Virus record (IMG/VR): IMGVR_UViG_3300021420_000008
Location: 1-50,916 of that record
Source of the DNA: a virus
Reading direction: 5' to 3' (one strand)
DNA length: 50,916 nucleotides
Within the stretch, counting starts at the first letter, position 1, and each line of letters starts with the position of its first letter. The translations under genes and the position numbers were made by a program. Of the stretch, positions 1 through 50,916 are shown piece after piece. Under the pieces are notes generated by a model that was not told the origin of the DNA, did no database searches, and saw nothing but the letters and a program-made list of their open reading frames with translations.

Positions 1-127
1 TAGTCCTGGGCAACATCTCTCGCTTGGTGATCAATGGGCCTGCCATAGCAGTAGGCGATTCTCTATTGGTCTTCGGGGGCTTCACCGGCGCCGGTACCCT
101 GAAGCTCATCACCTTCAGCGATGCAGC
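1..127. repeat. Left copy of the 127-bp end overlap
   Basis: These 127 bases are identical to the last 127 bases of the window (50790-50916). The repeat lies inside one reading frame that continues without a break from the right end into the left end, so the sequence closes into a circle of 50,789 bp. A length of exactly 127 equals a common maximum k-mer of de Bruijn assemblers, so I read it as an assembly overlap of a circular or circularly permuted genome and not as a natural terminal repeat. Confidence 0.95.
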
Positions 128-764
128 TAACACAAACGGCGTTAACATCAAGCTGATCGGCAACGGAGCCTCCACCCCGAGCAAGACCTTCCGCGTACAG
201 GGTGGGAACTTTGAGTGGCTCAACGACGCCTATAACGCCGTGCTCGCACGCATAACTGATGCAGGTGCGCTGAACTTGCCAACAGGACCTGCCTCAGCCA
301 CCATAACCAATGCCCTGACTGGCGTAGCTGCCTTCAAGCCGAGTGACACAACGGCTACCAGCAACGCCCTAGCGGCTGATGCAACCCTCTCCCTCACCTT
401 CAATGAGATTGGAAAATACGCCTTTGAGCTGTGGCTTCCCTTCTACGAAGCAACAGTCGGTACTGGAGGGTTTCAATTCGACTTGAGCAGCGGCTCCGCA
501 ACTGTCGGGGCGATTGTCTACGGAGTAGACGGCTTCTCCACCGCCTCAATAATCAACGCTGGCGTCACCTCCGTTGCCACGGCAACTTCAGCCGCGACGA
601 TCTCTACCTCAGCCTCTGCTCCATCCTGGTTCTTCGCCAATGGCTGGTTCAGCATCACAGTCGCCGGCACCCTAGTACCTCGCTGGGCTCAGGCATCCAC
701 GCTGCTGGCAGATCCAACTACGTTGAAAGCGGGTGCCTATTTCACGGCAACCAAGATAGGATAA
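1..764 (+). CDS. Collagen-like tail fibre, C-terminal part (continues from 49994)
   Basis: This is the 3' part of the fibre gene that starts at 49994 and crosses the genome ends; joined, it encodes 519 residues. The part here is rich in Ala, Thr, Ser and Gly with short beta-strand-like segments and no GXY repeats, and it ends in a compact region with Trp/Phe clusters (WFFANGW) and the final residues FTATKIG. In phage fibres a collagen-like shaft is usually followed by a trimerisation and receptor-binding head; that role is inferred for this part. A TTG at 24 could be taken as a start if the window were read as linear, but the frame is open to the left and closes perfectly on the right-end gene. 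A small virion gene follows after 13 bases. Confidence 0.85.
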   Translation, partial: VLGNISRLVINGPAIAVGDSLLVFGGFTGAGTLKLITFSDAANTNGVNIKLIGNGASTPSKTFRVQGGNFEWLNDAYNAVLARITDAGALNLPTGPASATITNALTGVAAFKPSDTTATSNALAADATLSLTFNEIGKYAFELWLPFYEATVGTGGFQFDLSSGSATVGAIVYGVDGFSTASIINAGVTSVATATSAATISTSASAPSWFFANGWFSITVAGTLVPRWAQASTLLADPTTLKAGAYFTATKIG

Positions 765-777
765 TAGGAGACTACGA

Positions 778-1152
778 ATGGCATCTAACAAGCTGTGGTC
801 CTGGGGTCCGGTGGCACTCACTAACACGCTCACCACGAACATTCTGAACTTCACGATTACGTCGCTCGCTGGTCCGGTCGGCACGACGCTCACCCAGCCC
901 TACTTCATCATGCGGCACATCCGGATCGTCAACAAGACGGCCGGCCCAGTGACGTTCTCGCTGTATCTCGGCCTCACCGGCGCCAACACTGCCGGCACCG
1001 AGGTCATCGGCACCGGATTGAGCGTTGCTGCCAACCAAGCCTACGACTGGTACGGAATGATGCGGATGGACGTGGCGCAGTTCCTGGTAGGCGGCGCCTC
1101 AGCTGCAACCTCCCTCACCATCCAGGGTGAAGGCGAAATCGGGTTCGTCTAA
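778..1152 (+). CDS. Small beta-rich virion protein, probable fibre or tail accessory
   Basis: A 124-residue protein preceded by AGGAG at 766-770, correctly spaced from the ATG. The sequence is short-strand, Thr/Ala/Gly-rich, without Cys, membrane segments or a signal peptide, and ends EGEIGFV. Its composition matches the other small structural proteins of this genome (46642-47349). It lies directly behind the tail fibre and before the cupin gene, in the same strand-wise run of virion genes. I do not recognise a named family; a role as a fibre-associated or decoration protein is inferred from position and composition only. Confidence 0.6.
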   Translation: MASNKLWSWGPVALTNTLTTNILNFTITSLAGPVGTTLTQPYFIMRHIRIVNKTAGPVTFSLYLGLTGANTAGTEVIGTGLSVAANQAYDWYGMMRMDVAQFLVGGASAATSLTIQGEGEIGFV

Positions 1153-1153
1153 G

Positions 1154-1456
1154 ATGGTTACCCTAGCTGATTTGCCTGTCCATCACTACTTCGGCGGTGG
1201 CGTCTACGCGAAGGAGACTCTCATCCTTGGTGGACATAAACTGATCCAGCACAAGCACAAGTTCGAACACCTCTCCATCCTCGCCTATGGTGACGCAATC
1301 GTTAACGGAGAGAAGTTTCGTGGTCCTGCTGTGATTGTGATGGCAGCTGAAGTACCACACGAGGTGATTTCCGTGACAGACTGTGTCTGGTACTGCATCC
1401 ACGCGACGGAGGAGACGGATCCGGAGAAGATTAAAGAGGAGATGATTCTGCCGTGA
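1154..1456 (+). CDS. Cupin-fold small protein
   Basis: About 100 residues from the ATG at 1154, two bases after the stop of the preceding gene. The segment around residues 28-40 has HKHKFEHLSIL, the spacing of a cupin metal-binding motif, followed by GEKFRGPAVIVMAAEVPHEV, a typical second cupin strand pair with a His. A GTG at 1127 would add nine residues overlapping the previous gene; neither start has a good ribosome binding site, and I prefer the ATG because of position. The next gene, an iron/2-oxoglutarate oxygenase homologue, overlaps by GTGA, so the two are probably co-translated. The fold call is from motif spacing; the substrate is unknown. Confidence 0.7.
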   Translation: MVTLADLPVHHYFGGGVYAKETLILGGHKLIQHKHKFEHLSILAYGDAIVNGEKFRGPAVIVMAAEVPHEVISVTDCVWYCIHATEETDPEKIKEEMILP

Positions 1457-2046
1457 AGTACTTCCAGCAAGTCGCCTCCGGGATGAATGTGCTGCCTCTT
1501 GCGGTGCAGGTGCATAACCACCCGGAGCTTTGGAATCGCAATCCTGCCCGGCTCGTGCCCTTCGGTCCGCATCGGGAGACGGATGATATCTGGCTCCGCT
1601 ATAAGGATGAAGCCCCACACAAGGCGACGGGGGATTACTCCCACTTCGCTGACGAACACTACCCAATCTGGTATCCGGCCTACTTCGCCTTGCCCGCTTC
1701 CCGCCTCCTGATCTTCAGCGTGATGACCCGTTTCCAGGGCGAGAGCCTTGGCGGAGTACTGATCTACAGGATCCCTCCAGGGAAGCGGATCTACGCCCAC
1801 ATCGACAGCGGATGGCATGTTGACTATCACGAGAAGTTCAACATCTACCTCCAGGCGGATGAACGCACCGCGTTCCGCTATGGGAATGGTGAAGCCATCC
1901 GCGCGCAGACGGGAGACATCTACCACTTCACCAACAGCGTTATGCACGAGGTGGTGAATGAGGGGGATCTGGATCACCTGGTGATGACAGTTTGTATCCA
2001 CACGAGCCTGGAGGTAGCGAAATGCCATTCGCCTGGGCGGGACTAG
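1453..2046 (+). CDS. Aspartyl/asparaginyl beta-hydroxylase-like oxygenase
   Basis: A 197-residue protein starting at GTG with a GTGA overlap with the cupin gene. The segment RIYAHIDSGWHVDYHEKFNI near residue 115 holds the HxD iron-binding pair (HID) of Fe(II)/2-oxoglutarate dioxygenases, and HFTNSVMHEVVNEG near 160-175 holds the distal His. This arrangement in a double-stranded beta-helix is that of the aspartyl/asparaginyl beta-hydroxylase family (PF05118), which hydroxylates side chains in proteins or free amino acids. The target is unknown. Finding it with a cupin and a PurD-like ligase among virion genes suggests modification of a virion, peptide or surface substrate, which is inference. 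The end overlaps the next gene by 25 bases. Confidence 0.8.
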   Translation: MKYFQQVASGMNVLPLAVQVHNHPELWNRNPARLVPFGPHRETDDIWLRYKDEAPHKATGDYSHFADEHYPIWYPAYFALPASRLLIFSVMTRFQGESLGGVLIYRIPPGKRIYAHIDSGWHVDYHEKFNIYLQADERTAFRYGNGEAIRAQTGDIYHFTNSVMHEVVNEGDLDHLVMTVCIHTSLEVAKCHSPGRD

Positions 2047-2567
2047 CCTCCTCTGTGGTGGGCGCTGGCACGGCTATCTACGGCGCTTCGCAGTCGAGTT
2101 CGAATGCTGCACAATCAGCTGCTCTGGCCGATCCCTTTGCATCGCAAAGGCCTCAATATCAGGGCCAACTCTCTGCCTTGATGGCTGATCCCTCATCAAT
2201 CAGCAAAACTCCAGGTTATCAGTTCCAATTTGATCAAGGCATGCAAGCACTCGAACGTCAGCAAGCCGCCGGAGGCGCAGCGAATAGTGGCCAAGCGGAG
2301 ACGGCAGCGATCCAGTTCGGTCAGGGCCTGGCACAGACCTCCTTCGGCAACTGGGAATCGATGCTTGCCGATCTGTCAGGAGCGAATATTGGCAATCCGG
2401 GCCAGGCGGGTCAGCTCTCTGGCCAGTACCAGAACCAAGCCAACCAGGGCATCCAGTCCGCCATAGGCTCTCTCACCAGTGCCTTTGGCAAGGCCATTAA
2501 CGCGCCCTCGAGCTTGCCAGCCTACGATCAAACCCCCACGCTCCCCGCTTCAGCCTTCGGACCCTGA
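2022..2567 (+). CDS. DNA ejection (transfer) protein, gp7-like
   Basis: A 181-residue protein from the ATG at 2022, preceded by GGAGGT at 2010-2015. The N-terminus FAWAGLASSVVGAGTAIYGA is a Gly/Ala-rich amphipathic or membrane-seeking segment, followed by SKTPGYQFQFDQGMQALERQ and then AAGGAANSGQ, a pattern seen in the small internal or ejection proteins of P22-like and related podoviruses. Such proteins leave the capsid with the DNA and help build the channel across the envelope. It is the first of three consecutive genes of this type. An in-frame codon at 1992 would add ten residues inside the previous gene but has no better ribosome binding site. Confidence 0.75.
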   Translation: MPFAWAGLASSVVGAGTAIYGASQSSSNAAQSAALADPFASQRPQYQGQLSALMADPSSISKTPGYQFQFDQGMQALERQQAAGGAANSGQAETAAIQFGQGLAQTSFGNWESMLADLSGANIGNPGQAGQLSGQYQNQANQGIQSAIGSLTSAFGKAINAPSSLPAYDQTPTLPASAFGP

Positions 2568-2572
2568 TTGCG

Positions 2573-3796
2573 ATGCCCGGCTTCGACTTCAGCGCCGCGA
2601 TGCAGCGTTTCGGCCAAGGCTACATGGATAGCCTGGGGGGAGATCTGGGCAATACGCTGTCTGGCTATCGCGATATGCGAGGGCAGATTGTTGACACACA
2701 GCAGAAACAAGCCTCGACGGAAGACCTCTCAGCCCACGCTGAACACCAGCGAATGGTGAATGCGAGCGAGAAGCGGCAGGCACAGATCCTCCAGCAGCAG
2801 GCGCAGAAGCGACAGCAACTGGTGAGCGGGGCGCAGCAGCAAGTGCAGACGATGATTGAACAAGGAGCAGCCTTGATTGCGGGAGGTGAGCCGGCTGCGG
2901 GAGGAGCGCTTATTGAGAAGGCGGCGCTGATTGAGTCGCACCTGGCGACGGCCCGAAGGGAAGAAGACGTCAGGAAGCAACAAGAGTTCTCCCGCAATCA
3001 GGAGACGCGGGACTTCGAGGATCGCCTGTGGGTTGGGATCAAGAATCAGAGCGATATGGCCGCAGCTGCAGCTCAGTGGACAGAGCGCTTCCCGGGCCAA
3101 GCGAATCCCTTCAATGGCTTCTTCGATCCTGCGAAGAGAGACGAGCGAGTCCGGACAACTAGGGCAGGAGGGGATTTTCAGAAGAATGAGAGAGCACAGC
3201 AAGAACTGGAGGAGAGGATCAAGAACTATAAGAGGCTGAGGGAGGTCTCGCAGAAGCGGGAACAATACGATGATGAGATGCTGAAGATTCGGAAAGAGCA
3301 GGCAGCTAAATCTGCCAAGGATGGGGTGGTGAAGGGTGCTCCGCCAGAGTTGCAAGCGAAGGGCGAGGACTACGTGCGGGACAATTTCGACAACCTCCCT
3401 GCGAAGGAGGTTAGGCAGTTCGGTTGGGAAATTGCTGATCGTGCAATGGCCATTCAATCGGCGAATCGAGGGTTGAGTCAGGGAGAAGCTCTCAAAATTG
3501 CTGCGGGAGAAAAGCAACGAGAGCTGAAGCTCCTGAACGATCACTACACGGAGGAACACTCCTTGTTAGGAGGCATCAGTCGCTGGCTCAGCCCGCCGGC
3601 CCAACTCCCGGAGGAAGGCGAAGTCACTCCCGGCGCTAAGCCCATAATGGGCTCCGTTTGGGACGGACATCGCTATATTGGAGGTGATCCTTCGAAGAAG
3701 ACGAGCTGGGTCCCTGCGGAGAGCGATGAGGGCCCTGACGCCGTTGATGCAGAGACGGGCGAGGCGGTGAGTCCTGAGGACGTAAAGGATTGGTAA
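2573..3796 (+). CDS. Internal virion protein with long coiled coil
   Basis: A 407-residue protein beginning five bases after the previous stop. Residues 40-110 and about 190-245 are Gln/Glu/Arg/Lys-rich helices with heptad-like spacing (for example QILQQQAQKRQQL and ERAQQELEERIKNYKRL), interrupted by an Ala/Gly-rich stretch. The C-terminal 80 residues are acidic and Pro-rich (SPEDVKDW end). It sits between the small ejection protein and the 1677-residue protein, where podoviruses encode the second of their three ejection proteins. The role is inferred from position and architecture; I see no enzymatic motif. Confidence 0.65.
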   Translation: MPGFDFSAAMQRFGQGYMDSLGGDLGNTLSGYRDMRGQIVDTQQKQASTEDLSAHAEHQRMVNASEKRQAQILQQQAQKRQQLVSGAQQQVQTMIEQGAALIAGGEPAAGGALIEKAALIESHLATARREEDVRKQQEFSRNQETRDFEDRLWVGIKNQSDMAAAAAQWTERFPGQANPFNGFFDPAKRDERVRTTRAGGDFQKNERAQQELEERIKNYKRLREVSQKREQYDDEMLKIRKEQAAKSAKDGVVKGAPPELQAKGEDYVRDNFDNLPAKEVRQFGWEIADRAMAIQSANRGLSQGEALKIAAGEKQRELKLLNDHYTEEHSLLGGISRWLSPPAQLPEEGEVTPGAKPIMGSVWDGHRYIGGDPSKKTSWVPAESDEGPDAVDAETGEAVSPEDVKDW

Positions 3797-3797
3797 A

Positions 3798-6700
3798 GTG
3801 AACCCGTGGGAAAGGCCCTGGGGTTCAGACCAAGCTGCTTCGGGCGCTGTTGCGGGGGCTGATGCACCTGCGGCTGATGCTCCCTCGACCAAGGTTCCTA
3901 CCTCCGTGGGCAAGCCTTGGGAGAGGAAATGGGGAGAGGCGGCGAAGCCGGAGGCGAAAGCTGAAGCAAAGCCTTCATCTCCTGACCTCGCCCTTGCCTC
4001 CGGCGGACTCAAGCCCGGGGAGGTGCCCGAAGCCTCCGCTGGTGAAGCTGCGAAACTCAACGTCTTCACTAATTTCCTCTCCAAGGAATCCGCCCGCCCT
4101 CGCTTCAATCCCGACACAGGAGAACCGGAGAAGCCGACCTTCCAGGACGCACTGGAGAGTGCTCGGCTGAAGAGCAACTTCTTCAGCTCCGTTGCTGAGG
4201 GCTTCTCCAAGCTAGGCCGCAAATATGCTCCGAAGATGCCTGAAGCGCTGGGTGGAGTGGATCTGGACACGATCGCTTCGCGAATCCGGACAGGCTTGGC
4301 GACTCCCGCAGAGACCTTTACCTACAACAACCTCCTCAAGGACCTCGTGGATGGGTATAAGATATCTGCTCAGGAAGACCACAGGGGGTTCGCCGAGGCC
4401 CTGGAAGGCACACTTTCTGCTGCTATTGATAACCCTGGTAATTTTGCTGGCCAGCTTGTTGCTGGTTTGATTCAGGATCCTGAGATGCTCGCCCTTGGGG
4501 GAATGGGCACGGGGAGCAAGCTGGCGGGGATGGTGAAGCAGTACAAGAAAGCGGCCGAAGCGGCCGGAGTCGGCGCGGAGGCGACAGCAGGCGGAGCGCT
4601 GATGAGTGCTGCAGGGCAGTACGCGGATCGAGGGGAGGTCAGGCTTCCTCAGCTCGCTTCTGAAGCTGTCCAGATCGGCCTCCCGATGGGGATGATACAT
4701 GCAGTGAAGGGGCTGAGAGCGAAGCCGGGAGAAGAGCCTGCGACCAAGCCTGCGACGGAAGAGGACTTCCCAGATTCGAAATCCTTTAAGGACTACCTTG
4801 AAACTCAGGTTGATGAGCACGTCGCGAAGGCCCAGCAACGGATTGAGCCCGGGCCGCTGAAGCCGGTGGAAGTAGCCACGCCCGAAAGGCCCTTCTCCGA
4901 TGCGAAGAAATGGGAAACTAGCCGCCTGGAGCGGATTCGTGACGCGGCTGAGCTGCGGATCGCGGAGTCGAAAGCGAAGTTCGAATCGTCGAAGGCCACT
5001 GATCGACGTAGGAGGATGAAGAGTCTGGGGACTGAAGAACAGGGCGAGCACGCGCAACGGCTGGAGGATCAGTTAAAGCAGATCAAGGACGAGCTGGCTG
5101 AGCGCAAGGGGGAGGGGCCTAGCGCTGGAGTTGTTGCAGGAGCTGCACTGGGAGCAACAGCAGCAGCGCTGGCGATGGCCAATCCGGATGTGAGGGATAA
5201 GGCCTCGACGGGGGCGATTGTTGCGGCTGTGTTCCTGGGGATGCCTGAGGGCAGCAGAGCCCTAAGCCCCGTCCTCAAGGCCGCCGAGCGCTCCGGCCGA
5301 GTTCTCGAACGCTTGAACGAACGCTCTCCGGGGAAGACAGAGTTCAAAAAGGTCGAGCTGCTCTCTGAGATCAATCGCCAGGACGTGCCAAAGGCGGAGA
5401 AAGAAGCGCTACAGAGGGTTATTGAGCAGTTCCCGGGAGAGTCGGTCAAATCCGCGGATCTCGTCCACCATTTCCAGCTTGAGACGCAGAACTTCGAGCT
5501 CAAGCCCGAGACTACCCAGCGCTACGCTCCTTTAGGTCTCGATAGAGTTGATCGCGGCAGCTATGGTGTCAAGGCCCAGACCGATGTGTGGAAGCTCCCC
5601 GAATCGTGGAACATCCCCGCGAAGGGCCACTTCGAAGCGATGGGGCCGAATCAGTATGGGCACACCAGAAGCTTCGTCGAGGGAGACGTCAGGCATGTGG
5701 TGGAAATGCAGAGTGACCTACAGCAGCACCTCGCGCCGATGAGCGAGGATCAGATAAAGGCGGAGAATACCAGCCTCAGTAACATCAACACAGGGATCGA
5801 AGTCTTTAATGACCTGAACGCCACTATTCAAGCCTCACCTACTGGCCTTCGATCCGCCCTCTCTCGCTGGCCAGCGATCTGGCGCGGACTAGGTTGGGAA
5901 CCACGCGGTGCCTTCTTCTCGTGGGTAAATGAAAGCACGCCGTCGTTGGAGAAGACAGCACTGCAGAGGCTCGATCCGGAGGGCAGAAAACAGGAAGTAT
6001 CTGGTGCTCATGAAGCGATCAGCGCGGTGTATGATAACAAGATGAAGGAACTGCAGTACAACGTCAAGGCTAAGGGTTATGAGCAGGTAAAGGGCTACAG
6101 AATCGTCCCGCGTAAGATCCAGGTAAAGACTGGAACAGGCCTTCGCTCAGAAGTAGTTAGTGATGCCTGGGACGTAGTAGTCGACTATCAGCCTCGTGAC
6201 TTCATGAATCGTGAGGATAGTGGACCTGCGCGTCAGGCGATTGAACACGTTGATTCAGGCAGCATTCTCTACAACCTCGTCAATCAAGGCTGGGTTCCAC
6301 ACGACTTCGGACTGACTCTTCGAGCCGCAGTCGAGACGCTGAATATGAAGCGAGATGAGACCTCCGCTCGACTGGGTAACGAGCCAGCGAAAGCGGAGCT
6401 CCGGGAGCGAATCCGGCCCATAGGAGAGAAGATCTGGCCGAGACGGCTGATCCAGGAAGAGATCGCCCGCGCCTCCCGTGAAGGGCGGGATAAGATCCGC
6501 TTCGGAGATGCTGAAGTTGTGGCCAGGATTGAAGGCTGGCAGCGGCGAACAGCGGAGTGGAAGAACGTCCGGAAGACTCTTCTAGCTGATCCTGACATAA
6601 GCGACACAGATCGTACGACGCTGGAAGCGGAAATGGCAAAGCTGACTGATAGCTTTGTCTCCCCGAAGCATCAATCCATCTATGATCGCTATCGGGATGA

Positions 6701-8831
6701 GATCACCAAGTATCTGAAGAGCCTCGGAGCCAAGGAGGTGACAGATCAATTCGGTCACACCTGGCACGAAGTTTCTGTCCGCTCCGGCGTACCGAAGCGA
6801 GTCTTCGGCGCCTCCGATCCTCGCTATCTGGCCAAGCTCGCTGCTCTCGGCGTAGGGGCTGCCGCAGGAGCCTACTTCAGCACTCAGGACAAGAAGCTGA
6901 TCGGCGCCATTGAGGGGACTCTCGGTGCTGCTGCCCTCGTGATGTTCGGTCCAGGTCTCGCTGCTGTAGTGAAGGACATGCGAACACCTGATACGCGAAT
7001 CAGGATCACGCACATAGGAGATGATCACGAAGAGCTGGTCCACCGCCTCGCTATCCACACGATGCAGGAGCAAACTAAAGTTGAGAACCTGGTGCCCCGC
7101 ATTGCGGATCGCGAGCACCTCACGGCCTGGCTGCGAGGGGACAGGAGCAAGCCCCTGAATGCCGAGCAGCAGAAGGCCCTCCCGATCATCCGCCAGTGGT
7201 TCCAGATCGCGGGAGGTCTCCAGGGCCGGACGGCTAAGGCTGCTGCTTCGCGATTCGCCCGCTCCTCGGCGAATATGAAAGACATCAGCGCGGTGATGGG
7301 CGCCTTCGGTCACGCGGTGGCGAGGTCGATTGCTGACACCCGAATGCTCGATGCGCTGGAGACTACCAAGGATCCAGCAGGCAATGGCCTGATCACGAGT
7401 CCCCAGAAAGCTCCCGCGGGCTACGTCCACCTGGAGCATCCGCTCCTCTCCGGCTACAGCGTACATCCAGACATCGCGACCAGCCTGCGGCTGATGCTGG
7501 ACACTCCGCACCCCGTCGCGGCGAAGCGAGTTGCCTGGGCCCTGATGCAGGGGACGAAGCGAGCCCTCGTCTCTTTTAGCCTCTTCCACGCAACAGCCCT
7601 GAGCTTCGCTTCCCAAGCTGCTTCCAGCAACCCCGTCAAATTCATCAAGCTCTATGCTCAGGCCGTTGCTCCGCGAGTCTTCGGGGAGAACCTCCTCATC
7701 AAGGCTGTGCGCGAACAAGGTCATGGTGCTCCGATTATCGACGATGCGATAAAGGGCGGCCTGACCTGGAGCCTCGGACGTGAAACAGGCGGTGTGGAGG
7801 ATGTGGGCAATTTCTACGCTGGAATGCACGACATCGCGAAGCTGGCGGAGAGCGTCCCCGTCCTCGGTCAGCCCCTGGCCATCGCCACTCGGAGCCTCAT
7901 TAAGCTGAACCAGAAATTCGACGGCTTCATGTGGGATCGCCTGCATGCAGGGATGAAGCTTGATCTGTTCGCGGAGAAGTTTCAGCAACTCCTAGAGAAC
8001 AACGCCAGAGCGATTGCGAAGGATCCAAAGATCAAGGCCTTGTCCAGACGTCAGGCGGCGACGATTGCGGCGCAGTATTCAAATGCGATATTCGGAGGAC
8101 TGAACTGGCGCAGGGCGGCAGAGAGTGTTCAGAGCCGGCTGCTTCGTGACGTGACTTCGAAGGGCTTCTCCCCCTGGTCCCGCCGAATCGCGCAGGTGGC
8201 CTTGTTCGCTCCCGATTGGCTGGTGTCGACTGCAACACCGTGGTTCGTCGCTGCCTTTGGCAAAGGTACTGGCATCAAGGGAGTCCTCAATGCCCAGACG
8301 CTCGCCGACTTGCATCGTCAGTACTTGATCCGCTCCGGCCTCTTCTACCTCGTCGTCGGCGACGCTATCAACCACGCGATGTCAGGCCATCACATTTGGG
8401 ACAACAAGAATCCCCTACAGATCGACCTCGACCCTCAGGGCGAACGCCACATGATCTTCAACAAGCACCTGTTGGAGGTCCCCCACATGCTCCAGGATCC
8501 GACGAAGCAGATCCTTGGGAAGCTGAGCTTTCCTGTGAAGGAATCTCTCAACCAACTCTTCGGGACTGAGTATCTGTCCATCAAGACCGATCCCCGAACA
8601 GGGCAAGTCAGTGCTGGTCCTGCGATGGAAGGCTCCCGGCTCGGCCACGCAGCAAGGGGGCTGGAGCCGATTGCTGTGCAGCAAGGCTTCGGCGGCGGAG
8701 CCGATGCGGGGATGGCAGGCTTTTTTGGCCTCCCCGTCTATGGCCGGACGCGGGAGCAGAAGCTGCAGGATGCGGCGGAGCGCAGGCGGAAGCGAGTGCG
8801 GCAGCACATCGATCAATTGCTGAGCAGATGA
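3798..8831 (+). CDS. Giant internal virion or polyvalent protein (1677 aa)
   Basis: Starts at GTG one base after the previous stop. The N-terminal 90 residues are a Pro/Ala/Lys-rich linker with a repeated NPWERPWG / KPWERKWGE motif. Hydrophobic segments occur near 450-465 (GVVAGAALGATAAALAMA), 1017-1060 (AALGVGAAAGAYFS and GTLGAAALVMFGPGLAAVV) and about 1245-1270. A central part near 630-640 reads VEMQSDLQQ, a signature seen in large polyvalent phage proteins. The C-terminal 400 residues include an ATPWF/FGLPVYG-type region also common in such proteins. The family is known for giant ejected proteins; here the size, membrane segments and place after two ejection proteins support delivery into the host. 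No lytic transglycosylase motif is evident. Confidence 0.7.
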   Translation: MNPWERPWGSDQAASGAVAGADAPAADAPSTKVPTSVGKPWERKWGEAAKPEAKAEAKPSSPDLALASGGLKPGEVPEASAGEAAKLNVFTNFLSKESARPRFNPDTGEPEKPTFQDALESARLKSNFFSSVAEGFSKLGRKYAPKMPEALGGVDLDTIASRIRTGLATPAETFTYNNLLKDLVDGYKISAQEDHRGFAEALEGTLSAAIDNPGNFAGQLVAGLIQDPEMLALGGMGTGSKLAGMVKQYKKAAEAAGVGAEATAGGALMSAAGQYADRGEVRLPQLASEAVQIGLPMGMIHAVKGLRAKPGEEPATKPATEEDFPDSKSFKDYLETQVDEHVAKAQQRIEPGPLKPVEVATPERPFSDAKKWETSRLERIRDAAELRIAESKAKFESSKATDRRRRMKSLGTEEQGEHAQRLEDQLKQIKDELAERKGEGPSAGVVAGAALGATAAALAMANPDVRDKASTGAIVAAVFLGMPEGSRALSPVLKAAERSGRVLERLNERSPGKTEFKKVELLSEINRQDVPKAEKEALQRVIEQFPGESVKSADLVHHFQLETQNFELKPETTQRYAPLGLDRVDRGSYGVKAQTDVWKLPESWNIPAKGHFEAMGPNQYGHTRSFVEGDVRHVVEMQSDLQQHLAPMSEDQIKAENTSLSNINTGIEVFNDLNATIQASPTGLRSALSRWPAIWRGLGWEPRGAFFSWVNESTPSLEKTALQRLDPEGRKQEVSGAHEAISAVYDNKMKELQYNVKAKGYEQVKGYRIVPRKIQVKTGTGLRSEVVSDAWDVVVDYQPRDFMNREDSGPARQAIEHVDSGSILYNLVNQGWVPHDFGLTLRAAVETLNMKRDETSARLGNEPAKAELRERIRPIGEKIWPRRLIQEEIARASREGRDKIRFGDAEVVARIEGWQRRTAEWKNVRKTLLADPDISDTDRTTLEAEMAKLTDSFVSPKHQSIYDRYRDEITKYLKSLGAKEVTDQFGHTWHEVSVRSGVPKRVFGASDPRYLAKLAALGVGAAAGAYFSTQDKKLIGAIEGTLGAAALVMFGPGLAAVVKDMRTPDTRIRITHIGDDHEELVHRLAIHTMQEQTKVENLVPRIADREHLTAWLRGDRSKPLNAEQQKALPIIRQWFQIAGGLQGRTAKAAASRFARSSANMKDISAVMGAFGHAVARSIADTRMLDALETTKDPAGNGLITSPQKAPAGYVHLEHPLLSGYSVHPDIATSLRLMLDTPHPVAAKRVAWALMQGTKRALVSFSLFHATALSFASQAASSNPVKFIKLYAQAVAPRVFGENLLIKAVREQGHGAPIIDDAIKGGLTWSLGRETGGVEDVGNFYAGMHDIAKLAESVPVLGQPLAIATRSLIKLNQKFDGFMWDRLHAGMKLDLFAEKFQQLLENNARAIAKDPKIKALSRRQAATIAAQYSNAIFGGLNWRRAAESVQSRLLRDVTSKGFSPWSRRIAQVALFAPDWLVSTATPWFVAAFGKGTGIKGVLNAQTLADLHRQYLIRSGLFYLVVGDAINHAMSGHHIWDNKNPLQIDLDPQGERHMIFNKHLLEVPHMLQDPTKQILGKLSFPVKESLNQLFGTEYLSIKTDPRTGQVSAGPAMEGSRLGHAARGLEPIAVQQGFGGGADAGMAGFFGLPVYGRTREQKLQDAAERRRKRVRQHIDQLLSR

Positions 8832-10153
8832 AGATCCTCATCGTCGATCCAGCCTCGGCTGGCCTGAATTTCGCCCTTCGCTGCCAATGGGCGGGGCATG
8901 AGGTTAAGCTCTTCATTCCAAGGCTCTCGGAGGGCGAACTCTGCTTCGATGTGGGCGACGGCCTCGTGCCCAAGGTCCCGGAGTGGCAGCCGCACATGAA
9001 GTGGGCAGACCTGATCCTAGTAACAGGCAACGATAAGTACGTGAATGAGCTGGAGCCCTTCTTCCGCGAGGGATATCCCATTGTAGGTACGAATCGAGAG
9101 AGCGCTCAGCTGGAGCTGGATCGCGGAGTGGGGCAGGAAGCCCTTGAGAGTTGCGGCATCGACACCCTGGACTATGAGGAATTCACCTCCTATGAAAGAG
9201 CAATCGAATTTGTTAAGAAAGAGAAGAAGATCTATGTCTCCAAGCCCTGGGGAGGGGCGATTGACAAATCACTCAGCTACGTTCCCCAGTCCCGCGAAGA
9301 CCTCGTCTGCCGCCTCGAACGATGGAAGCAGGAGGGCCTTCGAGGCAAGTTCATCCTCCAGGAAAAGATCGACGGAACAGAGATGGCTGCGGGTACCTGG
9401 TTCGGGCCTGGAGGCTTTAGCCGCTATATCAACGAGACCTGGGAAGAGAAACGGTTCATGAACGACGGCTATGGGCCGAATACAGGGGAGATGGGCACGG
9501 TGCTGAGGTATACGAAGAAGTCCAAGCTCTTCGAGGAGGTTGTGAGGCCCCTAGAGCCTCGCCTTCAGGAATTGGGCTTCGTCGGCAACGTTGATGTGAG
9601 CTGCATGATCGACCGAAGCGGCCGCCCGTGGCCGATGGAATTCACCATGCGCTTCGGCTGGCCGGCCTTCAATCTCATGATGTCGCTACACCAGGGAGAT
9701 CCCGCAGAGTGGCTCCTTGCTCTGCTGGAGGGTCGCGACGTGCTCGAATGCTCCCGCAGCCTGTGCTGCGGCGTGCTGATGACCTTAGGCGATTACCCCT
9801 GGTGCAATTGGACTCACGATCAATGCTCTGAGTGGCCCATCAGGGGCCTCTCCGCGGAGGTGATGGATCATGTGGCACTCACTTGTGTTAAAATGGGCCG
9901 CGCTCCGACAGAAAGTGGCAGCCGCATCGAGGACAGGGATTGCCTCGTTACGGCTGGTTCTTACGTTCTGGTCGCCTACGGACAAGGAAGAACCGTCGAA
10001 GCTTCCCGACAAGCCGCCTATAAAGTAGCTGATCAGATCTCCTGGCCACCACACATCAACTTGAGGACCGACATTGGCTGTCGGCTGGAGAAGGGCTTGA
10101 AGGAGCTTCATCGCCACGGCTATGCAACGGATGTAGAGTACGATGGGAACTAA
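8828..10153 (+). CDS. PurD-like ATP-grasp ligase
   Basis: A 441-residue protein whose ATG overlaps the preceding stop (ATGA). It follows the plan of phosphoribosylamine-glycine ligase: an N-terminal nucleotide-like fold (MKILIVDPASAGLNFALRC), a GTNRESAQLELDR segment where PurD has GPTAGAAQLEGSK, an ATP-grasp domain with YVSKPWGG and QEKIDGTEMAAG, then GPNTGEMGT corresponding to PurD GPNTGGMG, and MEFTMRFGWPAF corresponding to EFNCRFGDPE. ATP-grasp enzymes join a carboxylate to an amine through an acyl phosphate. The first glycine-rich loop of PurD (GGREHA) is not conserved, so the substrates need not be phosphoribosylamine and glycine. It is placed among virion genes, not with nucleotide metabolism genes. 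Confidence 0.8.
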   Translation: MKILIVDPASAGLNFALRCQWAGHEVKLFIPRLSEGELCFDVGDGLVPKVPEWQPHMKWADLILVTGNDKYVNELEPFFREGYPIVGTNRESAQLELDRGVGQEALESCGIDTLDYEEFTSYERAIEFVKKEKKIYVSKPWGGAIDKSLSYVPQSREDLVCRLERWKQEGLRGKFILQEKIDGTEMAAGTWFGPGGFSRYINETWEEKRFMNDGYGPNTGEMGTVLRYTKKSKLFEEVVRPLEPRLQELGFVGNVDVSCMIDRSGRPWPMEFTMRFGWPAFNLMMSLHQGDPAEWLLALLEGRDVLECSRSLCCGVLMTLGDYPWCNWTHDQCSEWPIRGLSAEVMDHVALTCVKMGRAPTESGSRIEDRDCLVTAGSYVLVAYGQGRTVEASRQAAYKVADQISWPPHINLRTDIGCRLEKGLKELHRHGYATDVEYDGN

Positions 10154-10529
10154 TAATCCGCAAAGCGAAGCCGACTCCCTCATTCTCGGGGACTGGAACG
10201 CTATCTGCTTCCGTTGCGGATCGAAGTTCAAAGCCTCGGCGATGCAGAAGAATTGGCAGGGTTATTACACTTGCCGACGCTGCTGGGAGCCGAGGCAGCC
10301 CCAAGATTTCGCTACCGGCATCAAGGAGATCACCACTCCCCCTTGGACTCAGCCACCTCCGGCCGATTCCTTCGTCGTCTTCTGCGGTCCCAACGATCGT
10401 ACAGCGATTCCCGGTTACGCTATTCCCGGCTGTGTGAGGCCTGGTTTTATCGATGCTGCGTGGATAGGTAACTTCACTCCCCTGGGTGAGATCTATCCCT
10501 ACATCCCCTCTGCTCTCGTGGAGCGCTAG
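10143..10529 (+). CDS. Phage zinc-ribbon protein next to tailspike
   Basis: A 128-residue protein overlapping the end of the PurD-like gene by 11 bases. Residues 18-50 contain DWNAICFRCGSKFK, then YYTCRRCWEPRQPQDF, giving two CxxC pairs 20 residues apart, a zinc ribbon. The same combination with WEPR and PQDF occurs in a family of small phage proteins usually found beside tail or fibre genes. The C-terminal half is Pro/Gly-rich (IPGYAIPGCVRPGF). It ends directly against the tailspike start. Its function is not known; a structural or chaperone role in tail assembly is a guess. Confidence 0.7.
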   Translation: MGTNNPQSEADSLILGDWNAICFRCGSKFKASAMQKNWQGYYTCRRCWEPRQPQDFATGIKEITTPPWTQPPPADSFVVFCGPNDRTAIPGYAIPGCVRPGFIDAAWIGNFTPLGEIYPYIPSALVER

Positions 10530-12377
10530 ATGACTAGTAATGACACCACCTTCGTCCAAAATCAGTTACCTGTCATCAACGCTGCTTGGCTTAATGATGT
10601 AGGCGCCGCCGTCTGGGGCGGAATCGGTGCGGGGAGAGGCGGGGCACCGCCTACGACTCCAGCGCAGGTTAAGGCTAATCTCGCCATCACTGCAGGCGAT
10701 GCTGCATTCGTCCCGCAGGGACCGAGCGCTGTTGCAACCACAGTGAATGGTGCGCTGATTCAGGTCGTGAGTGCCTTTAACGACTTATCGGCTGCACAGC
10801 AAGCTGACGTCATGGCCGGTACTCTGTTGCTAGACTGCTCCGCGGGGCTTCAGAGCAAATTCAACTGGGCTTCCACCAACGCCGGGGCGGTGTATGTGCC
10901 GCCCTATGCTTATCGATGTGCCTCAGGGATCTCCGTTCTCGGCCAGGCTTCGGTGTACTCAACTGGCTTTCAGCCGACCAATCCACCAAGCGGCTGCCGG
11001 TTCGTATTCGACCTTGCTGTCGCAACCTGCGTCACGATGGGTGGAGCTACATCAACTGATCAATCCTGCTCCCTTAAGGGAGTGAGCATCCTCCGTGCTG
11101 CGGGAGCTATCCCGGCCGGCTCGATCGGGCTGATGGTGCAGAACGTTTATGCAACTACGGTTGAGGACGTCGCCGTGATGCGTCACTCGATCGCAATTAA
11201 CTTCAAGATGAATGCGACGGGGACAGCAGGCATCAGCTGCATGATCGATCGCTTGTGGACCGGAGCAATTTCAGATTGTCATGCTGTGTTCGATTCATGG
11301 CCGGAGGCACGCTTCAACCAGTGCCGCTTCGGGATGAACGGAGCCGGCGACCTCGCGGGGAATGAGTATATTCGGATCCAGGGTGGTACCTCGAACGCCG
11401 CTGGAGGCCCTGATACGCTCACCTGGGTCAATTGCCAGTTCAACCAGGGCGCCAATTCGATGACGAACTGGATGAGCTTCAAGAACTTCCTTGTGGGAAG
11501 CTCGTCGGTTGGAGGACTCTATTCGTTCGACACCTGCTACATCGAGGACAATGTTCACGGAATCTTCTCTGACGCTACGTGGGTCACTAGTAACGGAGCG
11601 TTTGCTGGGATTCTGCAATTCATGTTCGTGAACTGCGTGTTCAATCCGAATACCAACACGTTCCAGTTCTTGAACTTGAACGCCGGTACGCAGATCAACA
11701 ACATGACGATCGCAGACAGTCAGATCAAGTGCGCGTTCACCTACGCTGGAACAGCACAGATCAACACGCTGACTGTCACCAACACTCAATTCCTGGGCGC
11801 CGTGAATCTAGCCGGCATCAGCAATTCGGTGGCGGTGTTAGGAGATAACACCTACGGTAATGGTCTAACGCTGTCTGGGTCGTGGGGTGGCTGCCTCAGT
11901 GTGATTGGTGGAGGCATTACCAGCGGCGTGCTGAGTAACACTGCTACCGGGACGGTGAAGATCGATGTTGCGCCCTACAACTCGCTCCTGGCCTACACTC
12001 CCACCCTCGCCTTCGGTGGAGTTTTCCTCCCCTCAGGCCAGTACACCACCAAGGTAGGCGCGTATCAGGTTCTGGGCAACAGGGTAACTGGCCAGGGAAT
12101 GATCACCCTCAATAGCATTGCTGGTGCAGCAGGTGCCGCAACGCTCGAGGGCCTCCCATTCGCGCCTAATGGTGCTCCCTATGGCGGAGGTGGCGGCGGG
12201 ATGATTAACTTCGCCACGAACATGATTGCGCTAAGCGCCGCTCCGATGATGCTCTCAATCGCAGCGGGGACACAGTTCAACATCTACCAAATGTCAACCA
12301 CGGGGCTAACCGCAGTCACCGCTGGTAACTTCTCCGCCACCAGCACAATTCACTTCACTTTCGAATACTTCATGTGA
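10530..12377 (+). CDS. Tailspike, right-handed beta-helix
   Basis: A 615-residue protein starting directly at the base after the previous stop. The N-terminal 50 residues (FVQNQLPVINAAWLNDVGAA) resemble virion-anchoring heads of podovirus tailspikes. From residue 110 on, the sequence runs in short strands with many Asn, Thr, Gly and Val residues and turns such as SCSLKGVSILRAAG and NCQFNQGANS, as in pectate-lyase-like parallel beta-helices. The last 130 residues (from FGGVFLPSGQYT) form a separate C-terminal domain ending TIHFTFEYFM. Such proteins bind and often degrade surface polysaccharide. Catalytic residues cannot be assigned from sequence alone. Confidence 0.8.
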   Translation: MTSNDTTFVQNQLPVINAAWLNDVGAAVWGGIGAGRGGAPPTTPAQVKANLAITAGDAAFVPQGPSAVATTVNGALIQVVSAFNDLSAAQQADVMAGTLLLDCSAGLQSKFNWASTNAGAVYVPPYAYRCASGISVLGQASVYSTGFQPTNPPSGCRFVFDLAVATCVTMGGATSTDQSCSLKGVSILRAAGAIPAGSIGLMVQNVYATTVEDVAVMRHSIAINFKMNATGTAGISCMIDRLWTGAISDCHAVFDSWPEARFNQCRFGMNGAGDLAGNEYIRIQGGTSNAAGGPDTLTWVNCQFNQGANSMTNWMSFKNFLVGSSSVGGLYSFDTCYIEDNVHGIFSDATWVTSNGAFAGILQFMFVNCVFNPNTNTFQFLNLNAGTQINNMTIADSQIKCAFTYAGTAQINTLTVTNTQFLGAVNLAGISNSVAVLGDNTYGNGLTLSGSWGGCLSVIGGGITSGVLSNTATGTVKIDVAPYNSLLAYTPTLAFGGVFLPSGQYTTKVGAYQVLGNRVTGQGMITLNSIAGAAGAATLEGLPFAPNGAPYGGGGGGMINFATNMIALSAAPMMLSIAAGTQFNIYQMSTTGLTAVTAGNFSATSTIHFTFEYFM

Positions 12378-12386
12378 GGGCCAAAG

Positions 12387-12587
12387 ATGAAGGGCCAATT
12401 CAAGAACGCTCCCGGCAGCAATCACGAGCCTCCCGCTCATCTCGATCTCTATTGGCACCCTCCGCGCAGCAAGATCTCGATCAAGGTTGGAGAGCTGCAT
12501 GATGGGATTGCAGAGATCTATGAGGGAATGCCTCAGGCTGCCATCGATGCCTTTATCGTGAAGGGGACCGAGATTGCGGATAGCTAA
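12387..12587 (+). CDS. Small unknown protein after tailspike
   Basis: A 66-residue protein with GAGGG upstream of the ATG at a suitable distance. It has a Pro/His-rich start (NHEPPAHLDLYWHPP) and an acidic helical C-terminal half (GIAEIYEGMPQAAIDAFIVK). No Cys, membrane segment or known motif. It lies between the tailspike and the lysis cassette and overlaps the next small gene by 14 bases. I do not recognise a family. Confidence 0.6.
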   Translation: MKGQFKNAPGSNHEPPAHLDLYWHPPRSKISIKVGELHDGIAEIYEGMPQAAIDAFIVKGTEIADS

Positions 12588-12789
12588 GACTACGATTGAG
12601 AATGCGAAGCAAAAATACTTGGCTCGCCCCGTCTATCGGACGATCTCCAAGACAAAACCGATGGCCCTCGCTGTCGCCTTCGCCGTGCACGCTCCGGCGC
12701 CGAAAGCAGCAGTGGAGATCGATCACTACGAGCGACATCGCATCCAGTGGATGAAGCGCGATCGCAACGGAGAGATAGTGCCAAGATGA
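12574..12789 (+). CDS. Small basic unknown protein before lysis cassette
   Basis: A 71-residue Lys/Arg-rich frame. Its stop overlaps the ATG of the next gene as ATGA at 12786-12789, which supports it as a coupled gene. The start is uncertain: TTG at 12574 overlaps the preceding gene, and the first in-frame ATG is at 12661, which would leave 42 residues. The middle is hydrophobic (MALAVAFAVHAPAPKAAV) and the end is charged (HYERHRIQWMKRDRNG). Function unknown. Confidence 0.5.
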   Translation: MRIAKTTIENAKQKYLARPVYRTISKTKPMALAVAFAVHAPAPKAAVEIDHYERHRIQWMKRDRNGEIVPR

Positions 12790-13088
12790 CTGTCAGCGAT
12801 TGGGCTCAGGTCATCGGAGTCATCGTTGCAATCGCTGGCCTGATCGGTGGCGTGGTAGGGTGGATGCTGCGGCAACTGTGGGGCGCGGTGAAGGAGCTAA
12901 CGAGTGATGTATCGAAGCTGCAGCAATCCCTCCCCGGAGTCTATGTGAGGAAGGATGAGATGCAGAAGATGGAGGATAGAATTGCTACCGAAATCCGTGG
13001 AGTAGGTCATACTCTTGAGCGGCATATGGAGAATTCTACTCGGCTATGGGTTAATAGCCGGATGAACCCGATGGATCCGGAGAGCTGA
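12786..13088 (+). CDS. Membrane-anchored coiled-coil protein of the lysis cassette
   Basis: About 100 residues from the ATG at 12786. One N-terminal membrane segment (VIGVIVAIAGLIGGVVGWML, residues 8-27) is followed by a helical region of coiled-coil type (LTSDVSKLQQSL, then KDEMQKMEDRIATEI). The layout resembles small phage membrane proteins encoded beside endolysins, which may be holins, antiholins or pinholin-like proteins; another candidate holin lies at 13852. It ends TGATG with the endolysin start. The role in lysis is inferred from topology and neighbours. Confidence 0.65.
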   Translation: MTVSDWAQVIGVIVAIAGLIGGVVGWMLRQLWGAVKELTSDVSKLQQSLPGVYVRKDEMQKMEDRIATEIRGVGHTLERHMENSTRLWVNSRMNPMDPES

Positions 13089-13855
13089 TGAGCCATCGTC
13101 CAGTACGTCATCAGGGCAAAGCGAATGCCCCCTTCCACGAGCTGGAAGACGGTACCTGCATTAGCCTAGATAATGTAGAGAGCAGCCGCAGTATTCGCCA
13201 TCACATGCAACATTGGATGCGCTGCGTTTACACCATCATTTCACCCAGCGGATTTCACACGATGTACAGTTTCCGCATGGAGGAATCGGTTTATCAAGAT
13301 TTTTCAAATCGACGCGATAACCCGGGGCTTCTTAGATATCTTCGCGACAATCTTTCCGGCTCACGCTTCTTAAAAGAATGGGTGGTTTCTATGACTCCAC
13401 AAGAATTCATCGACGCGATCTATCCGGCGGCTCAGCAATCAGCAAAGAAGACCGGAATTCCGGCCTCGTTCACTGTCGCGGAGGCGGCACTGGAGTCGGG
13501 GTGGGGCTCCTCGAAGCTGGCGCAGGAAGGGTTCAACCTCTTTGGGGTGAAGGCCGATCCGTCGTGGGAGGGAGCCGTCCTGTACATGAACACCAGGGAG
13601 TTTCTGAACGGCCACTGGATCATGCTCACCGCGAGCTGGCGCAAGTACGTTGATTGGCTGGGGGCGATAGCAGACCATGCAGACTTCCTGTTGAGCAATC
13701 CACGCTACGCTCCAGCGTTTGCAACGACCAACGGCATCGACTTTGCGAGTGCTGTTGCACAAGCAGGTTATGCGACGGATCCAGAATACGCGAGGAAGAT
13801 AACGCTGATTATACAAGAGCATAACTTAGAACAACTTGGTGGAGGCTCGGTATGA
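13088..13855 (+). CDS. Endolysin, FlgJ-type beta-N-acetylglucosaminidase
   Basis: A 255-residue protein. Residues 103-250 form a glucosaminidase domain: TPQEFIDAIYPAAQQSAKK, then ASFTVAEAALESGWGSSKLA with the catalytic Glu of the FlgJ/Atl family, NLFGVKADPSWEG, and a C-terminal helical part with ADHADFLLSNPRYAPAF. The enzyme cleaves the glycan strand of peptidoglycan. The first 101 residues are unusual: no signal peptide or membrane segment, but a separate region (SHRPVRHQGKANAPFHEL onward). An internal ATG at 13391 lies exactly at the domain border, so a shorter endolysin may also be made. Transport across the membrane would need the neighbouring holin. Confidence 0.85.
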   Translation: MSHRPVRHQGKANAPFHELEDGTCISLDNVESSRSIRHHMQHWMRCVYTIISPSGFHTMYSFRMEESVYQDFSNRRDNPGLLRYLRDNLSGSRFLKEWVVSMTPQEFIDAIYPAAQQSAKKTGIPASFTVAEAALESGWGSSKLAQEGFNLFGVKADPSWEGAVLYMNTREFLNGHWIMLTASWRKYVDWLGAIADHADFLLSNPRYAPAFATTNGIDFASAVAQAGYATDPEYARKITLIIQEHNLEQLGGGSV

Positions 13856-14118
13856 GTGCTTGGATGGCGAAGGCGTGGTTGCACCTACGGGGCGCGGTGC
13901 GGTCGTGGACAATCTGGTTCAACGGAGTGATAGCAGCGGGGCTTGCTCTTTTGCCTTCGTTGCAGGATTGGTTCCCCTCCCTCCAGGGCTACGTCCCGGC
14001 GAAAGCTTATCAATATGCTACCGTGGTGATTCTGGTAGGGAATTTCGCCCTGCGCTTTAAAACTAACAAGTCCCTCGCGGAGAAGGTTCTTCAACCCGTT
14101 CCCCCGGCGGCTCCGTGA
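13852..14118 (+). CDS. Holin-like small membrane protein
   Basis: An 88-residue protein overlapping the endolysin stop by ATGA. Two hydrophobic segments are visible: WTIWFNGVIAAGLALLPSL (residues 19-37) and YATVVILVGNFALRF (54-68), separated by a short loop with Pro and Gly, and the C-terminus is basic then Pro-rich (VLQPVPPAAP). The size, the two segments and the place between endolysin and Rz fit a holin that forms the membrane lesion at the end of infection. This is inferred from topology and neighbours. Confidence 0.7.
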   Translation: MSAWMAKAWLHLRGAVRSWTIWFNGVIAAGLALLPSLQDWFPSLQGYVPAKAYQYATVVILVGNFALRFKTNKSLAEKVLQPVPPAAP

Positions 14119-14645
14119 CTCCGCTCATAGAAGCAGGCCTTGCCCTGCTGTTGGTCGCGATCTACAGCATCGCCTGTATGTTCGGGGGCTATGAGTTTGC
14201 GCAATCGAGGGCGGCGAAGCAGCAGGCAACTCTGGAGGCGAAGGCCACGACCAACACTCAAACGCTGGCTACCGCTAACGCTGTCGCCGCTGCTCCGATC
14301 ATCAAGTACATCGATCGTGTGCAAACTGTGACTCGCACCATTACCAAGGAGATCCCCCTTGTTCAAACGATCACATTACCTTCTCTCTGTCCTGAGCATC
14401 CTGCTGTGGTTTGTCCTGCTGCTATCACCGCTGCTGACCGCTTGCTCATCGATTCCGCCGCTCGTGGCATCGATCCCTCCGCCGGACCCAGTGCTGATGG
14501 CTCCCCCTATCCCGCTGGATCTCTTACCGCCAGCGTCGTTGCCAACTACGGCCGGTGCAATAGCTACATCGCCCAGCTCAAAGGACTCCAAGACTACGTC
14601 CACAGAGCACTAGAGGGACAGAAGCTGCTGTGCCCCAAGCCCTAG
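14115..14645 (+). CDS. Rz: Rz-like inner-membrane spanin
   Basis: A 176-residue protein starting at GTG with a GTGA overlap with the holin-like gene. It has an N-terminal membrane segment (AGLALLLVAIYSIACMFGGY) followed by a helical periplasmic region (SRAAKQQATLEAKATTNTQTL) and a C-terminal part with paired Cys (LPSLCPEHPAVVCPAA). In Gram-negative phages the i-spanin links to an outer-membrane lipoprotein to fuse the membranes after peptidoglycan loss. The identity is strongly supported by the lipoprotein frame embedded at 14359-14613. The stop codon overlaps the stop of a minus-strand gene. Confidence 0.85.
   Translation: MTPLIEAGLALLLVAIYSIACMFGGYEFAQSRAAKQQATLEAKATTNTQTLATANAVAAAPIIKYIDRVQTVTRTITKEIPLVQTITLPSLCPEHPAVVCPAAITAADRLLIDSAARGIDPSAGPSADGSPYPAGSLTASVVANYGRCNSYIAQLKGLQDYVHRALEGQKLLCPKP
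14359..14613 (+). CDS. Rz1: Rz1-like spanin lipoprotein, embedded in Rz
   Basis: An 84-residue frame lying entirely inside Rz in another phase. It starts at TTG with AAGGAGAT seven bases upstream (14346-14352). The N-terminus is a basic residue pair followed by a long hydrophobic signal (LLSVLSILLWFVLLLSPLLTAC), ending in the lipobox LLTAC with the lipidated Cys at residue 29. The mature protein is short and Pro-rich (SIPPPDPVLMAPPIPLDLLPP), as in Rz1 proteins, which act in the outer membrane as o-spanins. Embedded Rz/Rz1 pairs are well known from lambda-like phages. Confidence 0.85.
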   Translation: MFKRSHYLLSVLSILLWFVLLLSPLLTACSSIPPLVASIPPPDPVLMAPPIPLDLLPPASLPTTAGAIATSPSSKDSKTTSTEH

Positions 14646-14758
14646 CGATGGCCGTTGAACTGGCCGCACCTGAAGCACCTCGTGCGCACCAGGAAGTTGC
14701 GGAACTTGCATTTCTTGCACACCCACGTCGGTGGGGGCTTCCGCAGTGGGCTAGTCAC
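14642..14758 (-). CDS. 38-aa RanBP2-type zinc finger protein
   Basis: A minus-strand frame of 38 residues with GTG start. Residues 12-31 read WVCKKCKFRNFLVRTRCFRC, which fits the RanBP2-type (RBZ) zinc finger consensus W-x-C-x2-C-x3-N-x6-C-x2-C at every fixed position. The family binds zinc through the four Cys and in eukaryotes recognises single-stranded RNA or ubiquitin. The start lies in the last codons of the preceding gene (14751-14975) without a visible ribosome binding site, so translation would depend on coupling. The stop overlaps the Rz stop on the other strand. Gene status rests on the motif and on its place at the end of the early block. Confidence 0.6.
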   Translation of the reverse strand: MTSPLRKPPPTWVCKKCKFRNFLVRTRCFRCGQFNGHR

Positions 14759-14975
14759 TGGATTGCTGGGCCGTTAGCTTGCTGCTTTCCTTCCTTGCCC
14801 TCTCGTACATCACTCCCTCGATGAACCACTTAAAGGCCTCGGGCCTCTCCGCGTGGTAGGTGATGACATAGGCCTGCTGCCGGGCCTCACGCAGGCGGCA
14901 GAGCTCATCGAAGGCTTCCGCTAGTCCTCGGTCAATAGTCCTCGGGCCTTCAAGCAACGGGTCGCGTTCTTGCAT
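14751..14975 (-). CDS. Small helical charged protein
   Basis: A 74-residue protein from the ATG whose minus-strand upstream sequence holds GGAGAGGAGAA, a strong ribosome binding site. The frame extends further upstream but that part is Arg/Pro-rich and overlaps the HTH gene, so I do not include it. The protein is charged and helical (GLAEAFDELCRLREARQQAY, then GVMYERARKESSK), with no known motif. It follows the HTH gene and overlaps it by 55 bases. Function unknown. Confidence 0.65.
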   Translation of the reverse strand: MQERDPLLEGPRTIDRGLAEAFDELCRLREARQQAYVITYHAERPEAFKWFIEGVMYERARKESSKLTAQQSSD

Positions 14976-15157
14976 CGGTATTCTCCTCTCCGGAAAAGGG
15001 CCTTGTGAGTCTTGATTGTCGTGCGGCTGAGGCCGAGTCGCTGGCCGATCAGAGTGGGGCTGGTATGAAGGGAGAGGAAGGCGAAGACGCAGCAGTAGTG
15101 GAGGCCTTCTTCGCACACGAGACGCTCGAACAATGATGAACACGTTTTGCCGCTCAT
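14921..15157 (-). CDS. Small helix-turn-helix DNA-binding protein
   Basis: A 78-residue protein. Residues 32-55 read SPTLIGQRLGLSRTTIKTHK, a helix-turn-helix with the usual short turn, followed by a basic segment (ALFRRGEYRCKN). Three Cys lie in the first 25 residues (CSSLFERLVCEEGLHYCC). It is near the 3' end of the early block. Sequences resembling half of the putative operator (AACGTGAAC on the minus strand around its start and AACGTGTTCAT just inside) occur here, which could mean autoregulation; this is inference. It is a candidate for the unidentified regulator of the operator family. Confidence 0.65.
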   Translation of the reverse strand: MSGKTCSSLFERLVCEEGLHYCCVFAFLSLHTSPTLIGQRLGLSRTTIKTHKALFRRGEYRCKNATRCLKARGLLTED

Positions 15158-15163
15158 GCCGGT

Positions 15164-16378
15164 TCACGTTTTCTGCGTAGGCTCCGGATCCACTCCAACA
15201 TAGCGCAGTAGCCTCCCCTGCCCATTTATCTCCATCCGGACCTTCCCCAGCTGCAGCACTCCCATCAGGATCTGCTCGAACTCGTGGAAATTCGGGAACT
15301 GGTGGTGGATTTCATGATAGGCCTCTTCGTAAGTGCAGGTCCGATGTCGCTTCACGAATTCGACCAAGCGATCTGCTCCCATTGCGGCCTCATTCTTGCC
15401 AATCAGGGCAAAGACCTTCTCGAAGTCCGGCTCCACGCTGATCAGCATGCCATTGGCGTCCTCGAAGTCCTCAATCTCCAGCTGCATTGAGTCCCGTCGG
15501 GAGGCGGCCAGAATCATCGCGAGCTTACACAAGTGAGTTTGCTTCCTCGCCAGATAGTTCCGCATGATCGGTGAGCTGCACTCCGGGTACACCTTCTGCC
15601 ACAGATCCTCATACCAGATCTTCTCCCACTCTCTCGCTTCTGGCGTCTCCGTGAAGGGCCCCACGAGGTTGAGGCTGATATGCTCCAGATCACTGACGAG
15701 TGCCCTCCGCACCATCTCAAAGTCCTCCGCCGCGACCTCCTGGCTCGGATCATAGATCAGCCTCGCCTTCTCTTCTCGGTACACAAATATACAGCGTGAG
15801 GTAAAACCGCCCCCAACGGCAAGCCGCGGCATATTCTCTGCTATTGCGGGAGGAGTAGTGCAGCCCAGAAGGGTTATCCAGGGCGCTTCGACGATGTCCT
15901 TCCCATTCATCTTCGTGCTCTTGTCGAACCGTCTGCGACCATCCCACAAAGTGATGAAGAGGTTCACCATATCCCTGTCCTGCATGTTCAACAATAGCCC
16001 CAACTCGCTTGACACTAAGGTGATTGCCGACATCGGGTAGTGTTCGTCCTGATAGAGGAAGCTTTCGCAGCTCCCCGCAAAAGCTGTAACGAGCGACTGC
16101 CAGGTGATCGAATCTGGACCGAAATTGATTCCAGGCACTTCCCGCAACATGTCCAGCGCCAAATCGGCCGTAGAAGACTTGGTCACCACTCCCGGCGGAG
16201 CCACTAATATCACATAGAAAGACGGATACCATTTGAAGGTTCTTCGGTCGATCCAGACCTTTCGCCGCAGGGCTCCGCTGAGGGCGCATACCGCACTCCA
16301 AAAGTGCATAATGCCAGGGGCCTCAGTCACGGAGGCCCACTCGACATAGGTCTTCAACCAGTCCTCTAATTGTCTCAC
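15164..16378 (-). CDS. DUF3987-like P-loop protein, putative helicase
   Basis: A 404-residue protein starting at GTG in a GTGA overlap with the polymerase gene. The N-terminus (WLKTYVEWASVTEAPGIMHF, then SALSGALRRKVWID region) and the segment FYVILVAPPGVVTKSSTA form the start of a P-loop NTPase of the DUF3987 kind; the Walker A loop is degenerate, with Thr in place of the second Gly before Lys-Ser. Later WITLLGCTTPP and GGFTSRCIFVYREEK match conserved segments of this family. These proteins often sit next to phage polymerases and are thought to act as replicative helicases or primase-helicase relatives. The linkage with the polymerase supports a replication role. Confidence 0.7.
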   Translation of the reverse strand: MRQLEDWLKTYVEWASVTEAPGIMHFWSAVCALSGALRRKVWIDRRTFKWYPSFYVILVAPPGVVTKSSTADLALDMLREVPGINFGPDSITWQSLVTAFAGSCESFLYQDEHYPMSAITLVSSELGLLLNMQDRDMVNLFITLWDGRRRFDKSTKMNGKDIVEAPWITLLGCTTPPAIAENMPRLAVGGGFTSRCIFVYREEKARLIYDPSQEVAAEDFEMVRRALVSDLEHISLNLVGPFTETPEAREWEKIWYEDLWQKVYPECSSPIMRNYLARKQTHLCKLAMILAASRRDSMQLEIEDFEDANGMLISVEPDFEKVFALIGKNEAAMGADRLVEFVKRHRTCTYEEAYHEIHHQFPNFHEFEQILMGVLQLGKVRMEINGQGRLLRYVGVDPEPTQKT

Positions 16379-18885
16379 TTACAATCGCCCCACGAAATCC
16401 TCGAGGTCTTGACTCCAACCGGAATCACAAGAGGATCTTCGTAGGGGATTGTAATGCTCGACAGCTTGCGGAGTTTTTCAATGCTTGCGTCATGACGATG
16501 ACTAGGAAATTGCCCTGCGAGGGAGTCGTGCACCTGCAGTAGGACTTCAATCTCTGGTGCCTGCTCCCAGAGGTTCATCCAGGCTCTGTTGATGGCACAA
16601 CCCACTGTGCTCTGAGGTATCCAGGCAAGCCACTCTGGAAGTCCACCTTCGAGTCGATCGAAAATATACCAGCGATAGCCGAATGGATTCTGAACGAATC
16701 TGTGTCGAACAACCCATTCTTCGGTTCTTCGTTGCCATGCCAAGATGCCAGGATGAGCTCCAAACCAGAGAGCTTGTGCTCTCTCGACAGTTGCGACAGT
16801 CTCTCCCAGCTTTGGGGCGAGACCTCTAGCTGTAGCACCATAGTCAGTTGCATGCACGAACCTCTTTGCAAATTCCCGTCCGCCTCGCATCCTGTCGCGA
16901 TAGTCCCAATAACACCTCGGGCCGCAGGAACAGGCCTCTTCCCTGGAGTGACGCTCAATCAGCTCTTCCAGGGGAGGAGCCTCGCGTCCTGCGAGCACAA
17001 AGGCGTTGAGGAGATGAAGATCAACGCCCAAGCGAAGGGCAGCCTGTAGCATGCTATCGCGAGCCTCCCACACGACAACCTGGAGATCCGCTCGGTCGAG
17101 GTCCAGGTCAAAAAATGTGAATCCTGAATCAGGCCCAAACATAGTGCGTATATTCGGGAGCTGGAGCTTGGTTCCCCTCTTTTCAGCCTTGCTAACAGAC
17201 ATCGATTTGTCAGACGGAATGTTCTGGAGATTGGCTCCAGAACCAAAGGCGTTTTCTGAGGAGGACAAACGATAACTATACGGGGCAGATTTTCCACTCG
17301 TAGAGCCTCCGATGTTGTAAGAGCAGCGCATTCGATTATCAACGTCCAGCCGCTTGGTGAGCATTTCCATGAACTTGCCCAGCGTGCGGAGGTCAGCAAT
17401 CGCGTCGGTGAGGGGCTTCAGCAGGGGCTCCCGCTCCCCGATCTTGGTCAGCGCCTCATCGTTGCAGGTGACGTGAGCGGGCGCATTCTTCGTCGCTCGG
17501 GTCATAATCGCAGGCTGGGCGAAGTCGCGATAAAAGAGCGTCGTCATCTGCGGGTAGGAGCCGATGTTCAGCTCGTGGCCGAGGACCTCATGCAGCATGC
17601 CCTGGCCCGAAGCGATCGCCTCTTGTGTCTCCATAATTAGCTTATCTCGCTGTTCCGTCCTGACACGGATTCCGCGGAGCATCGCTTTGAGAACGGGGTA
17701 AAAGAGACGCTGCTGAAAATCGTGCACTTCCCCCAGGCCGAGTTTTTCGACGGAGCGAAGCTCGGCCTCCCCGCATTCTCGGGTGTAGACGCAGTCTTCG
17801 AGGTTATAACTCCAAAGCTGCTCTTCCCCCATCTTTGGATCCCAGTTCTTCCCCTCATCCTTCCAGTAGACATAGTGCCGTGCGTACATCGAGGCCTGGA
17901 AGTACAGGGCCTTGGGGAGCTGGCAAAACAGAGTGTGCTGCGAGATCATCGTGTCCTGGACACCGTGCGGGATAAAGTGCCAGTGGCGATGAATGTACTG
18001 CGCATCATAGAGGCCGTTCTGCCATCTCACCTTCACCCGAGGATTAGTAAGTAGCCGGAAGAGGAGCCAGATGATATGAGCTTCCTCGTCGAGAGACCAA
18101 TATCCTGAAGCTCGCTCGACGCACATGAAGGGTATTGACACTCCTTCTGTGAGGCTCCAGGACAGCCCACAACAGGCAATGTGACCAGCCCTGGTTTCAA
18201 GGTCGAGTTCGATCCACAGATCATCAGTCTGGGCTCGATCAATAAGTGCTTGAAGAGTCTGCACTGTTTGATTGAAGGTCGGCCGGATGAGGAATCGCCA
18301 CGAGGGTTTGTCATAGGTTCTTGTCTCACTTTCTCTCCGCGCGCGGCGAAGGTCGCTTACAGCAATGGCTCGCTGATCCCACTGACGCAAGATGGCAGCG
18401 GGGTGGATGGTAGGGATTAGCTTGGGAGAGTCGGCTCCGTCGAGCTGGAGGTGGCTGCCGCGCCACTTCATAATCCCCTTGCGGCCCGTTAGCGCCCAGA
18501 GGGGGTAGCCCCCGCAGCCGACAATGAGGTTAGGCTTAACAGCGGCAATTTCCTGCTTCAGATGCTCAAGCCCAGCGATGAACAGCGGCGCGACCTTGGT
18601 GTCGCGGAAGGGGATGAAATCCTTGGGACAATCCCGTCCCTTCCAGTACTTGGCCTTCTTGTCGAAGATCCAGGCTGCGAGTTCATTCTCTGGCGGGCGA
18701 GCGTTTACTAAGTTGCTGACGTAGATGTCGGAGCGCATCATGCCAGCCTCTTGAAGCATGCGATTCAGCTCCAGACCAGAGGCGCCGACGAAGGGGATGC
18801 CTTTGCGCTCCTCCTCCGCGCCCCAGGCTTCGCCGACGAGCATCACCTTCGCGGGGATTGGGCCGTCGCCAGAGCGGAGATGCAT
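16375..18885 (-). CDS. Uracil-DNA glycosylase / family A DNA polymerase fusion
   Basis: An 836-residue protein. Residues 1-180 are a uracil-DNA glycosylase superfamily domain of family 4 type (VMLVGEAWGAEEERKGIPFV and IPTIHPAAILRQW). Residues about 215-380 are a 3'-5' exonuclease with ELDLET (Exo I), WQNGLYDAQY (Exo II) and YNLEDCVYTRE (Exo III). Residues 380-836 are a PolA polymerase: motif A FFDLDLDRADLQVV, motif B REFAKRFVHATDYGAT, motif C LLQVHDSLAGQF. Motif A and C differ from the usual DYSQIELR and HDE: the second acidic residue in motif C is Ser. The glycosylase Fe-S cysteines of family 4 are not evident. This is the only replicative polymerase in the window. Confidence 0.9.
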   Translation of the reverse strand: MHLRSGDGPIPAKVMLVGEAWGAEEERKGIPFVGASGLELNRMLQEAGMMRSDIYVSNLVNARPPENELAAWIFDKKAKYWKGRDCPKDFIPFRDTKVAPLFIAGLEHLKQEIAAVKPNLIVGCGGYPLWALTGRKGIMKWRGSHLQLDGADSPKLIPTIHPAAILRQWDQRAIAVSDLRRARRESETRTYDKPSWRFLIRPTFNQTVQTLQALIDRAQTDDLWIELDLETRAGHIACCGLSWSLTEGVSIPFMCVERASGYWSLDEEAHIIWLLFRLLTNPRVKVRWQNGLYDAQYIHRHWHFIPHGVQDTMISQHTLFCQLPKALYFQASMYARHYVYWKDEGKNWDPKMGEEQLWSYNLEDCVYTRECGEAELRSVEKLGLGEVHDFQQRLFYPVLKAMLRGIRVRTEQRDKLIMETQEAIASGQGMLHEVLGHELNIGSYPQMTTLFYRDFAQPAIMTRATKNAPAHVTCNDEALTKIGEREPLLKPLTDAIADLRTLGKFMEMLTKRLDVDNRMRCSYNIGGSTSGKSAPYSYRLSSSENAFGSGANLQNIPSDKSMSVSKAEKRGTKLQLPNIRTMFGPDSGFTFFDLDLDRADLQVVVWEARDSMLQAALRLGVDLHLLNAFVLAGREAPPLEELIERHSREEACSCGPRCYWDYRDRMRGGREFAKRFVHATDYGATARGLAPKLGETVATVERAQALWFGAHPGILAWQRRTEEWVVRHRFVQNPFGYRWYIFDRLEGGLPEWLAWIPQSTVGCAINRAWMNLWEQAPEIEVLLQVHDSLAGQFPSHRHDASIEKLRKLSSITIPYEDPLVIPVGVKTSRISWGDCK

Positions 18886-18886
18886 G

Positions 18887-19051
18887 TTAGTGCCTGTAGC
18901 CCCAGGTTACCGTGGCGGTGATAGCGAGGGCCGAGAGCCAATAACAGCAATCGGCCCACCTGCGTCCGTAGGCCCACCAGAGAGCATTCGTGAGGTACAA
19001 GCTCATAATGACGTAGTTGAACAGCTTCGGATTGTTAAGAATGAAGCTCAC
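18887..19051 (-). CDS. Small membrane protein
   Basis: A 54-residue protein from a GTG that overlaps the preceding stop as GTGA, with GAGGA just upstream. It has two hydrophobic stretches, NYVIMSLYLTNALWWAYG and CCYWLSALAITATVTWGY, and a NNPKLFNY N-terminal part. Similar short proteins with this Trp-rich, two-helix pattern occur in other phage early regions. It lies between a HELIE-motif protein and the polymerase. Role unknown; membrane location is inferred from hydrophobicity. Confidence 0.65.
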   Translation of the reverse strand: MSFILNNPKLFNYVIMSLYLTNALWWAYGRRWADCCYWLSALAITATVTWGYRH

Positions 19052-19440
19052 GGCTTCCTCGGCGGCAGGGCGTCGATGGTTGCAATGTAGGGATCCCACG
19101 CTACGTGCAATTTGCGGGCGAGGTCTCGCTCCACCACTGTGGCTGCCATGTGCTCTCGATGATAAGGCGCAAGGGGATCAATCCCTGGATCGTTCGGGAA
19201 CTTCCCATCGTAGCCGATGTCGAAAGCATCCACCATCTCAGGAGTGATTCCGCGCTCGCAACAGAGAATCATCTCGATCAGCTCGTGCACCGCAATCAGG
19301 GCGTTGTAACGAGGATCGCCGAGATCGCTGACGGTGATGTGCCAAACTCCCTCTGGATCTGGCCACCAATCACCTGCGGTGTCGTAGCGTTGTTCGTAGT
19401 GGGAGATGATCTTGATGGTGATCTTCGAGAAGGGCTTCAA
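19048..19440 (-). CDS. HELIE-motif protein of unknown function
   Basis: A 130-residue protein starting at TTG, which overlaps the HNH stop (TTGA) and has GGAGG five bases upstream. The central helix NALIAVHELIEMILCCERG resembles an HExxE/H metal-binding helix, and a His pair follows at YHREHMAATVVERDLARKL. Similar proteins are found in phage early regions. Whether it is a metalloprotease is not clear, because the third ligand is only suggested by YHREH. A longer start at 19452 is possible but lies further into the HNH gene. Confidence 0.65.
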   Translation of the reverse strand: MKPFSKITIKIISHYEQRYDTAGDWWPDPEGVWHITVSDLGDPRYNALIAVHELIEMILCCERGITPEMVDAFDIGYDGKFPNDPGIDPLAPYHREHMAATVVERDLARKLHVAWDPYIATIDALPPRKP

Positions 19441-19853
19441 TTCCGCCTCCAATCACCTTCTCTACGCGCCTGCCGATTGTCTAGTATTACTTCCCTATTC
19501 TTGTAATAATTAGCTGTAGCGCATGCTTTGTGATAGAAGTAATCTCCCTTTCCTGCATATGCTCCTTTGCGCTTTACTTGACTCATCGTTGCAGGATTAC
19601 ACCAAACCTTACAGAGATAACATTTGCGATAGTCAGGATTACCGCTGGCCAGGAGCGCTTCTGTTCTTGTGTGTAGAAGAAAATGATATTTCTGATCAGG
19701 ACAGATCACCAAGTTATTGTTCGTGTTCGCCGGATCTAGGTCTATATGATGCACTTGTTCACTCCCTTTCAGTTCTCGTCCTAGAGCCTTTTCTGCTAAA
19801 TAGCGATGCAGTGTATTGCCGTGACCGCCTGTTTTCGGGTATACGTAAGTCAT
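19437..19853 (-). CDS. HNH endonuclease, homing type
   Basis: A 138-residue protein with an ATGA overlap with the methyltransferase gene. The segment LHRYLAEKALGRELKGSEQV, then HHIDLDPANTNNNLVICPDQ is the HNH_3 domain (HH, then N, then H in KYHFLLH). The C-terminal half carries a CYLCKVWCNPA Cys cluster and KACATANYY. Enzymes of this kind are free-standing homing nucleases that cut and spread into related phage genomes. Its base composition is visibly lower in GC than its neighbours (for example the AT-rich stretch 19480-19860), which suggests later arrival. Confidence 0.85.
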   Translation of the reverse strand: MTYVYPKTGGHGNTLHRYLAEKALGRELKGSEQVHHIDLDPANTNNNLVICPDQKYHFLLHTRTEALLASGNPDYRKCYLCKVWCNPATMSQVKRKGAYAGKGDYFYHKACATANYYKNREVILDNRQARREGDWRRN

Positions 19854-21175
19854 TTCAGCCCCATTAGTCTTTTCAATGCTATTCCGTAAGATGCTTGATC
19901 TTTCTCAATAGCTGTAGCGAACAGCTTAAGGCTGTGTGCTGCAGCAAGGATAGTACCTGTACCACAGAATGGATCTAGTACTCTGTCACCTGGCAGACAA
20001 CTACGGCCGAGTAAATCAGCGAATAACGCAACTGGTTTTTGTGCGGCGTGACCGAGGTTGTCGTCAGGAGGGAAGGTGAGGACGTCGCCCTGGAGGAGAT
20101 TGCACGTCCGGGAGCCCTTCAGGGCGTAGAGAATCAGCTCATACTTCCTTTGCGGCCCCATCTGCGGCCAGGGAGCACGCATCCCGAGGGGCTTATACCA
20201 GACCAAGGGCGTGCGGAAGGGCTTCCAGCCCACACGCTGGAAGGCGTCCTTGAGCCAGCAGAACCAGTCGATGTCACAGAACATGTACAGGTGCGCATCG
20301 GGCTTGGCCACGAGGAACGATAGTTCCGCGAAGCGGGTGAATAGGGTTGCGGCTTCCTGCGGATCATCCGCATAGCCGTGGGGGAGATTGCTCATCCCTC
20401 CGCTGTCTCCGTACTCGTCCGCCCCGATCCCGTAGGGAGGATCAGTGAGGATGCAGGCGAACTGGTCCGGCGCCGCTTCCGAGAGCCAGCGGATGGCGTC
20501 GATGTGCAGGAGGGAGTGAGAATGCCTTCCGTAGGTCGGACCCATCTGCTTGGCCACCTCCGTCGCCCTGGCAGCGACCTCCTTGCGCTGGATCAGCTTG
20601 AACGCTGGCCTCAGGCCGCCTGCATCGCGGACCTCGGGATCGTCCAGATAGCGGGAGACGATTAGCTCCATTCGAGCTGTCTGTTGCGCGACTCCGATCT
20701 CGTTCTCGGTTGCGACAGCGAGGGGGTCGATGTAGCGCTCGATGCCGATTTCCTTACTCCCTGGTTCTGGCATTCCAGCTGCCTTGGCTTGAAGTCCTCG
20801 CAAGCGAGCGAGCAGGGCGGTGGCTTCTGCCTTCTCCACCCAGGTCAGATCGGTGCGAATGCAGTTCTCATCGTACTCGCACTGCAAGGCTTCCAGCGGC
20901 TCTAGCTCCCCCAGCTCAACACAGGGCGCCGCACCGAGGACGATCTTGCCCTCAAAGCTGTAACCCATCCCCAACTCAGTCATGTCCCGCAGGACGCGGA
21001 GGCGGCGCTCGCCTGACACGAGGGTGGTTGACCCGTTGAGCTGGCGGACGACCAGCGGAAGCTGAAGGCCGATCTGCTCGATGGAGGCCTGGAGTTCCTG
21101 GAGCGCCTCCGGCTTGAACTCCCTCCGCTGGCGATTTTCGGGGACCTGGATGTTGGCGATTGGTATTAGCTGCAA
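19850..21175 (-). CDS. ParB-domain / DNA methyltransferase fusion
   Basis: A 441-residue protein. Residues 1-210 are a ParB/Srx-like domain (IPIANIQVPENRQRREFKPE, then SGERRLRVLRDM), a partition-protein fold that in phages is often fused to modification enzymes. Residues 215-441 are an amino-methyltransferase with ILTDPPYGIGADEYG (catalytic DPPY, motif IV), WYKPLG, and VLDPFCGTGTILAAA (AdoMet binding, motif I), in the order of beta-class N6-adenine or N4-cytosine enzymes. It probably methylates phage DNA to evade host restriction or to control replication. No partner restriction gene is visible. Confidence 0.85.
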   Translation of the reverse strand: MQLIPIANIQVPENRQRREFKPEALQELQASIEQIGLQLPLVVRQLNGSTTLVSGERRLRVLRDMTELGMGYSFEGKIVLGAAPCVELGELEPLEALQCEYDENCIRTDLTWVEKAEATALLARLRGLQAKAAGMPEPGSKEIGIERYIDPLAVATENEIGVAQQTARMELIVSRYLDDPEVRDAGGLRPAFKLIQRKEVAARATEVAKQMGPTYGRHSHSLLHIDAIRWLSEAAPDQFACILTDPPYGIGADEYGDSGGMSNLPHGYADDPQEAATLFTRFAELSFLVAKPDAHLYMFCDIDWFCWLKDAFQRVGWKPFRTPLVWYKPLGMRAPWPQMGPQRKYELILYALKGSRTCNLLQGDVLTFPPDDNLGHAAQKPVALFADLLGRSCLPGDRVLDPFCGTGTILAAAHSLKLFATAIEKDQASYGIALKRLMGLK

Positions 21176-21254
21176 CGTATGCTCCTCGAAAGGGCCGGGA
21201 TTTTGGTTAGGCTCCCGGCGGACCTAGCAACTGCCGACGGTCAAGCCGCCAGCT

Positions 21255-21746
21255 TCAGGGTTTTGCAACCCCTTGGATCTCGTCGAAGATTTCTCCAGCT
21301 GAGGGCCCTTCCTCCGCAATGCGGTGGCCGATCTTCACCTTTACGACCTTCCCGCCGAGCATGCGGGGGTTGAAGGGCTGACCTGGAGTATTGAGATCCG
21401 TCGCCTCCCGCCACCGCCGCAGGGAGGGATTCTTCCCCACGCCGTAATCTATGCCCCCTTGGGGAGTCGTCTCCACCATGATGCTGTCATTCATCGTCAC
21501 AGTGGTCTGGGGGAGCTTCAGCTCCTCTTGGATGTGCAGGGGCACCTCGAGCGTCAGCGGGACGTCGAAGGCGATTCCTGCCTTGATTTTCGCATCTTGC
21601 TTCTTCGAGGTCCATTGGCGGGCCTTTAGCTCACCTGTAACTGCGGTATAATCCCCGGGAGGCAGCGGGGGCCTGCGGACGGATTGCTCGGTGGTAGTTG
21701 CATCGAGAAAAGAGGAAGGGTCAAAGCTTGAAAGTGAGTCGTTCAT
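21255..21746 (-). CDS. Unknown early protein between Sak4-like ATPase and methyltransferase
   Basis: A 163-residue protein from the ATG at 21746 with AAGGAG correctly placed upstream. The N-terminus is Ser/Asp-rich (SLSSFDPSSFLDATTTEQS) followed by RRPPLPPGDYTAVTGELKAR and a mixed beta region (FDVPLTLEVPLHIQEEL, then GGKVVKVKIGHRIAEEG). The PPGDY / K..I pattern occurs in small proteins that accompany phage recombination ATPases, so a DNA-binding partner role is possible but unproven. The 79 bases after it, before the methyltransferase, hold a weak stem (GCCGGGA at 21194-21200 with TCCCGGC at 21213-21219) but no T-run. Confidence 0.65.
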   Translation of the reverse strand: MNDSLSSFDPSSFLDATTTEQSVRRPPLPPGDYTAVTGELKARQWTSKKQDAKIKAGIAFDVPLTLEVPLHIQEELKLPQTTVTMNDSIMVETTPQGGIDYGVGKNPSLRRWREATDLNTPGQPFNPRMLGGKVVKVKIGHRIAEEGPSAGEIFDEIQGVAKP

Positions 21747-21823
21747 CTTGGCTCCTTGAAAGCTGATTGTGGCTCTTGTGCTAGGACTGGCCCACGCCAC
21801 CTCGAAGGGCCAGAACACTGCGA

Positions 21824-21886
21824 TTAAAGGGATTCCCATAGCGTGCGGAGGAGGATCCAGACGCAGAGCAACAGCACCGCTGTCAC
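21824..21886 (-). CDS. Possible 20-aa membrane peptide
   Basis: A 20-residue frame starting at GTG, which overlaps the stop of the Sak4-like gene as GTGA. It reads as one short hydrophobic helix (TAVLLLCVWILLRTLWESL). The start is coupled to the upstream stop, where GGGGAGGG lies just ahead. It is too short to be sure; chance open frames of this length are common. The remaining bases to 21746 hold only the leader of the next gene. Confidence 0.3.
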   Translation of the reverse strand: MTAVLLLCVWILLRTLWESL

Positions 21887-22776
21887 TTCCCTCCCCTCGC
21901 CTGCCACTTGTCCATTACCTGGGCAAAGTCCGCGGGCAGCTTGCTGGCGATGGGCAGATTCCTCGCTTTGGTGTCGATGTTCGAGGCAGCGGTGTCCCAA
22001 TAGAAATCCCTACCCTCGCGGAGGGAGTAGATCACGTCGCTGAATAGGGGCGGGATGTCATCCGCAATGGCTGTGCCGAGGGACTTGGTCATCGTCTTCG
22101 TTGTGCCTGTGAGGAAGTCAGTCTGCCTCCGCACATGTGCTGTCATCACTACCGTACACTGACAGGTGATCAGCTTGCGGAGGAAGTTCAGCAGATTGTT
22201 CTGTGCAACCAGGTACTCATTCTGAGCCATCATCGGCTTGTTGCCGATGGTCATCTTTTCAGCCGCTGCCGCGAGTTCGCTTAGAGAGTCGAGCATGAAG
22301 ATCTTGTCCGTCCCCCACTTATCAATCGCTCCAAATTTCTTGCCTGTGCGATCGTCGGGGAAGTCCGTGCAGGTCGCCAGGACGTGCCAGAATGAATTGT
22401 TCGCTCCCGCTCGCGTGCCGTCGATCAGCTTGGTGAGGGACTCGTAGCTGAGTTTCGCTACGTTATCCGCTCCGGTCATCAAGGATTGGAAACTGAGCGG
22501 TGCGATAGGCTGCATGTGCCAGTGGAGACAGTCCGGGATGGGCCTCGGCTCCCGGCGCTTGGGATCGTTGGGATCTGTATCCCGCCAATAGCCCATCAAG
22601 GTTTCGAGGCTCTGTTCGAGGAAGAGAATGAAGACCTCCTTCCCATGCGCTTGAGCCCAATCGACCATCGTAGCGAGCGCATAAGTCTTCCCTGATCCGG
22701 CGGGGCCTTCGAGCAGCTCCTTCGGACCGGCGAGAGTAGGTTCTGGTATCGATATTGGTACCGCTGCTAGAGTCAT
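21883..22776 (-). CDS. Sak4-like RecA-fold ATPase
   Basis: A 297-residue protein with GGGAGGAAG before its ATG. The Walker A motif ELLEGPAGSGKTYAL is at residues 20-34, and a Walker B-like strand with KIFMLDSLSELA follows near 170. Later LITCQCTVVMTAHVRRQ corresponds to the sensor strand of RecA-like cores. Proteins of this AAA_24/Sak4 group are phage single-strand annealing or recombination ATPases. It is followed by a possible DNA-binding partner and lies downstream of a RecB/Cas4-like nuclease, which together make a recombination or replication-restart module. Confidence 0.8.
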   Translation of the reverse strand: MTLAAVPISIPEPTLAGPKELLEGPAGSGKTYALATMVDWAQAHGKEVFILFLEQSLETLMGYWRDTDPNDPKRREPRPIPDCLHWHMQPIAPLSFQSLMTGADNVAKLSYESLTKLIDGTRAGANNSFWHVLATCTDFPDDRTGKKFGAIDKWGTDKIFMLDSLSELAAAAEKMTIGNKPMMAQNEYLVAQNNLLNFLRKLITCQCTVVMTAHVRRQTDFLTGTTKTMTKSLGTAIADDIPPLFSDVIYSLREGRDFYWDTAASNIDTKARNLPIASKLPADFAQVMDKWQARGGK

Positions 22777-22889
22777 CGCTTCCTCCCTCGGATCGCTGCC
22801 TTGCGAGCAGGAGGCTGGCCCAGCGCCGCGAGGCGGCGGGAGGCATCAGCCAGCTTCTGGACCGGTTTCGGTTTCGGTTTCTTCTTCAC
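22773..22889 (-). CDS. Possible 38-aa basic peptide
   Basis: A frame of 38 residues starting at GTG with AGGGAG seven bases upstream. It is Lys/Arg/Pro-rich (KKKPKPKPVQKLADASRR, then ARKAAIRGRKR) and ends ATGA with the Sak4-like gene. The first 44 bases overlap the end of the 92-residue gene in another phase. The same frame is open further upstream, where a longer start would overlap more of that gene. A basic peptide next to a recombination ATPase could bind DNA, but the frame may also be only the consequence of a low-complexity Glu/Thr-coding stretch in the other phase. Confidence 0.45.
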   Translation of the reverse strand: MKKKPKPKPVQKLADASRRLAALGQPPARKAAIRGRKR

Positions 22890-23124
22890 TCTGTCGCTCC
22901 CTGGCTCGTAAGCCTGCTGCATAACCTTGATCATAACCATCGCGAAAGCCAGCATCCCGGCCCTCGCGTATACCGTCCAGCTTCCCGTTGATGAATCCTG
23001 TGTCATAAGCCATCTGCCTCACATGCGATGTTGCGATCTCCCCCGCTGCCTCGGCGTCAGCGAAAAATTGTTCAAAGGCCATCAGGTAGTTGCGGAGCTT
23101 CGGAATCTGCCTGGGATCGATCAT
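22846..23124 (-). CDS. Small unknown protein with Gly-Asp-Tyr repeats
   Basis: A 92-residue protein with GAGGCACTGAG upstream of its ATG. The first 40 residues form a charged helix (QIPKLRNYLMAFEQFFADAE). Residues 48-72 carry a repeated GFxxGxxDG pattern (TGFINGKLDGIREGRDAGFR, DGYDQGYAAG), typical of short helical repeats in proteins such as Yae1-like or FliH-like stalks. The C-terminus is acidic (SEEETETETGPEAG). The gene order puts it with the recombination module. Function unknown. Confidence 0.65.
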   Translation of the reverse strand: MIDPRQIPKLRNYLMAFEQFFADAEAAGEIATSHVRQMAYDTGFINGKLDGIREGRDAGFRDGYDQGYAAGLRARERQSEEETETETGPEAG

Positions 23125-23133
23125 CTCAGTGCC

Positions 23134-23367
23134 TCAATAAAGCGTTCCGTCATCGGCGAGAGTGCCTTTCAACAGTCCCTTCTTATCCGCAATCCACCTC
23201 GTTATCACGAGCCAGTCCTGCCCTTGCCCCATTCGGTGGATGGCCTCCGTTTGGCTCAAGGGAATCCAGACCAGCTCCCCGGAATCGAGCGCGACCTGGA
23301 TCGCCGCCTCGGTCTCCCGGACGATGGTGACGTTCTTGAGGTCGAAGACTTCATGTATTCTTGCCAT
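23134..23367 (-). CDS. Small unknown early protein (77 aa)
   Basis: Starts at an ATG 17 bases inside the end of the preceding gene. The sequence is a compact beta-rich pattern (VFDLKNVTIVRETEAAIQVA, then LVWIPLSQTEAI), where VWIPLSQ resembles a short conserved segment in phage early proteins that sit near Sak-type recombinases. The end is basic then acidic (KKGLLKGTLADDGTLY). No catalytic motif. I infer an accessory role in the recombination module from position only. Confidence 0.6.
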   Translation of the reverse strand: MARIHEVFDLKNVTIVRETEAAIQVALDSGELVWIPLSQTEAIHRMGQGQDWLVITRWIADKKGLLKGTLADDGTLY

Positions 23368-23686
23368 AGGGTGCCTTCCCCACCAGTCCATGCTTGGCCT
23401 TGAAGATCACCAGAAAGCGCTCCAGTTCTGCATTGAGCTGACTCATCCGCTTCATGTCATTCTCTGTTGGATCGTGCCCTGGATCGAGGAAGCTCATCAC
23501 GCTGGAGAAGAGATGCATCGCTCCGGAGAAGAAAGCGATGCGGCATTCATCTCGCTGGATTTGCGGTGCTTCTGGAGAGAGTACCAGGCGTTCGTAGCTG
23601 ACCCAACCCGCTTCCATCAACAAGCCACGATCGGCTAGCTCCTTGGTGACGACATCGGTCAGAGCCTTGAGTTTCGGATCAATCAC
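23351..23686 (-). CDS. Small helical unknown protein (111 aa)
   Basis: The GTG start at 23686 overlaps the nuclease stop as GTGA. The protein is helical (LKALTDVVTKELADRGLLME) with a central hydrophobic stretch (ECRIAFFSGAMHLFSSVMSF) and a long amphipathic helix to the end (MKRMSQLNAELERFLVIFKA). No metal-binding or nucleotide-binding motif. It lies between the nuclease and the Sak4-like ATPase and is likely co-translated with the nuclease. Function unknown. Confidence 0.65.
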   Translation of the reverse strand: MIDPKLKALTDVVTKELADRGLLMEAGWVSYERLVLSPEAPQIQRDECRIAFFSGAMHLFSSVMSFLDPGHDPTENDMKRMSQLNAELERFLVIFKAKHGLVGKAPYGKNT

Positions 23687-24588
23687 AGCAACGTCTCCTT
23701 CCGTGTGAGCGGATCCCACTTCCGCTTTTCGAAGTCGATCTCCAGCCAGGGCTGGGCGTCCTCACTCATGCAGACCTTGCGGAACATACACCCCCCGAAG
23801 GCCGAGCATGCATCATCCAGATTGTAGTCCCAGTATCCCTCCTTCCAGCACTGGATCATCCGCTCGATGTCCCGCACAACCTGCTTGAGCCATCTGTCGA
23901 TCATGAACTGCGGCCGGTAGGTCAGTGCCTGAAGAGTGTCATACTTAGTCTTGAGAACGCTGATTCCGCGGATAAGAAATCCCTGAATTGGGATACCTGC
24001 CTGTTGGCAGCCCCAGCAATATCCGGTGAACTGGGCACGGAGATCCCACTGACGGGGCCAGGTGGCGCCGAGCTGGGTTGTGGTCTTATCATCTTCGCCG
24101 TAGACTGCGCCGGCAAATTCCGTGACTTGATCCATCCGGCCGCAGTAGATGATTGGACTGAGTGTCTGGGGATGGAGGAGCGGAAGCGGTTCTGCGAAGG
24201 AGAACTCAATCCCCTTGCGATCGGGGCCGATCTGGCTGGGGATCGCCGTCTCTTCGGCGAGGGGGTAACGGTCAAGGTAGTACTCCAGTGCGCCCATCAT
24301 TCGGGTAAGGGACTTCGGGGAGTCATCCGGACATTGGAAGTCACCGTATTCTTCGAGGAGAGCCTTCATTCCCTTCGCCGCTGCGGTGTTTGGATCCTCG
24401 CCCTGTTCGAAGAAGGACTTGCGGGCGACTTCCAGACCCTTGGCATAGGCCCCTCCGGCGTGGAGGTGGACGTTGGGTGTGCGAGGTTTCCAGTGCAGGA
24501 GATGCTCCAGATAAAATTTTTGCGGACAACTCACGAAGGTTGAGCGGAGTGTGTTATCGATCACTTCGGGAAAAGGGAGCGCTGTCAT
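23683..24588 (-). CDS. RecB/Cas4-like PD-(D/E)XK nuclease
   Basis: A 301-residue protein from an ATG with AGGAG upstream. The N-terminus DNTLRSTFVSCPQKFYLEHL is the entry helix of Cas4/RecB-family nucleases with its conserved Cys; then GGAYAKGLEVARKSFFEQG. The active-site strand is around YCGRMDQVTEF and VYGEDDKTTTQLG (D, then D-x-K). The C-terminus has SAFGGCMFRKVC with DDACSAF before it, a three-Cys group that with the N-terminal Cys can hold an iron-sulfur cluster. Such enzymes are 5' or 3' exonucleases that make ends for recombination, in keeping with the Sak4-like ATPase nearby. Confidence 0.85.
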   Translation of the reverse strand: MTALPFPEVIDNTLRSTFVSCPQKFYLEHLLHWKPRTPNVHLHAGGAYAKGLEVARKSFFEQGEDPNTAAAKGMKALLEEYGDFQCPDDSPKSLTRMMGALEYYLDRYPLAEETAIPSQIGPDRKGIEFSFAEPLPLLHPQTLSPIIYCGRMDQVTEFAGAVYGEDDKTTTQLGATWPRQWDLRAQFTGYCWGCQQAGIPIQGFLIRGISVLKTKYDTLQALTYRPQFMIDRWLKQVVRDIERMIQCWKEGYWDYNLDDACSAFGGCMFRKVCMSEDAQPWLEIDFEKRKWDPLTRKETLL

Positions 24589-24764
24589 TTTGCTGCTCCT
24601 AATTGTGCTTCCAGCTCCTTGATCCGTGCCTCGGCTACGGCGAGGTCGCACATCGGTATTGTGTAGGCTGGTGGGTCGTTAAAGCGACCGAAGTCCTCAT
24701 ACCCTCGCACCGAGATACACCAGCCTTCAGCGTTGCGCCAGCCTGTGATGGGGAGATCGGTCAT
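24585..24764 (-). CDS. Small unknown protein (59 aa)
   Basis: Starts at an ATG that overlaps the preceding stop as ATGA, and its end overlaps the nuclease start in the same way. The protein reads TDLPITGWRNAEGWCISVRG, then YEDFGRFNDPPAYTIPMCDL, and ends in a short coiled helix (AEARIKELEAQLGAAK). No known family. Its position makes it a link in the continuously coupled early operon. Confidence 0.65.
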   Translation of the reverse strand: MTDLPITGWRNAEGWCISVRGYEDFGRFNDPPAYTIPMCDLAVAEARIKELEAQLGAAK

Positions 24765-24997
24765 TGCGACTCCATCGGCCGCCACTCCCCGCACCACAGC
24801 CTCGGTTCCGTATTCGGCCACCCTCCGCAAGCAGTAGGCTGGAGACTGATCCCCTTGGGATCGAGGACATTCTGCTGCTGGGGCAACACCAACCACTGGA
24901 GCTGCGGCGGATGGCGCAAGCAGACGTAGCCGGCGCCGAGATCCTGGGGCCGGCCGACGTAATAGCAGTTCGAGCAGGCTTGCGCGGAGCGATTCAC
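24761..24997 (-). CDS. Small Cys-rich zinc-binding protein
   Basis: A 78-residue protein with an ATGA overlap at both ends. It contains CSNCYYVGRPQDL, then CLRHPPQLQ, later CGGWP and WCGEWRP, a five-Cys/His arrangement of a small zinc-binding domain found in many phage and prophage early proteins that share the ending W-C-G-E-W. Its role in them is not known. The spacing and Trp content make a structural zinc site likely. Confidence 0.7.
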   Translation of the reverse strand: MNRSAQACSNCYYVGRPQDLGAGYVCLRHPPQLQWLVLPQQQNVLDPKGISLQPTACGGWPNTEPRLWCGEWRPMESQ

Positions 24998-25296
24998 AGG
25001 TTGGCCTCGATCCAGTCAGCAATTTCGGCGAAGGAGCGACCGCTGTCGTTCATCGAGGCGATGTACTGAGCATTCTTGGGCGACAGTACCCAGTGAAAAC
25101 AATGCGGGCTCACACCGAGGACGTACTGCAATAGCCCCAGCGCGCAGAACCGATTCGCGCCGGTTGTGAGGGCGCCTTTAACCTGAACGAAGTTCCCTTG
25201 GCGGAGCACGCGGAGCCATTCCAGCTTCATCGTTTCCGGCATCGCGTGTGCGGGCTGAGCTTCGGCGAACAGTACTGGCTCGTTCATGTTAGACAT
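24994..25296 (-). CDS. Conserved small early protein (100 aa)
   Basis: Preceded by GAGGAGAAG. Residues 30-60 (VRLRQGNFVQVKGALTT area and RFCALGLLQYVLG) and the C-terminal SMNDSGRSFAEIADWIEANL match a widespread family of short bacterial and phage proteins in which a CALG-type segment is followed by NDxGxxFxxIAxxIE. Function is not known to me. It follows a stem-loop and the 40-aa double-glycine peptide gene. Confidence 0.65.
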   Translation of the reverse strand: MSNMNEPVLFAEAQPAHAMPETMKLEWLRVLRQGNFVQVKGALTTGANRFCALGLLQYVLGVSPHCFHWVLSPKNAQYIASMNDSGRSFAEIADWIEANL

Positions 25297-25321
25297 CTTC
25301 TTCTCCTCTGCTGGTTGTAAT

Positions 25322-25341
25322 CGGCCCCCTCGCGAGGGCCG
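25322..25341 (-). other. GC-rich stem-loop between peptide gene and next gene
   Basis: The sequence from 25322 to 25341 forms a stem with arms CGGCCC and GGGCCG around an eight-base loop. On the minus strand it lies seven bases after the stop of the 40-aa peptide gene and before the ribosome binding site of the next gene. No T-run follows, so it is not a standard terminator; it may protect the peptide message or mark a processing site. Confidence 0.5.
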
Positions 25342-25347
25342 CTTGGA

Positions 25348-25470
25348 TCAGTGATCAAAAATGATCGGATCAGGTTGAGCGGAACTACCAGTACCACCGG
25401 TAACTTCCTGGAGCTGCTCTGGTTCCAACTCGACCAGTTCTACCACCTCGACGACTTGTACATCGTTCAT
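25348..25470 (-). CDS. 40-aa peptide with double-glycine leader-like sequence
   Basis: A 40-residue frame with a strong ribosome binding site (AAGGAGAA, eight bases before the ATG). The first 26 residues are acidic and Val/Leu-rich (VVEVVELVELEPEQLQ), ending LQEVTGG; the last 14 (TGSSAQPDPIIFDH) are small and polar. This is the layout of a double-glycine leader, as in class II bacteriocins and other exported peptides, where cleavage follows GG. No peptidase-transporter gene is in the window, so processing would need host machinery. A second frame from 25549 overlaps it but is Arg-rich and lacks a binding site of its own. The gene is well supported; the leader interpretation is tentative. Confidence 0.6.
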   Translation of the reverse strand: MNDVQVVEVVELVELEPEQLQEVTGGTGSSAQPDPIIFDH

Positions 25471-25545
25471 GATGTGGTTCTCCTTCAACGCCCTGTGTTG
25501 CCCTGCACCGGAGCGGGCGGATCCGGGGCAGGTCGATCGACTGAG

Positions 25546-26739
25546 TCATGGCTGATTCCCGGTGGGCTTGCGTCGTTTGTGCCAGTCGTGTAATTGAGCG
25601 GCTGTTTGCGGGCTTTCCTCCAGCTCGTGCTCGAAGGCCAAGGCGGCGCGAGCAGCATCAAACTCAACCGTCTTGCGGTCTGCAACTCGCACAACCCCTT
25701 CTAATGCAGATCGCAACTGTTCGATCTTTGCATCCTTCTCCCTCACCAACCTGTCGTGGATCTCGCGGGGGATGGCGTCGGCTAACTTCTCGCGCAGTTC
25801 ATCGCGATCGTGCAGCAATGCTTCGGCCCATTCGTTCGGCGAGCGGGCTTCATTATCGCGTGTCCAGCCGCTTGCGCAGATCGAGCCAATGTCGCGCCAT
25901 TGTTCCTCAAGCTCCGCGATCTTCCCAAGCAAGACGGTGTAATGCGGCTCCGGGCCCTTGCCGGCTAGCGGTTGAGAGCCAACCTGCTGGGGGTCGTCAA
26001 TCTGGTGCTCATCTCCAGATAGCTCACTGGCCCCCAGCAAGCCCCGAGTTTCCTCGGGCTGCCGCGTCTCTCGACCGGCATTTTCTTGATTCGATGAGGC
26101 TGGCGGTTGAGGGGCGGCGTACAGCGGCTGCCACTTGCACGGCATACTGGGCGGCTCAATCGTGCTTGGATCATAGCTGCTATATGTAGTTGCGCCGTAA
26201 TTTCCGCAATAGCGCCACGCTACCGGCTTCGTGTCCGGGGAAGGTTGAGGGACGGCGTCAAATAGATACCTGCGGCTAACTGCGGCCGGATTCTCCGGTT
26301 CGCTGGCATAGCCCAGGTGCTCATTACCGTTAGCGAACTTCTCGATGTAGGCCACCGCCTTCGCCTCCTTGATCTGTGCCAGAGCGCGCTCATCTGGCGG
26401 TGTGCTGTGAAATTCGCAAGCCCTACGTAACCGCTCAATCTCCGCATCCTTCTCCGCGATCAGCACGGCGGCGGAGGGAGGGACGGCGTATATGGCAGTT
26501 GTAGGATTTAGTCTGCTACCGTGTCTGAACATTAAAACGCTAATCGACAGACAATCTGGATCTTTCAATTTGTCAAATTCTGATGTTAGAGCGTGTGCCA
26601 CCGGCTCCGGCTGCTGCGCAAGGGCGGCGTCGATGCGGGCTATTAGCTCGGCATCCGGCTTGCTCCCGACGCCAACGAACACATAGCTATCGAGCCTGTC
26701 GCGCGCCTTCCGCAGCAGTTCGCGCAATGGGTCAGTCAT
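25546..26739 (-). CDS. Ea22-like early protein
   Basis: A 397-residue protein. The segments KPVAWRYCGN and WQPLYAAPQPP are the typical signature of Ead/Ea22-like early proteins of lambdoid and related phages, in which PVAW and PLY(A)AP mark short modular repeats. A second copy is degraded (EPVAHALTS, TAIYAVPP). Helical charged linkers join them (AEKDAEIERLRRACEFH, VREKDAKIEQLRSALEGV), and the C-terminal part includes ASGWTRDNEARSPNEWAEAL. These proteins vary in length by module exchange. Function in infection is unknown. Its start overlaps the end of the Cys/His-rich gene. Confidence 0.7.
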   Translation of the reverse strand: MTDPLRELLRKARDRLDSYVFVGVGSKPDAELIARIDAALAQQPEPVAHALTSEFDKLKDPDCLSISVLMFRHGSRLNPTTAIYAVPPSAAVLIAEKDAEIERLRRACEFHSTPPDERALAQIKEAKAVAYIEKFANGNEHLGYASEPENPAAVSRRYLFDAVPQPSPDTKPVAWRYCGNYGATTYSSYDPSTIEPPSMPCKWQPLYAAPQPPASSNQENAGRETRQPEETRGLLGASELSGDEHQIDDPQQVGSQPLAGKGPEPHYTVLLGKIAELEEQWRDIGSICASGWTRDNEARSPNEWAEALLHDRDELREKLADAIPREIHDRLVREKDAKIEQLRSALEGVVRVADRKTVEFDAARAALAFEHELEESPQTAAQLHDWHKRRKPTGNQP

Positions 26740-26899
26740 GGCTCACTCTCTCAACGCTGTACACAGCGCAAGGACATCTTGGGATCAGACATCCAGTTTT
26801 ATCGTGATTCCAGTGAGGGTGATGGCATCTGCCGCAGCCGTAACCTTTGCCATATCGCCATCGGTTAAACGCGTAGTACAGGCAATTGAATAGGCTCAC
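26732..26899 (-). CDS. 55-aa Cys/His-rich zinc-binding protein
   Basis: The GTG start overlaps the preceding stop as GTGA and the end overlaps the Ea22-like start by eight bases, leaving no gap on either side. The protein carries GKGYGCGRCHHPHWNHD, then CLIPRCPC: six Cys and four His within 32 residues, enough for one or two zinc sites. The first 15 residues are aromatic (LFNCLYYAFNRWRYG). The frame fills exactly what would otherwise be an empty 157-base gap. Function unknown; a nucleic-acid or protein-binding role is possible. Confidence 0.7.
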   Translation of the reverse strand: MSLFNCLYYAFNRWRYGKGYGCGRCHHPHWNHDKTGCLIPRCPCAVYSVERVSHD

Positions 26900-27306
26900 G
26901 TCCCCTCCCCCAGCTTAGGCGCGGCGGCGAGCATGTATTCGATCATCTGCCTCGTCTGTGTTGCGGTCAGAAGATTTGTGCCAACCGGCCACTGCCGCGC
27001 GTAACCCATTGCATCTGGTTTGCGCCCATCAAAACTGATACCGCAGTCGGGCGCGAAGTCTTTCGGCAGAGGCCAAAGCAAGAAGCGCTCTACCATTTGA
27101 TCTACGAACTGATTGGGGTCGTAGACCTCAGGCGGATTCGACGTAGCGAAAGCGGCTCCGTCATCGTGCACCCACCCGGGCCGCTGGCGGGCGAGGGCGA
27201 TGAGGCGTACAAAGCTGTCGAGTGACATCGCAGCGACATAACCATCAGTCGCGTACACTTCCTCTGTCGCTAGCAGCCTCAGCGCCTCCTCGTGCTCTGG
27301 TGTCAT
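26896..27306 (-). CDS. Conserved phage protein with WP-GTNLLT motif
   Basis: A 136-residue protein with an ATGA overlap with the previous gene. Residues 72-95 (VERFLLWPLPKDFAPDCGIS) and 108-130 (WPVGTNLLTATQTRQMIEYM) are a pair of segments that recur together in many phage early proteins. The N-terminal half is helical (EHEEALRLLATEEVY, SLDSFVRLIALARQR). No catalytic motif is evident. Function unknown; it is part of the coupled early operon. Confidence 0.7.
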   Translation of the reverse strand: MTPEHEEALRLLATEEVYATDGYVAAMSLDSFVRLIALARQRPGWVHDDGAAFATSNPPEVYDPNQFVDQMVERFLLWPLPKDFAPDCGISFDGRKPDAMGYARQWPVGTNLLTATQTRQMIEYMLAAAPKLGEGT

Positions 27307-27512
27307 GATATCCCCAGCTCCTTCTCCAGCTCCTCGAAGCTCGGTACGGCAGCCTTGACCTTCTTGCGCTTCGCCGAGTCACTCGCCTGCGCTGCGGCGG
27401 CTCGCCCCTCGCGGAGGATGGCGGTGGACTGCTTTAACTCCTCCACCGTCAGCGTCCCGTCCAGGGCTTTGGCCCTCCAAACGGCTACTTGAGCTTGCAC
27501 TTCAGGTGTCAT
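27303..27512 (-). CDS. Small early protein (69 aa)
   Basis: Starts at an ATG with GGAAGGT upstream. The helix VAVWRAKALDGTLTVEELKQ followed by AILREGRAAAAQASDS resembles a family of small phage proteins with WRAKAxDGTLTxEE. The rest is basic then acidic (AKRKKVKAAVPSFEELEKEL). No known function. Confidence 0.65.
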   Translation of the reverse strand: MTPEVQAQVAVWRAKALDGTLTVEELKQSTAILREGRAAAAQASDSAKRKKVKAAVPSFEELEKELGIS

Positions 27513-27685
27513 GGTGCTACCTTCCATAACCAAGTAATAGTGCCCGCTATCATTAACAAGAATCCTGTCAGCAGGCAGAACACACCGATGTTGCAGATCC
27601 AGTCAGGAATAACTAGCTGACTGCTCAGATCGAGTTCCATGACTGTATAGCCTACCAAGAAGAGGGAGAGTCCCACAGCCATCAT
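27509..27685 (-). CDS. Small two-helix membrane protein (58 aa)
   Basis: Starts at an ATG overlapping the preceding stop as ATGA. Two hydrophobic helices are visible, MAVGLSLFLVGYTVMELDL and ICNIGVFCLLTGFLLMIAGT, with a short connecting segment (SSQLVIPDW) and the ending ITWLWKVAP. Function unknown. Early phage membrane peptides sometimes act in superinfection exclusion or inhibit host functions, but nothing here shows this. Confidence 0.65.
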   Translation of the reverse strand: MMAVGLSLFLVGYTVMELDLSSQLVIPDWICNIGVFCLLTGFLLMIAGTITWLWKVAP

Positions 27686-27960
27686 TCCGAGGTGACCTCC
27701 TCGAACCGCTGCTTCAGGGCCTGAATCATCCCCTTCGGCCCGCGGACGAAAAAGCCGAGAGGGAAGCCGTAAGGGGAGAGATCGAGCGTAGCCTGGTCGA
27801 AGTACTCGCGGATGCGCTCCAGGATGAACTGCTGCCACGCTCCTTGTGGCACTCTGCGTTCTGCGTCGCTCCACAAGAGCAGCTCCACTCGCTGCTTCTC
27901 CGCCGCAGGCACAGTTACGTGAATGTGCTCCAACGGAACAGGTGATGGTCTCCGTGGCAT
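27682..27960 (-). CDS. Conserved small early protein (92 aa)
   Basis: The ATG overlaps the preceding stop as TGATG. The first half is EHIHVTVPAAEKQRVELLLW, then VPQGAWQQFILERIREYFDQ, a ribbon-helix-helix-like pattern (strand, helix, helix) also seen in phage proteins with VP.GA. The end (FFVRGPKGMIQALKQRFEEV) is charged. A DNA-binding role is possible; I cannot show it. Confidence 0.6.
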   Translation of the reverse strand: MPRRPSPVPLEHIHVTVPAAEKQRVELLLWSDAERRVPQGAWQQFILERIREYFDQATLDLSPYGFPLGFFVRGPKGMIQALKQRFEEVTSE

Positions 27961-28244
27961 CAGCCCAGCTCCTTCCCCTCACCTATGGCCCTGGCCTTCA
28001 TCAGCATCCGTTGCGAATCTCGCCAGAGCTGCTTGAGCGCCTCCTCCATTCGCTCTGGCCAAGGCGGCTGCTCCGTCATCACGCCGATGACCTTGAATCC
28101 GCCTTCCTTGAGTGCTACGCAGCAGAAGAACTTACACTCCCCGCTCTCAACGATTTCGACGAGCTGCTGGACCTGAGAGCGAGCGTGCTCTTTCCGCACT
28201 TCTTCTGTCGCACCTGCGTAGAATGATTCTTCGGCTTCGGCCAT
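27960..28244 (-). CDS. First gene of internal early transcript (94 aa)
   Basis: A 94-residue protein at the start of the transcript from the promoter at 28288-28316. The ATG lies about 37 bases after the expected transcription start. It is charged and helical at both ends (EEVRKEHARSQVQQLVEIVE and MEEALKQLWRDSQRMLMKAR) with a central strand pair CKFFCCVALKEGGFKVIGVM. No known family. It is followed by a coupled chain of small genes. Confidence 0.6.
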   Translation of the reverse strand: MAEAEESFYAGATEEVRKEHARSQVQQLVEIVESGECKFFCCVALKEGGFKVIGVMTEQPPWPERMEEALKQLWRDSQRMLMKARAIGEGKELG

Positions 28245-28277
28245 AGAGCCTCGTTAGGTGGACTGGTGAGGACGGGC

Positions 28278-28293
28278 AAACGTGAACATGATA
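28278..28293 (-). promoter_or_regulatory. Operator-like 16-mer on the -10 box
   Basis: On the minus strand the bases read TATCATGTTCACGTTT, matching the consensus TAnCrTGTTCAyGTTT of the sites at 35477, 35822 and 35880. It covers the -10 element and transcription start of the promoter at 28288-28316. A protein bound here would block initiation, so a repressor site is likely. The core (CGTG-TT-CACG type) has two-fold symmetry, as expected for a dimeric regulator. Confidence 0.6.
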
Positions 28294-28316
28294 CGTCCAC
28301 GTGGCCCAGTTGTCAA
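28288..28316 (-). promoter_or_regulatory. Sigma70-type early promoter
   Basis: On the minus strand TTGACA (28316-28311), a spacer of exactly 17 bases and TATCAT (28293-28288). It precedes the 27960-28244 gene by about 37 bases from the expected start. The operator-like 16-mer overlaps its -10 region. The promoter stands in the only clear gap of this gene chain and lets the distal early genes be expressed separately from the proximal ones. Confidence 0.75.
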
Positions 28317-28335
28317 TACCATGAATCCGTAAACT

Positions 28336-28524
28336 TCAATCCCCTTCCTCTCCGTCCTCTTCCTCCTCTTCCTCCTCATCTGGATCCGTCTGCAGCTCAA
28401 TCACCTCCGATCCGTAAACGGCTCCTGTGATGGGCCGCAGATCATCGGCGTCTGCGTCATAGGCCTTTACGGATGAGAGTGCAGGATAGCGAGAGAGAAG
28501 GGCGATCAATTCCGCTGCGGTCAT
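28336..28524 (-). CDS. Small acidic protein (62 aa)
   Basis: Preceded by AAGGAG. The protein has a helical start (TAAELIALLSRYPALSSVKA), a beta part (LRPITGAVYGSEVIELQTD) and a pure acidic tail (PDEEEEEEEDGEEGD). Acidic small proteins of phages sometimes mimic DNA, but the tail here is short. The Rho-independent terminator for the upstream gene lies directly before its ribosome binding site, so its expression must depend on read-through, or on a promoter I cannot see. Confidence 0.65.
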   Translation of the reverse strand: MTAAELIALLSRYPALSSVKAYDADADDLRPITGAVYGSEVIELQTDPDEEEEEEEDGEEGD

Positions 28525-28541
28525 CTTGGCGACTCCTTGGG

Positions 28542-28573
28542 AAAAAATCCCCCTGGGCCTTTGTGCCAGGGGG
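28542..28573 (-). terminator. Rho-independent terminator
   Basis: On the minus strand the arms CCCCCTGG and CCAGGGGG form an eight-base-pair stem around a nine-base loop, followed directly by A and six T. It lies 29 bases after the stop of the 28603-29364 gene. A second small hairpin (AGCTCT/AGAGCT, 28575-28591) precedes it. The stem and T-run are of standard strength. It separates the proximal early transcript from the part driven by the promoter at 28288-28316, with the acidic protein gene between. Confidence 0.85.
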
Positions 28574-28602
28574 TAGCTCTCAGGAAGAGCTAAGGGGATT
28601 CC

Positions 28603-29364
28603 TCAGACCTGCAGCCCAGCTGCCAGCTCCGCATCGGCGTCGATCTTCGTGGCCTTGGCTGCCTTCTCCTCCTCCATCCGCCGGACGATCTGGCCGACCT
28701 TGGACTTGGGATTGCGGAACGAGGCGTAGAGTGCGGCGCGGCTCAGGGATTCCCCCTTGGCTTTGGCGGCGTCGAGCTTGCCCTGCAGGTAGGCCTTGAT
28801 CTCCTGCATCGTCTTGCCGCTGGCCTCCATGAGGGCCTTGATCACGACGGAGGCGCCGCCAAAGCTCTCTCCTGGCTCCCTCGTGCTCCACGAGCCTGCG
28901 TTGAGCTTGTCGATGATTGCATCCACAGCGACTACCATGTCATCGACATCCTCTTCCCCTGCGGTCTCGTCCCCGATCTTCTGACTCGCCCCGTGCCCGA
29001 TGAAGCGGATCAAAAGGGAGTCGGGCGGCGAGAACTCCCTCGTTTCTCCGTTGCGGAAGTCGAACCTGACTTTCGCATACTGATCCCCATCTTGGGGATC
29101 CTCATCGTGCCAGGTTTCGAGATCCTTGCTGTAGAGAACGGTCTTGTTCATCTTCTTCTTCCCGGCGAAGTCGACCTCCCGGCCGTCGCTGAGCTTGATC
29201 TTCACGTACTCCGTGGGGGCGCGTTTCGCCTTCGCCGCCTTGTCGGCCGGAGCCGTCGCTGCGGGAGGGAGAGGATGCTGGGCTCCAGGATGCTGCCCTG
29301 GGGGATGCTTCGCGTTGCCTCCGCTTGCGGCCGCCTGTTCGTGTGCTGCTTGGGGAATGTTCAT
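28603..29364 (-). CDS. Early protein of unknown function (253 aa)
   Basis: A 253-residue protein with a Gln/Ala/Pro/His-rich disordered N-terminus (PGQHPGAQHPLPPAATAPAD) and a Lys-rich linker. From residue 50, YVKIKLSDGREVDFAGKK, then RFDFRNGETREFSPPDSL form a beta-rich domain, followed by helices (DDMVVAVDAIIDKLNAGSWS, and AALYASFRNPKSKVGQIVRR). It is the best-expressed candidate of this region, since a strong terminator follows it directly. The domain pattern suggests nucleic-acid binding, but I know no family for it. Confidence 0.65.
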   Translation of the reverse strand: MNIPQAAHEQAAASGGNAKHPPGQHPGAQHPLPPAATAPADKAAKAKRAPTEYVKIKLSDGREVDFAGKKKMNKTVLYSKDLETWHDEDPQDGDQYAKVRFDFRNGETREFSPPDSLLIRFIGHGASQKIGDETAGEEDVDDMVVAVDAIIDKLNAGSWSTREPGESFGGASVVIKALMEASGKTMQEIKAYLQGKLDAAKAKGESLSRAALYASFRNPKSKVGQIVRRMEEEKAAKATKIDADAELAAGLQV

Positions 29365-29380
29365 GTTGCTGTGCTCCTCA

Positions 29381-29677
29381 TCATTGAGTGACGTCTTCTG
29401 GGCGCGTCACGGATTCCGCAGCTTGCTGCCCCTCATTCAGGGGCTTCAGACAGGAATCGAACCACTTCTCTATCGGGTCATAACAGTGTGCGCAGCGTAA
29501 CGGTTCTTCAAGACTCCAGAGCCAATCACCGGGCTTGCTATGTGCGTCGTATGCTGTCATTACTCTAACTACTCTGCCGATGTGACACATACAGTTCCCT
29601 GCCCGTCCGTAGGCTCCTGAGAGTCCTGTGAGAGGACTCCCTACTATGATGGCCAAATCATCTGGCTTGCAGTTCAT
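29381..29677 (-). CDS. Conserved phage protein with CHCxP segment (98 aa)
   Basis: From an ATG with AAGGAGAAA upstream. The N-terminus CKPDDLAIIVGS and later NCMCHIGRVVRVM, then GDWLWSLEEPLRCAHCYDPI and SCLKPLNEGQQ are features of a common small phage family whose members begin MKCKPGDLA and have a beta-barrel-like SH3-type core. The extra CxxC (CAHC) and CMC could hold a zinc ion. It is the first gene after the promoter at 29739-29767. Function unknown. Confidence 0.7.
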   Translation of the reverse strand: MNCKPDDLAIIVGSPLTGLSGAYGRAGNCMCHIGRVVRVMTAYDAHSKPGDWLWSLEEPLRCAHCYDPIEKWFDSCLKPLNEGQQAAESVTRPEDVTQ

Positions 29678-29738
29678 CTTGTTTCTCCTTCGTGCTGCCC
29701 CGCTCCTGCCTCTGGCAGGCGGAGCCCTATCGCGCGCG

Positions 29739-29767
29739 ATTGTCTCACGCCAGGGACCCGAATGCAA
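29739..29767 (-). promoter_or_regulatory. Early promoter with shared -35 box
   Basis: On the minus strand TTGCAT (29767-29762), 17 bases, GACAAT (29744-29739). The 14 bases AAATGCGGGATTGC (29777-29764 on the minus strand) covering the upstream edge and -35 are identical to those of the promoter at 34197-34225. A 12-bp palindrome ATCGCGCGCGAT (29729-29740) covers the expected start and a hairpin CCTGCC/GGCAGG (29705-29719) lies in the leader. It would drive the gene at 29381-29677. The 135-bp gap holds no gene. Confidence 0.5.
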
Positions 29768-29812
29768 TCCCGCATTTATGGCAATCGTGGGGACGGTGAC
29801 AGACCCTCATTC

Positions 29813-30022
29813 CTAGCCTTGTGCGAAGTAGGCAGCCTGCTTCGCTCGCTCCATCTCCCTCGCTGCCAGCAGCCCACAGATATTGAGCACGATGCGCTCG
29901 AGGCGAGCGAGTCTGAGATCAATGGATTCTTTCTCCCCAGCTGCTACCCTTGCTGCCATTATAGCAAGATCAGCCTGGAGCATAGACACAAAGTCGGACG
30001 GAGCTTGTCCTGGATTGCTCAT
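29813..30022 (-). CDS. Small coiled-coil protein (69 aa)
   Basis: The ATG overlaps the preceding stop as ATGA, with GGAGGATAA upstream. It is a helical protein (FVSMLQADLAIMAARVAAGE, then DLRLARLERIVLNICGLLAA), with a basic, Ala-rich end. The pattern suggests a coiled-coil dimer. No known function. Confidence 0.6.
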   Translation of the reverse strand: MSNPGQAPSDFVSMLQADLAIMAARVAAGEKESIDLRLARLERIVLNICGLLAAREMERAKQAAYFAQG

Positions 30023-30372
30023 TTATCCTCCCTGTAATCAGTTTGATCGCAGATCCCCCAAAGCGCCTCGACATCAAAGTGAGGGCCAAACACTCGCCGC
30101 CCGCGCCACTTGAACGCTTCCCTCGCCCTGTGCTCCATTGAGGTGATGCAGAGCTTGAAACAGGTCTGCACGATCTCGCTCTGGGTCATCTCCGGCGATA
30201 AGCGCCACTGGCGGGTGTACTGCAGTGTCGGCTTGCGGCTGAAGGTGTCGGGGTCCATGTAAACTGCGGAGAGCATGATCCCCCCGTGCGCTTCGCGCAC
30301 ATGAAAGTGATAGGTCGAGTGCGGGTCGAACTCGCACTGCTTCACCACCTCCCGCATTTCCTCAAGAGTCAA
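30019..30372 (-). CDS. Conserved phage protein with FKWRGRRVFGPH motif (117 aa)
   Basis: Starts at TTG with GGAGGGAACCC upstream, overlapping the preceding gene by 11 bases. The helix EEMREVVKQCEFDPHSTYHF, strands GIMLSAVYMDPDTFSRKP, and the C-terminal HRAREAFKWRGRRVFGPHFD occur together in a family of small phage proteins, always with this RRVFGPHF ending. It is in the coupled early gene chain. Function unknown. Confidence 0.7.
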   Translation of the reverse strand: MTLEEMREVVKQCEFDPHSTYHFHVREAHGGIMLSAVYMDPDTFSRKPTLQYTRQWRLSPEMTQSEIVQTCFKLCITSMEHRAREAFKWRGRRVFGPHFDVEALWGICDQTDYREDK

Positions 30373-30550
30373 GGGTTCCCTCCGTCAGTTCGAACTCTAC
30401 TGTGATCTTGCTGATTGCTCTGTTTATCGGGCCAGAGTTCAGCTGAATGACCTTCGGTCCTCCCTGCCATGAAACATCAACCTGCATTGCTTGTCCTCGT
30501 GGCTCGATGGCAAAGCCTGGAGGTGCAAACCAAGTGAGCTTGAGGGTCAT
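30362..30550 (-). CDS. Small beta-rich protein (62 aa)
   Basis: Starts at an ATG three bases after the preceding stop. Short strands such as TLKLTWFAPPGFAIEP, VDVSWQGGPKVIQL and KITVEFELTEG suggest a small beta-sandwich or barrel. No Cys or charged motif. Function unknown; the gene overlaps the next one. Confidence 0.6.
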   Translation of the reverse strand: MTLKLTWFAPPGFAIEPRGQAMQVDVSWQGGPKVIQLNSGPINRAISKITVEFELTEGTLDS

Positions 30551-30553
30551 CGC

Positions 30554-30769
30554 CTAGCGCTCCCTCTGCATCCATTCCAGCGCAATCAGCATCCCCACAA
30601 TTGCGCGGAGGTACAGCTCCCTTCGGGGTGACAGGCGGAGGAAGTCGACCTGCTTCGAAACCGCCTCCCCTGCGGCATCCACTTCCGTCTGCTCCAGCTC
30701 GCCATTCTTCCCTTCATGTACGAGGGAGAAGTAATATTCTCCGTCTACGATCATGCATCGGCTTGCCAT
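30554..30769 (-). CDS. Small early protein (71 aa)
   Basis: Starts at an ATG with GGGGAAGTGAG upstream, two bases from the preceding stop. The first part is a strand pair (CMIVDGEYYFSLVHEG), then an acidic helix (LEQTEVDAAGEAVSKQVDFL) and a basic, hydrophobic C-terminal helix (RRELYLRAIVGMLIALEWMQ). No known family. Extending the frame upstream would run into the preceding gene. Confidence 0.6.
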   Translation of the reverse strand: MASRCMIVDGEYYFSLVHEGKNGELEQTEVDAAGEAVSKQVDFLRLSPRRELYLRAIVGMLIALEWMQRER

Positions 30770-30770
30770 C

Positions 30771-31010
30771 TCACTTCCCCCAGTTGAGTGCAATCTCTTC
30801 GGTCGCCCAGCGGCCAAAGATGTGCATAGCAGGTCTGCCTCTGATATCTGGACGCCCAAGGATGCGCTTGCATTCATCCAGCTCCAGCCCTGTCGCCTGC
30901 ACGAAGTGAGTGTATTCGAGGATCTTGCCCAGCTCGCTGGGAGTGGGCGGTTTGCCGTACTTCAGCTCCATCTCTGGATCTCCGTCGCTGTCGAGAATGA
31001 AGAGGCTCAT
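30771..31010 (-). CDS. Small early protein (79 aa)
   Basis: Begins four bases after the stop of the membrane peptide gene, with GGGGGAT as ribosome binding site. It has LFILDSDGDPEMELKYGK, then LGKILEYTHFVQATGLELDE and a positively charged end. The DSDGDPE segment resembles a calcium-binding loop but is not followed by an EF-hand helix of the usual form. Function unknown. Confidence 0.6.
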   Translation of the reverse strand: MSLFILDSDGDPEMELKYGKPPTPSELGKILEYTHFVQATGLELDECKRILGRPDIRGRPAMHIFGRWATEEIALNWGK

Positions 31011-31013
31011 CGC

Positions 31014-31127
31014 TTAGATCCCCCACAAGTGAAAGTACCAGAGGAGAAACTTACCTACAGGTGGCGTGACCAGGATGACGAAGAGGATGATTCCGATTGT
31101 GATTGCTGCTCCTTTCAGGTAGTTCAT
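31014..31127 (-). CDS. 37-aa membrane peptide
   Basis: A 37-residue frame with AAGGAG eight bases upstream, overlapping nothing and filling the 120-base gap between two genes. It is one hydrophobic helix, GAAITIGIILFVILVTPPVG, followed by an aromatic end (KFLLWYFHLWGI). Single-span peptides of this kind are frequent in phage early regions. Gene status is supported by the binding site, position and clean fit to the gap; the function is unknown. Confidence 0.65.
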   Translation of the reverse strand: MNYLKGAAITIGIILFVILVTPPVGKFLLWYFHLWGI

Positions 31128-31130
31128 CAC

Positions 31131-31475
31131 TTAGCGCTCCTTGACTTCGAGGGCCTTCATCAGCTGCTCCAGCATGTGCTCGATGTGAGCGATGCGCTGG
31201 ACGAACCCAGGTATCGCTCGAGGCGCTGGAGGCGTCGCAGAATCGCTCTCAGATCCTCCATTCAGTGAAGCGTATTGTGCATATCCCACCTTGCGAATTT
31301 CTTTATCTGTTGCCATTCTGATAAGTAGCTGCCTAAGCAGGGGCGGACTTGGTTGCAGCTTCGCTATTTCTGCTCTGCTTGCCAGTTCCGCTGTAGTCTT
31401 TATCCCCTCATTGAGTGCTACTCGAATCGCTTGTCTCAGCTGCGCTCTTTTTACCGCTGTTGGCCGACGCTTCAT
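31131..31475 (-). CDS. Winged-helix-like DNA-binding protein (114 aa)
   Basis: The ATG overlaps the preceding stop as ATGA. The first 80 residues are RAQLRQAIRVALNEGIKTTA, ELASRAEIAKLQPSPPLLRQ and LLIRMATDKEIRKVGYAQYA, i.e. three helices followed by a hairpin, the order of a winged helix. The rest is Pro/Ser-rich with a final coiled helix (FVQRIAHIEHMLEQLMKALE) that could mediate dimerisation. A regulator role is possible, so it is a second candidate for the operator-binding protein. Confidence 0.6.
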   Translation of the reverse strand: MKRRPTAVKRAQLRQAIRVALNEGIKTTAELASRAEIAKLQPSPPLLRQLLIRMATDKEIRKVGYAQYASLNGGSESDSATPPAPRAIPGFVQRIAHIEHMLEQLMKALEVKER

Positions 31476-31774
31476 TCCTCCTCTCCCAGCCCATGCCTCG
31501 GGTGCCGATGCCACCAAGAGTCAACGTGCCACTTCCTCTTCTCGCTATCGTATTGCATCGTCTGCGTTCCGTGCAGCACATTTGCGTCGAAGACCTCGCA
31601 GTGCACGATCTTGCGGCCGAAATGCTGGAGCTGCAGGTGATGATAGGCGTTGCGCATCATCGTGTGCGGGTACTTGCCTGCGGTGGTTTTGATGGCCTTC
31701 GCTCCGTTGCCTGTCCCATTATAGTACCTGGCCTTTACTGGCCTCGAATCTTCATCCTTCTGTTTTCTGCTCAT
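31472..31774 (-). CDS. Small His-rich early protein (100 aa)
   Basis: Begins at an ATG with an ATGA overlap. It is basic and His-rich: ARYYNGTGNGAKAIKTTAGK, then MMRNAYHHLQLQHFGRKIVH, and KRKWHVDSWWHRHPRHGLGE. Nine of the last sixty residues are His. No metal-binding motif of known type. Function unknown. Confidence 0.6.
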   Translation of the reverse strand: MSRKQKDEDSRPVKARYYNGTGNGAKAIKTTAGKYPHTMMRNAYHHLQLQHFGRKIVHCEVFDANVLHGTQTMQYDSEKRKWHVDSWWHRHPRHGLGEEE

Positions 31775-31953
31775 GATATCGGCCACTCCTTCTCTCTGCA
31801 TCGCACTCGCCTCTTGTGAACCCCCGCCGCAAGGCGGAGCATTTCCTCCTTCCTGTGGGGCAGCACTTCAGCGAGCGTCAAGAGGTCCTCGACCTGCGCA
31901 GCCCTACACCTGTGGTGCTCACACCAGGCTTTGACCCAGAGCCTGTGGCTCAT
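31771..31953 (-). CDS. Small early protein (60 aa)
   Basis: Starts at an ATG overlapping the preceding stop by one base (TGATG). It is helical and charged (HHRCRAAQVEDLLTLAEVLP, HRKEEMLRLAAGVHKRRVRC), with three Cys. No family known. Its end overlaps the next gene as ATGA. Confidence 0.55.
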   Translation of the reverse strand: MSHRLWVKAWCEHHRCRAAQVEDLLTLAEVLPHRKEEMLRLAAGVHKRRVRCREKEWPIS

Positions 31954-32321
31954 CAGTCCGCTGCTCCTAGCTTGTCATCATCGAAGACCGAAAACTGCGC
32001 CTCCTCCCGCTCCGCTGCCCCTTCCTCGCATCCTTGTTCATTGAGCTTCGTGAAGGCTTCGTCATTCATCAGCGCAATGAAGAGCGGCGGTAATTCGAGC
32101 TTCTCGGGCAGCTCTGGACTGTATTGCTTGCGGAGTTCGGGAGGCAGCAACAGCTTAACCGTGTCTCCCTCAAACTCAGGCGGTTCCTCCGGCCAGCCGG
32201 GATCGCCGTTTCGCAGATAATTGACCTGCGGTGCGCCGGGCGAATAGCGGCCTGTGATCTCAACTTCTCTCTCACCAAGGCAGCCGAAGTCGAGCGTTGT
32301 TCTAAAGGTGATCTGTGTCAT
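31953..32321 (-). CDS. Early protein (122 aa)
   Basis: From an ATG with GGAGGATAGCA upstream. It opens TQITFRTTLDFGCLGEREVE, with short strands, followed by PGAPQVNYLRNGDPGWPEEP, a Pro-rich loop, and ends in an acidic helix (NEQGCEEGAAEREEAQFSVF). Function unknown. The 37 bases after the next upstream gene hold only this binding site. Confidence 0.6.
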   Translation of the reverse strand: MTQITFRTTLDFGCLGEREVEITGRYSPGAPQVNYLRNGDPGWPEEPPEFEGDTVKLLLPPELRKQYSPELPEKLELPPLFIALMNDEAFTKLNEQGCEEGAAEREEAQFSVFDDDKLGAAD

Positions 32322-32358
32322 TGCTATCCTCCGATTCAGGGACGCCAGCCAGGGGCCC

Positions 32359-32787
32359 CTACCCCTGGACTTCGACGATCTCGCCTTCCCGCCAGGCTTG
32401 AGCGAGCGGCCAGCTTGCTGCTCCGAGGCATTCAGCACAGAAATTGGTGCTGTAGCACCTCACGTAGGTCACCGAGCCCTTGAGGAGTTCGGGCAGTGGC
32501 GCCACAGTGCATGCAAGCCAATGCTTCGTGCCCGACGGATGATCGTCGGGCTTCAGCCACTCCCTCTCCTCATAGAGCCCGTCGAAGTGGCGGGAGGTTG
32601 CATGGCATCTGAGGCAGAGATGCTCCTCCCACCAGCCAGCGAAGCGGACGAAGCGACTCTCTGATTCCAAGGGAGTGTGATGCTGCGTCCTCAGGGGGTA
32701 GGCTGGTCCTTCGACCTTGGCCTTTGCCTTGGGCGCCGGGAGGTGCTGCAGTGCATCTTCGAGAAGTGCGTCGAGGTCTTCAGCCAT
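32359..32787 (-). CDS. Early protein with zinc-finger-like Cys pairs (142 aa)
   Basis: Starts at an ATG that overlaps the end of the 51-aa gene by eight bases. After an Ala/Pro/Lys-rich start come CLRCHATSRHFDGLYEERE and later CYSTNFCAECLGAASW, four to five Cys in CxxC pairs 44 residues apart, a probable zinc site, and a region TKHWLACTVAPLPELLKGS. I know of no function for this family. It could bind nucleic acid. Confidence 0.6.
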   Translation of the reverse strand: MAEDLDALLEDALQHLPAPKAKAKVEGPAYPLRTQHHTPLESESRFVRFAGWWEEHLCLRCHATSRHFDGLYEEREWLKPDDHPSGTKHWLACTVAPLPELLKGSVTYVRCYSTNFCAECLGAASWPLAQAWREGEIVEVQG

Positions 32788-32935
32788 TTATTGCTCCCTC
32801 CGGCTCCTCTCCGAGCGCCAGAATCCGCTCCGCTGCCAGATCCAGCACCCTGCGCCAGAACTCTCGCTCCGTCAGCTCCCCTCGCTCGAACTGTTGCTGG
32901 AATTCCAGCAGATTGGTCGCTCCCAATAGACTCAT
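32780..32935 (-). CDS. 51-aa helical protein
   Basis: A frame of 51 residues with GAGGAGAAACA before the ATG. It overlaps the start of the zinc-finger-like gene by eight bases and fills the gap to the gene upstream. It is an amphipathic helical protein (LLGATNLLEFQQQFERGELT, then EREFWRRVLDLAAERILALG). Gene status is supported by the binding site and fit; function unknown. Confidence 0.65.
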   Translation of the reverse strand: MSLLGATNLLEFQQQFERGELTEREFWRRVLDLAAERILALGEEPEGAING

Positions 32936-32944
32936 TGTTTCTCC

Positions 32945-33139
32945 TCAGTAGATGTATGCTCTGTACTTCTCCCTGAATTCCGTCGATCCCATCAGCGCGT
33001 TGTCTTTTATCAGTTCTTGTTCATGATGTGCCCGATATTCCTGTGCTGTTGCCCAGCCATCTCGTGGATAGCTCATGAACGCATATCCCTTTATCTTACG
33101 GGCCAGGATCTTCTGCAGCGTTTGCGCGGAGACGTTCAC
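32945..33139 (-). CDS. Small conserved early protein (64 aa)
   Basis: Starts at GTG in a GTGA overlap with the preceding gene, with AGGGGAGAAC upstream. The pattern KGYAFMSYPRDGWATAQEYR, then ALMGSTEFREKYRAYIY looks like a conserved short phage family of the early region. Function unknown. Confidence 0.6.
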   Translation of the reverse strand: MNVSAQTLQKILARKIKGYAFMSYPRDGWATAQEYRAHHEQELIKDNALMGSTEFREKYRAYIY

Positions 33140-33432
33140 AGTTCTCCCCTCGCTATGCGATTCTTCAGTTCATAGATCAGCCCCATCGAGTCATCATAGG
33201 CCTTCTTGAGCCTCCCTCTCTCCTGCATGATCTCCACCAGCTCACCCCGTGCTGCTGCAGGAAAGCAAAATGCTTGATATAGACAGTCCTCCGCCTTGTG
33301 CGCGTTGTCGATCCAACAGAAAGCTTCGGCTCCTGATCCTCGCATCTTCGTAACCGTGCCCTCCTTGAGCGAAGTGGGATCAGTAAGCCCTGTTCCGGCT
33401 CCTTCCCATACTATCCTGTCGCCGATCTTCAT
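33136..33432 (-). CDS. Small early protein with SH3-like start (98 aa)
   Basis: Starts at an ATG overlapping the previous stop as ATGA. Residues 1-40 (KIGDRIVWEGAGTGLTDPTS and LKEGTVTKMRGSGAEAFCWI) have the strand and turn order of a small SH3 or KOW-like barrel; the C-terminal half is a helical coil (RGRLKKAYDDSMGLIYELKN). A nucleic-acid or protein-binding role is likely but not shown. Confidence 0.6.
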   Translation of the reverse strand: MKIGDRIVWEGAGTGLTDPTSLKEGTVTKMRGSGAEAFCWIDNAHKAEDCLYQAFCFPAAARGELVEIMQERGRLKKAYDDSMGLIYELKNRIARGEL

Positions 33433-33956
33433 TCTGTCGTCTCCTTCTCTGATTGATCCTCATCCGGCACCAGTCCCATTAGCTCGATGTCCTCGGGACA
33501 GGTCAGGACTCCCTCACAATAGCGCCATCCTTCAGCGAGGAGCGCATGATAACGCTTGACCTTCGGTCGCTCCGCGGCGGGCTGTTCTCTGAGTCGCTGC
33601 GCTGTGGCTGCAATGCTTTTGGAATCTGCTTCCAGCAACGAGGGCCGTTTCGGCTGCTCGGCGAGCATTCGCTGGAGCTTCTCGAAGCTCTCGTCGGCTC
33701 GCTGTTGCAACTCAGCCGCGGAGATTTCGGCCGGAGCCATCCCTTCCATCGGGACCCAGCCATAAGTCTGCCCTGTCACCACTCGATCTATGGTCTCCTT
33801 GCTCACGCAGTAAGAGAGCGCCACTTCCAGCCGACTCGCGCCTTCCATTACCCGCCTGCGGATCAGCCTCACATCATTTGCGCTGAAGGCCCCACCATGC
33901 TTCCTCGCCCTGTTATGGGGCCGCATTCCAGGCGGCGGATATTTAACGTTGCTCAT
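33429..33956 (-). CDS. HTH-containing early DNA-binding protein (175 aa)
   Basis: The ATG overlaps the preceding stop as ATGA. Residues 23-65 contain AFSANDVRLIRRRVMEGASR, LEVALSYCVSKETIDRVVTG and QTYGWV, the pattern of the helix-turn-helix found in NUMOD-type and HNH-associated regions. The remaining part is a charged helix (AAELQQRADESFEKLQRMLA) followed by LLEADSKSIAATAQRLREQP and a compact C-terminal domain (EGWRYCEGVLTCPEDIELMG). A candidate regulator of early genes. Confidence 0.65.
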   Translation of the reverse strand: MSNVKYPPPGMRPHNRARKHGGAFSANDVRLIRRRVMEGASRLEVALSYCVSKETIDRVVTGQTYGWVPMEGMAPAEISAAELQQRADESFEKLQRMLAEQPKRPSLLEADSKSIAATAQRLREQPAAERPKVKRYHALLAEGWRYCEGVLTCPEDIELMGLVPDEDQSEKETTE

Positions 33957-34165
33957 TGCGCTGCTCTCTGTGGCAGTGGCCTCTCGCCTTGCAGAAATCC
34001 TTCTTTATCCTCCAGCCAAGTCTCTCTCCTCACTATGCTGGCCACCGTTCCCATCGAAACAGTTATCTCCCCCTGCTCCTCGATGATGCGCCTGATATGC
34101 GAATAGGTCTTCCCGTTCGCGGCCAGCGCTCTGATCCAGCGAACATGGTAAGGTGTGAGTTTCAT
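33953..34165 (-). CDS. Small HTH protein at head of early operon (70 aa)
   Basis: From the ATG at 34165 (AGGA nine bases upstream); a longer start at 34255 would place the promoter at 34197-34225 inside the gene, so I prefer the short form. It reads KLTPYHVRWIRALAANGKTY, SHIRRIIEEQGEITVSMGTV and ASIVRRETW, a helix-turn-helix similar to resolvase-like and Xre-like recognition helices. As the first gene of a coupled regulatory pair it is a further candidate for a transcription regulator. Confidence 0.65.
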   Translation of the reverse strand: MKLTPYHVRWIRALAANGKTYSHIRRIIEEQGEITVSMGTVASIVRRETWLEDKEGFLQGERPLPQRAAQ

Positions 34166-34196
34166 TGCTGTGTCCTGCCAAGATCCCAGGTCGAGC

Positions 34197-34225
34197 ATCA
34201 TACCATGCGGTAATGCTCGTAGCAA
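34197..34225 (-). promoter_or_regulatory. Early promoter upstream of the HTH gene
   Basis: On the minus strand TTGCTA (34225-34220), 17 bases, TATGAT (34202-34197). The -10 box is near perfect. The 14-bp box AAATGCGGGATTGC (34235-34222 on the minus strand) overlaps the -35 and is identical to that of the promoter at 29739-29767. The expected start leaves a leader of about 25 bases to the ATG at 34165. It would transcribe the small-gene chain from 33953 downwards. Confidence 0.6.
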
Positions 34226-34383
34226 TCCCGCATTTGCGGTACGTATTATGCCCACCTAGTCATCCTCATCATCATCCTCAACCCTTATGGCCTTCCTCCT
34301 CCATTTCAAGAACCGTCATGCCTCCAGTTCCCTCCTTCCCAGTCTCCCTGTCCCAGTGCCGTTCCCTTAGTATGTTATCTCTT

Positions 34384-34406
34384 AAAAAAATATAAAAACA
34401 AAAAAC
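34384..34406. other. AT-rich tract in the 420-bp gap 34166-34585
   Basis: This gap holds no gene. Near its middle is a run of A with few other bases (34384-34406), which on the minus strand is a long T-run, preceded by CCCC and followed by GGGG at a distance of about 15 bases. It could be an upstream promoter element or a DNA-melting element, or a poor terminator. The rest of the gap is GA- and CT-rich without symmetry, apart from the palindrome at 34546-34577. Confidence 0.4.
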
Positions 34407-34545
34407 ACCCCTACAGAGAGACGGAACTGGGGCGGAGAGACTAGACCCATAACGGAACTACGAATGGGGGCGAGAGGCCGGGAGGGTTGAGGATGATGAA
34501 GAAGAAGACTAGTTGCTAATGTTGATGATGAAGATGAGCCCAATC

Positions 34546-34577
34546 GTGAACAGGTTAACTCGCGCTAACCTGTTCAC
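34546..34577. repeat. 12-bp inverted repeat after the 64-aa gene
   Basis: GTGAACAGGTTA and TAACCTGTTCAC are perfect inverted copies with an eight-base spacer. On the minus strand it lies nine bases after the stop of the 34586-34780 gene, without a T-run, so it is not a standard terminator. The outer halves GTGAAC/GTTCAC recall the core of the operator family. It may be an operator, a protein binding site for replication, or an RNA stem. Confidence 0.6.
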
Positions 34578-34585
34578 TCCCCTCA

Positions 34586-34780
34586 TCAGAGCGTAATCTT
34601 AATCGCCGCCTTCACGACCTCGGTTACGCAGAGCTTATAGATCCGCTCGCAGTCCGCGTCAGTAACATGTTCACGGAAATCCTCACTCACTGAGAAATCG
34701 CACATTGGCCGATTCCCCTCGACTAGCTCAAAGCTGTTCGGCGTCTTCTGAATAACCTGAAAAGGAAAGGTGATTCTCAT
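34586..34780 (-). CDS. Small early protein (64 aa)
   Basis: From an ATG with GGAGCAGCGG upstream. It has RITFPFQVIQKTPNSFELVE, a small strand region, then DADCERIYKLCVTEVVKAAI, an amphipathic helix with two Cys. Function unknown. A sequence resembling the operator (TAACATGTTCACGGAA, 34663-34678) occurs within it, which may be chance. The 74 bases to the next gene hold no gene. Confidence 0.55.
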   Translation of the reverse strand: MRITFPFQVIQKTPNSFELVEGNRPMCDFSVSEDFREHVTDADCERIYKLCVTEVVKAAIKITL

Positions 34781-34854
34781 TTCCGCTGCTCCTCGTCAAT
34801 AACCTATGCCCAGTTAAACCCCCGCGCCCCCGCAGTTCCACACTCACTGTGGGG

Positions 34855-35409
34855 TTATTCGCTTACAATTCCCAATTCAGCCGCGTACTCGTTGACCTGC
34901 TCGAGCGAAATTCCGCTCGCCGCAGCCCGTAATTCCGCCGCCTTATCACCGACGGCCTTCACGCGCCCCCAGACGTTCACAACATCGACGACCGTCGCCT
35001 TTTTCGCCTGAGCCGAGTCGAGCGCCATTTGCAGCGCCGCGGCGTAATCGATCGATTTGAGCGCCGCTACCGCCCTCACCGTCCACTGATCAAACTGAGG
35101 TCCCCTCGGCCGAGCGGTCAAATCCCAGTCGTCAGTCCCCGACTCATAATGATCGCGCAGCCGGACTATCGCCTCATACTTCTGCGCCGCAGTCGCGGCC
35201 GCGCCCGTAACCTTATCCTTCGGAATAGCCGCCGCGTTCGACAGTCGCTGTGTCCAGCCGTGAATTTCCGCATAGTCGCGGCAGATCTGTGCCGCACGCG
35301 AAGGGCAGAAATGCACCTCCCCTGCGCCGATCACGTTGATAATCAGCCGCTGCGCGTCATCATCCCATTTCGAAGTGACCACGCTGTTGGACTTCGGTTT
35401 ATCGTTCAT
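34855..35409 (-). CDS. First early protein, behind the operator-flanked promoter (184 aa)
   Basis: From an ATG with AAGGGGAA upstream, 39 bases from the expected start of the promoter at 35448-35476. The protein opens with SNSVVTSKWDDDAQRLIINV, a small beta part with GEVHFCPSRAAQICRDYAEI, followed by two helical segments (TAAQKYEAIVRLRDHYESGT, AVAALKSIDYAAALQMALDS) and a C-terminal charged helix (VNEYAAELGIVSE). Proteins transcribed first by early promoters commonly modify host functions. I know no family. Its codon usage leans to CGC/GCC like its neighbours. Confidence 0.6.
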   Translation of the reverse strand: MNDKPKSNSVVTSKWDDDAQRLIINVIGAGEVHFCPSRAAQICRDYAEIHGWTQRLSNAAAIPKDKVTGAAATAAQKYEAIVRLRDHYESGTDDWDLTARPRGPQFDQWTVRAVAALKSIDYAAALQMALDSAQAKKATVVDVVNVWGRVKAVGDKAAELRAAASGISLEQVNEYAAELGIVSE

Positions 35410-35447
35410 ATCTCATTCCCCTTCGCCGTCGTAGTTATGATGTCGAA

Positions 35448-35476
35448 ATGATAACGTGTTCGCGAATTGCTGACAA
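35448..35476 (-). promoter_or_regulatory. Main early promoter with flanking operators
   Basis: On the minus strand TTGTCA (35476-35471), 17 bases, TATCAT (35453-35448). The operator-like site 35477-35492 touches the upstream edge of the -35, and a partial site (TAACGTGTTCGCGA, 35452-35465) lies between -10 and -35. Both are placed to let a bound protein occupy the promoter. It drives the early protein at 34855-35409 and probably the genes behind it. Confidence 0.65.
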
Positions 35477-35492
35477 TACCGTGTTCACGTTT
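35477..35492. promoter_or_regulatory. Operator-like 16-mer, copy 1
   Basis: TACCGTGTTCACGTTT, the copy with the most symmetric core (CGTG-TT-CACG). It lies directly upstream of the -35 of the minus-strand promoter. A shorter related site CGCGTTCACGCG is at 35501-35512. Copies 2 and 3 and the copy at 28278-28293 agree in at least 14 of 16 positions. Confidence 0.6.
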
Positions 35493-35772
35493 CCTCCAGC
35501 CGCGTTCACGCGTATCATATCCTGCACTGCAGCATGACTCGCGTTGCGAAACCTTCCATCATATCAGCTCCCGACTCGCGCGTCAATCCCTGGTACGCGT
35601 CGGTACCCAGCCTGCAGGGGGCTCGGCGATTACCGCATCATAGCGTGATGCATATATCGACGGAGCCTACAATACTACAATCACGTCAGCTCTCACTCCC
35701 TCGCACCTACCGCCCTTGCGCTAGCCGTATGTTGCGTCGCTAAGATCGAGGCCGGACGGGGGCAAACTGAGA

Positions 35773-35786
35773 AGTGAGTACTCACT
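35773..35786. repeat. Perfect 14-bp palindrome in the divergent region
   Basis: AGTGAGTACTCACT is its own reverse complement. It lies in the 558-bp gap 35410-35967 about midway between the two divergent promoters and differs from the operator family. It may be a binding site for a second dimeric protein or a replication-initiation element. The gap also holds an open frame at 35534-35743 that I do not count as a gene. Confidence 0.6.
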
Positions 35787-35821
35787 CCGCAGGCGAAATC
35801 CAAATTTTGCGCAACTGAGAG

Positions 35822-35837
35822 TAACGTGTTCATGTTT
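35822..35837. promoter_or_regulatory. Operator-like 16-mer, copy 2
   Basis: TAACGTGTTCATGTTT, about 93 bases upstream of the -35 of the late promoter at 35930-35958. It differs from copy 3 in a single base. The spacing of 58 bases between copies 2 and 3 would allow looping or cooperative binding by a dimeric regulator. Confidence 0.6.
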
Positions 35838-35879
35838 AAGGGAGCTGGAGCAGCGCAGTGGCACAGGAACTGCTCAGGA

Positions 35880-35895
35880 TATCGTGTTCATGTTT
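35880..35895. promoter_or_regulatory. Operator-like 16-mer, copy 3
   Basis: TATCGTGTTCATGTTT, about 35 bases upstream of the -35 of the plus-strand promoter. At this distance a bound protein could act as activator from upstream or as repressor with copy 2. The TATC start also resembles a -10 box, and could be a weak promoter of its own, but I see no -35 at the right distance. Confidence 0.6.
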
Positions 35896-35929
35896 AGTTA
35901 GCTGACCACAGTATATGGCAAAGTGGGTA

Positions 35930-35958
35930 TTGACTTTGGGGGTGGATAGGAGTATCTT
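35930..35958 (+). promoter_or_regulatory. Late-block promoter with almost no leader
   Basis: TTGACT (35930-35935), 17 bases, TATCTT (35953-35958). The expected transcription start is near 35965 and the ATG of the terminase small subunit-like gene begins at 35968, so the message would be leaderless or have a very short leader. No Shine-Dalgarno sequence precedes that ATG, which fits a leaderless transcript. The operator-like copies 2 and 3 are upstream. Confidence 0.65.
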
Positions 35959-35967
35959 CCTGTCGTC

Positions 35968-36522
35968 ATGAATGAGGAACTTGATTCTCTCACAGCCGAC
36001 GCCCTAGGGGCAGGAGCCCATGAGCCGGTAGGGGCGAAGCCGCCCAGCAAGCTGAACTACACGCACGAGGCCTGCGTGGAGATGCTCGTGGCGCATCCGG
36101 AACTGACGCAGCGCAGGATCGCGGAGATGTTCGGCTACAGCGAAGCTTGGCTGAGCACCATCATTTGCAGCGATGCGTTTCAGGCGCGCCTCGCGCAGCG
36201 ACGGGAGGAGATCATTGATCCCCTTCTGCGCTTGAGTGTCGAGGAGCGGTTTAAGGCGGCGGTGAACCGCAGCTTCGAGGTCTTGATGGAGAAGATGAGC
36301 GGGCCGGCGCGGCTGGTGAGTGATCAAGTGGCGATCCGGGTCGCGGAGATGGGCGGGAAGGTCCTAGCTGCCAAGGCTGCGAACGGGCCTCAGGCTCCCT
36401 TGATGGCTCCCGGGGAGCGGATCAAAGCCATAGCTGGTAGGCTTCGCGAATTGCAACGGCCCGCGGAGCCCATCGTGGTGGATGCGGTAGTGAAGGAGGT
36501 TCCGAGTGGCCTATCATCGTGA
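35968..36522 (+). CDS. Terminase small subunit-like HTH protein
   Basis: A 184-residue protein. Residues 29-75 read SKLNYTHEACVEMLVAHPEL, TQRRIAEMFGYSEAWLSTII and CSDAFQARLAQRREEI, a helix-turn-helix of the type in phage terminase small subunits and related packaging-recognition proteins. It is followed by a helical oligomerisation region (ERFKAAVNRSFEVLMEKMSG). It is the first gene of the late block, and the large terminase lies downstream after six small genes. In packaging it would select DNA by binding a site in or near its own gene. Confidence 0.7.
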   Translation: MNEELDSLTADALGAGAHEPVGAKPPSKLNYTHEACVEMLVAHPELTQRRIAEMFGYSEAWLSTIICSDAFQARLAQRREEIIDPLLRLSVEERFKAAVNRSFEVLMEKMSGPARLVSDQVAIRVAEMGGKVLAAKAANGPQAPLMAPGERIKAIAGRLRELQRPAEPIVVDAVVKEVPSGLSS

Positions 36523-36745
36523 GTATAAGCATACCAGCCACAAGATCAAGGGAGCGGAATATGGCTTCACCCTGCACGGCGGGGCGACGCATCCCGTAGG
36601 AGGGAATCACACCTTTCATACGGAGGGGCCGGGATGCTGGATGAGCGTGCCCTCGACGAAGCATCAGCCGAAGACGCCGGAGGCTCCCACAAGTGGCGAC
36701 CCGGTGAGGATGCACCACAAGATGGCCAGGCCCTATGAGAAATAG
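36506..36745 (+). CDS. Small His-rich unknown protein (79 aa)
   Basis: Starts at GTG with AAGGAGGT six bases upstream, overlapping the preceding gene by 17 bases. It has a basic, Tyr/His-rich start (YHREYKHTSHKIKGAEYGFT), followed by GGATHPVGGNHTFHTEGPGC and a basic end. A repeated G(G)xTHP.GG.HTFHTEG pattern resembles a metal-binding loop. No known family. The strong binding site supports it as a gene. Confidence 0.55.
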   Translation: MAYHREYKHTSHKIKGAEYGFTLHGGATHPVGGNHTFHTEGPGCWMSVPSTKHQPKTPEAPTSGDPVRMHHKMARPYEK

Positions 36746-36775
36746 TCCGACCGACGGAGTCGGGAGCAGGGCGGA

Positions 36776-37000
36776 ATGGCTCCGCCTGGAGCGGGGCAGA
36801 ACGGCTATCGCGATCTGATGAATAATGACTTTTACGAACCAGCCTCCCCTGCCTCGAGTCCTTGGACTCATTGGCTTGCGGCCCTTCAGACCCTAGGACA
36901 GGCAGGGAAAGGCTGGTATTCAGCGGAGCTGAATGATGAGACAAGGGCTTCCCAAATTACGACAGCCCCGCCAGAGGCCGAAGAAGGTGGCGAAGCCTAA
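36776..37000 (+). CDS. Small unknown protein (74 aa)
   Basis: From an ATG preceded by GGAGCAGGGCGG. It reads GAGQNGYRDLMNNDFYEPAS, then WTHWLAALQTLGQAGKGWYS and an acidic end (TTAPPEAEEGGEA). No Cys or known motif. It overlaps the small basic peptide frame that follows. The sequence before it (36746-36775) holds a short stem (CCGAC/GTCGG). Confidence 0.5.
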   Translation: MAPPGAGQNGYRDLMNNDFYEPASPASSPWTHWLAALQTLGQAGKGWYSAELNDETRASQITTAPPEAEEGGEA

Positions 37001-37025
37001 GCGGGTGAAGAAATCACGCTACTGA
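36933..37025 (+). CDS. Possible 30-aa very basic peptide
   Basis: A frame of 30 residues overlapping the previous gene, rich in Arg, Lys, Gln and Pro (RQGLPKLRQPRQRPKKVAKP and KRVKKSRY), without acidic residues. Its stop overlaps the next ATG as TGATG, which argues for coupling. Such a peptide could bind nucleic acid as a protamine-like factor. The frame is short, so it remains a possibility. Confidence 0.45.
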   Translation: MMRQGLPKLRQPRQRPKKVAKPKRVKKSRY

Positions 37026-37237
37026 TGGCGAAGAGACCGAAGGTCCAGCCTCCGCTCCGTGCGCCGAAGCCCCGGCTGACGGCGGAGGATCGGCGCTTTC
37101 AGGCGAGGGATGATCTCCGGACGCTGCAGTCGGCGCATGAGATTCAGAGCGATAAGCGAAGATACGATGAGGCTGGGCGTGAGGCCCGGCGGCAGATACA
37201 GGCACTCTCCCAAGTGAAACCGAGGAGCGGACGATGA
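37025..37237 (+). CDS. Small basic protein (70 aa)
   Basis: It starts at an ATG overlapping the basic peptide stop and ends in an ATGA overlap with the next gene. It is Arg/Lys/Pro-rich with a helical core (TAEDRRFQARDDLRTLQSAH, EIQSDKRRYDEAGREARRQI). Function unknown; in late blocks such proteins can be head or packaging accessory proteins, but nothing here decides it. Confidence 0.55.
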   Translation: MAKRPKVQPPLRAPKPRLTAEDRRFQARDDLRTLQSAHEIQSDKRRYDEAGREARRQIQALSQVKPRSGR

Positions 37238-37602
37238 CGGATGAAGCGATAGTGACGGATTCCCTTGCTGCGATTGAGAAGCTGGATCTTCCAGCCGAGC
37301 CGTCGGAGCCCGCTCTTCCAGAAACTGTTCTGACAGATCCTTCGACCGAGGCCGGGCAAGTCGCTCTAGCCGGCGATCTACTTCCTCCCTCCCCAGAGCC
37401 CGTCGCCTCGGTCCCTTCGCTTCCAGAAGCTCCCCCTGTTGCTGTAGCTTCCCCCGTTGCTCCAGCCGCTCCCCCCGCGGCGGAGGCGACAATCCGCTCG
37501 TGGGCAGCGGATACCTTCACCAATCTCGTGGCCACAGGCCGCTTGCGCGAGCGCGAGGCGGAGGCCTTTGTGCAGGATCTGCTCAAGCGATTAGGGCTCT
37601 GA
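37234..37602 (+). CDS. Pro/Ala-rich protein with helical end (122 aa)
   Basis: The N-terminal 85 residues are disordered, rich in Pro, Ala, Glu and Val (PPSPEPVASVPSLPEAPPVA), and the C-terminal 35 residues form a helix (SWAADTFTNLVATGRLRERE, AEAFVQDLLKRLGL). No known family. It lies between a basic protein and a membrane protein. Confidence 0.55.
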   Translation: MTDEAIVTDSLAAIEKLDLPAEPSEPALPETVLTDPSTEAGQVALAGDLLPPSPEPVASVPSLPEAPPVAVASPVAPAAPPAAEATIRSWAADTFTNLVATGRLREREAEAFVQDLLKRLGL

Positions 37603-37603
37603 G

Positions 37604-37798
37604 ATGGACCTGCTGCAGATAATCGTCCTCGTCGCCGTCCTGGGCGTGGTGTGGTGGGCTCTCACCACACAAGTCCCGATGCCTCCGGCCGGGAAGAAGG
37701 CCCTCACTATCGCCTTCGTTGTGGTGATCGTCCTCGCCCTGCTCTCCTTCCTCGGCGTCGGTACCGGGGTGTTGCACTATAAGCCCCATCTCGGATGA
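37604..37798 (+). CDS. Two-helix membrane protein (64 aa)
   Basis: Two hydrophobic helices: IIVLVAVLGVVWWALTTQVP and ALTIAFVVVIVLALLSFLG, with a short basic loop (PPAGKK). The pattern of a short WWAL turn followed by PxPxxKK is common in small phage and bacterial membrane proteins (Thivi_2564-like). It could be a holin of a second type or a membrane factor for virion assembly; neighbours do not decide. Confidence 0.65.
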   Translation: MDLLQIIVLVAVLGVVWWALTTQVPMPPAGKKALTIAFVVVIVLALLSFLGVGTGVLHYKPHLG

Positions 37799-38112
37799 CC
37801 TCCCGGCAAGAATTTCAGTCCAAAACCCCCGACGAGACGAAGCTGTTGACCTTTGATTACAGCTCCGACCTCGGATCGGGGGAGACGATCTCGAGCACTG
37901 CAGTGAGCTGCGTGGTCTGGAGCGGAACGGATGCGGCTCCCTCGGGGATGATCTCAGGCTCAGCCACGATCTCGGGCACCCTGGTGACTCAGCTCTTCGC
38001 CGCAGGGCTCGCAGGAGTGATCTACTTGGTGAGGGTCCTAGCCACCACCAGTCTGGGCCAGGTCCTGCCTAAGGCAGGCTATCTAGCGGTGGTCGCTGCG
38101 CAGCCGGGGTAA
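37795..38112 (+). CDS. Small beta-rich structural protein (105 aa)
   Basis: Starts with an ATGA overlap with the membrane protein. It is a strand-rich sequence: DETKLLTFDYSSDLGSGETI, VSCVVWSGTDAAPSGMISGS and AGVIYLVRVLATTSLGQVLP, resembling an immunoglobulin-like or phage head-fibre domain. It lies one base before the large terminase start. Role inferred from fold pattern and position only. Confidence 0.6.
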   Translation: MTSRQEFQSKTPDETKLLTFDYSSDLGSGETISSTAVSCVVWSGTDAAPSGMISGSATISGTLVTQLFAAGLAGVIYLVRVLATTSLGQVLPKAGYLAVVAAQPG

Positions 38113-38113
38113 A

Positions 38114-39583
38114 GTGGAACAGCACGTCAAGCTGGATGCGGTGCTGCAGGAGACGTTTGCGGGGGTGTTCCTCAGCCCCCTTTATGACGAACCCAAGCCC
38201 ACGCCGGACTTCCATCGGCAAGGGTGGGAGCTCTACTGTTCTTCCGCTCCCCAGGCGGCCCTGGCGGCTCCGCGAGAGCACGCCAAATCTACCGCATTCA
38301 CCCACGATTTCGTCCTTGCAAACGTGCTCTTCCGCGTCGAGCAGTACGTCATCATCGTCTCTAGCAGTGAAGAGATGGCTATAGAGCCACTCACTGATAT
38401 TTCGAAGGAGCTCAGGGACAATGAGGACCTGATCGCTGAATTCGGCATCAAGCGTTTCGTCAGCGATACGAAGACCGACATCATCGTGGAGATGGAGGAT
38501 GACTACCAGTTCAGGATCATCGCCCGAGGTTCGGGGCAGAAAATGCGCGGCAGGAAGTGGATGGGGAAACGTCCGGGCCTTATCGTCTGCGATGATCTCG
38601 AAGATGATGAACAGGTTGAATCCTTGGAGCGCCGCACCAAATTCCGTCGATGGTTCTTTCGCGCTCTCAAGCCCGCGTTGCGTGATGGTGGGCGTCTTCG
38701 GCTCCATGGGACTATCCTTCATGAAGACAGTCTCCTAGCCCGGCTGATGAAGGACAAGACCTGGGCCACCCTGTTCTATAAGGCGCACGAGTCGTTTGAT
38801 GACTTTAGCAACATCTTGTGGCCTGAGAAGTTCCCCGAGGTCCGGTTGCGGATGATTAGGGCCTCTTTCATCGCGCAGTATGACGCTGCGGGTTACGCCC
38901 AGGAGTATCTCAACAACCCCTTTGACCATCAGGACAGCTACCTCCAGAAGGGCGACTTCCTCCCGATGGAGGAAGTGGATTACGAATCGCATCAGACCTT
39001 CTACGCAGCTGCTGATCTCGCCGCTTCCTCTCACGATCGAGCCAATCGGACCTCCCTGGTCGTTGGAGGCAAGGATACAAAGCATGCGCTGTTGTTCCGC
39101 GACCAGCGGGTAGGACGCTGGAAGCCCCAGGAGTGGCTCGAACACATGTTCGACATTCAGCAAAAGTGGTCCCCGAAAGCCTTCTTCGTCGAGAAGGGTC
39201 AGATTTGGTCCTCTGTTTCGGGCTTCATCGAGGCGGAGATGCTCAAGCGGCAGATTTGGATCAACTTCGTACCGATGAACCCTGCGAAGGATAAGGCCAC
39301 TCGCGGGCGAAGCTTGCAGAAACGGATGCGCGGCGGAGGGTGCAAATTCGACAAGCGAGCCGACTGGTATGTAGGGATGGAAGAAGAGCTTCTGCACTTC
39401 ACGGAGGAGGCCGAGGCGCTCTTGGATGACCAATTCGACTCGGCCTCGCTGCTCTCGTGGGGCCTCGACACCTTTGCAGAGGAGGAGGAAGACGATTTCT
39501 ACACGGATGAAGAGAGGCAGTTCTTCAAGGAACAGGCTCTCAGAGCAAAAGCTAATGGCAGGAGCCTAGTAACGGGCTATTGA
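38114..39583 (+). CDS. terL: Terminase large subunit
   Basis: A 489-residue protein starting at GTG. The ATPase half has an adapted Walker A loop at residues 51-59 (APREHAKST) and Walker B GLIVCDDLEDDE near 155, followed by the coupling segment RLRLHGTILHEDSLLARL. The nuclease half begins with TFYAAADLAASSHD (first acidic residue), FFVEKGQIWS, and FDSASLLSWGLDTF, in the order of the RNase H-like nuclease of terminases. It packages DNA into the procapsid. It has no signature of a tRNA-like or intein insertion. The portal gene follows directly. Confidence 0.9.
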   Translation: MEQHVKLDAVLQETFAGVFLSPLYDEPKPTPDFHRQGWELYCSSAPQAALAAPREHAKSTAFTHDFVLANVLFRVEQYVIIVSSSEEMAIEPLTDISKELRDNEDLIAEFGIKRFVSDTKTDIIVEMEDDYQFRIIARGSGQKMRGRKWMGKRPGLIVCDDLEDDEQVESLERRTKFRRWFFRALKPALRDGGRLRLHGTILHEDSLLARLMKDKTWATLFYKAHESFDDFSNILWPEKFPEVRLRMIRASFIAQYDAAGYAQEYLNNPFDHQDSYLQKGDFLPMEEVDYESHQTFYAAADLAASSHDRANRTSLVVGGKDTKHALLFRDQRVGRWKPQEWLEHMFDIQQKWSPKAFFVEKGQIWSSVSGFIEAEMLKRQIWINFVPMNPAKDKATRGRSLQKRMRGGGCKFDKRADWYVGMEEELLHFTEEAEALLDDQFDSASLLSWGLDTFAEEEEDDFYTDEERQFFKEQALRAKANGRSLVTGY

Positions 39584-39585
39584 AG

Positions 39586-41727
39586 ATGATCCTCGAACTC
39601 TCCAAGCACCTCACTCTCGATCTCAAATCGATTCGCTCTCCGAATCTCGTGCCGGAGCTGGATGAGAATGATCTCGAAAACCTAGGCGCTTGGTGTTGGA
39701 CCGGCTACGACGCCGACGTGCAGTCGCGGGCGAATTGGTTCCGCCGCAACGAGGCGGGGATGGACCTCGCGATGCAGCTGGTGAAGGAGAAATCCTTTCC
39801 CTGGCCAGGATGTGCGAATGTTGCCTTCCCGCTGGTGACGATCGCTACGCTGCAATTCCACTCCCGCGCTTATCCCGAGCTGGTCCCCGGCAAGGACCTC
39901 GTCCAGTACGAGGTCTGGGGCGATGATCCGGAGGGCAAGGAAGCTGCCCGCGCCTCACGCATAGGGGCTCATATGAGTCATCAGTGCCTCAAGGAAGATG
40001 AGGGATGGCAGGACGTGCACGACAAGCTGATGATGAACTACTCTGTTGTCGGCTCCGCCTTCGTGAAGACCCGGAGGGATACAGCGGAGAATAAGAACAA
40101 GAGCGATTTCGTCCCTGCACGCTATCTGGTGATGGACTATTGGGCCAAGAGCGTCGAATCTTGCGGAAGGAAGACGCATCTTATCCCGCTTTCGCGCAAC
40201 GAGATCGTGGAGCGGGTGCGGAAGGGGACCTGGAAGGATGTCCTGAAGGAACCTTGGTACCAGGCCGGAGGCGAAGCGGATCAAAAGCAACAGGAGCGTG
40301 AAGCGGGGAAGGATAAACGAGCAGGCCTGGAGATGCCTCCGGCCGACGATCTCACCCCCTTTTGGTTCGGAGAGCAACATACCTGGGTCGATTTCGACGG
40401 AGACGGCTACGCTGAGCCTGTAATCGTCACATTCGAACTCAACTCCAAGAACGTGGTGCGGGTAGTCTATCGCTTCGAACGCGAAGAGGACATCATCCGC
40501 AATGATGAGAAGGCGATCGTCAAAATCCTGCCCGAGGAGCTATTCACCCGCTACGAATTCCTGCCCTCGCCCGACGGAGGCGTCTATGGCCTCGGTTGGG
40601 GCCTGCTAGTTGGGCCGCTCAATGAAGCTGTTTCAACCCTGGTCAATCAAACCCTGGACGCGGGGACAGTCAACAACACCAAGGGCGGCTTCCTCGCACG
40701 CAACGCAAAGCTGAGAGGGGGCAAGTACATCTTCAGTCCCTTCGAATGGGTCAACGTCGACGTGAGTGGAGGGACACTGAAGGATAGCATGATACCCTTG
40801 CCTGCGGGAGAGCCTTCCGAGGTGCTCTTTAAGCTCCTCGTTCTGCTGATCGACTATTCGAACCGGATCTGCTCCTCGACGGAGATGCTCGCCGGGGAGA
40901 ATCCTGGGCAGAACACGCCGGCACAGACCTCCGCTGCGATGGTCGAGCAGGGGATGAAGATCTTCGCTTCCATCTTCACTCGCGCCTGGCGGTGTATGAA
41001 GGAGGAGTTTAAGAAAATCTACATGCTCAACGCCGTCTATACAGCTCCCGGAAAGCCTCTGCCGGGATTCGCCTCCCTGGAAGACTACAAGGGCGATCCC
41101 TCTCGCATCTCGCCGAGTGCAGATCCGACGGTTTTGAGCGAAACACAGCGACTCCTCAAAGCGACGGCATTGCGCCAAGCTGCGTACACGGCTCCCGGCT
41201 ACGACATCGAAGCGGTGGAGACCTATTACCTCAAAGCCCTCCGCGTTCCGAATTGGCAAACCTTCTACAAGGGCAAGGACAAAGTCCCGCCGCTGCCGAA
41301 TGCAAAGATGTTGATCGAGCAGGCAAAGACGGAGAGGGAGAAGCTGAAGCTCCAGCAACAGAAAATGGAATTTGCCTTCGGCCTGCTGGAAGAGAAGCGC
41401 CTCAACGATGCGAAGATCCTGCAGCTCGAGGCCCAAGCTGCGAAATTCGTCGCGGAGGCTGGCGGGATTGAGAGCGGACAGCGCCTCGAAGCCTTCAAGA
41501 GTGTGATCGAGATTGTGAAGGGCAGGCAGGAACTGATCGGCAAGCAATTCGACTTGATAATGCAGCAAATGAAGGCCCAGGACGAGGGAGGCGAGGATGG
41601 AGAAGGTAAGTCCGGAGGAGTTCGCAAGGTGGCTGGAGGATCCAGTCACTCAGGCCCTGCGTCAGCATCTGCGGGAGGGGCGGCTGGAAGTAATGGATCT
41701 ATGGGCGCGGGGCCAGTTCACGCATGA
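39586..41727 (+). CDS. Portal protein, P22-like
   Basis: About 713 residues from the ATG at 39586; a TTG at 39580 overlapping the terminase stop is an alternative, and neither has a good ribosome binding site. The N-terminal part (CWTGYDADVQSRANWFRRNE, SFPWPGCANVAFPLVTIATL) and the stem/crown region (ELFTRYEFLPSPDGGVYGLG, GWGLLVGPLNEAVSTLVNQT, NTPAQTSAAMVEQGMKIFAS) match P22-like portals, which are around 700 residues. The C-terminal barrel-like helix is Gln/Lys-rich. The last 43 residues are Gly/Ser/Ala-rich and overlap the next gene in another frame. Confidence 0.85.
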   Translation: MILELSKHLTLDLKSIRSPNLVPELDENDLENLGAWCWTGYDADVQSRANWFRRNEAGMDLAMQLVKEKSFPWPGCANVAFPLVTIATLQFHSRAYPELVPGKDLVQYEVWGDDPEGKEAARASRIGAHMSHQCLKEDEGWQDVHDKLMMNYSVVGSAFVKTRRDTAENKNKSDFVPARYLVMDYWAKSVESCGRKTHLIPLSRNEIVERVRKGTWKDVLKEPWYQAGGEADQKQQEREAGKDKRAGLEMPPADDLTPFWFGEQHTWVDFDGDGYAEPVIVTFELNSKNVVRVVYRFEREEDIIRNDEKAIVKILPEELFTRYEFLPSPDGGVYGLGWGLLVGPLNEAVSTLVNQTLDAGTVNNTKGGFLARNAKLRGGKYIFSPFEWVNVDVSGGTLKDSMIPLPAGEPSEVLFKLLVLLIDYSNRICSSTEMLAGENPGQNTPAQTSAAMVEQGMKIFASIFTRAWRCMKEEFKKIYMLNAVYTAPGKPLPGFASLEDYKGDPSRISPSADPTVLSETQRLLKATALRQAAYTAPGYDIEAVETYYLKALRVPNWQTFYKGKDKVPPLPNAKMLIEQAKTEREKLKLQQQKMEFAFGLLEEKRLNDAKILQLEAQAAKFVAEAGGIESGQRLEAFKSVIEIVKGRQELIGKQFDLIMQQMKAQDEGGEDGEGKSGGVRKVAGGSSHSGPASASAGGAAGSNGSMGAGPVHA

Positions 41728-42034
41728 GGATGGGGACTCCACGCTGCAGGACAGCTCCAATGCCATAGGTGTTTGCCAGGCGTTGCAGGACATAATCGAT
41801 ATCAGCTACAGAGACCTTTTCGGCGAGGATGAAGATGACACAGCAGATGAAACTCGTAGACGATCCGAGGGCACTCCAGGAGAACCAAGGGAGCCCTATC
41901 CCCAGGGAACCCGCTTCGCAGTACCGATCAGGGATCAACGCTTCAGGTCTTCACCCCCTGGGCCGGGCGGTCCTTCTGTGGCCATTGGAAACGGGTCTGA
42001 AGACCCAGAAAATCCAGCTCCCCGAAACGGTTAA
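41597..42034 (+). CDS. Small protein overlapping both portal end and GroES-like start
   Basis: A 145-residue frame starting inside the end of the portal gene and running 200 bases into the GroES-like gene. The first 85 residues (SPEEFARWLEDPVTQALRQH, LREGRLEVMDLWARGQFTHE) are a helical segment found in a family of small proteins behind phage portals. The rest is charged and Pro/Gly-rich (RRSEGTPGEPREPYPQGT). Within 131 bases the portal end and this gene are coded together, and later this gene and the GroES-like gene. Confidence 0.65.
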   Translation: MEKVSPEEFARWLEDPVTQALRQHLREGRLEVMDLWARGQFTHEDGDSTLQDSSNAIGVCQALQDIIDISYRDLFGEDEDDTADETRRRSEGTPGEPREPYPQGTRFAVPIRDQRFRSSPPGPGGPSVAIGNGSEDPENPAPRNG

Positions 42035-42293
42035 GCAGCGACAGCTGGTCCTCGACACTGTGGCCTGGGTCGTGGAGATGGGGAAGGACTGCAATCCGTG
42101 GTGGAGCTTCCTCGTCCGCTGGCTGGGGATGCAAGGGCCTCGGTGTAAGGTGGGGGATGCGGTGATCGTTGCGGCGCTATCGGGCTCGATGCGCGAAGGC
42201 AAGGACGGAGTCATCTATCGCTTCGTGAATCACAGGGACATCTACGGCCTTGTTGACCAAGATCATCCACTGCTAGGAGGCCAAGATGCCTGA
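41835..42293 (+). CDS. GroES-like co-chaperonin
   Basis: A 152-residue protein from an ATG with GAGG six bases upstream. Residues 35-130 match the GroES pattern: LHPLGRAVLLWPLETGLKTQ (GroES has PLGDRVLV.P...E.KT), IQLPETVKQ, VAWVVEMGKDC, CKVGDAVIVAALSGS (VGDRVVFG), and GVIYRFVNHRDIYGLVDQ (the last strand with the ilV). Phage co-chaperonins such as T4 gp31 bind host GroEL and enable capsid folding. An insertion in the mobile-loop region (NPWWSFLVRWLGMQGPR) is unusual. It is located just ahead of scaffold and capsid genes. Confidence 0.75.
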   Translation: MTQQMKLVDDPRALQENQGSPIPREPASQYRSGINASGLHPLGRAVLLWPLETGLKTQKIQLPETVKQRQLVLDTVAWVVEMGKDCNPWWSFLVRWLGMQGPRCKVGDAVIVAALSGSMREGKDGVIYRFVNHRDIYGLVDQDHPLLGGQDA

Positions 42294-43149
42294 CGATCGG
42301 ACGACAGATGAACGAACTGACGCGCAGGTCGAGGCTGATGCCCGACTTGTGGGATGGCAGCCGGAGAATGAGTTTCCTGGCGATAAGGCCAAGTGGAAGC
42401 CCGCCCGCGAATTCCTGCAGATGGCTGAATCGCAACTGCCAATGGCGCGGGCAACGAATCGCCGGCTGGAGGCGACGAATCAGGAGCTGATCCGGCGGCT
42501 TAGGGCGCAGGAAACAGCAATAGCGGGGATGAAGGAGTCGCTCGAAGCGCTCAAGGAATTCCATTCCTCTGACACCAAGCGGAAGGTCGAGGAGGCCAGG
42601 GCCAAGCTGCTTGAGGAGCTGAAAACCGCTCGCACGGCGGGGGATGTTGACGCTGAGGCGGACATCCTCGATGCCCTCACCCAGGCGCAGGTGACGACGA
42701 AGGAGGAAGAGAAGAAACCTGAGCCGACGGAGTCGGCTGCGGAGTCACCTGACTGGAAAGCCTGGCGTGCAGACAATCCGAAATTCCAAACGGATAAGAA
42801 GTGGCGCGGAGTGAGTATCGGCATTGGGGAGGAGATGCGCGCCGATCCCGCATTCAATCACCTAGTGGGTCGCGCCTTTTATGACGAGGTCACCCGTCAG
42901 ACGGATGCGTGGTTCGCGGAGCATCCAGCTGCACCACGACGAACGGAAAAGAGCGAGGCGGGAGGCAGCGCGGGAGGCAACGGAGCCGGCTCTGCTGCGC
43001 CTCGGGGGAAGAGCTATGCACAGTTACCTCCCGACGCCAAGACTCAGTGCGAGAAGGACGCCAAGAAGCACGTTGGGAAGGATCCTGCCTTCAAAACACT
43101 TGCCGACTGGCAATCGTATTACGCTAAGGTCTATTGGGAGAACGAGTGA
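42286..43149 (+). CDS. Scaffold protein
   Basis: A 287-residue protein with AGGAGG upstream of its ATG. It is highly charged and helical: VGWQPENEFPGDKAKWKPAR near residue 23, then ATNRRLEATNQELIRRLRAQ, MKESLEALKEFHSSDTKRKV and KLLEELKTARTAGDVDAEAD. The C-terminal part (DWKAWRADNPKFQTDKKWRG, ERTDAW-FAEHP region, KSYAQLPPDAKTQCEKDAKK) is also charged. The profile, size and position between portal and major capsid protein fit a scaffolding protein that directs head assembly and leaves the capsid. Confidence 0.75.
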   Translation: MPDDRTTDERTDAQVEADARLVGWQPENEFPGDKAKWKPAREFLQMAESQLPMARATNRRLEATNQELIRRLRAQETAIAGMKESLEALKEFHSSDTKRKVEEARAKLLEELKTARTAGDVDAEADILDALTQAQVTTKEEEKKPEPTESAAESPDWKAWRADNPKFQTDKKWRGVSIGIGEEMRADPAFNHLVGRAFYDEVTRQTDAWFAEHPAAPRRTEKSEAGGSAGGNGAGSAAPRGKSYAQLPPDAKTQCEKDAKKHVGKDPAFKTLADWQSYYAKVYWENE

Positions 43150-43712
43150 TGGTCAATCCTGTGCAAGAGCGCATCCTCAAAGCCTCAACCAAGTCGCCAG
43201 CTGCCCCTCCCTTCAAGTACGTGGAGGGTGCGGAGCAGGGCTACATTTCGATGAGCGTCCCCAGGCAGCGACTTGCGGCGCCGGAGATCCCCGGCTTCCA
43301 CACCCATTGGTTCATGGGCTTGCCCGATCGCGTGCACCAGGCGATGCAGGCGGGCTACACCTGGGTGGATCAAGATGAGGTGGAGCTGAGCGACTTCGAT
43401 CTCGCAGGCGATGGCAGGCCCATCGGCGGGACGGATCTCGGTTCCAGGGTTAGCACCGTTGCCGGAGGTCTCTATGAGGGCACGATGCAGCCTCAGCGTC
43501 TCTATCTGATGAAGATTCCCGAATGGCTCTGGGAAAAGCATCAGAAACCGCTGGATGATATCAACGAAAGCATCGCAGCAGCTCTGCGGGGCGATCGCCC
43601 TGCCATCAGCACTTCAGCCCAAGACGACAAGGCGGCGAGAGGGCAGGACTTCTCCCACCGTTATCAGTCAGACGCAGGGAAAAAGAAGACCCTCTTTCAT
43701 AGAAAGAATTGA
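43149..43712 (+). CDS. Capsid-associated protein between scaffold and coat genes
   Basis: A 187-residue protein whose ATG overlaps the scaffold stop (TGATG). The core reads IPGFHTHWFMGLPDRVHQAM, QAGYTWVDQDEVELSDFDLA and GGTDLGSRVSTVAGGLYEGT, followed by MQPQRLYLMKIPEWLWEKHQ. This arrangement occurs in a protein found between scaffold and coat genes of several P22-like phages. The end is basic and Lys-rich. A head-completion or assembly role is likely, the precise function unknown. Confidence 0.65.
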   Translation: MVNPVQERILKASTKSPAAPPFKYVEGAEQGYISMSVPRQRLAAPEIPGFHTHWFMGLPDRVHQAMQAGYTWVDQDEVELSDFDLAGDGRPIGGTDLGSRVSTVAGGLYEGTMQPQRLYLMKIPEWLWEKHQKPLDDINESIAAALRGDRPAISTSAQDDKAARGQDFSHRYQSDAGKKKTLFHRKN

Positions 43713-43745
43713 AAAGGCTAGGAAACTTCTGAAAGGAGACTCGAA

Positions 43746-44360
43746 ATCGCTAACCTAAACCAACCGTCAGGGTTGGCTCCAGTCCGGTACAAGAATGGTA
43801 ATCCGTGGAACGGAGGAGCGAAGCAGTATTGCATCCTCGCTGCGGACACCAATCAGTATTGGATCGGTGATCCCGTTACCACAATCGGGAACGCCGGAGC
43901 CGACACTTTCGGAGTTCCAGCCGTGACGATCGGCGTAGCCGGCACGGCTGTTCGGGGCGTGATCCTTGGTCTGGGGACCATTCGCAACGGTCCCTATATC
44001 AACCCGAACAACCTCAACGTGCTGCCCACTCGTCCGTCTGGGGCACAAGCTGGAAATTGGTACGCCTTGGTCTGCGACGATCCGGACGTGCTGTTTGAGA
44101 TTCAGGAAGCTGGTGCGGGCTCCGTCCTCACCTCCACTTCAGTGAATCGAAACGTCAACTTCAACCTAGGCACGAGGACCTCCACGCTGACCCTCAGCCC
44201 GACGTTCCTCGACAACAACACAGTCAGCACTACCAGCACGCTGAATCTGAAGATCATCCAGGCCGTTCAGCGCCCCGACAACACGCCGTTTGCCCAGTTC
44301 CAGAAATGGATCGTGACCATCAATAATCACGAGTACTCGGGCGGAACGACCTCACCGTAG
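43746..44360 (+). CDS. Capsid decoration-like protein, apparent ATC start
   Basis: A 204-residue protein read from an ATC at 43746, with AAGGAGA (43733-43739) six bases upstream. The frame then gives ANLNQPSGLAPVRYKNGNPW, which is the usual beginning of this family, where the first residues are M-A-N-L-N-Q. The first standard start in frame is the TTG at 43773, which would remove nine conserved residues and leave the binding site 33 bases away. The rest is beta-rich: YWIGDPVTTIGNAGADTFGV, TIGVAGTAVRGVILGLGTI. It lies just before the major capsid gene, where decoration proteins are often found. Confidence 0.7.
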   Translation: MANLNQPSGLAPVRYKNGNPWNGGAKQYCILAADTNQYWIGDPVTTIGNAGADTFGVPAVTIGVAGTAVRGVILGLGTIRNGPYINPNNLNVLPTRPSGAQAGNWYALVCDDPDVLFEIQEAGAGSVLTSTSVNRNVNFNLGTRTSTLTLSPTFLDNNTVSTTSTLNLKIIQAVQRPDNTPFAQFQKWIVTINNHEYSGGTTSP

Positions 44361-44369
44361 GAGGCGAGA

Positions 44370-45290
44370 ATGCCGGCTGGTATTATCAACACAGGCAGTC
44401 ATCCCAAATTGCTGTGGCCAGGCGTCCATGCTACGTGGGGTCAGATTTACGCGGAGCATAAGGCCGAGTACACGGACCTCTACGATTGGGACGACTCGGA
44501 TCAAGCTTATGAGGAAGACCTCCAGATCAGCGGCTTCGGCATGGCCTCAGTCAAGCCTGAGGGAGAGCCCGGAACGTATGACAGCGAGCTGCAGGGCATC
44601 CTCACTCGCTACGTGCCGACGCCCTATTCGTTGGGCTACATCGTCACGCATGAGGAGTTGAAAGACAACCTGTATGATGCAGTAGCTAACAGAAGGGCGA
44701 AGGCAAACGCCTTCTCGATCAATCAGACCATTGAGAACATCTGTGCGTTCCTGTACAATAACGGGTTCGTCACGACTTACTTCGTTGCGGGCGATAATCA
44801 GGCCCTCTTCAGCACAGGTCACACTCAGGTCACGGGAGGGACTTTCAGCAATGCCCTCAGCCCTGCGGCCGACCTCGCGGAGACCTCCCTCGAGGACATC
44901 AGCATTCAGGTCATGGGAGTGCAAACGGATCGGGGGCTGTTCTTTCAAGCCATGCCCGAATCGCTGCACATCCATCGCAATAACTGGTTCAACGCGAATC
45001 GCATCCTCAAGTCGGTGTTGCAACCAGGCGGCAGCAACAATGACATCAATGTGCTGCACGCGACCAACGCATTCCCCAAGGGCATCAAGCTCAACCATTA
45101 CTTCACGAATCCAGGAGCCTGGTTCGTGAGGACTAATGTGCCGAATGGGATGACGGCTTTTTGGCGGGAGAGACCAGAACTGAAAATGGACAACGATTTC
45201 GACACTAAAAACGCAAAAGCTTTGTGCTATTTTCGACTCTCTGTGGGTATAACCGATCCGCGCGGCGCTTATGCGTCGAACGGGCCGTGA
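44370..45290 (+). CDS. Major capsid protein
   Basis: A 306-residue protein with AGGAGG upstream. It has an N-arm with PKLLWPGVHATWGQIYAEHK, an elongated region with YSLGYIVTHEELKDNLYDAV (E-loop/spine helix pattern), a P-domain with ASVKPEGEPGTYDSELQGIL and an A-domain with FFQAMPESLHIHRNNWFNAN and KLNHYFTNPGAWFVRTNVPN, ending LSVGITDPRGAYASNGP. The order fits HK97-fold coat proteins of about 300 residues, as in Mu-like or related phages. It is the likely most abundant protein, placed behind portal, scaffold and decoration genes. Confidence 0.8.
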   Translation: MPAGIINTGSHPKLLWPGVHATWGQIYAEHKAEYTDLYDWDDSDQAYEEDLQISGFGMASVKPEGEPGTYDSELQGILTRYVPTPYSLGYIVTHEELKDNLYDAVANRRAKANAFSINQTIENICAFLYNNGFVTTYFVAGDNQALFSTGHTQVTGGTFSNALSPAADLAETSLEDISIQVMGVQTDRGLFFQAMPESLHIHRNNWFNANRILKSVLQPGGSNNDINVLHATNAFPKGIKLNHYFTNPGAWFVRTNVPNGMTAFWRERPELKMDNDFDTKNAKALCYFRLSVGITDPRGAYASNGP

Positions 45291-45308
45291 GGAGTTAGTG
45301 AGAGAAAA

Positions 45309-45342
45309 CGTGGACACCGATGCGTGTGCAAACGTGTCCACG
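45309..45342. repeat. Inverted repeat in the gap after the capsid gene
   Basis: CGTGGACAC and GTGTCCACG are perfect inverted copies with a 16-base spacer, 18 bases behind the capsid stop, followed by ATTTAATA. The second arm in its context (AAACGTGTCCACGATT, 45330-45345) agrees in most positions with the operator family. It may form an RNA stem that reduces read-through, or bind the same regulator. The rest of the gap (45343-45399) holds another small stem, CCAGC/GCTGG. Confidence 0.6.
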
Positions 45343-45399
45343 ATTTAATACTCCGCTTCCAGCAATTCCGCTGGGGCGTCTCGACTGGAGATTCGAGGA

Positions 45400-46623
45400 A
45401 TGAGTACAGGTGCATCACCAACATTCAGCAACTTCCCTGGTGGGTTTGCCAATGGGCTCTCAGTGAGAGGGATGCCATTGATGCAAATGCAGCCAGGCCA
45501 AGTGTTCTATCTGGGCAACGGCCCGGCACTGATCCAAGGCGCTCGGGGAGGTAGCGATGGGAATAGGGGGACTTTCCTCTCGCCCTACGCGACACTGCAG
45601 GGCGCTCTCAACTCCGCTTCCAGCGGCTCGGGCAATCTCTCCTCCAACCAGGGCATTCAGGACGGCCGAGGCGACATCATCTTCATCCTCCCCGGTCACC
45701 GAGAGACGATTACCTCCGCTACGGCCTTGAGCCTCAACCAAGCTGGAGTGGCGATTATTGGTCTTGGTGCCGGCCTGCTCCGGCCGACATTCGTTCTCAG
45801 CACCGCAACCACCGCAACTATCAACGTGCTTGCTGCGGGAATGTCGATGCAGAATTGCTTGTTCCTGGCGAATTTCGCCGGGATTGCTTCGGTGTTCACC
45901 GCAGCGAACGCGAGCTTCACCGCCGTTATCGCTGGCAACTTAATGACCACCAGCTCGGTGACCGGCACGATCAATTCCGGAGCCACGATTGCTGGCACAG
46001 GTATCCTACCTGGAATCATGATCCTCAACCAAGTAAGCGGCACGGTGGGCGGAGCCGGCGTCTACACGCTGAGCCAATCGCTCACCTTCGCCTCCGGCTC
46101 CGTCACGTCGATGACTCCAGACTTCGCCATCGACAACTGTGAGTTTCGTGACATCTCGACCGTTCTCAACTTCGTCACGATCTTCTCCGGTGCTTCGACA
46201 ACCAACGCTTGCGACGGATTCCAGTTCACCCGCAACCGCGTCTTCAGCCTCGGTAACACTACCGGGACAACCTGTATCAAGCCCCTCGCGCGTGCGGACA
46301 GGATGCAGCTGAACAGCAACTTCGTCGATATGGGAATCTTGAACGATACACCCATCTTGCTCACGGGAGGTGTCTACAATCATCAAGATCTGGAAATTGG
46401 CTGGAACATCCTCAATCGCCCAAACACCTCAGCCACCGGTGGCCTGATGATGTCGAGTTCGGCCACCAGCTGCACGGGACACGTCCACGACAACTACGTT
46501 TGGAGCCTTGTCGCTACGCCCTTGCTGGCTCCCACCGGTACGAAGTTGGCGTTTGACCAAAACTATGTGAACAACACCGGTGCAGCGGACAAGTCCGGCC
46601 TGATTCTTCCAGCTACAGCCTAA
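45400..46623 (+). CDS. Beta-helix virion protein with inserted Ig-like module
   Basis: A 407-residue protein. Residues 80-165 and 245-407 form a parallel beta-helix-like repeat of short strands and turns (QNCLFLANFAGIASVF, IDNCEFRDISTVLNFVTIFS, DNYVWSLVATPLLAP). Between them, about residues 165-245, is an inserted module, FTAVIAGNLMTTSSVTGTIN, SGATIAGTGILPGIMILNQV and GGAGVYTLSQSLTFASGSVT, the pattern of a recurrent phage fibre domain with GTGVxxGT and GGxGxYTxSxSQ. Located directly behind the capsid gene it may be a head fibre or decoration protein. Confidence 0.75.
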   Translation: MSTGASPTFSNFPGGFANGLSVRGMPLMQMQPGQVFYLGNGPALIQGARGGSDGNRGTFLSPYATLQGALNSASSGSGNLSSNQGIQDGRGDIIFILPGHRETITSATALSLNQAGVAIIGLGAGLLRPTFVLSTATTATINVLAAGMSMQNCLFLANFAGIASVFTAANASFTAVIAGNLMTTSSVTGTINSGATIAGTGILPGIMILNQVSGTVGGAGVYTLSQSLTFASGSVTSMTPDFAIDNCEFRDISTVLNFVTIFSGASTTNACDGFQFTRNRVFSLGNTTGTTCIKPLARADRMQLNSNFVDMGILNDTPILLTGGVYNHQDLEIGWNILNRPNTSATGGLMMSSSATSCTGHVHDNYVWSLVATPLLAPTGTKLAFDQNYVNNTGAADKSGLILPATA

Positions 46624-46641
46624 CCTCTCTCGGAGAACGAA

Positions 46642-47349
46642 ATGTCACAAGCATTGCAGAACGCGAACTATCCTGTCAGCGGCTCGATCAAGGTATCGAA
46701 CATCTTTCCTGGCGACTACGGCGCGTGCGACGAAGGCTCCTTCTACACTGCGAGTCTAGCTGCAACAGCCTCTACCGCGGTTGCAACCACAACCCAGGCT
46801 CTGGGCAAGACCAATCCTGTTCTGGCTATCATCAACCCCTATCCCGTCGGCGGACCGGGGAGCTTTAACATGTATCTTCGCTACGTCAAGCTGGTGATGT
46901 CCGTCGTATCAGGCACTAGTACCTTCATCGCTCACGTTGGAACGCTGGACAATGTGAATCCAAAGCTTTCAACGGTGGGAACTGTCTTCGGCGTAGGTCC
47001 AAACAACACGAATTCTAACTCGGGAACGACTTCGAGGGCTTCCCTCTACGGCGGAGTCAACATCGCCGTAGGCGATACCTCGCAAGGTAGAACCGTCCAC
47101 ACCGGCTTTGTCACCAATGGCCTGCCCGTAGCGTTCGACACCTATACTCTCGCCTTTGGTGAGCCAGTAACAGCAATGAATCTGATTGGAACAATGACCT
47201 TGGTCAAGCTTATCACGATTCCCGTACCTCCCGTCATCATCGCTCCAGGATGGACCTACACGCTGGGCCTGTGGGGCACCGGCACAGCGGCCAGTGCTGC
47301 AACCTACTACATGGATGTTGGCTGGATCGAGCGTCCACAGGGCCAGTAG
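46642..47349 (+). CDS. Beta-rich head protein (235 aa)
   Basis: A 235-residue protein with GGAGAA upstream. It begins with NYPVSGSIKVSNIFPGDYGA and then is Thr/Ser/Val/Gly-rich: MYLRYVKLVMSVVSGTSTFI, TFGVGPNNTNSNSGTTSRAS, ending IIAPGWTYTLGLWGTGTAAS. It has no Cys except one, and no enzymatic motif. The composition is typical of virion surface proteins, and the position suggests a head-decoration or neck-associated role. Confidence 0.65.
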   Translation: MSQALQNANYPVSGSIKVSNIFPGDYGACDEGSFYTASLAATASTAVATTTQALGKTNPVLAIINPYPVGGPGSFNMYLRYVKLVMSVVSGTSTFIAHVGTLDNVNPKLSTVGTVFGVGPNNTNSNSGTTSRASLYGGVNIAVGDTSQGRTVHTGFVTNGLPVAFDTYTLAFGEPVTAMNLIGTMTLVKLITIPVPPVIIAPGWTYTLGLWGTGTAASAATYYMDVGWIERPQGQ

Positions 47350-47358
47350 GAGATCGTT

Positions 47359-47772
47359 ATGGCTAACGTCACTGACTATCAGATCACTGAAGAGGGCCCT
47401 AGGAACGCGGTCATCAAGCTGACCGGCGTACTCGATAGCAGTGACGTCTACCTCCGACCAGCTGTTGCCTTGAGCATGTTCAACAGCAACGAGCCCAACG
47501 CACGGCTGGTCGGACTCAGGGTGGATCTGATCGAGTTCTCCGTCGGCAACACGCTGGAAGTGTTCCTTGAGTGGCAAGCGGCTTCGCCGCAGCAGATCTT
47601 CAATCTCTCCCGGAGCGGGAAGATTCACAGTTATGGATATGGGGGTTTTGTGCCTGATCAATTGCGATCGGGCTATACAGGGGACATTAATCTCCGCAGC
47701 GCGGGATTTCCCGCCGGTACGATTCAGAGTTATACGGTGGTGCTCGAACTTGTGAAGCTGTACAAAGCCTGA
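47359..47772 (+). CDS. Small virion protein (137 aa)
   Basis: From an ATG with TAGGAG upstream. The sequence ANVTDYQITEEGPRNAVIKL, GLRVDLIEFSVGNTLEVFLE and HSYGYGGFVPDQLRSGYTGD forms strands and a Gly-rich turn region, seen in small structural proteins between coat and neck genes. The end is IQSYTVVLELVKLYKA. The gene overlaps the next by one base. Structural role inferred from position and profile. Confidence 0.65.
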   Translation: MANVTDYQITEEGPRNAVIKLTGVLDSSDVYLRPAVALSMFNSNEPNARLVGLRVDLIEFSVGNTLEVFLEWQAASPQQIFNLSRSGKIHSYGYGGFVPDQLRSGYTGDINLRSAGFPAGTIQSYTVVLELVKLYKA

Positions 47773-48494
47773 TGGCTGCTGTAACGCCGCTGAATTTTAA
47801 TACCGCAGAACTCGCTATTCGAGATGCTATGCGAGAGGCGCAGCTGATTGAGAAGACGGCGAATCCCTCCAGTGAGGACTATGCTGTTCATATCACTCGG
47901 CTGAACCAAATGATCCAGCTCTGGACTACGCAGGGCCTCAAGCTCTTCCTGTGGAAGGACATTGCTCCCACGCTGGTGGCAGGTACGCAGGTCTATCCCA
48001 TCACCAGTACCTTTGTGAACATGAGCACCAACCCGCAGCAGATGCGGGAGGCCTATTACCTCTATCCGAATGGATCGCAGTACTTTCTTATCCCCTTCTC
48101 GTGGAACGAATGGAACACACTCTCCACCCGATCGCAACAGGGCCAGCCGACGAACTTCTTCGTCGACAAACAGGCAACAGCGTTTAACGTGAGCTTGTGG
48201 CCCATTCCGGACGCTACAGCCGCTCTGGGCACAGCTCATTTCCTCGTGCGGCAGCGAGCCCCGCAGATGTTGCAGATCAACGAGCAAACGCTGTTCCCAA
48301 CGGAGTGGTTCCTCGCCTTGATGTGGGGGCTTGCGGAGGAGATCTGTACGGGCCAGCCCGATTCAATTGTGACTCGCTGCACGGTGAAGTCCGTTACCTA
48401 TAGGGAGATGCTTGAAGGATTCGATGTGGAGGATGCAAACACGCAGTTTCAGCCTGATCCCAGGGCTGGCTACCACCTGTCGAGATTCCGATGA
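47772..48494 (+). CDS. Head-closure (gp4-like) protein
   Basis: A 240-residue protein that starts at an ATG overlapping the previous stop. The first part is helical (TAELAIRDAMREAQLIEKTA, HITRLNQMIQLWTTQGLKLF), with a beta domain (WKDIAPTLVAGTQVYPITST) and later WFLALMWGLAEEICTGQPDS, the pattern of P22 gp4-type tail accessory factors that plug the portal after packaging. The place right ahead of the gp10-like gene agrees with P22 gene order. It overlaps the next gene by four bases. Confidence 0.75.
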   Translation: MAAVTPLNFNTAELAIRDAMREAQLIEKTANPSSEDYAVHITRLNQMIQLWTTQGLKLFLWKDIAPTLVAGTQVYPITSTFVNMSTNPQQMREAYYLYPNGSQYFLIPFSWNEWNTLSTRSQQGQPTNFFVDKQATAFNVSLWPIPDATAALGTAHFLVRQRAPQMLQINEQTLFPTEWFLALMWGLAEEICTGQPDSIVTRCTVKSVTYREMLEGFDVEDANTQFQPDPRAGYHLSRFR

Positions 48495-49993
48495 GCGCGC
48501 AACCGCAGAAGGGTCCACTTCCCAGGCTCCCGCTCGTAGTTCCCTTCGAGTCGAGGGGAGGCGACACGGCGCAGAAGGATCCCCGCCTCATCAACGCCTA
48601 TGGCGAGCGGCTTGAGGACGGGACTTATCGAGTGCTGAAGCGTCAGGGAGTCGCCAGCTACCTAACCTTCGGCGCCCTTCCCGGGGGCTATGCTTATGCT
48701 TATTCGATGGGCAGCTTCGTCATCCAGGTTCCTGGCCGGCTCACGCTCTTAACCTTCGTCGCTGGCACTTTGGGCCCTGTTGCGCACCTTTTCGTGGCAG
48801 GGACGCCTGTGTCCGGTCCCGCCGGCAGCTACGTTGATACCGGATTTGGCCTCTCTTTCGGAGCTTTTCCAAATCTGGCTGTGAGCTGCTCCTCCTACAG
48901 CGCCTCCCGAACAGTTGTGAATCTCGGCTTAGGCTCCAACGATGTCCTCGTGTTCAACTCCCTCGGGGCGCTGGTCGCTACCGTCGCCACTCCCTCAGGC
49001 GCGCTCGTACCGGGGCTGGCTAATCTGGACGACACTGTTTATGTGATGGACAACACAGCGACGATCTGGGGTTCGAATGTGGGCGACGCAACTACCTGGT
49101 CTGGACTCAATTTCATCCAGGCCCTCGACGAGGCCGGAGCGGGGGTCTACTTGGCAAAACACCACAGCTACGTGGTTGCGCTCAAGTCATTCTCCGCCGA
49201 ATTCTTCTACGACAATGTCAATCCAACCGGCAGCCCGCTGAATGAGGTGCCTAACAGCACCATTCACTGGGGCTGCGCTGACCCTTATACTGTGCAGGTC
49301 CTCGGCAACCAGCTCTTCTGGCTCGCCTGCGAACGTAAGGGGGCTCCCTTCATCGCGATGCTGGATAATATGCAGCCGATTAAGGTCTCTACCCCCGGAA
49401 TCGATAAGATGCTGGGCGATGCAGCTGGCACCTTCACCTCCTTCGGCTTTCGGAACTCCTCCGGCCATCAGCACTACGGGATAACCTCCCTCACTCAGGG
49501 CTTCACCCTCGTCTACGACATAGGGGAGAAGCTCTGGTCTCAGTGGAACTCCCCTGGAAGCGCCTATTTCCCCTTCACTTTCGCTGTCGTTCAGCCAAAT
49601 TCCAGCACGATTGCCAATCTGTTGCTCCTGTCCAGCACAGATCCTACCAAGGCCGCCACTCTCTATCAGATGGATGAAGACTTCACGACGGATGTGGCTG
49701 GCTCCTTCGGCGTAGACATCTACACCCCGAACACAGACCTCGGAACGCGTAGGCGTAAGGTCATGATGCGAATGGACTTCCTCGCAGATCAGCAGCCAGC
49801 CTACTTGCAAGTCCGTCATAGCGAGGATGATTTCAAGACTTTTAGCCAATTTCGACAGGTTGATCTCAACCAGAAGCGACCCAATCTGACCAACTGTGGC
49901 ACCTTCCGCCGAAGGGCCTATCACATGCATCACAACGCACCCTACGCGTTGCGGCTCGAAGCTGTCGAGCTGGATGTGCTCTTAGGAGCCTAG
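48491..49993 (+). CDS. Packaged DNA stabilisation (gp10-like) protein
   Basis: A 500-residue protein. The N-terminus PLVVPFESRGGDTAQKDPRL and INAYGERLEDGTYRVLKRQG is the hallmark of P22 gp10-like neck proteins, with the kD..LiNayaE motif and KRxG. Repeated Gly-rich beta segments follow (GGYAYAYSMGSFVIQVPGRL), including a six-blade-like pattern in later parts. Residues 200-420 form a beta-propeller-like series ending RRKVMMRMDFLADQQ. In P22 this protein closes the head and binds the tailspike. The fibre gene follows without gap. Confidence 0.8.
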   Translation: MSAQPQKGPLPRLPLVVPFESRGGDTAQKDPRLINAYGERLEDGTYRVLKRQGVASYLTFGALPGGYAYAYSMGSFVIQVPGRLTLLTFVAGTLGPVAHLFVAGTPVSGPAGSYVDTGFGLSFGAFPNLAVSCSSYSASRTVVNLGLGSNDVLVFNSLGALVATVATPSGALVPGLANLDDTVYVMDNTATIWGSNVGDATTWSGLNFIQALDEAGAGVYLAKHHSYVVALKSFSAEFFYDNVNPTGSPLNEVPNSTIHWGCADPYTVQVLGNQLFWLACERKGAPFIAMLDNMQPIKVSTPGIDKMLGDAAGTFTSFGFRNSSGHQHYGITSLTQGFTLVYDIGEKLWSQWNSPGSAYFPFTFAVVQPNSSTIANLLLLSSTDPTKAATLYQMDEDFTTDVAGSFGVDIYTPNTDLGTRRRKVMMRMDFLADQQPAYLQVRHSEDDFKTFSQFRQVDLNQKRPNLTNCGTFRRRAYHMHHNAPYALRLEAVELDVLLGA

Positions 49994-50916
49994 GTGTCTG
50001 TCGCTCCCGGACCTCCGCCGCTTCGAGTGCCAATGTACGAAGGCGAAGCACTCAATCCGCTGTGGGAGCGGTGGTTCATCTCGCTGTGGCGAGCGACTGG
50101 TTTTAGCCCACCGGGTGGGACGGGAGTGGCGGAGCTGATTGCGGGAGCGAATATCAGCATTAATCCCTCGGTTGGTACAGGAATAGTAACAATCAGTTCC
50201 GCTGCAGCAAGTGGATTCTTCGCTCTCGATGGGCTGGATGGTGAGGAGGGAATGCCGATTCCTGGTCCGCCGGGAGCTTCTGGCACGTTTGGTGGTCCAG
50301 GGCCACAAGGCATTCCCGGTATCGGCCTCGATGGAGCTGACCCGGACGAGTTCTTCATCGTACCAGGACCAGCGGGAGCGGCAGGAGCTGCCGGAGCACC
50401 AGGTTCCGTTGGTCCTCAGGGCATGATAGGAATTGGCCTTGATGGTGCGGATGCAGATGATCTGCTACATCTCCCTGGTCCTGCTGGAGCAGCTGGGGCG
50501 CAAGGACCTATCGGCCCTCAAGGCATGATTGGCATAGGACTTGATGGCGCTGATGGCGACGAGGGTATGCCGATCCCCGGGCCGCTCGGTCCAACTGGGC
50601 TGCAGGGCTTACAGGGGCTTCAGGGGATTCCAGGCATCGGTTTCGACGGGGCCGATGCGGACGATCTGTTGCACATCCCGGGGCAAACTGGCTCGACTGG
50701 AGCTACTGGCGCACAGGGCATTCCTGGCATTGGCCTCGACGGTGCAGATCCTGACGAGAGCATGTCAGCTCTCCGAAGCCTAGATGGCATAGTCCTGGGC
50801 AACATCTCTCGCTTGGTGATCAATGGGCCTGCCATAGCAGTAGGCGATTCTCTATTGGTCTTCGGGGGCTTCACCGGCGCCGGTACCCTGAAGCTCATCA
50901 CCTTCAGCGATGCAGC
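49994..50916 (+). CDS. Collagen-like tail fibre, N-terminal part (continues at 1)
   Basis: Starts at GTG directly after the gp10-like stop, with AGGAG at 49984-49988. The first 75 residues (including PMYEGEALNPLWERWFISLW) are a probable virion attachment part, followed by a collagen-like shaft of GXY triplets: GPPGASGTFGGPGPQGIPG, and so on. Inside it the block IGLDGAD.DE recurs in five copies (GIGLDGADPDEF, GIGLDGADADDL, GIGLDGADGDEG, GIGFDGADADDL, GIGLDGADPDES). The repeats read as acidic turns that break the triplets regularly. The frame continues across the end into 1-764, giving 519 residues. Confidence 0.85.
   Translation, partial: MSVAPGPPPLRVPMYEGEALNPLWERWFISLWRATGFSPPGGTGVAELIAGANISINPSVGTGIVTISSAAASGFFALDGLDGEEGMPIPGPPGASGTFGGPGPQGIPGIGLDGADPDEFFIVPGPAGAAGAAGAPGSVGPQGMIGIGLDGADADDLLHLPGPAGAAGAQGPIGPQGMIGIGLDGADGDEGMPIPGPLGPTGLQGLQGLQGIPGIGFDGADADDLLHIPGQTGSTGATGAQGIPGIGLDGADPDESMSALRSLDGIVLGNISRLVINGPAIAVGDSLLVFGGFTGAGTLKLITFSDA
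50790..50916. repeat. Right copy of the 127-bp end overlap
   Basis: Identical to 1-127; see that entry. The join falls in the fibre gene and restores its frame, so these bases should be counted once. Confidence 0.95.

What the first reader, a model, noticed from the sequence alone, without database searches (positions are those of the whole stretch)
16375..18885. Uracil-DNA glycosylase fused to a family A polymerase with altered active-site motifs
One 836-residue chain carries a glycosylase-superfamily domain (GEAWGAEEE and HPAAIL), a complete 3'-5' exonuclease (three motifs) and a PolA domain. Motif C reads VHDS instead of VHDE, and motif A has an Asp where a Glu normally follows. A glycosylase tied to the replicase could find uracil ahead of the fork, or serve as a sensor of template quality. 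The lack of obvious Fe-S cysteines suggests the domain may be altered in function.
Basis: partly seen in the sequence, partly recalled or inferred. Interest (0 to 1): 0.75.

Follow-up and report, generated by a model that had tools for sequence, protein, structure and literature searches.

The report
Phage replicase with uracil-glycosylase domain attached
An environmental phage copies its DNA with a polymerase that carries a uracil-removing domain at its front end, a known arrangement, and comparing relatives suggests that the domain is kept even where it can no longer cut out uracil, so it probably does another job in DNA copying as well.

Summary
In detail: one 836-aa ORF (16375-18885, minus) joins a family-4-type uracil-DNA glycosylase (UDG), a 3'-5' exonuclease and a family A polymerase. 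It is no assembly artefact: 97 distinct relatives share the layout. The fusion is known (SPO1, PaBG).

The window's UDG keeps all six mapped pocket residues but not the Fe-S cysteines. Across the family the six are intact in 53 of 97 and changed in 44 of 97, while the exonuclease residues stay in 97 of 97. Changed domains remain fused, open and under purifying selection. So uracil excision alone does not explain why the domain stays; a DNA-holding role in the replicase, as for poxvirus D4, is the best guess, untested.

VHDS is ordinary (SPO1 and PaBG have it). New variant of a known kind.

The parts
16375..18885 (-). UDG-exonuclease-PolA fusion gene, 836 aa
18316..18885 (-). N-terminal UDG domain (residues 1-190), family-4 fold without Fe-S cysteines
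   Evidence: Pfam UDG 6-172; AF2 of residues 1-191 pLDDT 95.7, Z 21.2 to Tth UDGa 1ui0
18808..18834 (-). UDG motif 1 GEAWGAEEE, residues 18-26 (E19 = Tth E41, E25 = Tth E47)
18784..18795 (-). PFVG residues 31-34, F32 = Tth F54 (uracil pocket)
18685..18717 (-). SNLVNARPPEN residues 57-67: N58 = Tth N80, N67 = Tth N89, A62 where Tth has Cys84
18454..18468 (-). KWRGS residues 140-144; W141, G143 and S144 kept in all intact and changed relatives, R142 in 98-100%: candidate DNA-backbone contact
   Evidence: role inferred
18388..18405 (-). UDG motif 2 HPAAIL residues 161-166 (H161 = Tth H155, main catalytic residue)
17686..18315 (-). 3'-5' exonuclease domain (about residues 191-400), motifs at 228-232, 290-297, 360-368
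   Evidence: five motif residues kept in 97 of 97
16378..17685 (-). family A polymerase domain (about residues 401-836)
17077..17109 (-). motif A DLDLDRADLQV residues 593-603; D600 at the E710 steric-gate position
   Evidence: 97 of 97
16837..16878 (-). motif B REFAKRFVHATDYG residues 670-683; H678 at the F762 position
   Evidence: 96 of 97
16522..16533 (-). motif C VHDS residues 785-788
   Evidence: S788 in 95 of 97
15164..16378 (-). downstream gene, DUF3987 / phage primase family phrog_14296, start overlaps the polymerase stop
19850..21175 (-). upstream ParB-N domain fused to a DNA methyltransferase
21883..22776 (-). AAA / Sak4-like annealing protein
23683..24651 (-). PD-(D/E)XK exonuclease (Pfam score just under its cut-off; phrog_1218 exonuclease)

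Best explanation
This is the replicative polymerase of a tailed phage: a family A polymerase with its own proofreading exonuclease and a fused N-terminal UDG domain of family-4 descent that has lost the Fe-S cluster. Shown: the fusion, the fold, the conserved residues and the pattern of pocket loss. Inferred: in this family the domain is kept mainly because it binds DNA and holds the replicase on its template, the part that UDG D4 plays for the poxvirus polymerase; uracil excision is an optional extra. The window's copy probably still recognises and may excise uracil, since its pocket is intact, whereas relatives have lost the catalytic His or Asn residues several times and kept the domain. 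The polymerase has an unusual sugar gate (Asp at 710, His at 762), which probably changes how it selects the sugar of the incoming nucleotide.
For: UDG fold: Z 21.3 to 1vk2 and 21.2 to 1ui0 against 15.8 to the family 5 enzyme 2d3y. Pocket residues mapped by an ungapped alignment to 1ui0 and by published mutants (PMC5387724 passages). Full-length AF2 model pLDDT 91.1, pTM 0.89. Pocket hexad intact in 53 of 97, changed in 44 of 97 in 26 ways, at least eight switches forced by well supported branches of the polymerase tree. Changed domains stay open in frame (stops inside: none in 35 of 35 records) with UDG dN/dS of 0 to 0.13 in 41 pairs, 40 of them changed-changed. KWRGS, G125, P158, D178 and R181 stay at 95-100% in changed copies. 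SPO1's UDG also has an altered pocket (Met at the Tth F54 position, Ser at N80). D4 precedent: passages of PMC1936997 and PMC4450493.
Against: No activity, binding or processivity was measured. The UDG domain's own tree forces only two switches, so exchange of the UDG segment between phages could mimic repeated loss. At matched polymerase identity changed copies diverge faster (polymerase bin 0.75: UDG identity 0.59 in 175 changed pairs against 0.68 in 42 intact pairs), so constraint is partly relaxed. The 41 dN/dS pairs come mostly from one clade and are not independent. 53 intact copies argue that catalysis does matter for many phages. Scan 46 was aimed at a changed clade, so 44 of 97 is not a natural frequency; in the 52 that I picked from scans 9, 29 and 30 it is 19 of 52.
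Confidence: 0.5

Rival explanations
1. The domain is an active uracil remover tied to the replicase: it takes uracil out of template or new strands at the fork, and lineages with changed pockets have simply dropped the function.
For: All six mapped pocket residues intact in the window and in 53 of 97. No second UDG in any of 35 records and dUTPase in only 1 of 35, so uracil could enter phage DNA.
Against: An abasic site in the template would block the same polymerase (established knowledge). Changed copies stay fused and constrained. No Fe-S cluster, and motif 1 Pro is Trp in the window.
Confidence: 0.25
2. It is a read-ahead sensor: it binds template uracil without cutting and stalls synthesis, as archaeal family B polymerases do (recalled).
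For: Position at the N terminus of the replicase; intact pocket in the window.
Against: A sensor also needs the uracil-binding Asn (Tth N80), which is changed in 32 of 97.
Confidence: 0.1
3. The pocket is being retuned to other bases, for example modified ones, in an arms race; changed pockets are new specificities.
For: One clade holds a stable alternative set (EDFYGT in 12 of 97). SPO1 (dUMP hydroxymethylase annotated) also has an altered pocket.
Against: 26 different changed sets in 44 proteins look like decay rather than a few new specificities. ThyA 0 of 35; ThyX over cut-off 1 of 35.
Confidence: 0.15
4. The domain is a passive relic that survives because the polymerase needs something folded at its N terminus.
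For: Faster divergence of changed copies at matched polymerase identity.
Against: UDG dN/dS of at most 0.13; family-wide KWRGS and R181 conservation. In the His762 relatives PaP2, EBPR3 and Tiera only about 143 residues precede the exonuclease and no UDG motif 1 aligns, so such a polymerase can do without a recognisable one.
Confidence: 0.15

Closest known systems
SPO1 gp31 DNA polymerase (UDG-like N terminus + exonuclease + PolA)
   Same: Same domain order; VHDS in motif C; no Cys in its UDG part
   Different: SPO1 keeps the usual motif A Glu and Phe762 and has an altered uracil pocket; the window has an intact pocket, Asp710 and His762
PaBG gp205 and the Lupandier jumbo phages (PMC7412058, passages)
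   Same: UDG + 3'-5' exonuclease + polymerase in one chain, described in print
   Different: Much larger phage; in my alignment PaBG's pocket is not conserved, though that alignment is weak; Phe762
Tth UDGa / family 4 UDG (1ui0, 1vk2, 4zbx)
   Same: Fold (Z about 21), motif order and six pocket residues
   Different: Stand-alone Fe-S enzymes; here fused, cysteines gone, motif 1 GEAWG instead of GEAPG/GEGPG
UdgX
   Same: Fold (Z 20-21)
   Different: No KRRIH loop and no GEQPG motif (defining motifs from the abstract of PMC10359453 as listed)
phiLo family-A polymerase, PDB 9qhs
   Same: Solved phage polymerase whose chain residues 34-205 match the UDG domain (Z 15.1)
   Different: 1142-aa chain; only 24% identity in this domain; no paper found
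Vaccinia D4/A20/E9 replicase
   Same: A UDG serves as part of a polymerase; replication role independent of glycosylase activity (passages)
   Different: Separate UDG chain bridged by A20 to the E9 polymerase; no homology of the assembly claimed
Tyr/Phe/Leu762 viral PolA types (PMC6302109, PMC13228545, passages)
   Same: Phage PolA classified by the motif B residue
   Different: Here that residue is His, with Asp at the 710 gate

Membership tests
Family 4 UDG (UDGa) | UDG superfamily fold closest to family 4 | tested here: met
   Z 21.3 1vk2, 21.2 1ui0, 15.8 for family 5 2d3y
Family 4 UDG (UDGa) | Pocket residues E41, E47, F54, N80, N89, H155 | tested here: met
   E19, E25, F32, N58, N67, H161
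Family 4 UDG (UDGa) | Motif 1 GE(A/G)PG | tested here: not met
   GEAWG; Trp in 11 of 97, Pro in 76 of 97
Family 4 UDG (UDGa) | Four Fe-S cysteines | tested here: not met
   Ala at Tth Cys84, no N-terminal CxxC; that there are four is recalled
Family 4 UDG (UDGa) | TIGR00758 curated cut-off (125.3 bits) | tested here: not met
   92.7 bits
Family 4 UDG (UDGa) | Uracil excision activity | not testable with these tools
   needs an assay
UdgX | GEQPG and KRRIH loop | tested here: not met
   GEAWG; no KRRIH in the sequence
Family A DNA polymerase | Motif A and C Asp, motif B Arg/Lys/Tyr | tested here: met
   D595, D787, R670, K674, Y682; Z 35.7 to Bst Pol I over 546 residues
Family A DNA polymerase | Usual Glu710 and Phe/Tyr/Leu762 | tested here: not met
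   D600 and H678
Phage UDG-PolA fusion (SPO1/PaBG type, phrog_17) | UDG + 3'-5' exonuclease + PolA in one chain | tested here: met
   phrog_17 spans 13-836, E 2.3e-60
D4-like replicase processivity factor | Raises polymerase processivity independent of glycosylase activity | not testable with these tools
   inferred only

The most novel reading that the evidence does not exclude
A whole family of environmental phages uses a fused glycosylase as a built-in DNA holder for its replicase, a bacterial counterpart to poxvirus D4 reached independently, in which uracil excision is repeatedly discarded; and this replicase belongs to an unreported His762 class of PolA with a rebuilt sugar gate (His762 arose first, Asp710 later).
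Probability: 0.3. Interest if true: 0.75.

Novelty: new variant of a known kind. Interest (0 to 1): 0.5.

Why it matters
The UDG-polymerase fusion has been noted for years with a guess about processivity and, in the papers I could find, no test. This family supplies a natural experiment: related replicases with intact and with changed pockets, both kept fused. Comparing them would show directly whether a repair domain in a replicase works as an enzyme, a sensor or a grip on DNA. The His762/Asp710 gate adds a residue class at the position that has been used to link phage polymerase chemistry with life style, and may give polymerases with new nucleotide selectivity.

Tried and rejected
Assembly error joining two genes: rejected; 97 unique full-length relatives and named phages share the layout.

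UdgX-like covalent trap: rejected; no KRRIH, no GEQPG.

VHDS as a sign of altered catalysis: rejected as unusual; SPO1, PaBG, LpeD, Kuura, ctfzr933 and ctLwi270 have HDS too.

A gene that explains pocket loss: 29 records compared by ORF clustering. An endonuclease VII-like HNH ORF cluster appeared in 10 records with changed pockets and in none with an intact one. One search showed that I had counted record G024 as intact although its pocket is changed, so the true split is 14 intact and 15 changed: 0 of 14 against 10 of 15; 5 of the 15 changed records lack it. Most carriers sit in one clade, and some cluster members are short or in other frames; I read it as shared ancestry and did not pursue it. 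Many other listed clusters are ORFs in non-coding frames.

Nucleotide-pool genes: dUTPase 1 of 35, ThyA 0 of 35, ThyX 1 of 35 over cut-off plus one below it; records may be fragments.

Structure search with the whole model was filled by polymerases; the UDG domain was therefore folded alone. The tool gives no coordinates, so the position of the UDG pocket relative to the DNA cleft could not be measured. 9qhs gave no paper: the search for 9QHS returned 2 unrelated papers and phiLo/Thermus/polymerase returned 12, of which the 10 listed are unrelated by title.

Plasmids: 197 of 72,556 records matched, none over 80% of the query; the 10 listed match only from residue 215 or later, so no UDG part. 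Genome collection: 3 of 150 pattern-matching stretches encode relatives. A scan with L017 found only its own contig.

Not in print: for UDG-PolA fusions I searched; for position 762, and word searches in PMC6302109, PMC9069017 and PMC13228545 (0 hits for histidine). Schmidt 2014 was not read.
Full report
WHAT IS THERE. The window is an IMG/VR virus record of 50,916 bases. The ORF at 16375-18885 minus is real and 836 aa long. Residues 6-172 match Pfam UDG (74.6 bits, cut-off 24.3), the C-terminal part DNA_pol_A (69.3, cut-off 34.3). It scores 92.7 bits against UDG_fam4, below the curated 125.3. phrog_17, a phage DNA polymerase family, covers residues 13-836. Neighbours on the same strand are a DUF3987/primase-family gene, a ParB-methyltransferase, a Sak4-like AAA protein and a PD-(D/E)XK exonuclease; a large terminase, a portal protein and an endolysin elsewhere mark a tailed phage.

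NOT CHANCE, NOT AN ARTEFACT. tblastn finds 101 of 50,697 phage records, 14 covering at least 80% of the query; MW202489 and Microcystis phage Mel-JY34 carry the same fusion at 42-45% identity with similar neighbours. In IMG/VR, 22 of 22 stretches of one scan and 496 of 503 of another (best 80 kept) encode relatives; of the genome collection, 3 of 150. From all loci I took 146 full-length copies, 97 unique proteins; 16 loci were set aside as fragments or split genes.

THE UDG DOMAIN. A profile of 20 UDG domains matches family 4 structures best. Residues 1-191 folded alone (pLDDT 95.7) match 1vk2 at Z 21.3 (rmsd 1.8, 159 aligned), 1ui0 at 21.2 (2.1, 161), UdgX at 20-21, and the family 5 enzyme 2d3y at 15.8 (2.5, 155). 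Published mutants of Tth UDGa define the pocket as E41, G42, E47, F54, N80, H155, with N89 as water-holder (PMC5387724, passages). The ungapped alignment (window residue = Tth residue minus 22) puts E19, A20, E25, F32, N58 and N67 there; H161 lies in HPAAIL. The window has all six conserved ones. The Cys84 position is Ala62 and no N-terminal CxxC exists; none of 52 relatives has Cys at 62. Motif 1 is GEAWG, with Trp for Pro (11 of 97).

THE POCKET IS OFTEN LOST. Across 97 unique proteins the six residues read EEFNNH in 53 and differ in 44, in 26 different ways; the H155 position itself is lost in 33. Five exonuclease residues, the motif A Asp, Asp at 710 and Tyr766 are kept in 97 of 97. On a tree of the exonuclease and polymerase columns the intact/changed label needs nine switches, eight forced by well supported branches. 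Clear single cases are L055 among intact relatives, L162 beside L158, and L033 beside L032. A tree of the UDG columns alone needs eight, but its weak support forces only two, so exchange of UDG segments between phages is possible. Scan 46 was aimed at a changed clade, so the ratio is not a frequency; in the 52 sequences that I picked from scans 9, 29 and 30 the split is 33 intact, 19 changed.

CHANGED DOMAINS ARE STILL CONSTRAINED. UDG dN/dS lies between 0 and 0.13 in all 41 pairs with usable polymerase dS, 40 of them changed-changed, mostly from one clade. All 35 records searched hold exactly one UDG match without stops. Constraint is weaker than in intact copies: at polymerase identity near 0.6, UDG identity averages 0.46 (172 changed pairs) against 0.55 (300 intact pairs). 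W141, G143, S144, P158 and D178 are kept in all rows of both groups, and R142, R172 and R181 at 96-100%.

THE POLYMERASE. The full-length model is confident (pLDDT 91.1, pTM 0.89); residues 194-836 match Bst Pol I at Z 35.7 over 546 residues. VHDS is common: SPO1, PaBG, LpeD, Kuura and others have it. Asp at the E710 gate is kept in 97 of 97 and His at 762 in 96 of 97 (Tyr in L155). With named phages added, all His762 polymerases form one supported group (97 SH-aLRT) with Pseudomonas phage PaP2, EBPR podovirus 3, Polaromonas phage Tiera, Caulobacter phage Kuura, a Desulfofustis phage and a Vibrio phage; Asp710 is nested inside it (98) (a quick tree of 36 rows with long branches). So His762 probably came first and Asp710 later. 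Papers on this position name Phe, Tyr and Leu (PMC6302109 and PMC13228545, passages), and the word histidine is absent from both and from PMC9069017. PMC13228545 calls E710 the steric gate and F762 its assistant, so the pair is where a change of sugar selection would be expected; this is inference.

HOW IT PROBABLY WORKS. Shown: a UDG-folded domain, constrained in sequence, sits on every full-length replicase collected from this family, whether or not its pocket can work. Inferred: its lasting use is to grip DNA for the polymerase, with uracil excision an extra kept by some. The precedent is poxvirus D4, whose replication role does not depend on glycosylase activity (PMC1936997 and PMC4450493, passages), and one phage paper mentions a processivity suggestion for the SPO1-type domain (PMC5135824, passage). 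For the window's own copy, active excision is plausible. Almost none of these phages encodes dUTPase (1 of 35) or thymidylate synthase (ThyA 0, ThyX 1 of 35).

NOVELTY. The architecture is known: SPO1 and phage Shbh1, PaBG and its group (PMC7412058, passages), and a solved phage polymerase, 9qhs. New here as far as I could search: a large environmental family with repeated pocket loss under retained constraint, the Fe-S-free but pocket-complete state of the window copy, and the His762/Asp710 class. I file it as a new variant of a known kind.

Noticed in passing
L138 (full-length protein of 1126 aa): An in-frame insert of 298 aa right after the motif B His, starting CITGDHEVLTPEGW, looks like an intein in the polymerase active site.
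   Followed up: partly
L146, L149, L152: The gene is split into a UDG-exonuclease ORF and a polymerase ORF at nearly the same place, near the YWKDEGK motif; the Vibrio ABTNL3 and Kuura polymerases are also split by inserted ORFs.
   Followed up: partly
L193:11302-12048 (-) and cluster mates: An endonuclease VII-like HNH ORF occurs in 10 of 15 records with a changed UDG pocket and 0 of 14 with an intact one; probably shared ancestry.
   Followed up: partly
window 19850-21175 (-): ParB N-terminal domain fused to an N4/N6 DNA methyltransferase just upstream; methyltransferase or ParB-like genes stand upstream of the polymerase in MW202489, Mel-JY34, the Vibrio phage and the Desulfofustis phage too.
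   Followed up: no
L253, PaBG: The published UDG domain of PaBG aligns without the pocket residues in my alignment, so a repair role assumed in its paper may need a second look; the alignment there is weak.
   Followed up: no
G021 (75 kb record of L091): The only record with both dUTPase and ThyX, and its UDG pocket is changed (EAFLGT).
   Followed up: no
L100, L101, L102: Relatives sit on contigs labelled Planctomycetota, Nitrososphaera and Dokdonella MAGs, 44-51 kb long, so they may be phage contigs binned with these genomes.
   Followed up: no

What the first reader, a model, noticed from the sequence alone, without database searches (positions are those of the whole stretch)
25348..25470. 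Double-glycine leader-like peptide gene in the early region
A 40-residue gene with a strong binding site encodes an acidic, Leu/Val-rich leader ending LQEVTGG and a 14-residue tail. The leader form is that of exported class II bacteriocin or signalling peptides cleaved by C39 peptidase-transporters. A phage carrying such a peptide without transporter could exploit a host exporter, either for competition or for communication. A stem-loop follows directly.
Basis: partly seen in the sequence, partly recalled or inferred. Interest (0 to 1): 0.7.

Follow-up and report, generated by a model that had tools for sequence, protein, structure and literature searches.

The report
Phage gene for host-exported peptide
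A phage carries a tiny, evolutionarily conserved gene for a peptide bearing the "double-glycine" label that bacterial C39 exporters cut and secrete, although no such exporter was found in the phage genome, so it probably borrows the host's to release a 14-residue peptide of unknown use.

Summary
The 40-codon gene is real. It lies on the minus strand (25348-25470) and encodes MNDVQVVEVVELVELEPEQLQEVTGG|TGSSAQPDPIIFDH. One homologue was found, in another phage (IMGVR_UViG_3300012683_000015): 78% identical, GG and QPDPIIF kept, silent sites saturated but replacement sites not (pS 0.79, pN 0.14, p=3e-9). So it is translated and selected as a protein. Against a profile of 37 leaders collected beside real C39 transporters in Rhizobiales and Burkholderiales, its leader scores in the middle of the true ones; random sequence and non-C39 bacterial DNA gave nothing comparable. 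The genome looks complete (127-bp terminal repeat) and no C39 or related ABC exporter was detected in it. The gene sits in an accessory insert that relatives lack. Other phage contigs without detectable C39, two sharing its capsid genes, carry GG peptides with different tails. The bacteriocin option is weak: the tail is short, Cys-free and not cationic. A lasso-peptide reading was tested and rejected. Export and function are not shown.

The parts
25348..25470 (-). CDS of the 40-aa double-glycine-leader precursor peptide
   Evidence: homologue with pS 0.79 versus pN 0.14, Fisher p 2.7e-9
25393..25470 (-). 26-residue leader MNDVQVVEVVELVELEPEQLQEVTGG; Val-4, Leu-7, Leu-12, Gly-2, Gly-1
   Evidence: profile score 19.7 bits, in the middle of 37 leaders from C39 neighbourhoods; contact positions from PMC6363468
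25351..25392 (-). 14-residue tail (presumed mature peptide) TGSSAQPDPIIFDH; QPDPIIF (25357-25377) invariant in the homologue
   Evidence: alignment A5
25480..25486 (-). Shine-Dalgarno sequence GAAGGAG; the 24 nt CAGGGCGTTGAAGGAGAACCACAT are identical in the homologue
25322..25341 (-). 8-bp GC-rich hairpin with GCGA loop after the stop; no U-tract, not conserved
24652..27302 (-). accessory insert of small genes (59, 78, 100, 40, 397, 55 and 136 aa; the 59-aa gene starts inside the insert's edge) between exonuclease and the conserved 76-aa gene; the two flanks are close neighbours in relatives (8 nt apart in L015)

Best explanation
A phage accessory gene in the minus-strand early/replication gene block encodes a precursor peptide. 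[quoted passage not shown] Shown: real gene, selected as protein, C39-type leader, no C39 or related ABC exporter detected in an apparently complete genome, accessory location. Inferred: recognition, cleavage and export by a host exporter. Most likely use, inferred only: the tail acts as a short secreted signal or surface-acting peptide of the infected cell, because it is too short, Cys-free and non-cationic for a classic bacteriocin, and native C39 neighbourhoods also hold precursors with 7-residue tails.
For: Homologue with strong purifying selection, GG and tail conserved (a GG-free pattern scan found the same single relative). Leader profile from C39-adjacent peptides: 19.7 bits, rank 23 if placed among 37 true leaders, next best in 617 kb phage DNA 14.6, none in random sequence. 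Homologue 20.0 bits. Contact residues match the LahT150 complex, where the C-terminal 13 leader residues suffice (PMC6363468). AF2 helix at residues 17-23 (low confidence). 127-bp terminal repeat; no C39 or C39-ABC exporter. C39 present in 22 of 121 Rhizobiales and 37 of 120 Burkholderiales genomes sampled. Native short tails in L250.
Against: No homologue beside a C39 gene; only one homologue known, so the family is tiny. Position -8 is Gln, the minority choice (3 of 37 real leaders). Known GG families match only below cut-off, and TIGR01847 does not report it. Host unknown, so presence of an exporter in it is untested. No processing data.
Confidence: 0.58

Rival explanations
1. It is a small acidic cytoplasmic phage protein that binds some host target; the GG-leader look is coincidence and nothing is cleaved or exported.
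For: Small acidic early proteins are common in phages. A phage related by its polymerase (L030) has a 75-aa acidic protein with a leader-like ELTQDDLAEVQGG, 14.6 bits, whose weak relative in the window (28336-28524) lacks GG, and other phage families carry such a GG by chance (MDKTVKLELTIEQLNVVMGG|LVKLP).
Against: Score in the range of true leaders and higher than the L030 case; leader and GG conserved with only silent changes in the EVTGGT codons; no known family matches.
Confidence: 0.24
2. The leader is a decoy: it occupies or jams the host's C39 exporter to stop export of the host's own peptides, and the tail matters little.
For: Strong C39 leader without its own transporter.
Against: The tail QPDPIIF is invariant and under selection, not expected if only the leader acted.
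Confidence: 0.08
3. Exported class II bacteriocin/microcin that kills competitors of the infected host.
For: GG leader; a prophage-region bacteriocin gene without ABC or immunity genes is reported in Xylella (PMC11885251).
Against: 14-residue tail without Cys, net -2 in the window, not amphipathic-cationic; no immunity gene recognised; no lysogeny genes recognised.
Confidence: 0.08
4. Lasso peptide precursor (Thr-2, Gly1, ring to Asp9) matured by host enzymes.
For: Thr-2, Gly1 and Asp9 fit in the window sequence read as TG|GTGSSAQPD (region, own knowledge of lasso rules).
Against: In the homologue a 3-residue deletion moves the Asp to position 6, outside the 7-9 residue rings known; no Transglut_core3 (lasso B) in the genome.
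Confidence: 0.02

Closest known systems
Double-glycine-leader substrates of C39 peptidase ABC exporters (PCAT/AMS)
   Same: GG cleavage motif; Val-4, Leu-7, Leu-12; acidic helical leader; SD-led small gene; profile score in range of native peptides of soil Proteobacteria
   Different: no C39 gene nearby or in the genome; encoded by a phage; tail unlike any collected here
Prophage-region class II bacteriocin of Xylella fastidiosa (PMC11885251)
   Same: bacteriocin-type gene among phage genes without ABC or immunity genes
   Different: our tail is 14 residues and not bacteriocin-like; sequences not compared here
CTB family bacteriocin NF038167 (leader only)
   Same: leader aligns: E 0.086, homologue 0.092, L337 peptide 0.0019
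   Different: far below the 32-bit cut-off; tails unrelated
Arbitrium (AimP) phage communication peptides
   Same: idea of a short phage peptide released from cells (own knowledge)
   Different: arbitrium uses another export route and a receptor controlling lysogeny; no integrase, repressor or receptor recognised here

Membership tests
GG-leader peptide (C39 substrate) | GG/GA/GS at -2,-1 with hydrophobic -4, -7, -12 | tested here: met
   V-4, L-7, L-12, GG
GG-leader peptide (C39 substrate) | leader statistically like native leaders | tested here: met
   19.7 bits among 37 true leaders (3.9 to 33.1)
GG-leader peptide (C39 substrate) | GG conserved in homologues | tested here: met
   one homologue, GG kept with silent changes; GG-free scan finds only that record
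GG-leader peptide (C39 substrate) | cognate C39 transporter encoded nearby | tested here: not met
   none in window or in the homologue's contig; many real substrates have it, orphan ones would not
GG-leader peptide (C39 substrate) | cleavage after GG and export | not testable with these tools
   needs biochemistry
Class II bacteriocin / microcin | mature peptide of roughly 25-60+ residues, usually cationic or Cys-containing, with immunity gene | tested here: not met
   14 residues, net -2, no Cys; no immunity gene recognised
Lasso peptide | Gly/Cys/Ala/Ser1 to Asp/Glu at 7-9 | tested here: not met
   fits window (Asp9) but Asp is at 6 in the homologue
Lasso peptide | B-protein peptidase (Transglut_core3) gene | tested here: not met
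   no match in the genome
CTB family bacteriocin (NF038167) | score over curated cut-off 32 bits | tested here: not met
   13 bits
Arbitrium-type phage communication | peptide plus cognate receptor controlling lysogeny | tested here: inconclusive
   no integrase or repressor recognised among the ORFs scanned; receptor not sought directly

The most novel reading that the evidence does not exclude
Phages of Gram-negative bacteria repeatedly carry 'orphan' GG-leader peptides that use host C39 exporters to release short peptides which coordinate infection or act on neighbouring cells: a phage signalling or manipulation route distinct from arbitrium.
Probability: 0.25. Interest if true: 0.85.

Novelty: new variant of a known kind. 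Interest (0 to 1): 0.6.

Why it matters
If the peptide is exported, a phage uses a bacterial peptide-secretion machine it does not encode, a cheap way for an infected cell to signal to, or act on, the cells around it. The leader profile and the further C39-less phage contigs with GG peptides make the idea testable across phages.

Tried and rejected
Pattern searches for close relatives (MNDVQVV, VELEPEQ, PEQLQEV) failed in IMG/VR and GTDB genomes; tblastn in phages and plasmids gave nothing., 47 used an alignment with invented filler rows only to force a pattern; no result rests on it. Weak tblastn hits in 796 bacterial genomes look like pieces of larger or unrelated frames. 22 polymerase-related phage records lack the gene (some are fragments). 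TIGR01847 searches were uninformative: the control rang nowhere at E 0.01. Lasso reading considered and rejected. The overlapping + strand ORF 25351-25593 is rejected because changes against the homologue fall on silent positions of the minus-strand frame. Literature: RiPP-phage co-expression work (PMC11118758) links host RiPPs to phages rather than phage-encoded precursors, as far as the section read shows; the GG bacteriocins in S. mitis B6 (PMC2828477) are in bacteriocin/competence clusters.

Full report
What is there. The feature is on the minus strand: ATG 25470, stop 25348, SD GAAGGAG 9 nt upstream. Product: MNDVQVVEVVELVELEPEQLQEVTGGTGSSAQPDPIIFDH. The window is a viral record of 50,916 bases with a 127-bp direct terminal repeat, so it looks like a complete phage genome: DNA polymerase, Sak4, primase, methyltransferase, terminase, portal, head closure. 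No integrase or repressor was recognised.

Is it a gene? The decisive evidence is a homologue found by a pattern search (SD, ATG, EL...[EQ]h..V.GG) of IMG/VR: MDEKVVEVVELVELTSDQLSEVTGG|TTQPDPIIFNHRTFNR in IMGVR_UViG_3300012683_000015 (L288, L335). Twenty-four nucleotides around the SD are identical. Silent sites are saturated (19.5 of 24.8 changed) while replacement sites are not (11.5 of 83.2), p=2.7e-9. That search required GG, so GG retention there is ascertained; but a second search with GG-free patterns (QPDPIIF; D[VE][QK]VVEVV) found only the same record, and the codons of EVTGGT differ only silently. In that phage the gene is wedged in an operon: its start overlaps the ORF before and its stop overlaps the next start as ATGA. 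That phage has RecT, NinB and queuine tRNA-ribosyltransferase genes and shares only a few genes with the window, mainly at the tail end. Similarity continues about 60 nt upstream of the SD, which in the other phage is the end of the upstream ORF, so the peptide probably moved as a cassette (inference).

Is the leader a C39 leader? I collected small SD-led ORFs with GG around full-length C39 transporters from Rhizobiales and Burkholderiales and built a 15-position profile from 37 of them after dropping self-inconsistent ones. The window peptide scores 19.7 bits and its homologue 20.0, in the middle of the true leaders (3.9 to 33.1, leave-one-out). In 617 kb of phage DNA the next is 14.6 (L030) and then 7.7. 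In 1.45 Mb of other bacterial DNA the only hit of 14.5 or more is L117, a C39 neighbour that was in the set by oversight and is itself one of the training peptides; about 7.4 Mb of Markov sequence gives none. Shuffling the leader with GG fixed reaches the score in 0.09%. [quoted passage not shown] An AF2 single-sequence model puts its only helix at residues 17-23, low confidence.

No transporter. Neither the C39 Pfam model nor a profile of about 40 full-length C39-ABC exporters finds anything in the window. The homologue's contig has only a weak 9-bit match (E 0.14). C39 is present in 22 of 121 Rhizobiales and 37 of 120 Burkholderiales genomes sampled, so exporters are available in a minority of plausible hosts. 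The host is unknown.

Where it sits. In polymerase-related phages the exonuclease (window 23683-24651) and the 76-aa gene (27303-27533) are close neighbours, 8 nt apart in L015; in the window about 2.65 kb of small genes, with this one, lies between them. So it is accessory.

Wider pattern. The same scan found GG peptides in other phage contigs in which the held parts show no C39: L337 (terminase 37%, portal 38%, capsid 49% to the window; MEQKAPEVEVVELSLDELDLVGGG|QGMTVL, near endolysin), L338 (portal, and capsid 51%, to the window), L339 and L341 (next to an endolysin-like gene), L343 (on a contig with terminase), L347 (near an integrase). The scan listed 80 stretches, which is probably its limit; 34 held an in-frame motif by my re-scan. 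It also returned a likely false-positive class (MDKTVKLELTIEQLNVVMGG|LVKLP and relatives, about ten contigs), so the motif alone is not proof. Prophage-derived contigs may contain host DNA, and some contigs were only partly fetched.

What it does. The tail is 14 residues, Cys-free, net -2 (about +1 in the homologue), with invariant QPDPIIF: not a classic bacteriocin. A Burkholderiales C39 neighbourhood holds GG precursors with 7-residue tails (L250, DVTVVIG and DVTVVIA). I favour an exported short signal or surface-acting peptide, but this is inference. A decoy of the exporter is possible; the conserved tail argues against a pure decoy. Lasso maturation is rejected because the would-be ring Asp moves from position 9 to 6 in the homologue and no lasso B protein is encoded.

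Stem-loop. Real (25322-25341), but without U-tract, not better than shuffles (z=-0.99), and missing in the homologue.

Noticed in passing
8828-10153: 441-aa protein similar to PurD (phosphoribosylamine-glycine ligase, E 5e-25 but far below the equivalog cut-off), conserved in polymerase-related phages and at 37% in the homologue's phage; possibly a nucleotide or DNA modification enzyme.
   Followed up: partly
16375-18885: The N-terminal ~180 residues of the phage DNA polymerase match many bacterial and archaeal proteins that look like family 4 uracil-DNA glycosylases (own judgement), as if a glycosylase-like domain were fused to the polymerase.
   Followed up: no
L030:1674-1901: 75-aa acidic ORF with ELTQDDLAEVQGG (TIGR01847 E 0.0074, profile 14.6 bits) just upstream of an AAA/Sak4-like gene; either a second GG peptide in this phage group or a chance match, since a weak window relative (28336-28524) lacks GG.
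   Followed up: partly
L337:531-623: Phage contig sharing terminase, portal and capsid genes with the window carries a 30-aa GG peptide with a 6-residue tail (QGMTVL), whose leader (VEVVEL) resembles the window's.
   Followed up: partly
L250:1972-2512: Two neighbouring GG precursors with 7-residue tails DVTVVIG and DVTVVIA in the neighbourhood of a Burkholderiales C39 transporter: very short native GG peptides.
   Followed up: no
24761-24997: 78-aa Cys-containing ORF (CSNCYYV...CLRHPP), possibly a small zinc ribbon, overlapping the stop of the 100-aa gene; no match in the phage collection.
   Followed up: no
25385-25549: 54-aa ORF overlapping the start of the peptide gene in another frame contains QGVEGEPH, shared with the end of the upstream ORF in the homologue's phage: probably a relic carried with the cassette.
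   Followed up: no

What the first reader, a model, noticed from the sequence alone, without database searches (positions are those of the whole stretch)
35452..35895. A family of 16-bp operator-like sites linked to early and late promoters
Three copies of TAnCGTGTTCAyGTTT lie in the divergent region (35477, 35822, 35880) with partial copies at 35452 and 35501. A fourth copy (minus strand, 28278-28293) sits on the -10 box of an internal early promoter. A weaker pair is at 45305-45345 after the capsid gene and near 15136-15172 by the HTH gene start. The core CGTG-TT-CACG has dyad symmetry. The pattern fits one regulator that controls early, internal and late transcription.
Basis: partly seen in the sequence, partly recalled or inferred. 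Interest (0 to 1): 0.75.

Follow-up and report, generated by a model that had tools for sequence, protein, structure and literature searches.

The report
Paired phage operators and their regulator
The repeated 16-letter sites are real control sites that sit at the same few places in many related, never-cultured phages, and their sequence changes in step with three amino acids of one small phage protein, which points to that protein as the switch that reads them.

Summary
The four strong copies (35477, 35822, 35880, 28278-) are each the next-best site in the window when left out of the matrix. Eight of the nine best sites are intergenic; intergenic DNA is 8% of the window. The interpretation (one regulator at early, internal and late junctions) is largely supported, but the regulator is probably none of the four HTH genes named. 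Three things are new. (1) The unit is usually a pair of short palindromes with centres 24-25 bp apart. (2) A syntenic relative without DNA similarity to the window (G001) has five such pairs, four at orthologous junctions: divergent promoter, upstream of ORF 27682, after the major capsid gene, after DUF3987. Other relatives have pairs of the same geometry there, with different sequences. (3) A protein encoded just downstream of the 28278 site (ORF 27682-27960) looks ribbon-helix-helix (Arc/MetJ-type). Its three alternating strand residues covary with the operator core across phages (Mantel r 0.60, p 1e-4; neighbouring strand residues r 0.01). Best reading: an autoregulated repressor and possible transcription road-block, working like mycobacteriophage stoperators but not a member of that family. 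DNA binding, repression and the fold are inferred, not shown.

The parts
35477..35492 (+). strong operator TACCGTGTTCACGTTT, directly upstream of the -35 of the minus-strand early promoter; pairs with 35452 (25 bp)
35452..35467 (+). weaker operator TAACGTGTTCGCGAAT, inside the spacer of the minus-strand early promoter
35448..35476 (-). predicted early promoter TTGTCA-17-TATCAT flanked and overlapped by the two operators
   Evidence: consensus scan
35501..35510 (+). partial core CGCGTTCACG, 21 bp from 35477; may be chance
35822..35837 (+). strong operator TAACGTGTTCATGTTT, no 24-bp partner
35880..35895 (+). strong operator TATCGTGTTCATGTTT, ends 35 bp upstream of the predicted late promoter
35930..35958 (+). 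predicted late promoter TTGACT-17-TATCTT
   Evidence: consensus scan
28278..28293 (-). strong operator TATCATGTTCACGTTT overlapping the -10 box
28288..28316 (-). predicted internal early promoter TTGACA-17-TATCAT, upstream of ORFs 27960-28244 and 27682-27960
   Evidence: consensus scan
27682..27960 (-). proposed regulator, 92 aa, N-terminal strand plus two helices (ribbon-helix-helix-like), strand residues H12/H14/T16
   Evidence: conserved family; AF2 pLDDT 91.8; covariation with operators
27960..28244 (-). 94-aa ORF between the operator and the regulator gene, overlapping the regulator's start codon
34542..34557 (-). operator TAACCTGTTCACGATT, one arm of a pair with 34566-34581 (24 bp), also a strong hairpin
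34566..34581 (+). second arm TAACCTGTTCACTCCC of the pair
15132..15147 (-). operator AAACGTGTTCATCATT after DUF3987 (15164-16378); the orthologous pair in L018 is near-perfect
15156..15171 (+). partner site ATGCCGGTTCACGTTT at 24 bp
45306..45321 (+). first site of the pair after the major capsid gene
45330..45345 (+). second site of the pair after the major capsid gene (24 bp); the pair also forms an RNA hairpin (z -3.5)

Best explanation
The sites are operators of a small phage-encoded DNA-binding protein of ribbon-helix-helix type (ORF 27682-27960). Shown from sequence: short palindromes (core GTGWWCAC in the window), often in pairs with centres 24-25 bp apart, in a fixed set of intergenic junctions conserved across related phages: the divergent early/late region, upstream of the regulator's own operon, after the major capsid gene, and after DUF3987. 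Shown statistically: the core changes between phages together with three alternating residues of the protein's N-terminal strand. Inferred: dimers bind each palindrome through that strand, two dimers bind a pair, and binding represses the early promoters it overlaps (35448-35476, 28288-28316), including the regulator's own. Inferred with less certainty: at the ends of the capsid and DUF3987 genes, where no promoter is evident in the window, the bound protein acts as a road-block to elongating polymerase. No tyrosine integrase or serine recombinase was found, so the likely purpose is timing within a lytic cycle rather than lysogeny.
For: Window statistics. Conserved pairs in L018, L005, L066, L024 and G001; G001 has five pairs, four at junctions orthologous to window sites. 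Unbiased spacing scan: 24 bp is the winning spacing in 18.6 of 55 deduplicated post-DUF3987 junctions (expected 2.2) and 6.8 of 21 post-capsid junctions (expected 0.8); shuffles show no such peak. A blind palindrome scan found a different core, AGGCGCCT, at exactly 24 bp at two of these junctions in G021, and other cores follow in G006, G008, G010, G012, G013. Strand triad versus operator: r 0.595, p 1e-4; buried-face strand residues r 0.006; rest of the protein r 0.13; DNA polymerase r 0.27; partial on polymerase r 0.56. With the 11 phages whose operators I called before noticing the protein: r 0.70, p 1.4e-4. Column 14 ranks second of 2,122 columns over eight proteins. Solved RHH precedent: AmrZ reads its half-sites with three alternating strand residues, Lys18, Val20, Arg22 (PMC3325190). 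No integrase or resolvase in 12 genomes.
Against: The fold is not confirmed: Foldseek found nothing for either model, Pfam RHH_5 hits only 3 of 33 members at E 0.08, and profile comparison with P22 Arc and Mnt is not significant. Three of the four strongest window sites (35822, 35880, 28278) have no 24-bp partner. G019 and G023 carry the protein but no clear pairs. Held-out L031 breaks the residue-base rule and G008 is mixed. Post-capsid pairs are strong RNA hairpins (mean z -6.3), so part of their conservation may be for RNA. Promoters are consensus matches only. Phages are related, so Mantel p-values are optimistic.
Confidence: 0.72

Rival explanations
1. The paired elements are mainly RNA hairpins (terminators or processing sites) at gene ends, and the resemblance to promoter-region sites is secondary.
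For: All eight post-capsid elements fold strongly (mean z -6.3), as do several post-DUF3987 ones and 34542.
Against: Promoter-region pairs fold weakly (divergent mean z -2.3); in G001 and G012 they are direct repeats. The central AA/TT of G001 sites flips independently between the two sites. The same core recurs at promoters and gene ends within one phage, which RNA folding does not require. T-tracts are mostly absent. The core covaries with a protein's residues.
Confidence: 0.12
2. The sites are promoters for a phage-specific RNA polymerase or sigma factor.
For: The strong copies in the window all point in the direction of transcription of the adjacent genes; they are intergenic and dispersed.
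Against: No phage polymerase was recognised among the window proteins I searched (not exhaustive). The G001 33509 element lies between convergent gene ends where neither direction has a downstream gene to read. Sites are palindromic and paired, and overlap sigma-70-like promoters.
Confidence: 0.06
3. A different DNA-binding protein reads the sites: the conserved ParB-methyltransferase fusion (19850-21175), the small terminase or an HTH protein; the covariation is shared ancestry.
For: The ParB-methyltransferase is conserved in 11 of 12 genomes and missing from G023, which also lacks clear pairs. KorB-type ParB proteins act at dispersed operators (own knowledge).
Against: Its best column reaches r 0.55 among 354 columns and there is no local cluster of high columns. 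The signal in ORF 27682 sits exactly in alternating strand residues and survives control for polymerase distance. HTH candidates are not conserved.
Confidence: 0.1
4. It is an immunity (lysogeny) system with an operator/stoperator repressor, as in cluster A mycobacteriophages.
For: Dispersed intergenic sites, one overlapping the early promoter, and operators that diverge together with the cognate protein (PMC6550527).
Against: No tyrosine integrase or serine recombinase in 12 genomes. No related locus in 84,980 bacterial and archaeal genomes with the one scan made (close relatives only). The sites are palindromic and few.
Confidence: 0.15

Closest known systems
Stoperator system of cluster A mycobacteriophages (L5, Bxb1, TipsytheTRex)
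   Same: One repressor, sites in the early promoter and in short intergenic spaces across the genome, operator sequence diverging together with the repressor between relatives (PMC6550527, PMC9283540).
   Different: There 20-30 asymmetric 13-bp sites bound by a monomeric HTH-type repressor in temperate phages; here about six loci of palindromes, often paired at 24 bp, a strand-type DNA reader, and no integrase found.
Ribbon-helix-helix repressors (P22 Arc and Mnt, MetJ, AmrZ, NikR)
   Same: Strand with alternating exposed residues followed by proline and two helices; short palindromic sites used in twos; autoregulation (AmrZ: PMC3325190).
   Different: No significant sequence or fold match; centre spacing of 24 bp is wider than the dimer-of-dimers operator of AmrZ; a regulon with fixed junctions across one phage genome.
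Lambda-type tandem operators (OR/OL)
   Same: Adjacent dyad operators about two helical turns apart flanking and overlapping an early promoter (own knowledge).
   Different: Operators also at gene ends far from any regulator gene; no CI/Cro-like gene conserved.
SPbeta master repressor MrpR (YopR) with dispersed repeated elements
   Same: Phage-wide regulator acting at repeated sites (lead only; the paper PMC10516654 was listed, not read).
   Different: Prophage of Bacillus; a different protein type according to my own knowledge.

Membership tests
Cluster A stoperator system | repressor sites dispersed in short intergenic regions plus one in the early promoter | tested here: met
Cluster A stoperator system | asymmetric 13-14 bp site lacking dyad symmetry, bound by a monomer | tested here: not met
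   Cores are palindromic: GTGWWCAC, AGGCGCCT, CCRCGYGG, NNACGTNN
Cluster A stoperator system | 20-30 sites per genome | tested here: not met
   About ten sites at about six loci in the window, five pairs in G001
Cluster A stoperator system | temperate life style | tested here: inconclusive
   No Phage_integrase or Resolvase match in 12 genomes; controls positive; records may be incomplete
Cluster A stoperator system | repressor stops transcription elongation | not testable with these tools
   needs experiment
Ribbon-helix-helix proteins | strand-helix-helix chain | tested here: inconclusive
   AF2 gives helices 19-29 and 41-55 after an extended N-terminus at high confidence, but the strand is unpaired in a monomer model and PDB searches found no RHH match
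Ribbon-helix-helix proteins | curated RHH profile match | tested here: inconclusive
   Pfam RHH_5 in 3 of 33 members at E 0.08 or weaker, none for the window protein
Ribbon-helix-helix proteins | alternating exposed strand residues set DNA specificity | tested here: met
   Covariation confined to positions 12, 14, 16; a statistical, not a binding, test
Ribbon-helix-helix proteins | obligate dimer inserting a two-stranded sheet into the major groove | not testable with these tools
   no complex prediction available
Intrinsic terminators | hairpin followed by a U tract | tested here: not met
   Hairpins at gene ends, but T-tracts mostly absent and promoter-region copies fold weakly

The most novel reading that the evidence does not exclude
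In a large group of uncultivated, probably lytic tailed phages, one small strand-reading protein runs a genome-wide regulon through 24-bp paired palindromes at fixed junctions, blocking both initiation and elongation, and its specificity switches rapidly between relatives along a readable code (residue 14: H reads GTG..CAC, N reads GC|GC, T reads AC|GT), creating incompatibility groups without lysogeny.
Probability: 0.35. Interest if true: 0.85.

Novelty: new variant of a known kind. Interest (0 to 1): 0.72.

Why it matters
It turns a visual motif call into a testable regulator-operator system found across dozens of uncultured phages. Geometry and genome positions are conserved while the sequence read changes together with three residues, so the family is a natural series for learning how strand-type DNA readers change specificity. 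It also raises the question why phages without any sign of lysogeny would diversify operators as temperate phages do for immunity. The regulator family has no Pfam or PHROG annotation of its own, and in 50,697 phage records only one match was found with the two homologs used as queries.

Tried and rejected
Close relatives of the divergent-region genes and of the large terminase in viral contigs: none by exact-peptide search. Blastn of the divergent region against phages: no match. HTH 14921-15157 as regulator: rejected because it is absent near the sites in G001 and L024. ParB-methyltransferase as reader: considered, weaker support. Lambda-like array reading of 35452/35477/35501: the third site is 21 bp away and weak. 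Profile comparison of the regulator family with P22 Arc and Mnt: not significant, though Mnt aligned in the expected strand register. Foldseek and VIA-align on two models: no useful match; not read as a new fold. Search of bacterial genomes with the regulator: no related locus. Collection-wide pattern search for the pair: pattern too short. Automated core prediction in held-out contigs gave low z-scores; only the clear pairs were used. Genic hits 34663 and 26527 are treated as chance.

Full report
Observation. The consensus occurs exactly at 35477, 35822 and 35880 and with one mismatch on the minus strand at 28278-28293. Ten near-matches stand against 0.92 expected. With a matrix from the four sites, each left-out site still ranks directly behind the other three in the whole window. 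Eight of the nine best sites are intergenic although intergenic DNA is 8.4% of the window. The window is a 50,916-bp virus record. A syntenic set of genes runs from an early minus-strand block (14.9-35.4 kb) to a plus-strand structural block. ORF 44370-45290 aligns with genes annotated as major capsid protein.

Promoters. Consensus scans place TTGTCA-17-TATCAT at 35476-35448 (-), with site 35452 in its spacer and 35477 next to its -35; TTGACA-17-TATCAT at 28316-28288 (-), whose -10 lies in site 28278; and TTGACT-17-TATCTT at 35930-35958 (+), not overlapped by a site. These are consensus matches, not mapped starts. A further predicted minus-strand promoter at 35586-35558 has no overlapping site.

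Pairs. Comparing contigs that encode relatives of the capsid-region protein and of the DNA polymerase showed that most sites come as pairs with centres 24 or 25 bp apart: window 45306/45330, 15132/15156, 34542/34566 and 35452/35477, L018 6279/6303, L005 3798/3822, L066 6476/6501, L024 10038/10062, and L043. In the whole record behind L043 (G001, 49,211 bp, no DNA similarity to the window in my blastn) eight of nine exact GTGWWCAC cores are intergenic, and all eight fall in five pairs at exactly 24 bp. Four of the five G001 pairs lie at junctions orthologous to window sites by flanking proteins: between the homologs of 34855 and the small terminase, directly after the capsid gene, downstream of DUF3987, and between the homologs of 28603 and 27682. 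The fifth (47866) has no clearly matched window site; 34542 is a candidate. In the simulated G001 genomes exact cores averaged 1.1 and 24-bp pairs never occurred.

Generality. A blind search for paired palindromes in 11 relatives found AGGCGCCT at exactly 24 bp in G021, after DUF3987 and in the divergent region. Inspection of the four junctions in other relatives showed pairs with their own cores: CCRCGYGG (G008, G010), CCACGTGG (G013), CCACGTAG at 25 bp (G012), TACGTA (G006), GTGNNCAC (G007), and weaker ones in G018. An unbiased scan over spacings 16-40 gave 24 bp as the winning spacing in 18.6 of 55 deduplicated post-DUF3987 junctions (expected 2.2) and 6.8 of 21 post-capsid junctions (expected 0.8); shuffled sequence showed no peak, and a coding control showed none for DUF3987. 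The capsid coding control is itself raised at 24 (15.1), probably because these coding stretches are homologous, so the capsid result should lean on the shuffles. G019 and G023 show no clear pairs.

Regulator. A family that is conserved, g27682 (window 27682-27960), lies directly downstream of the 28278 site and its promoter. Its alignment shows conserved helices and a strand of form xLxLxLP with hypervariable alternate positions. AlphaFold2 gives helices 19-29 and 41-55 at mean pLDDT 91.8; a shorter homolog agrees. The pattern resembles ribbon-helix-helix proteins, but profile and fold searches do not confirm it. I therefore call it RHH-like.

Covariation. For 15 phages with both parts, similarity of the three strand residues (window H12, H14, T16) correlates with similarity of operator half-sites (Mantel r 0.595, p 1e-4). 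The intervening strand residues do not (r 0.006), nor does the rest of the domain (r 0.13). DNA polymerase identity correlates weakly (r 0.27), and the triad signal survives its removal (r 0.56). Using only the 11 phages whose junction elements had been listed before I noticed the family gives r 0.70, p 1.4e-4; a few further G021 sites read afterwards were included there. Among 2,122 alignment columns from eight proteins, position 14 ranks second. Position 14 reads H with GTG..CAC, N mostly with GC|GC, T with AC|GT. In loci not used to form the rule, clear pairs agree in L163, L172, L181, L052 and L060 and disagree in L031. The window and G001 proteins are 29% identical overall, yet share the triad HHT and the core GTGTTCAC. 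AmrZ, a solved RHH repressor, uses three alternating strand residues and represses its own gene (PMC3325190).

Mechanism. Shown: sites, pairing, positions, covariation. Inferred: binding, repression of early promoters, autoregulation. Less certain: the role after the capsid and DUF3987 genes. Post-capsid elements also fold as RNA (mean z -6.3) while promoter-region ones fold weakly, so these elements may have two functions. No integrase or resolvase was found in 12 genomes, which argues against lysogeny without excluding it.

Known systems. The arrangement works like mycobacteriophage stoperators (PMC6550527, PMC9283540) but fails that family's asymmetric-site and site-number features. It is therefore a new variant of a known kind: a phage-wide operator regulon read by an RHH-like protein.

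Limits. All phages are uncultivated contigs; operators were called by me from sequence; phages are not independent; three of the four strongest window sites lack a 24-bp partner; the fold is unconfirmed; nothing was tested at the bench.

Noticed in passing
window 19850-21175 (-): Fusion of a ParB N-terminal domain with an N6/N4 DNA methyltransferase, conserved in 11 of 12 relatives.
   Followed up: partly
window 34542-34581: Near-perfect inverted repeat GTGAACAGGTTA-GCGCGAG-TTAACCTGTTCAC that is both an operator pair and a strong hairpin (z -7.0).
   Followed up: partly
window 45290-45400 and the same gap in L005, L006, L007, L010, L014: The gap after the major capsid gene carries an inverted repeat of unrelated sequence in each relative looked at.
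   Followed up: yes
window 35930-35958; G021 about 30274-30302: Predicted late promoters of two distant relatives look alike: TTGACT-17-TATCTT and TTGACT-17-TATCCT.
   Followed up: no
window 28336-28524 (-); G001 43261-43467 (-): Small ORFs beside the internal operator end in a run of acidic residues in both phages.
   Followed up: no
G019 (L137 about 65, L139 about 8588): The same stretch occurs at both ends of the contig, suggesting terminal repeats.
   Followed up: no
window 27682-27960 and homologs: Some regulator homologs carry a C-terminal extension (about 35 aa) while others (G001, G007, L024, G012, G021) end after the two helices, yet the 24-25 bp spacing is shared.
   Followed up: no
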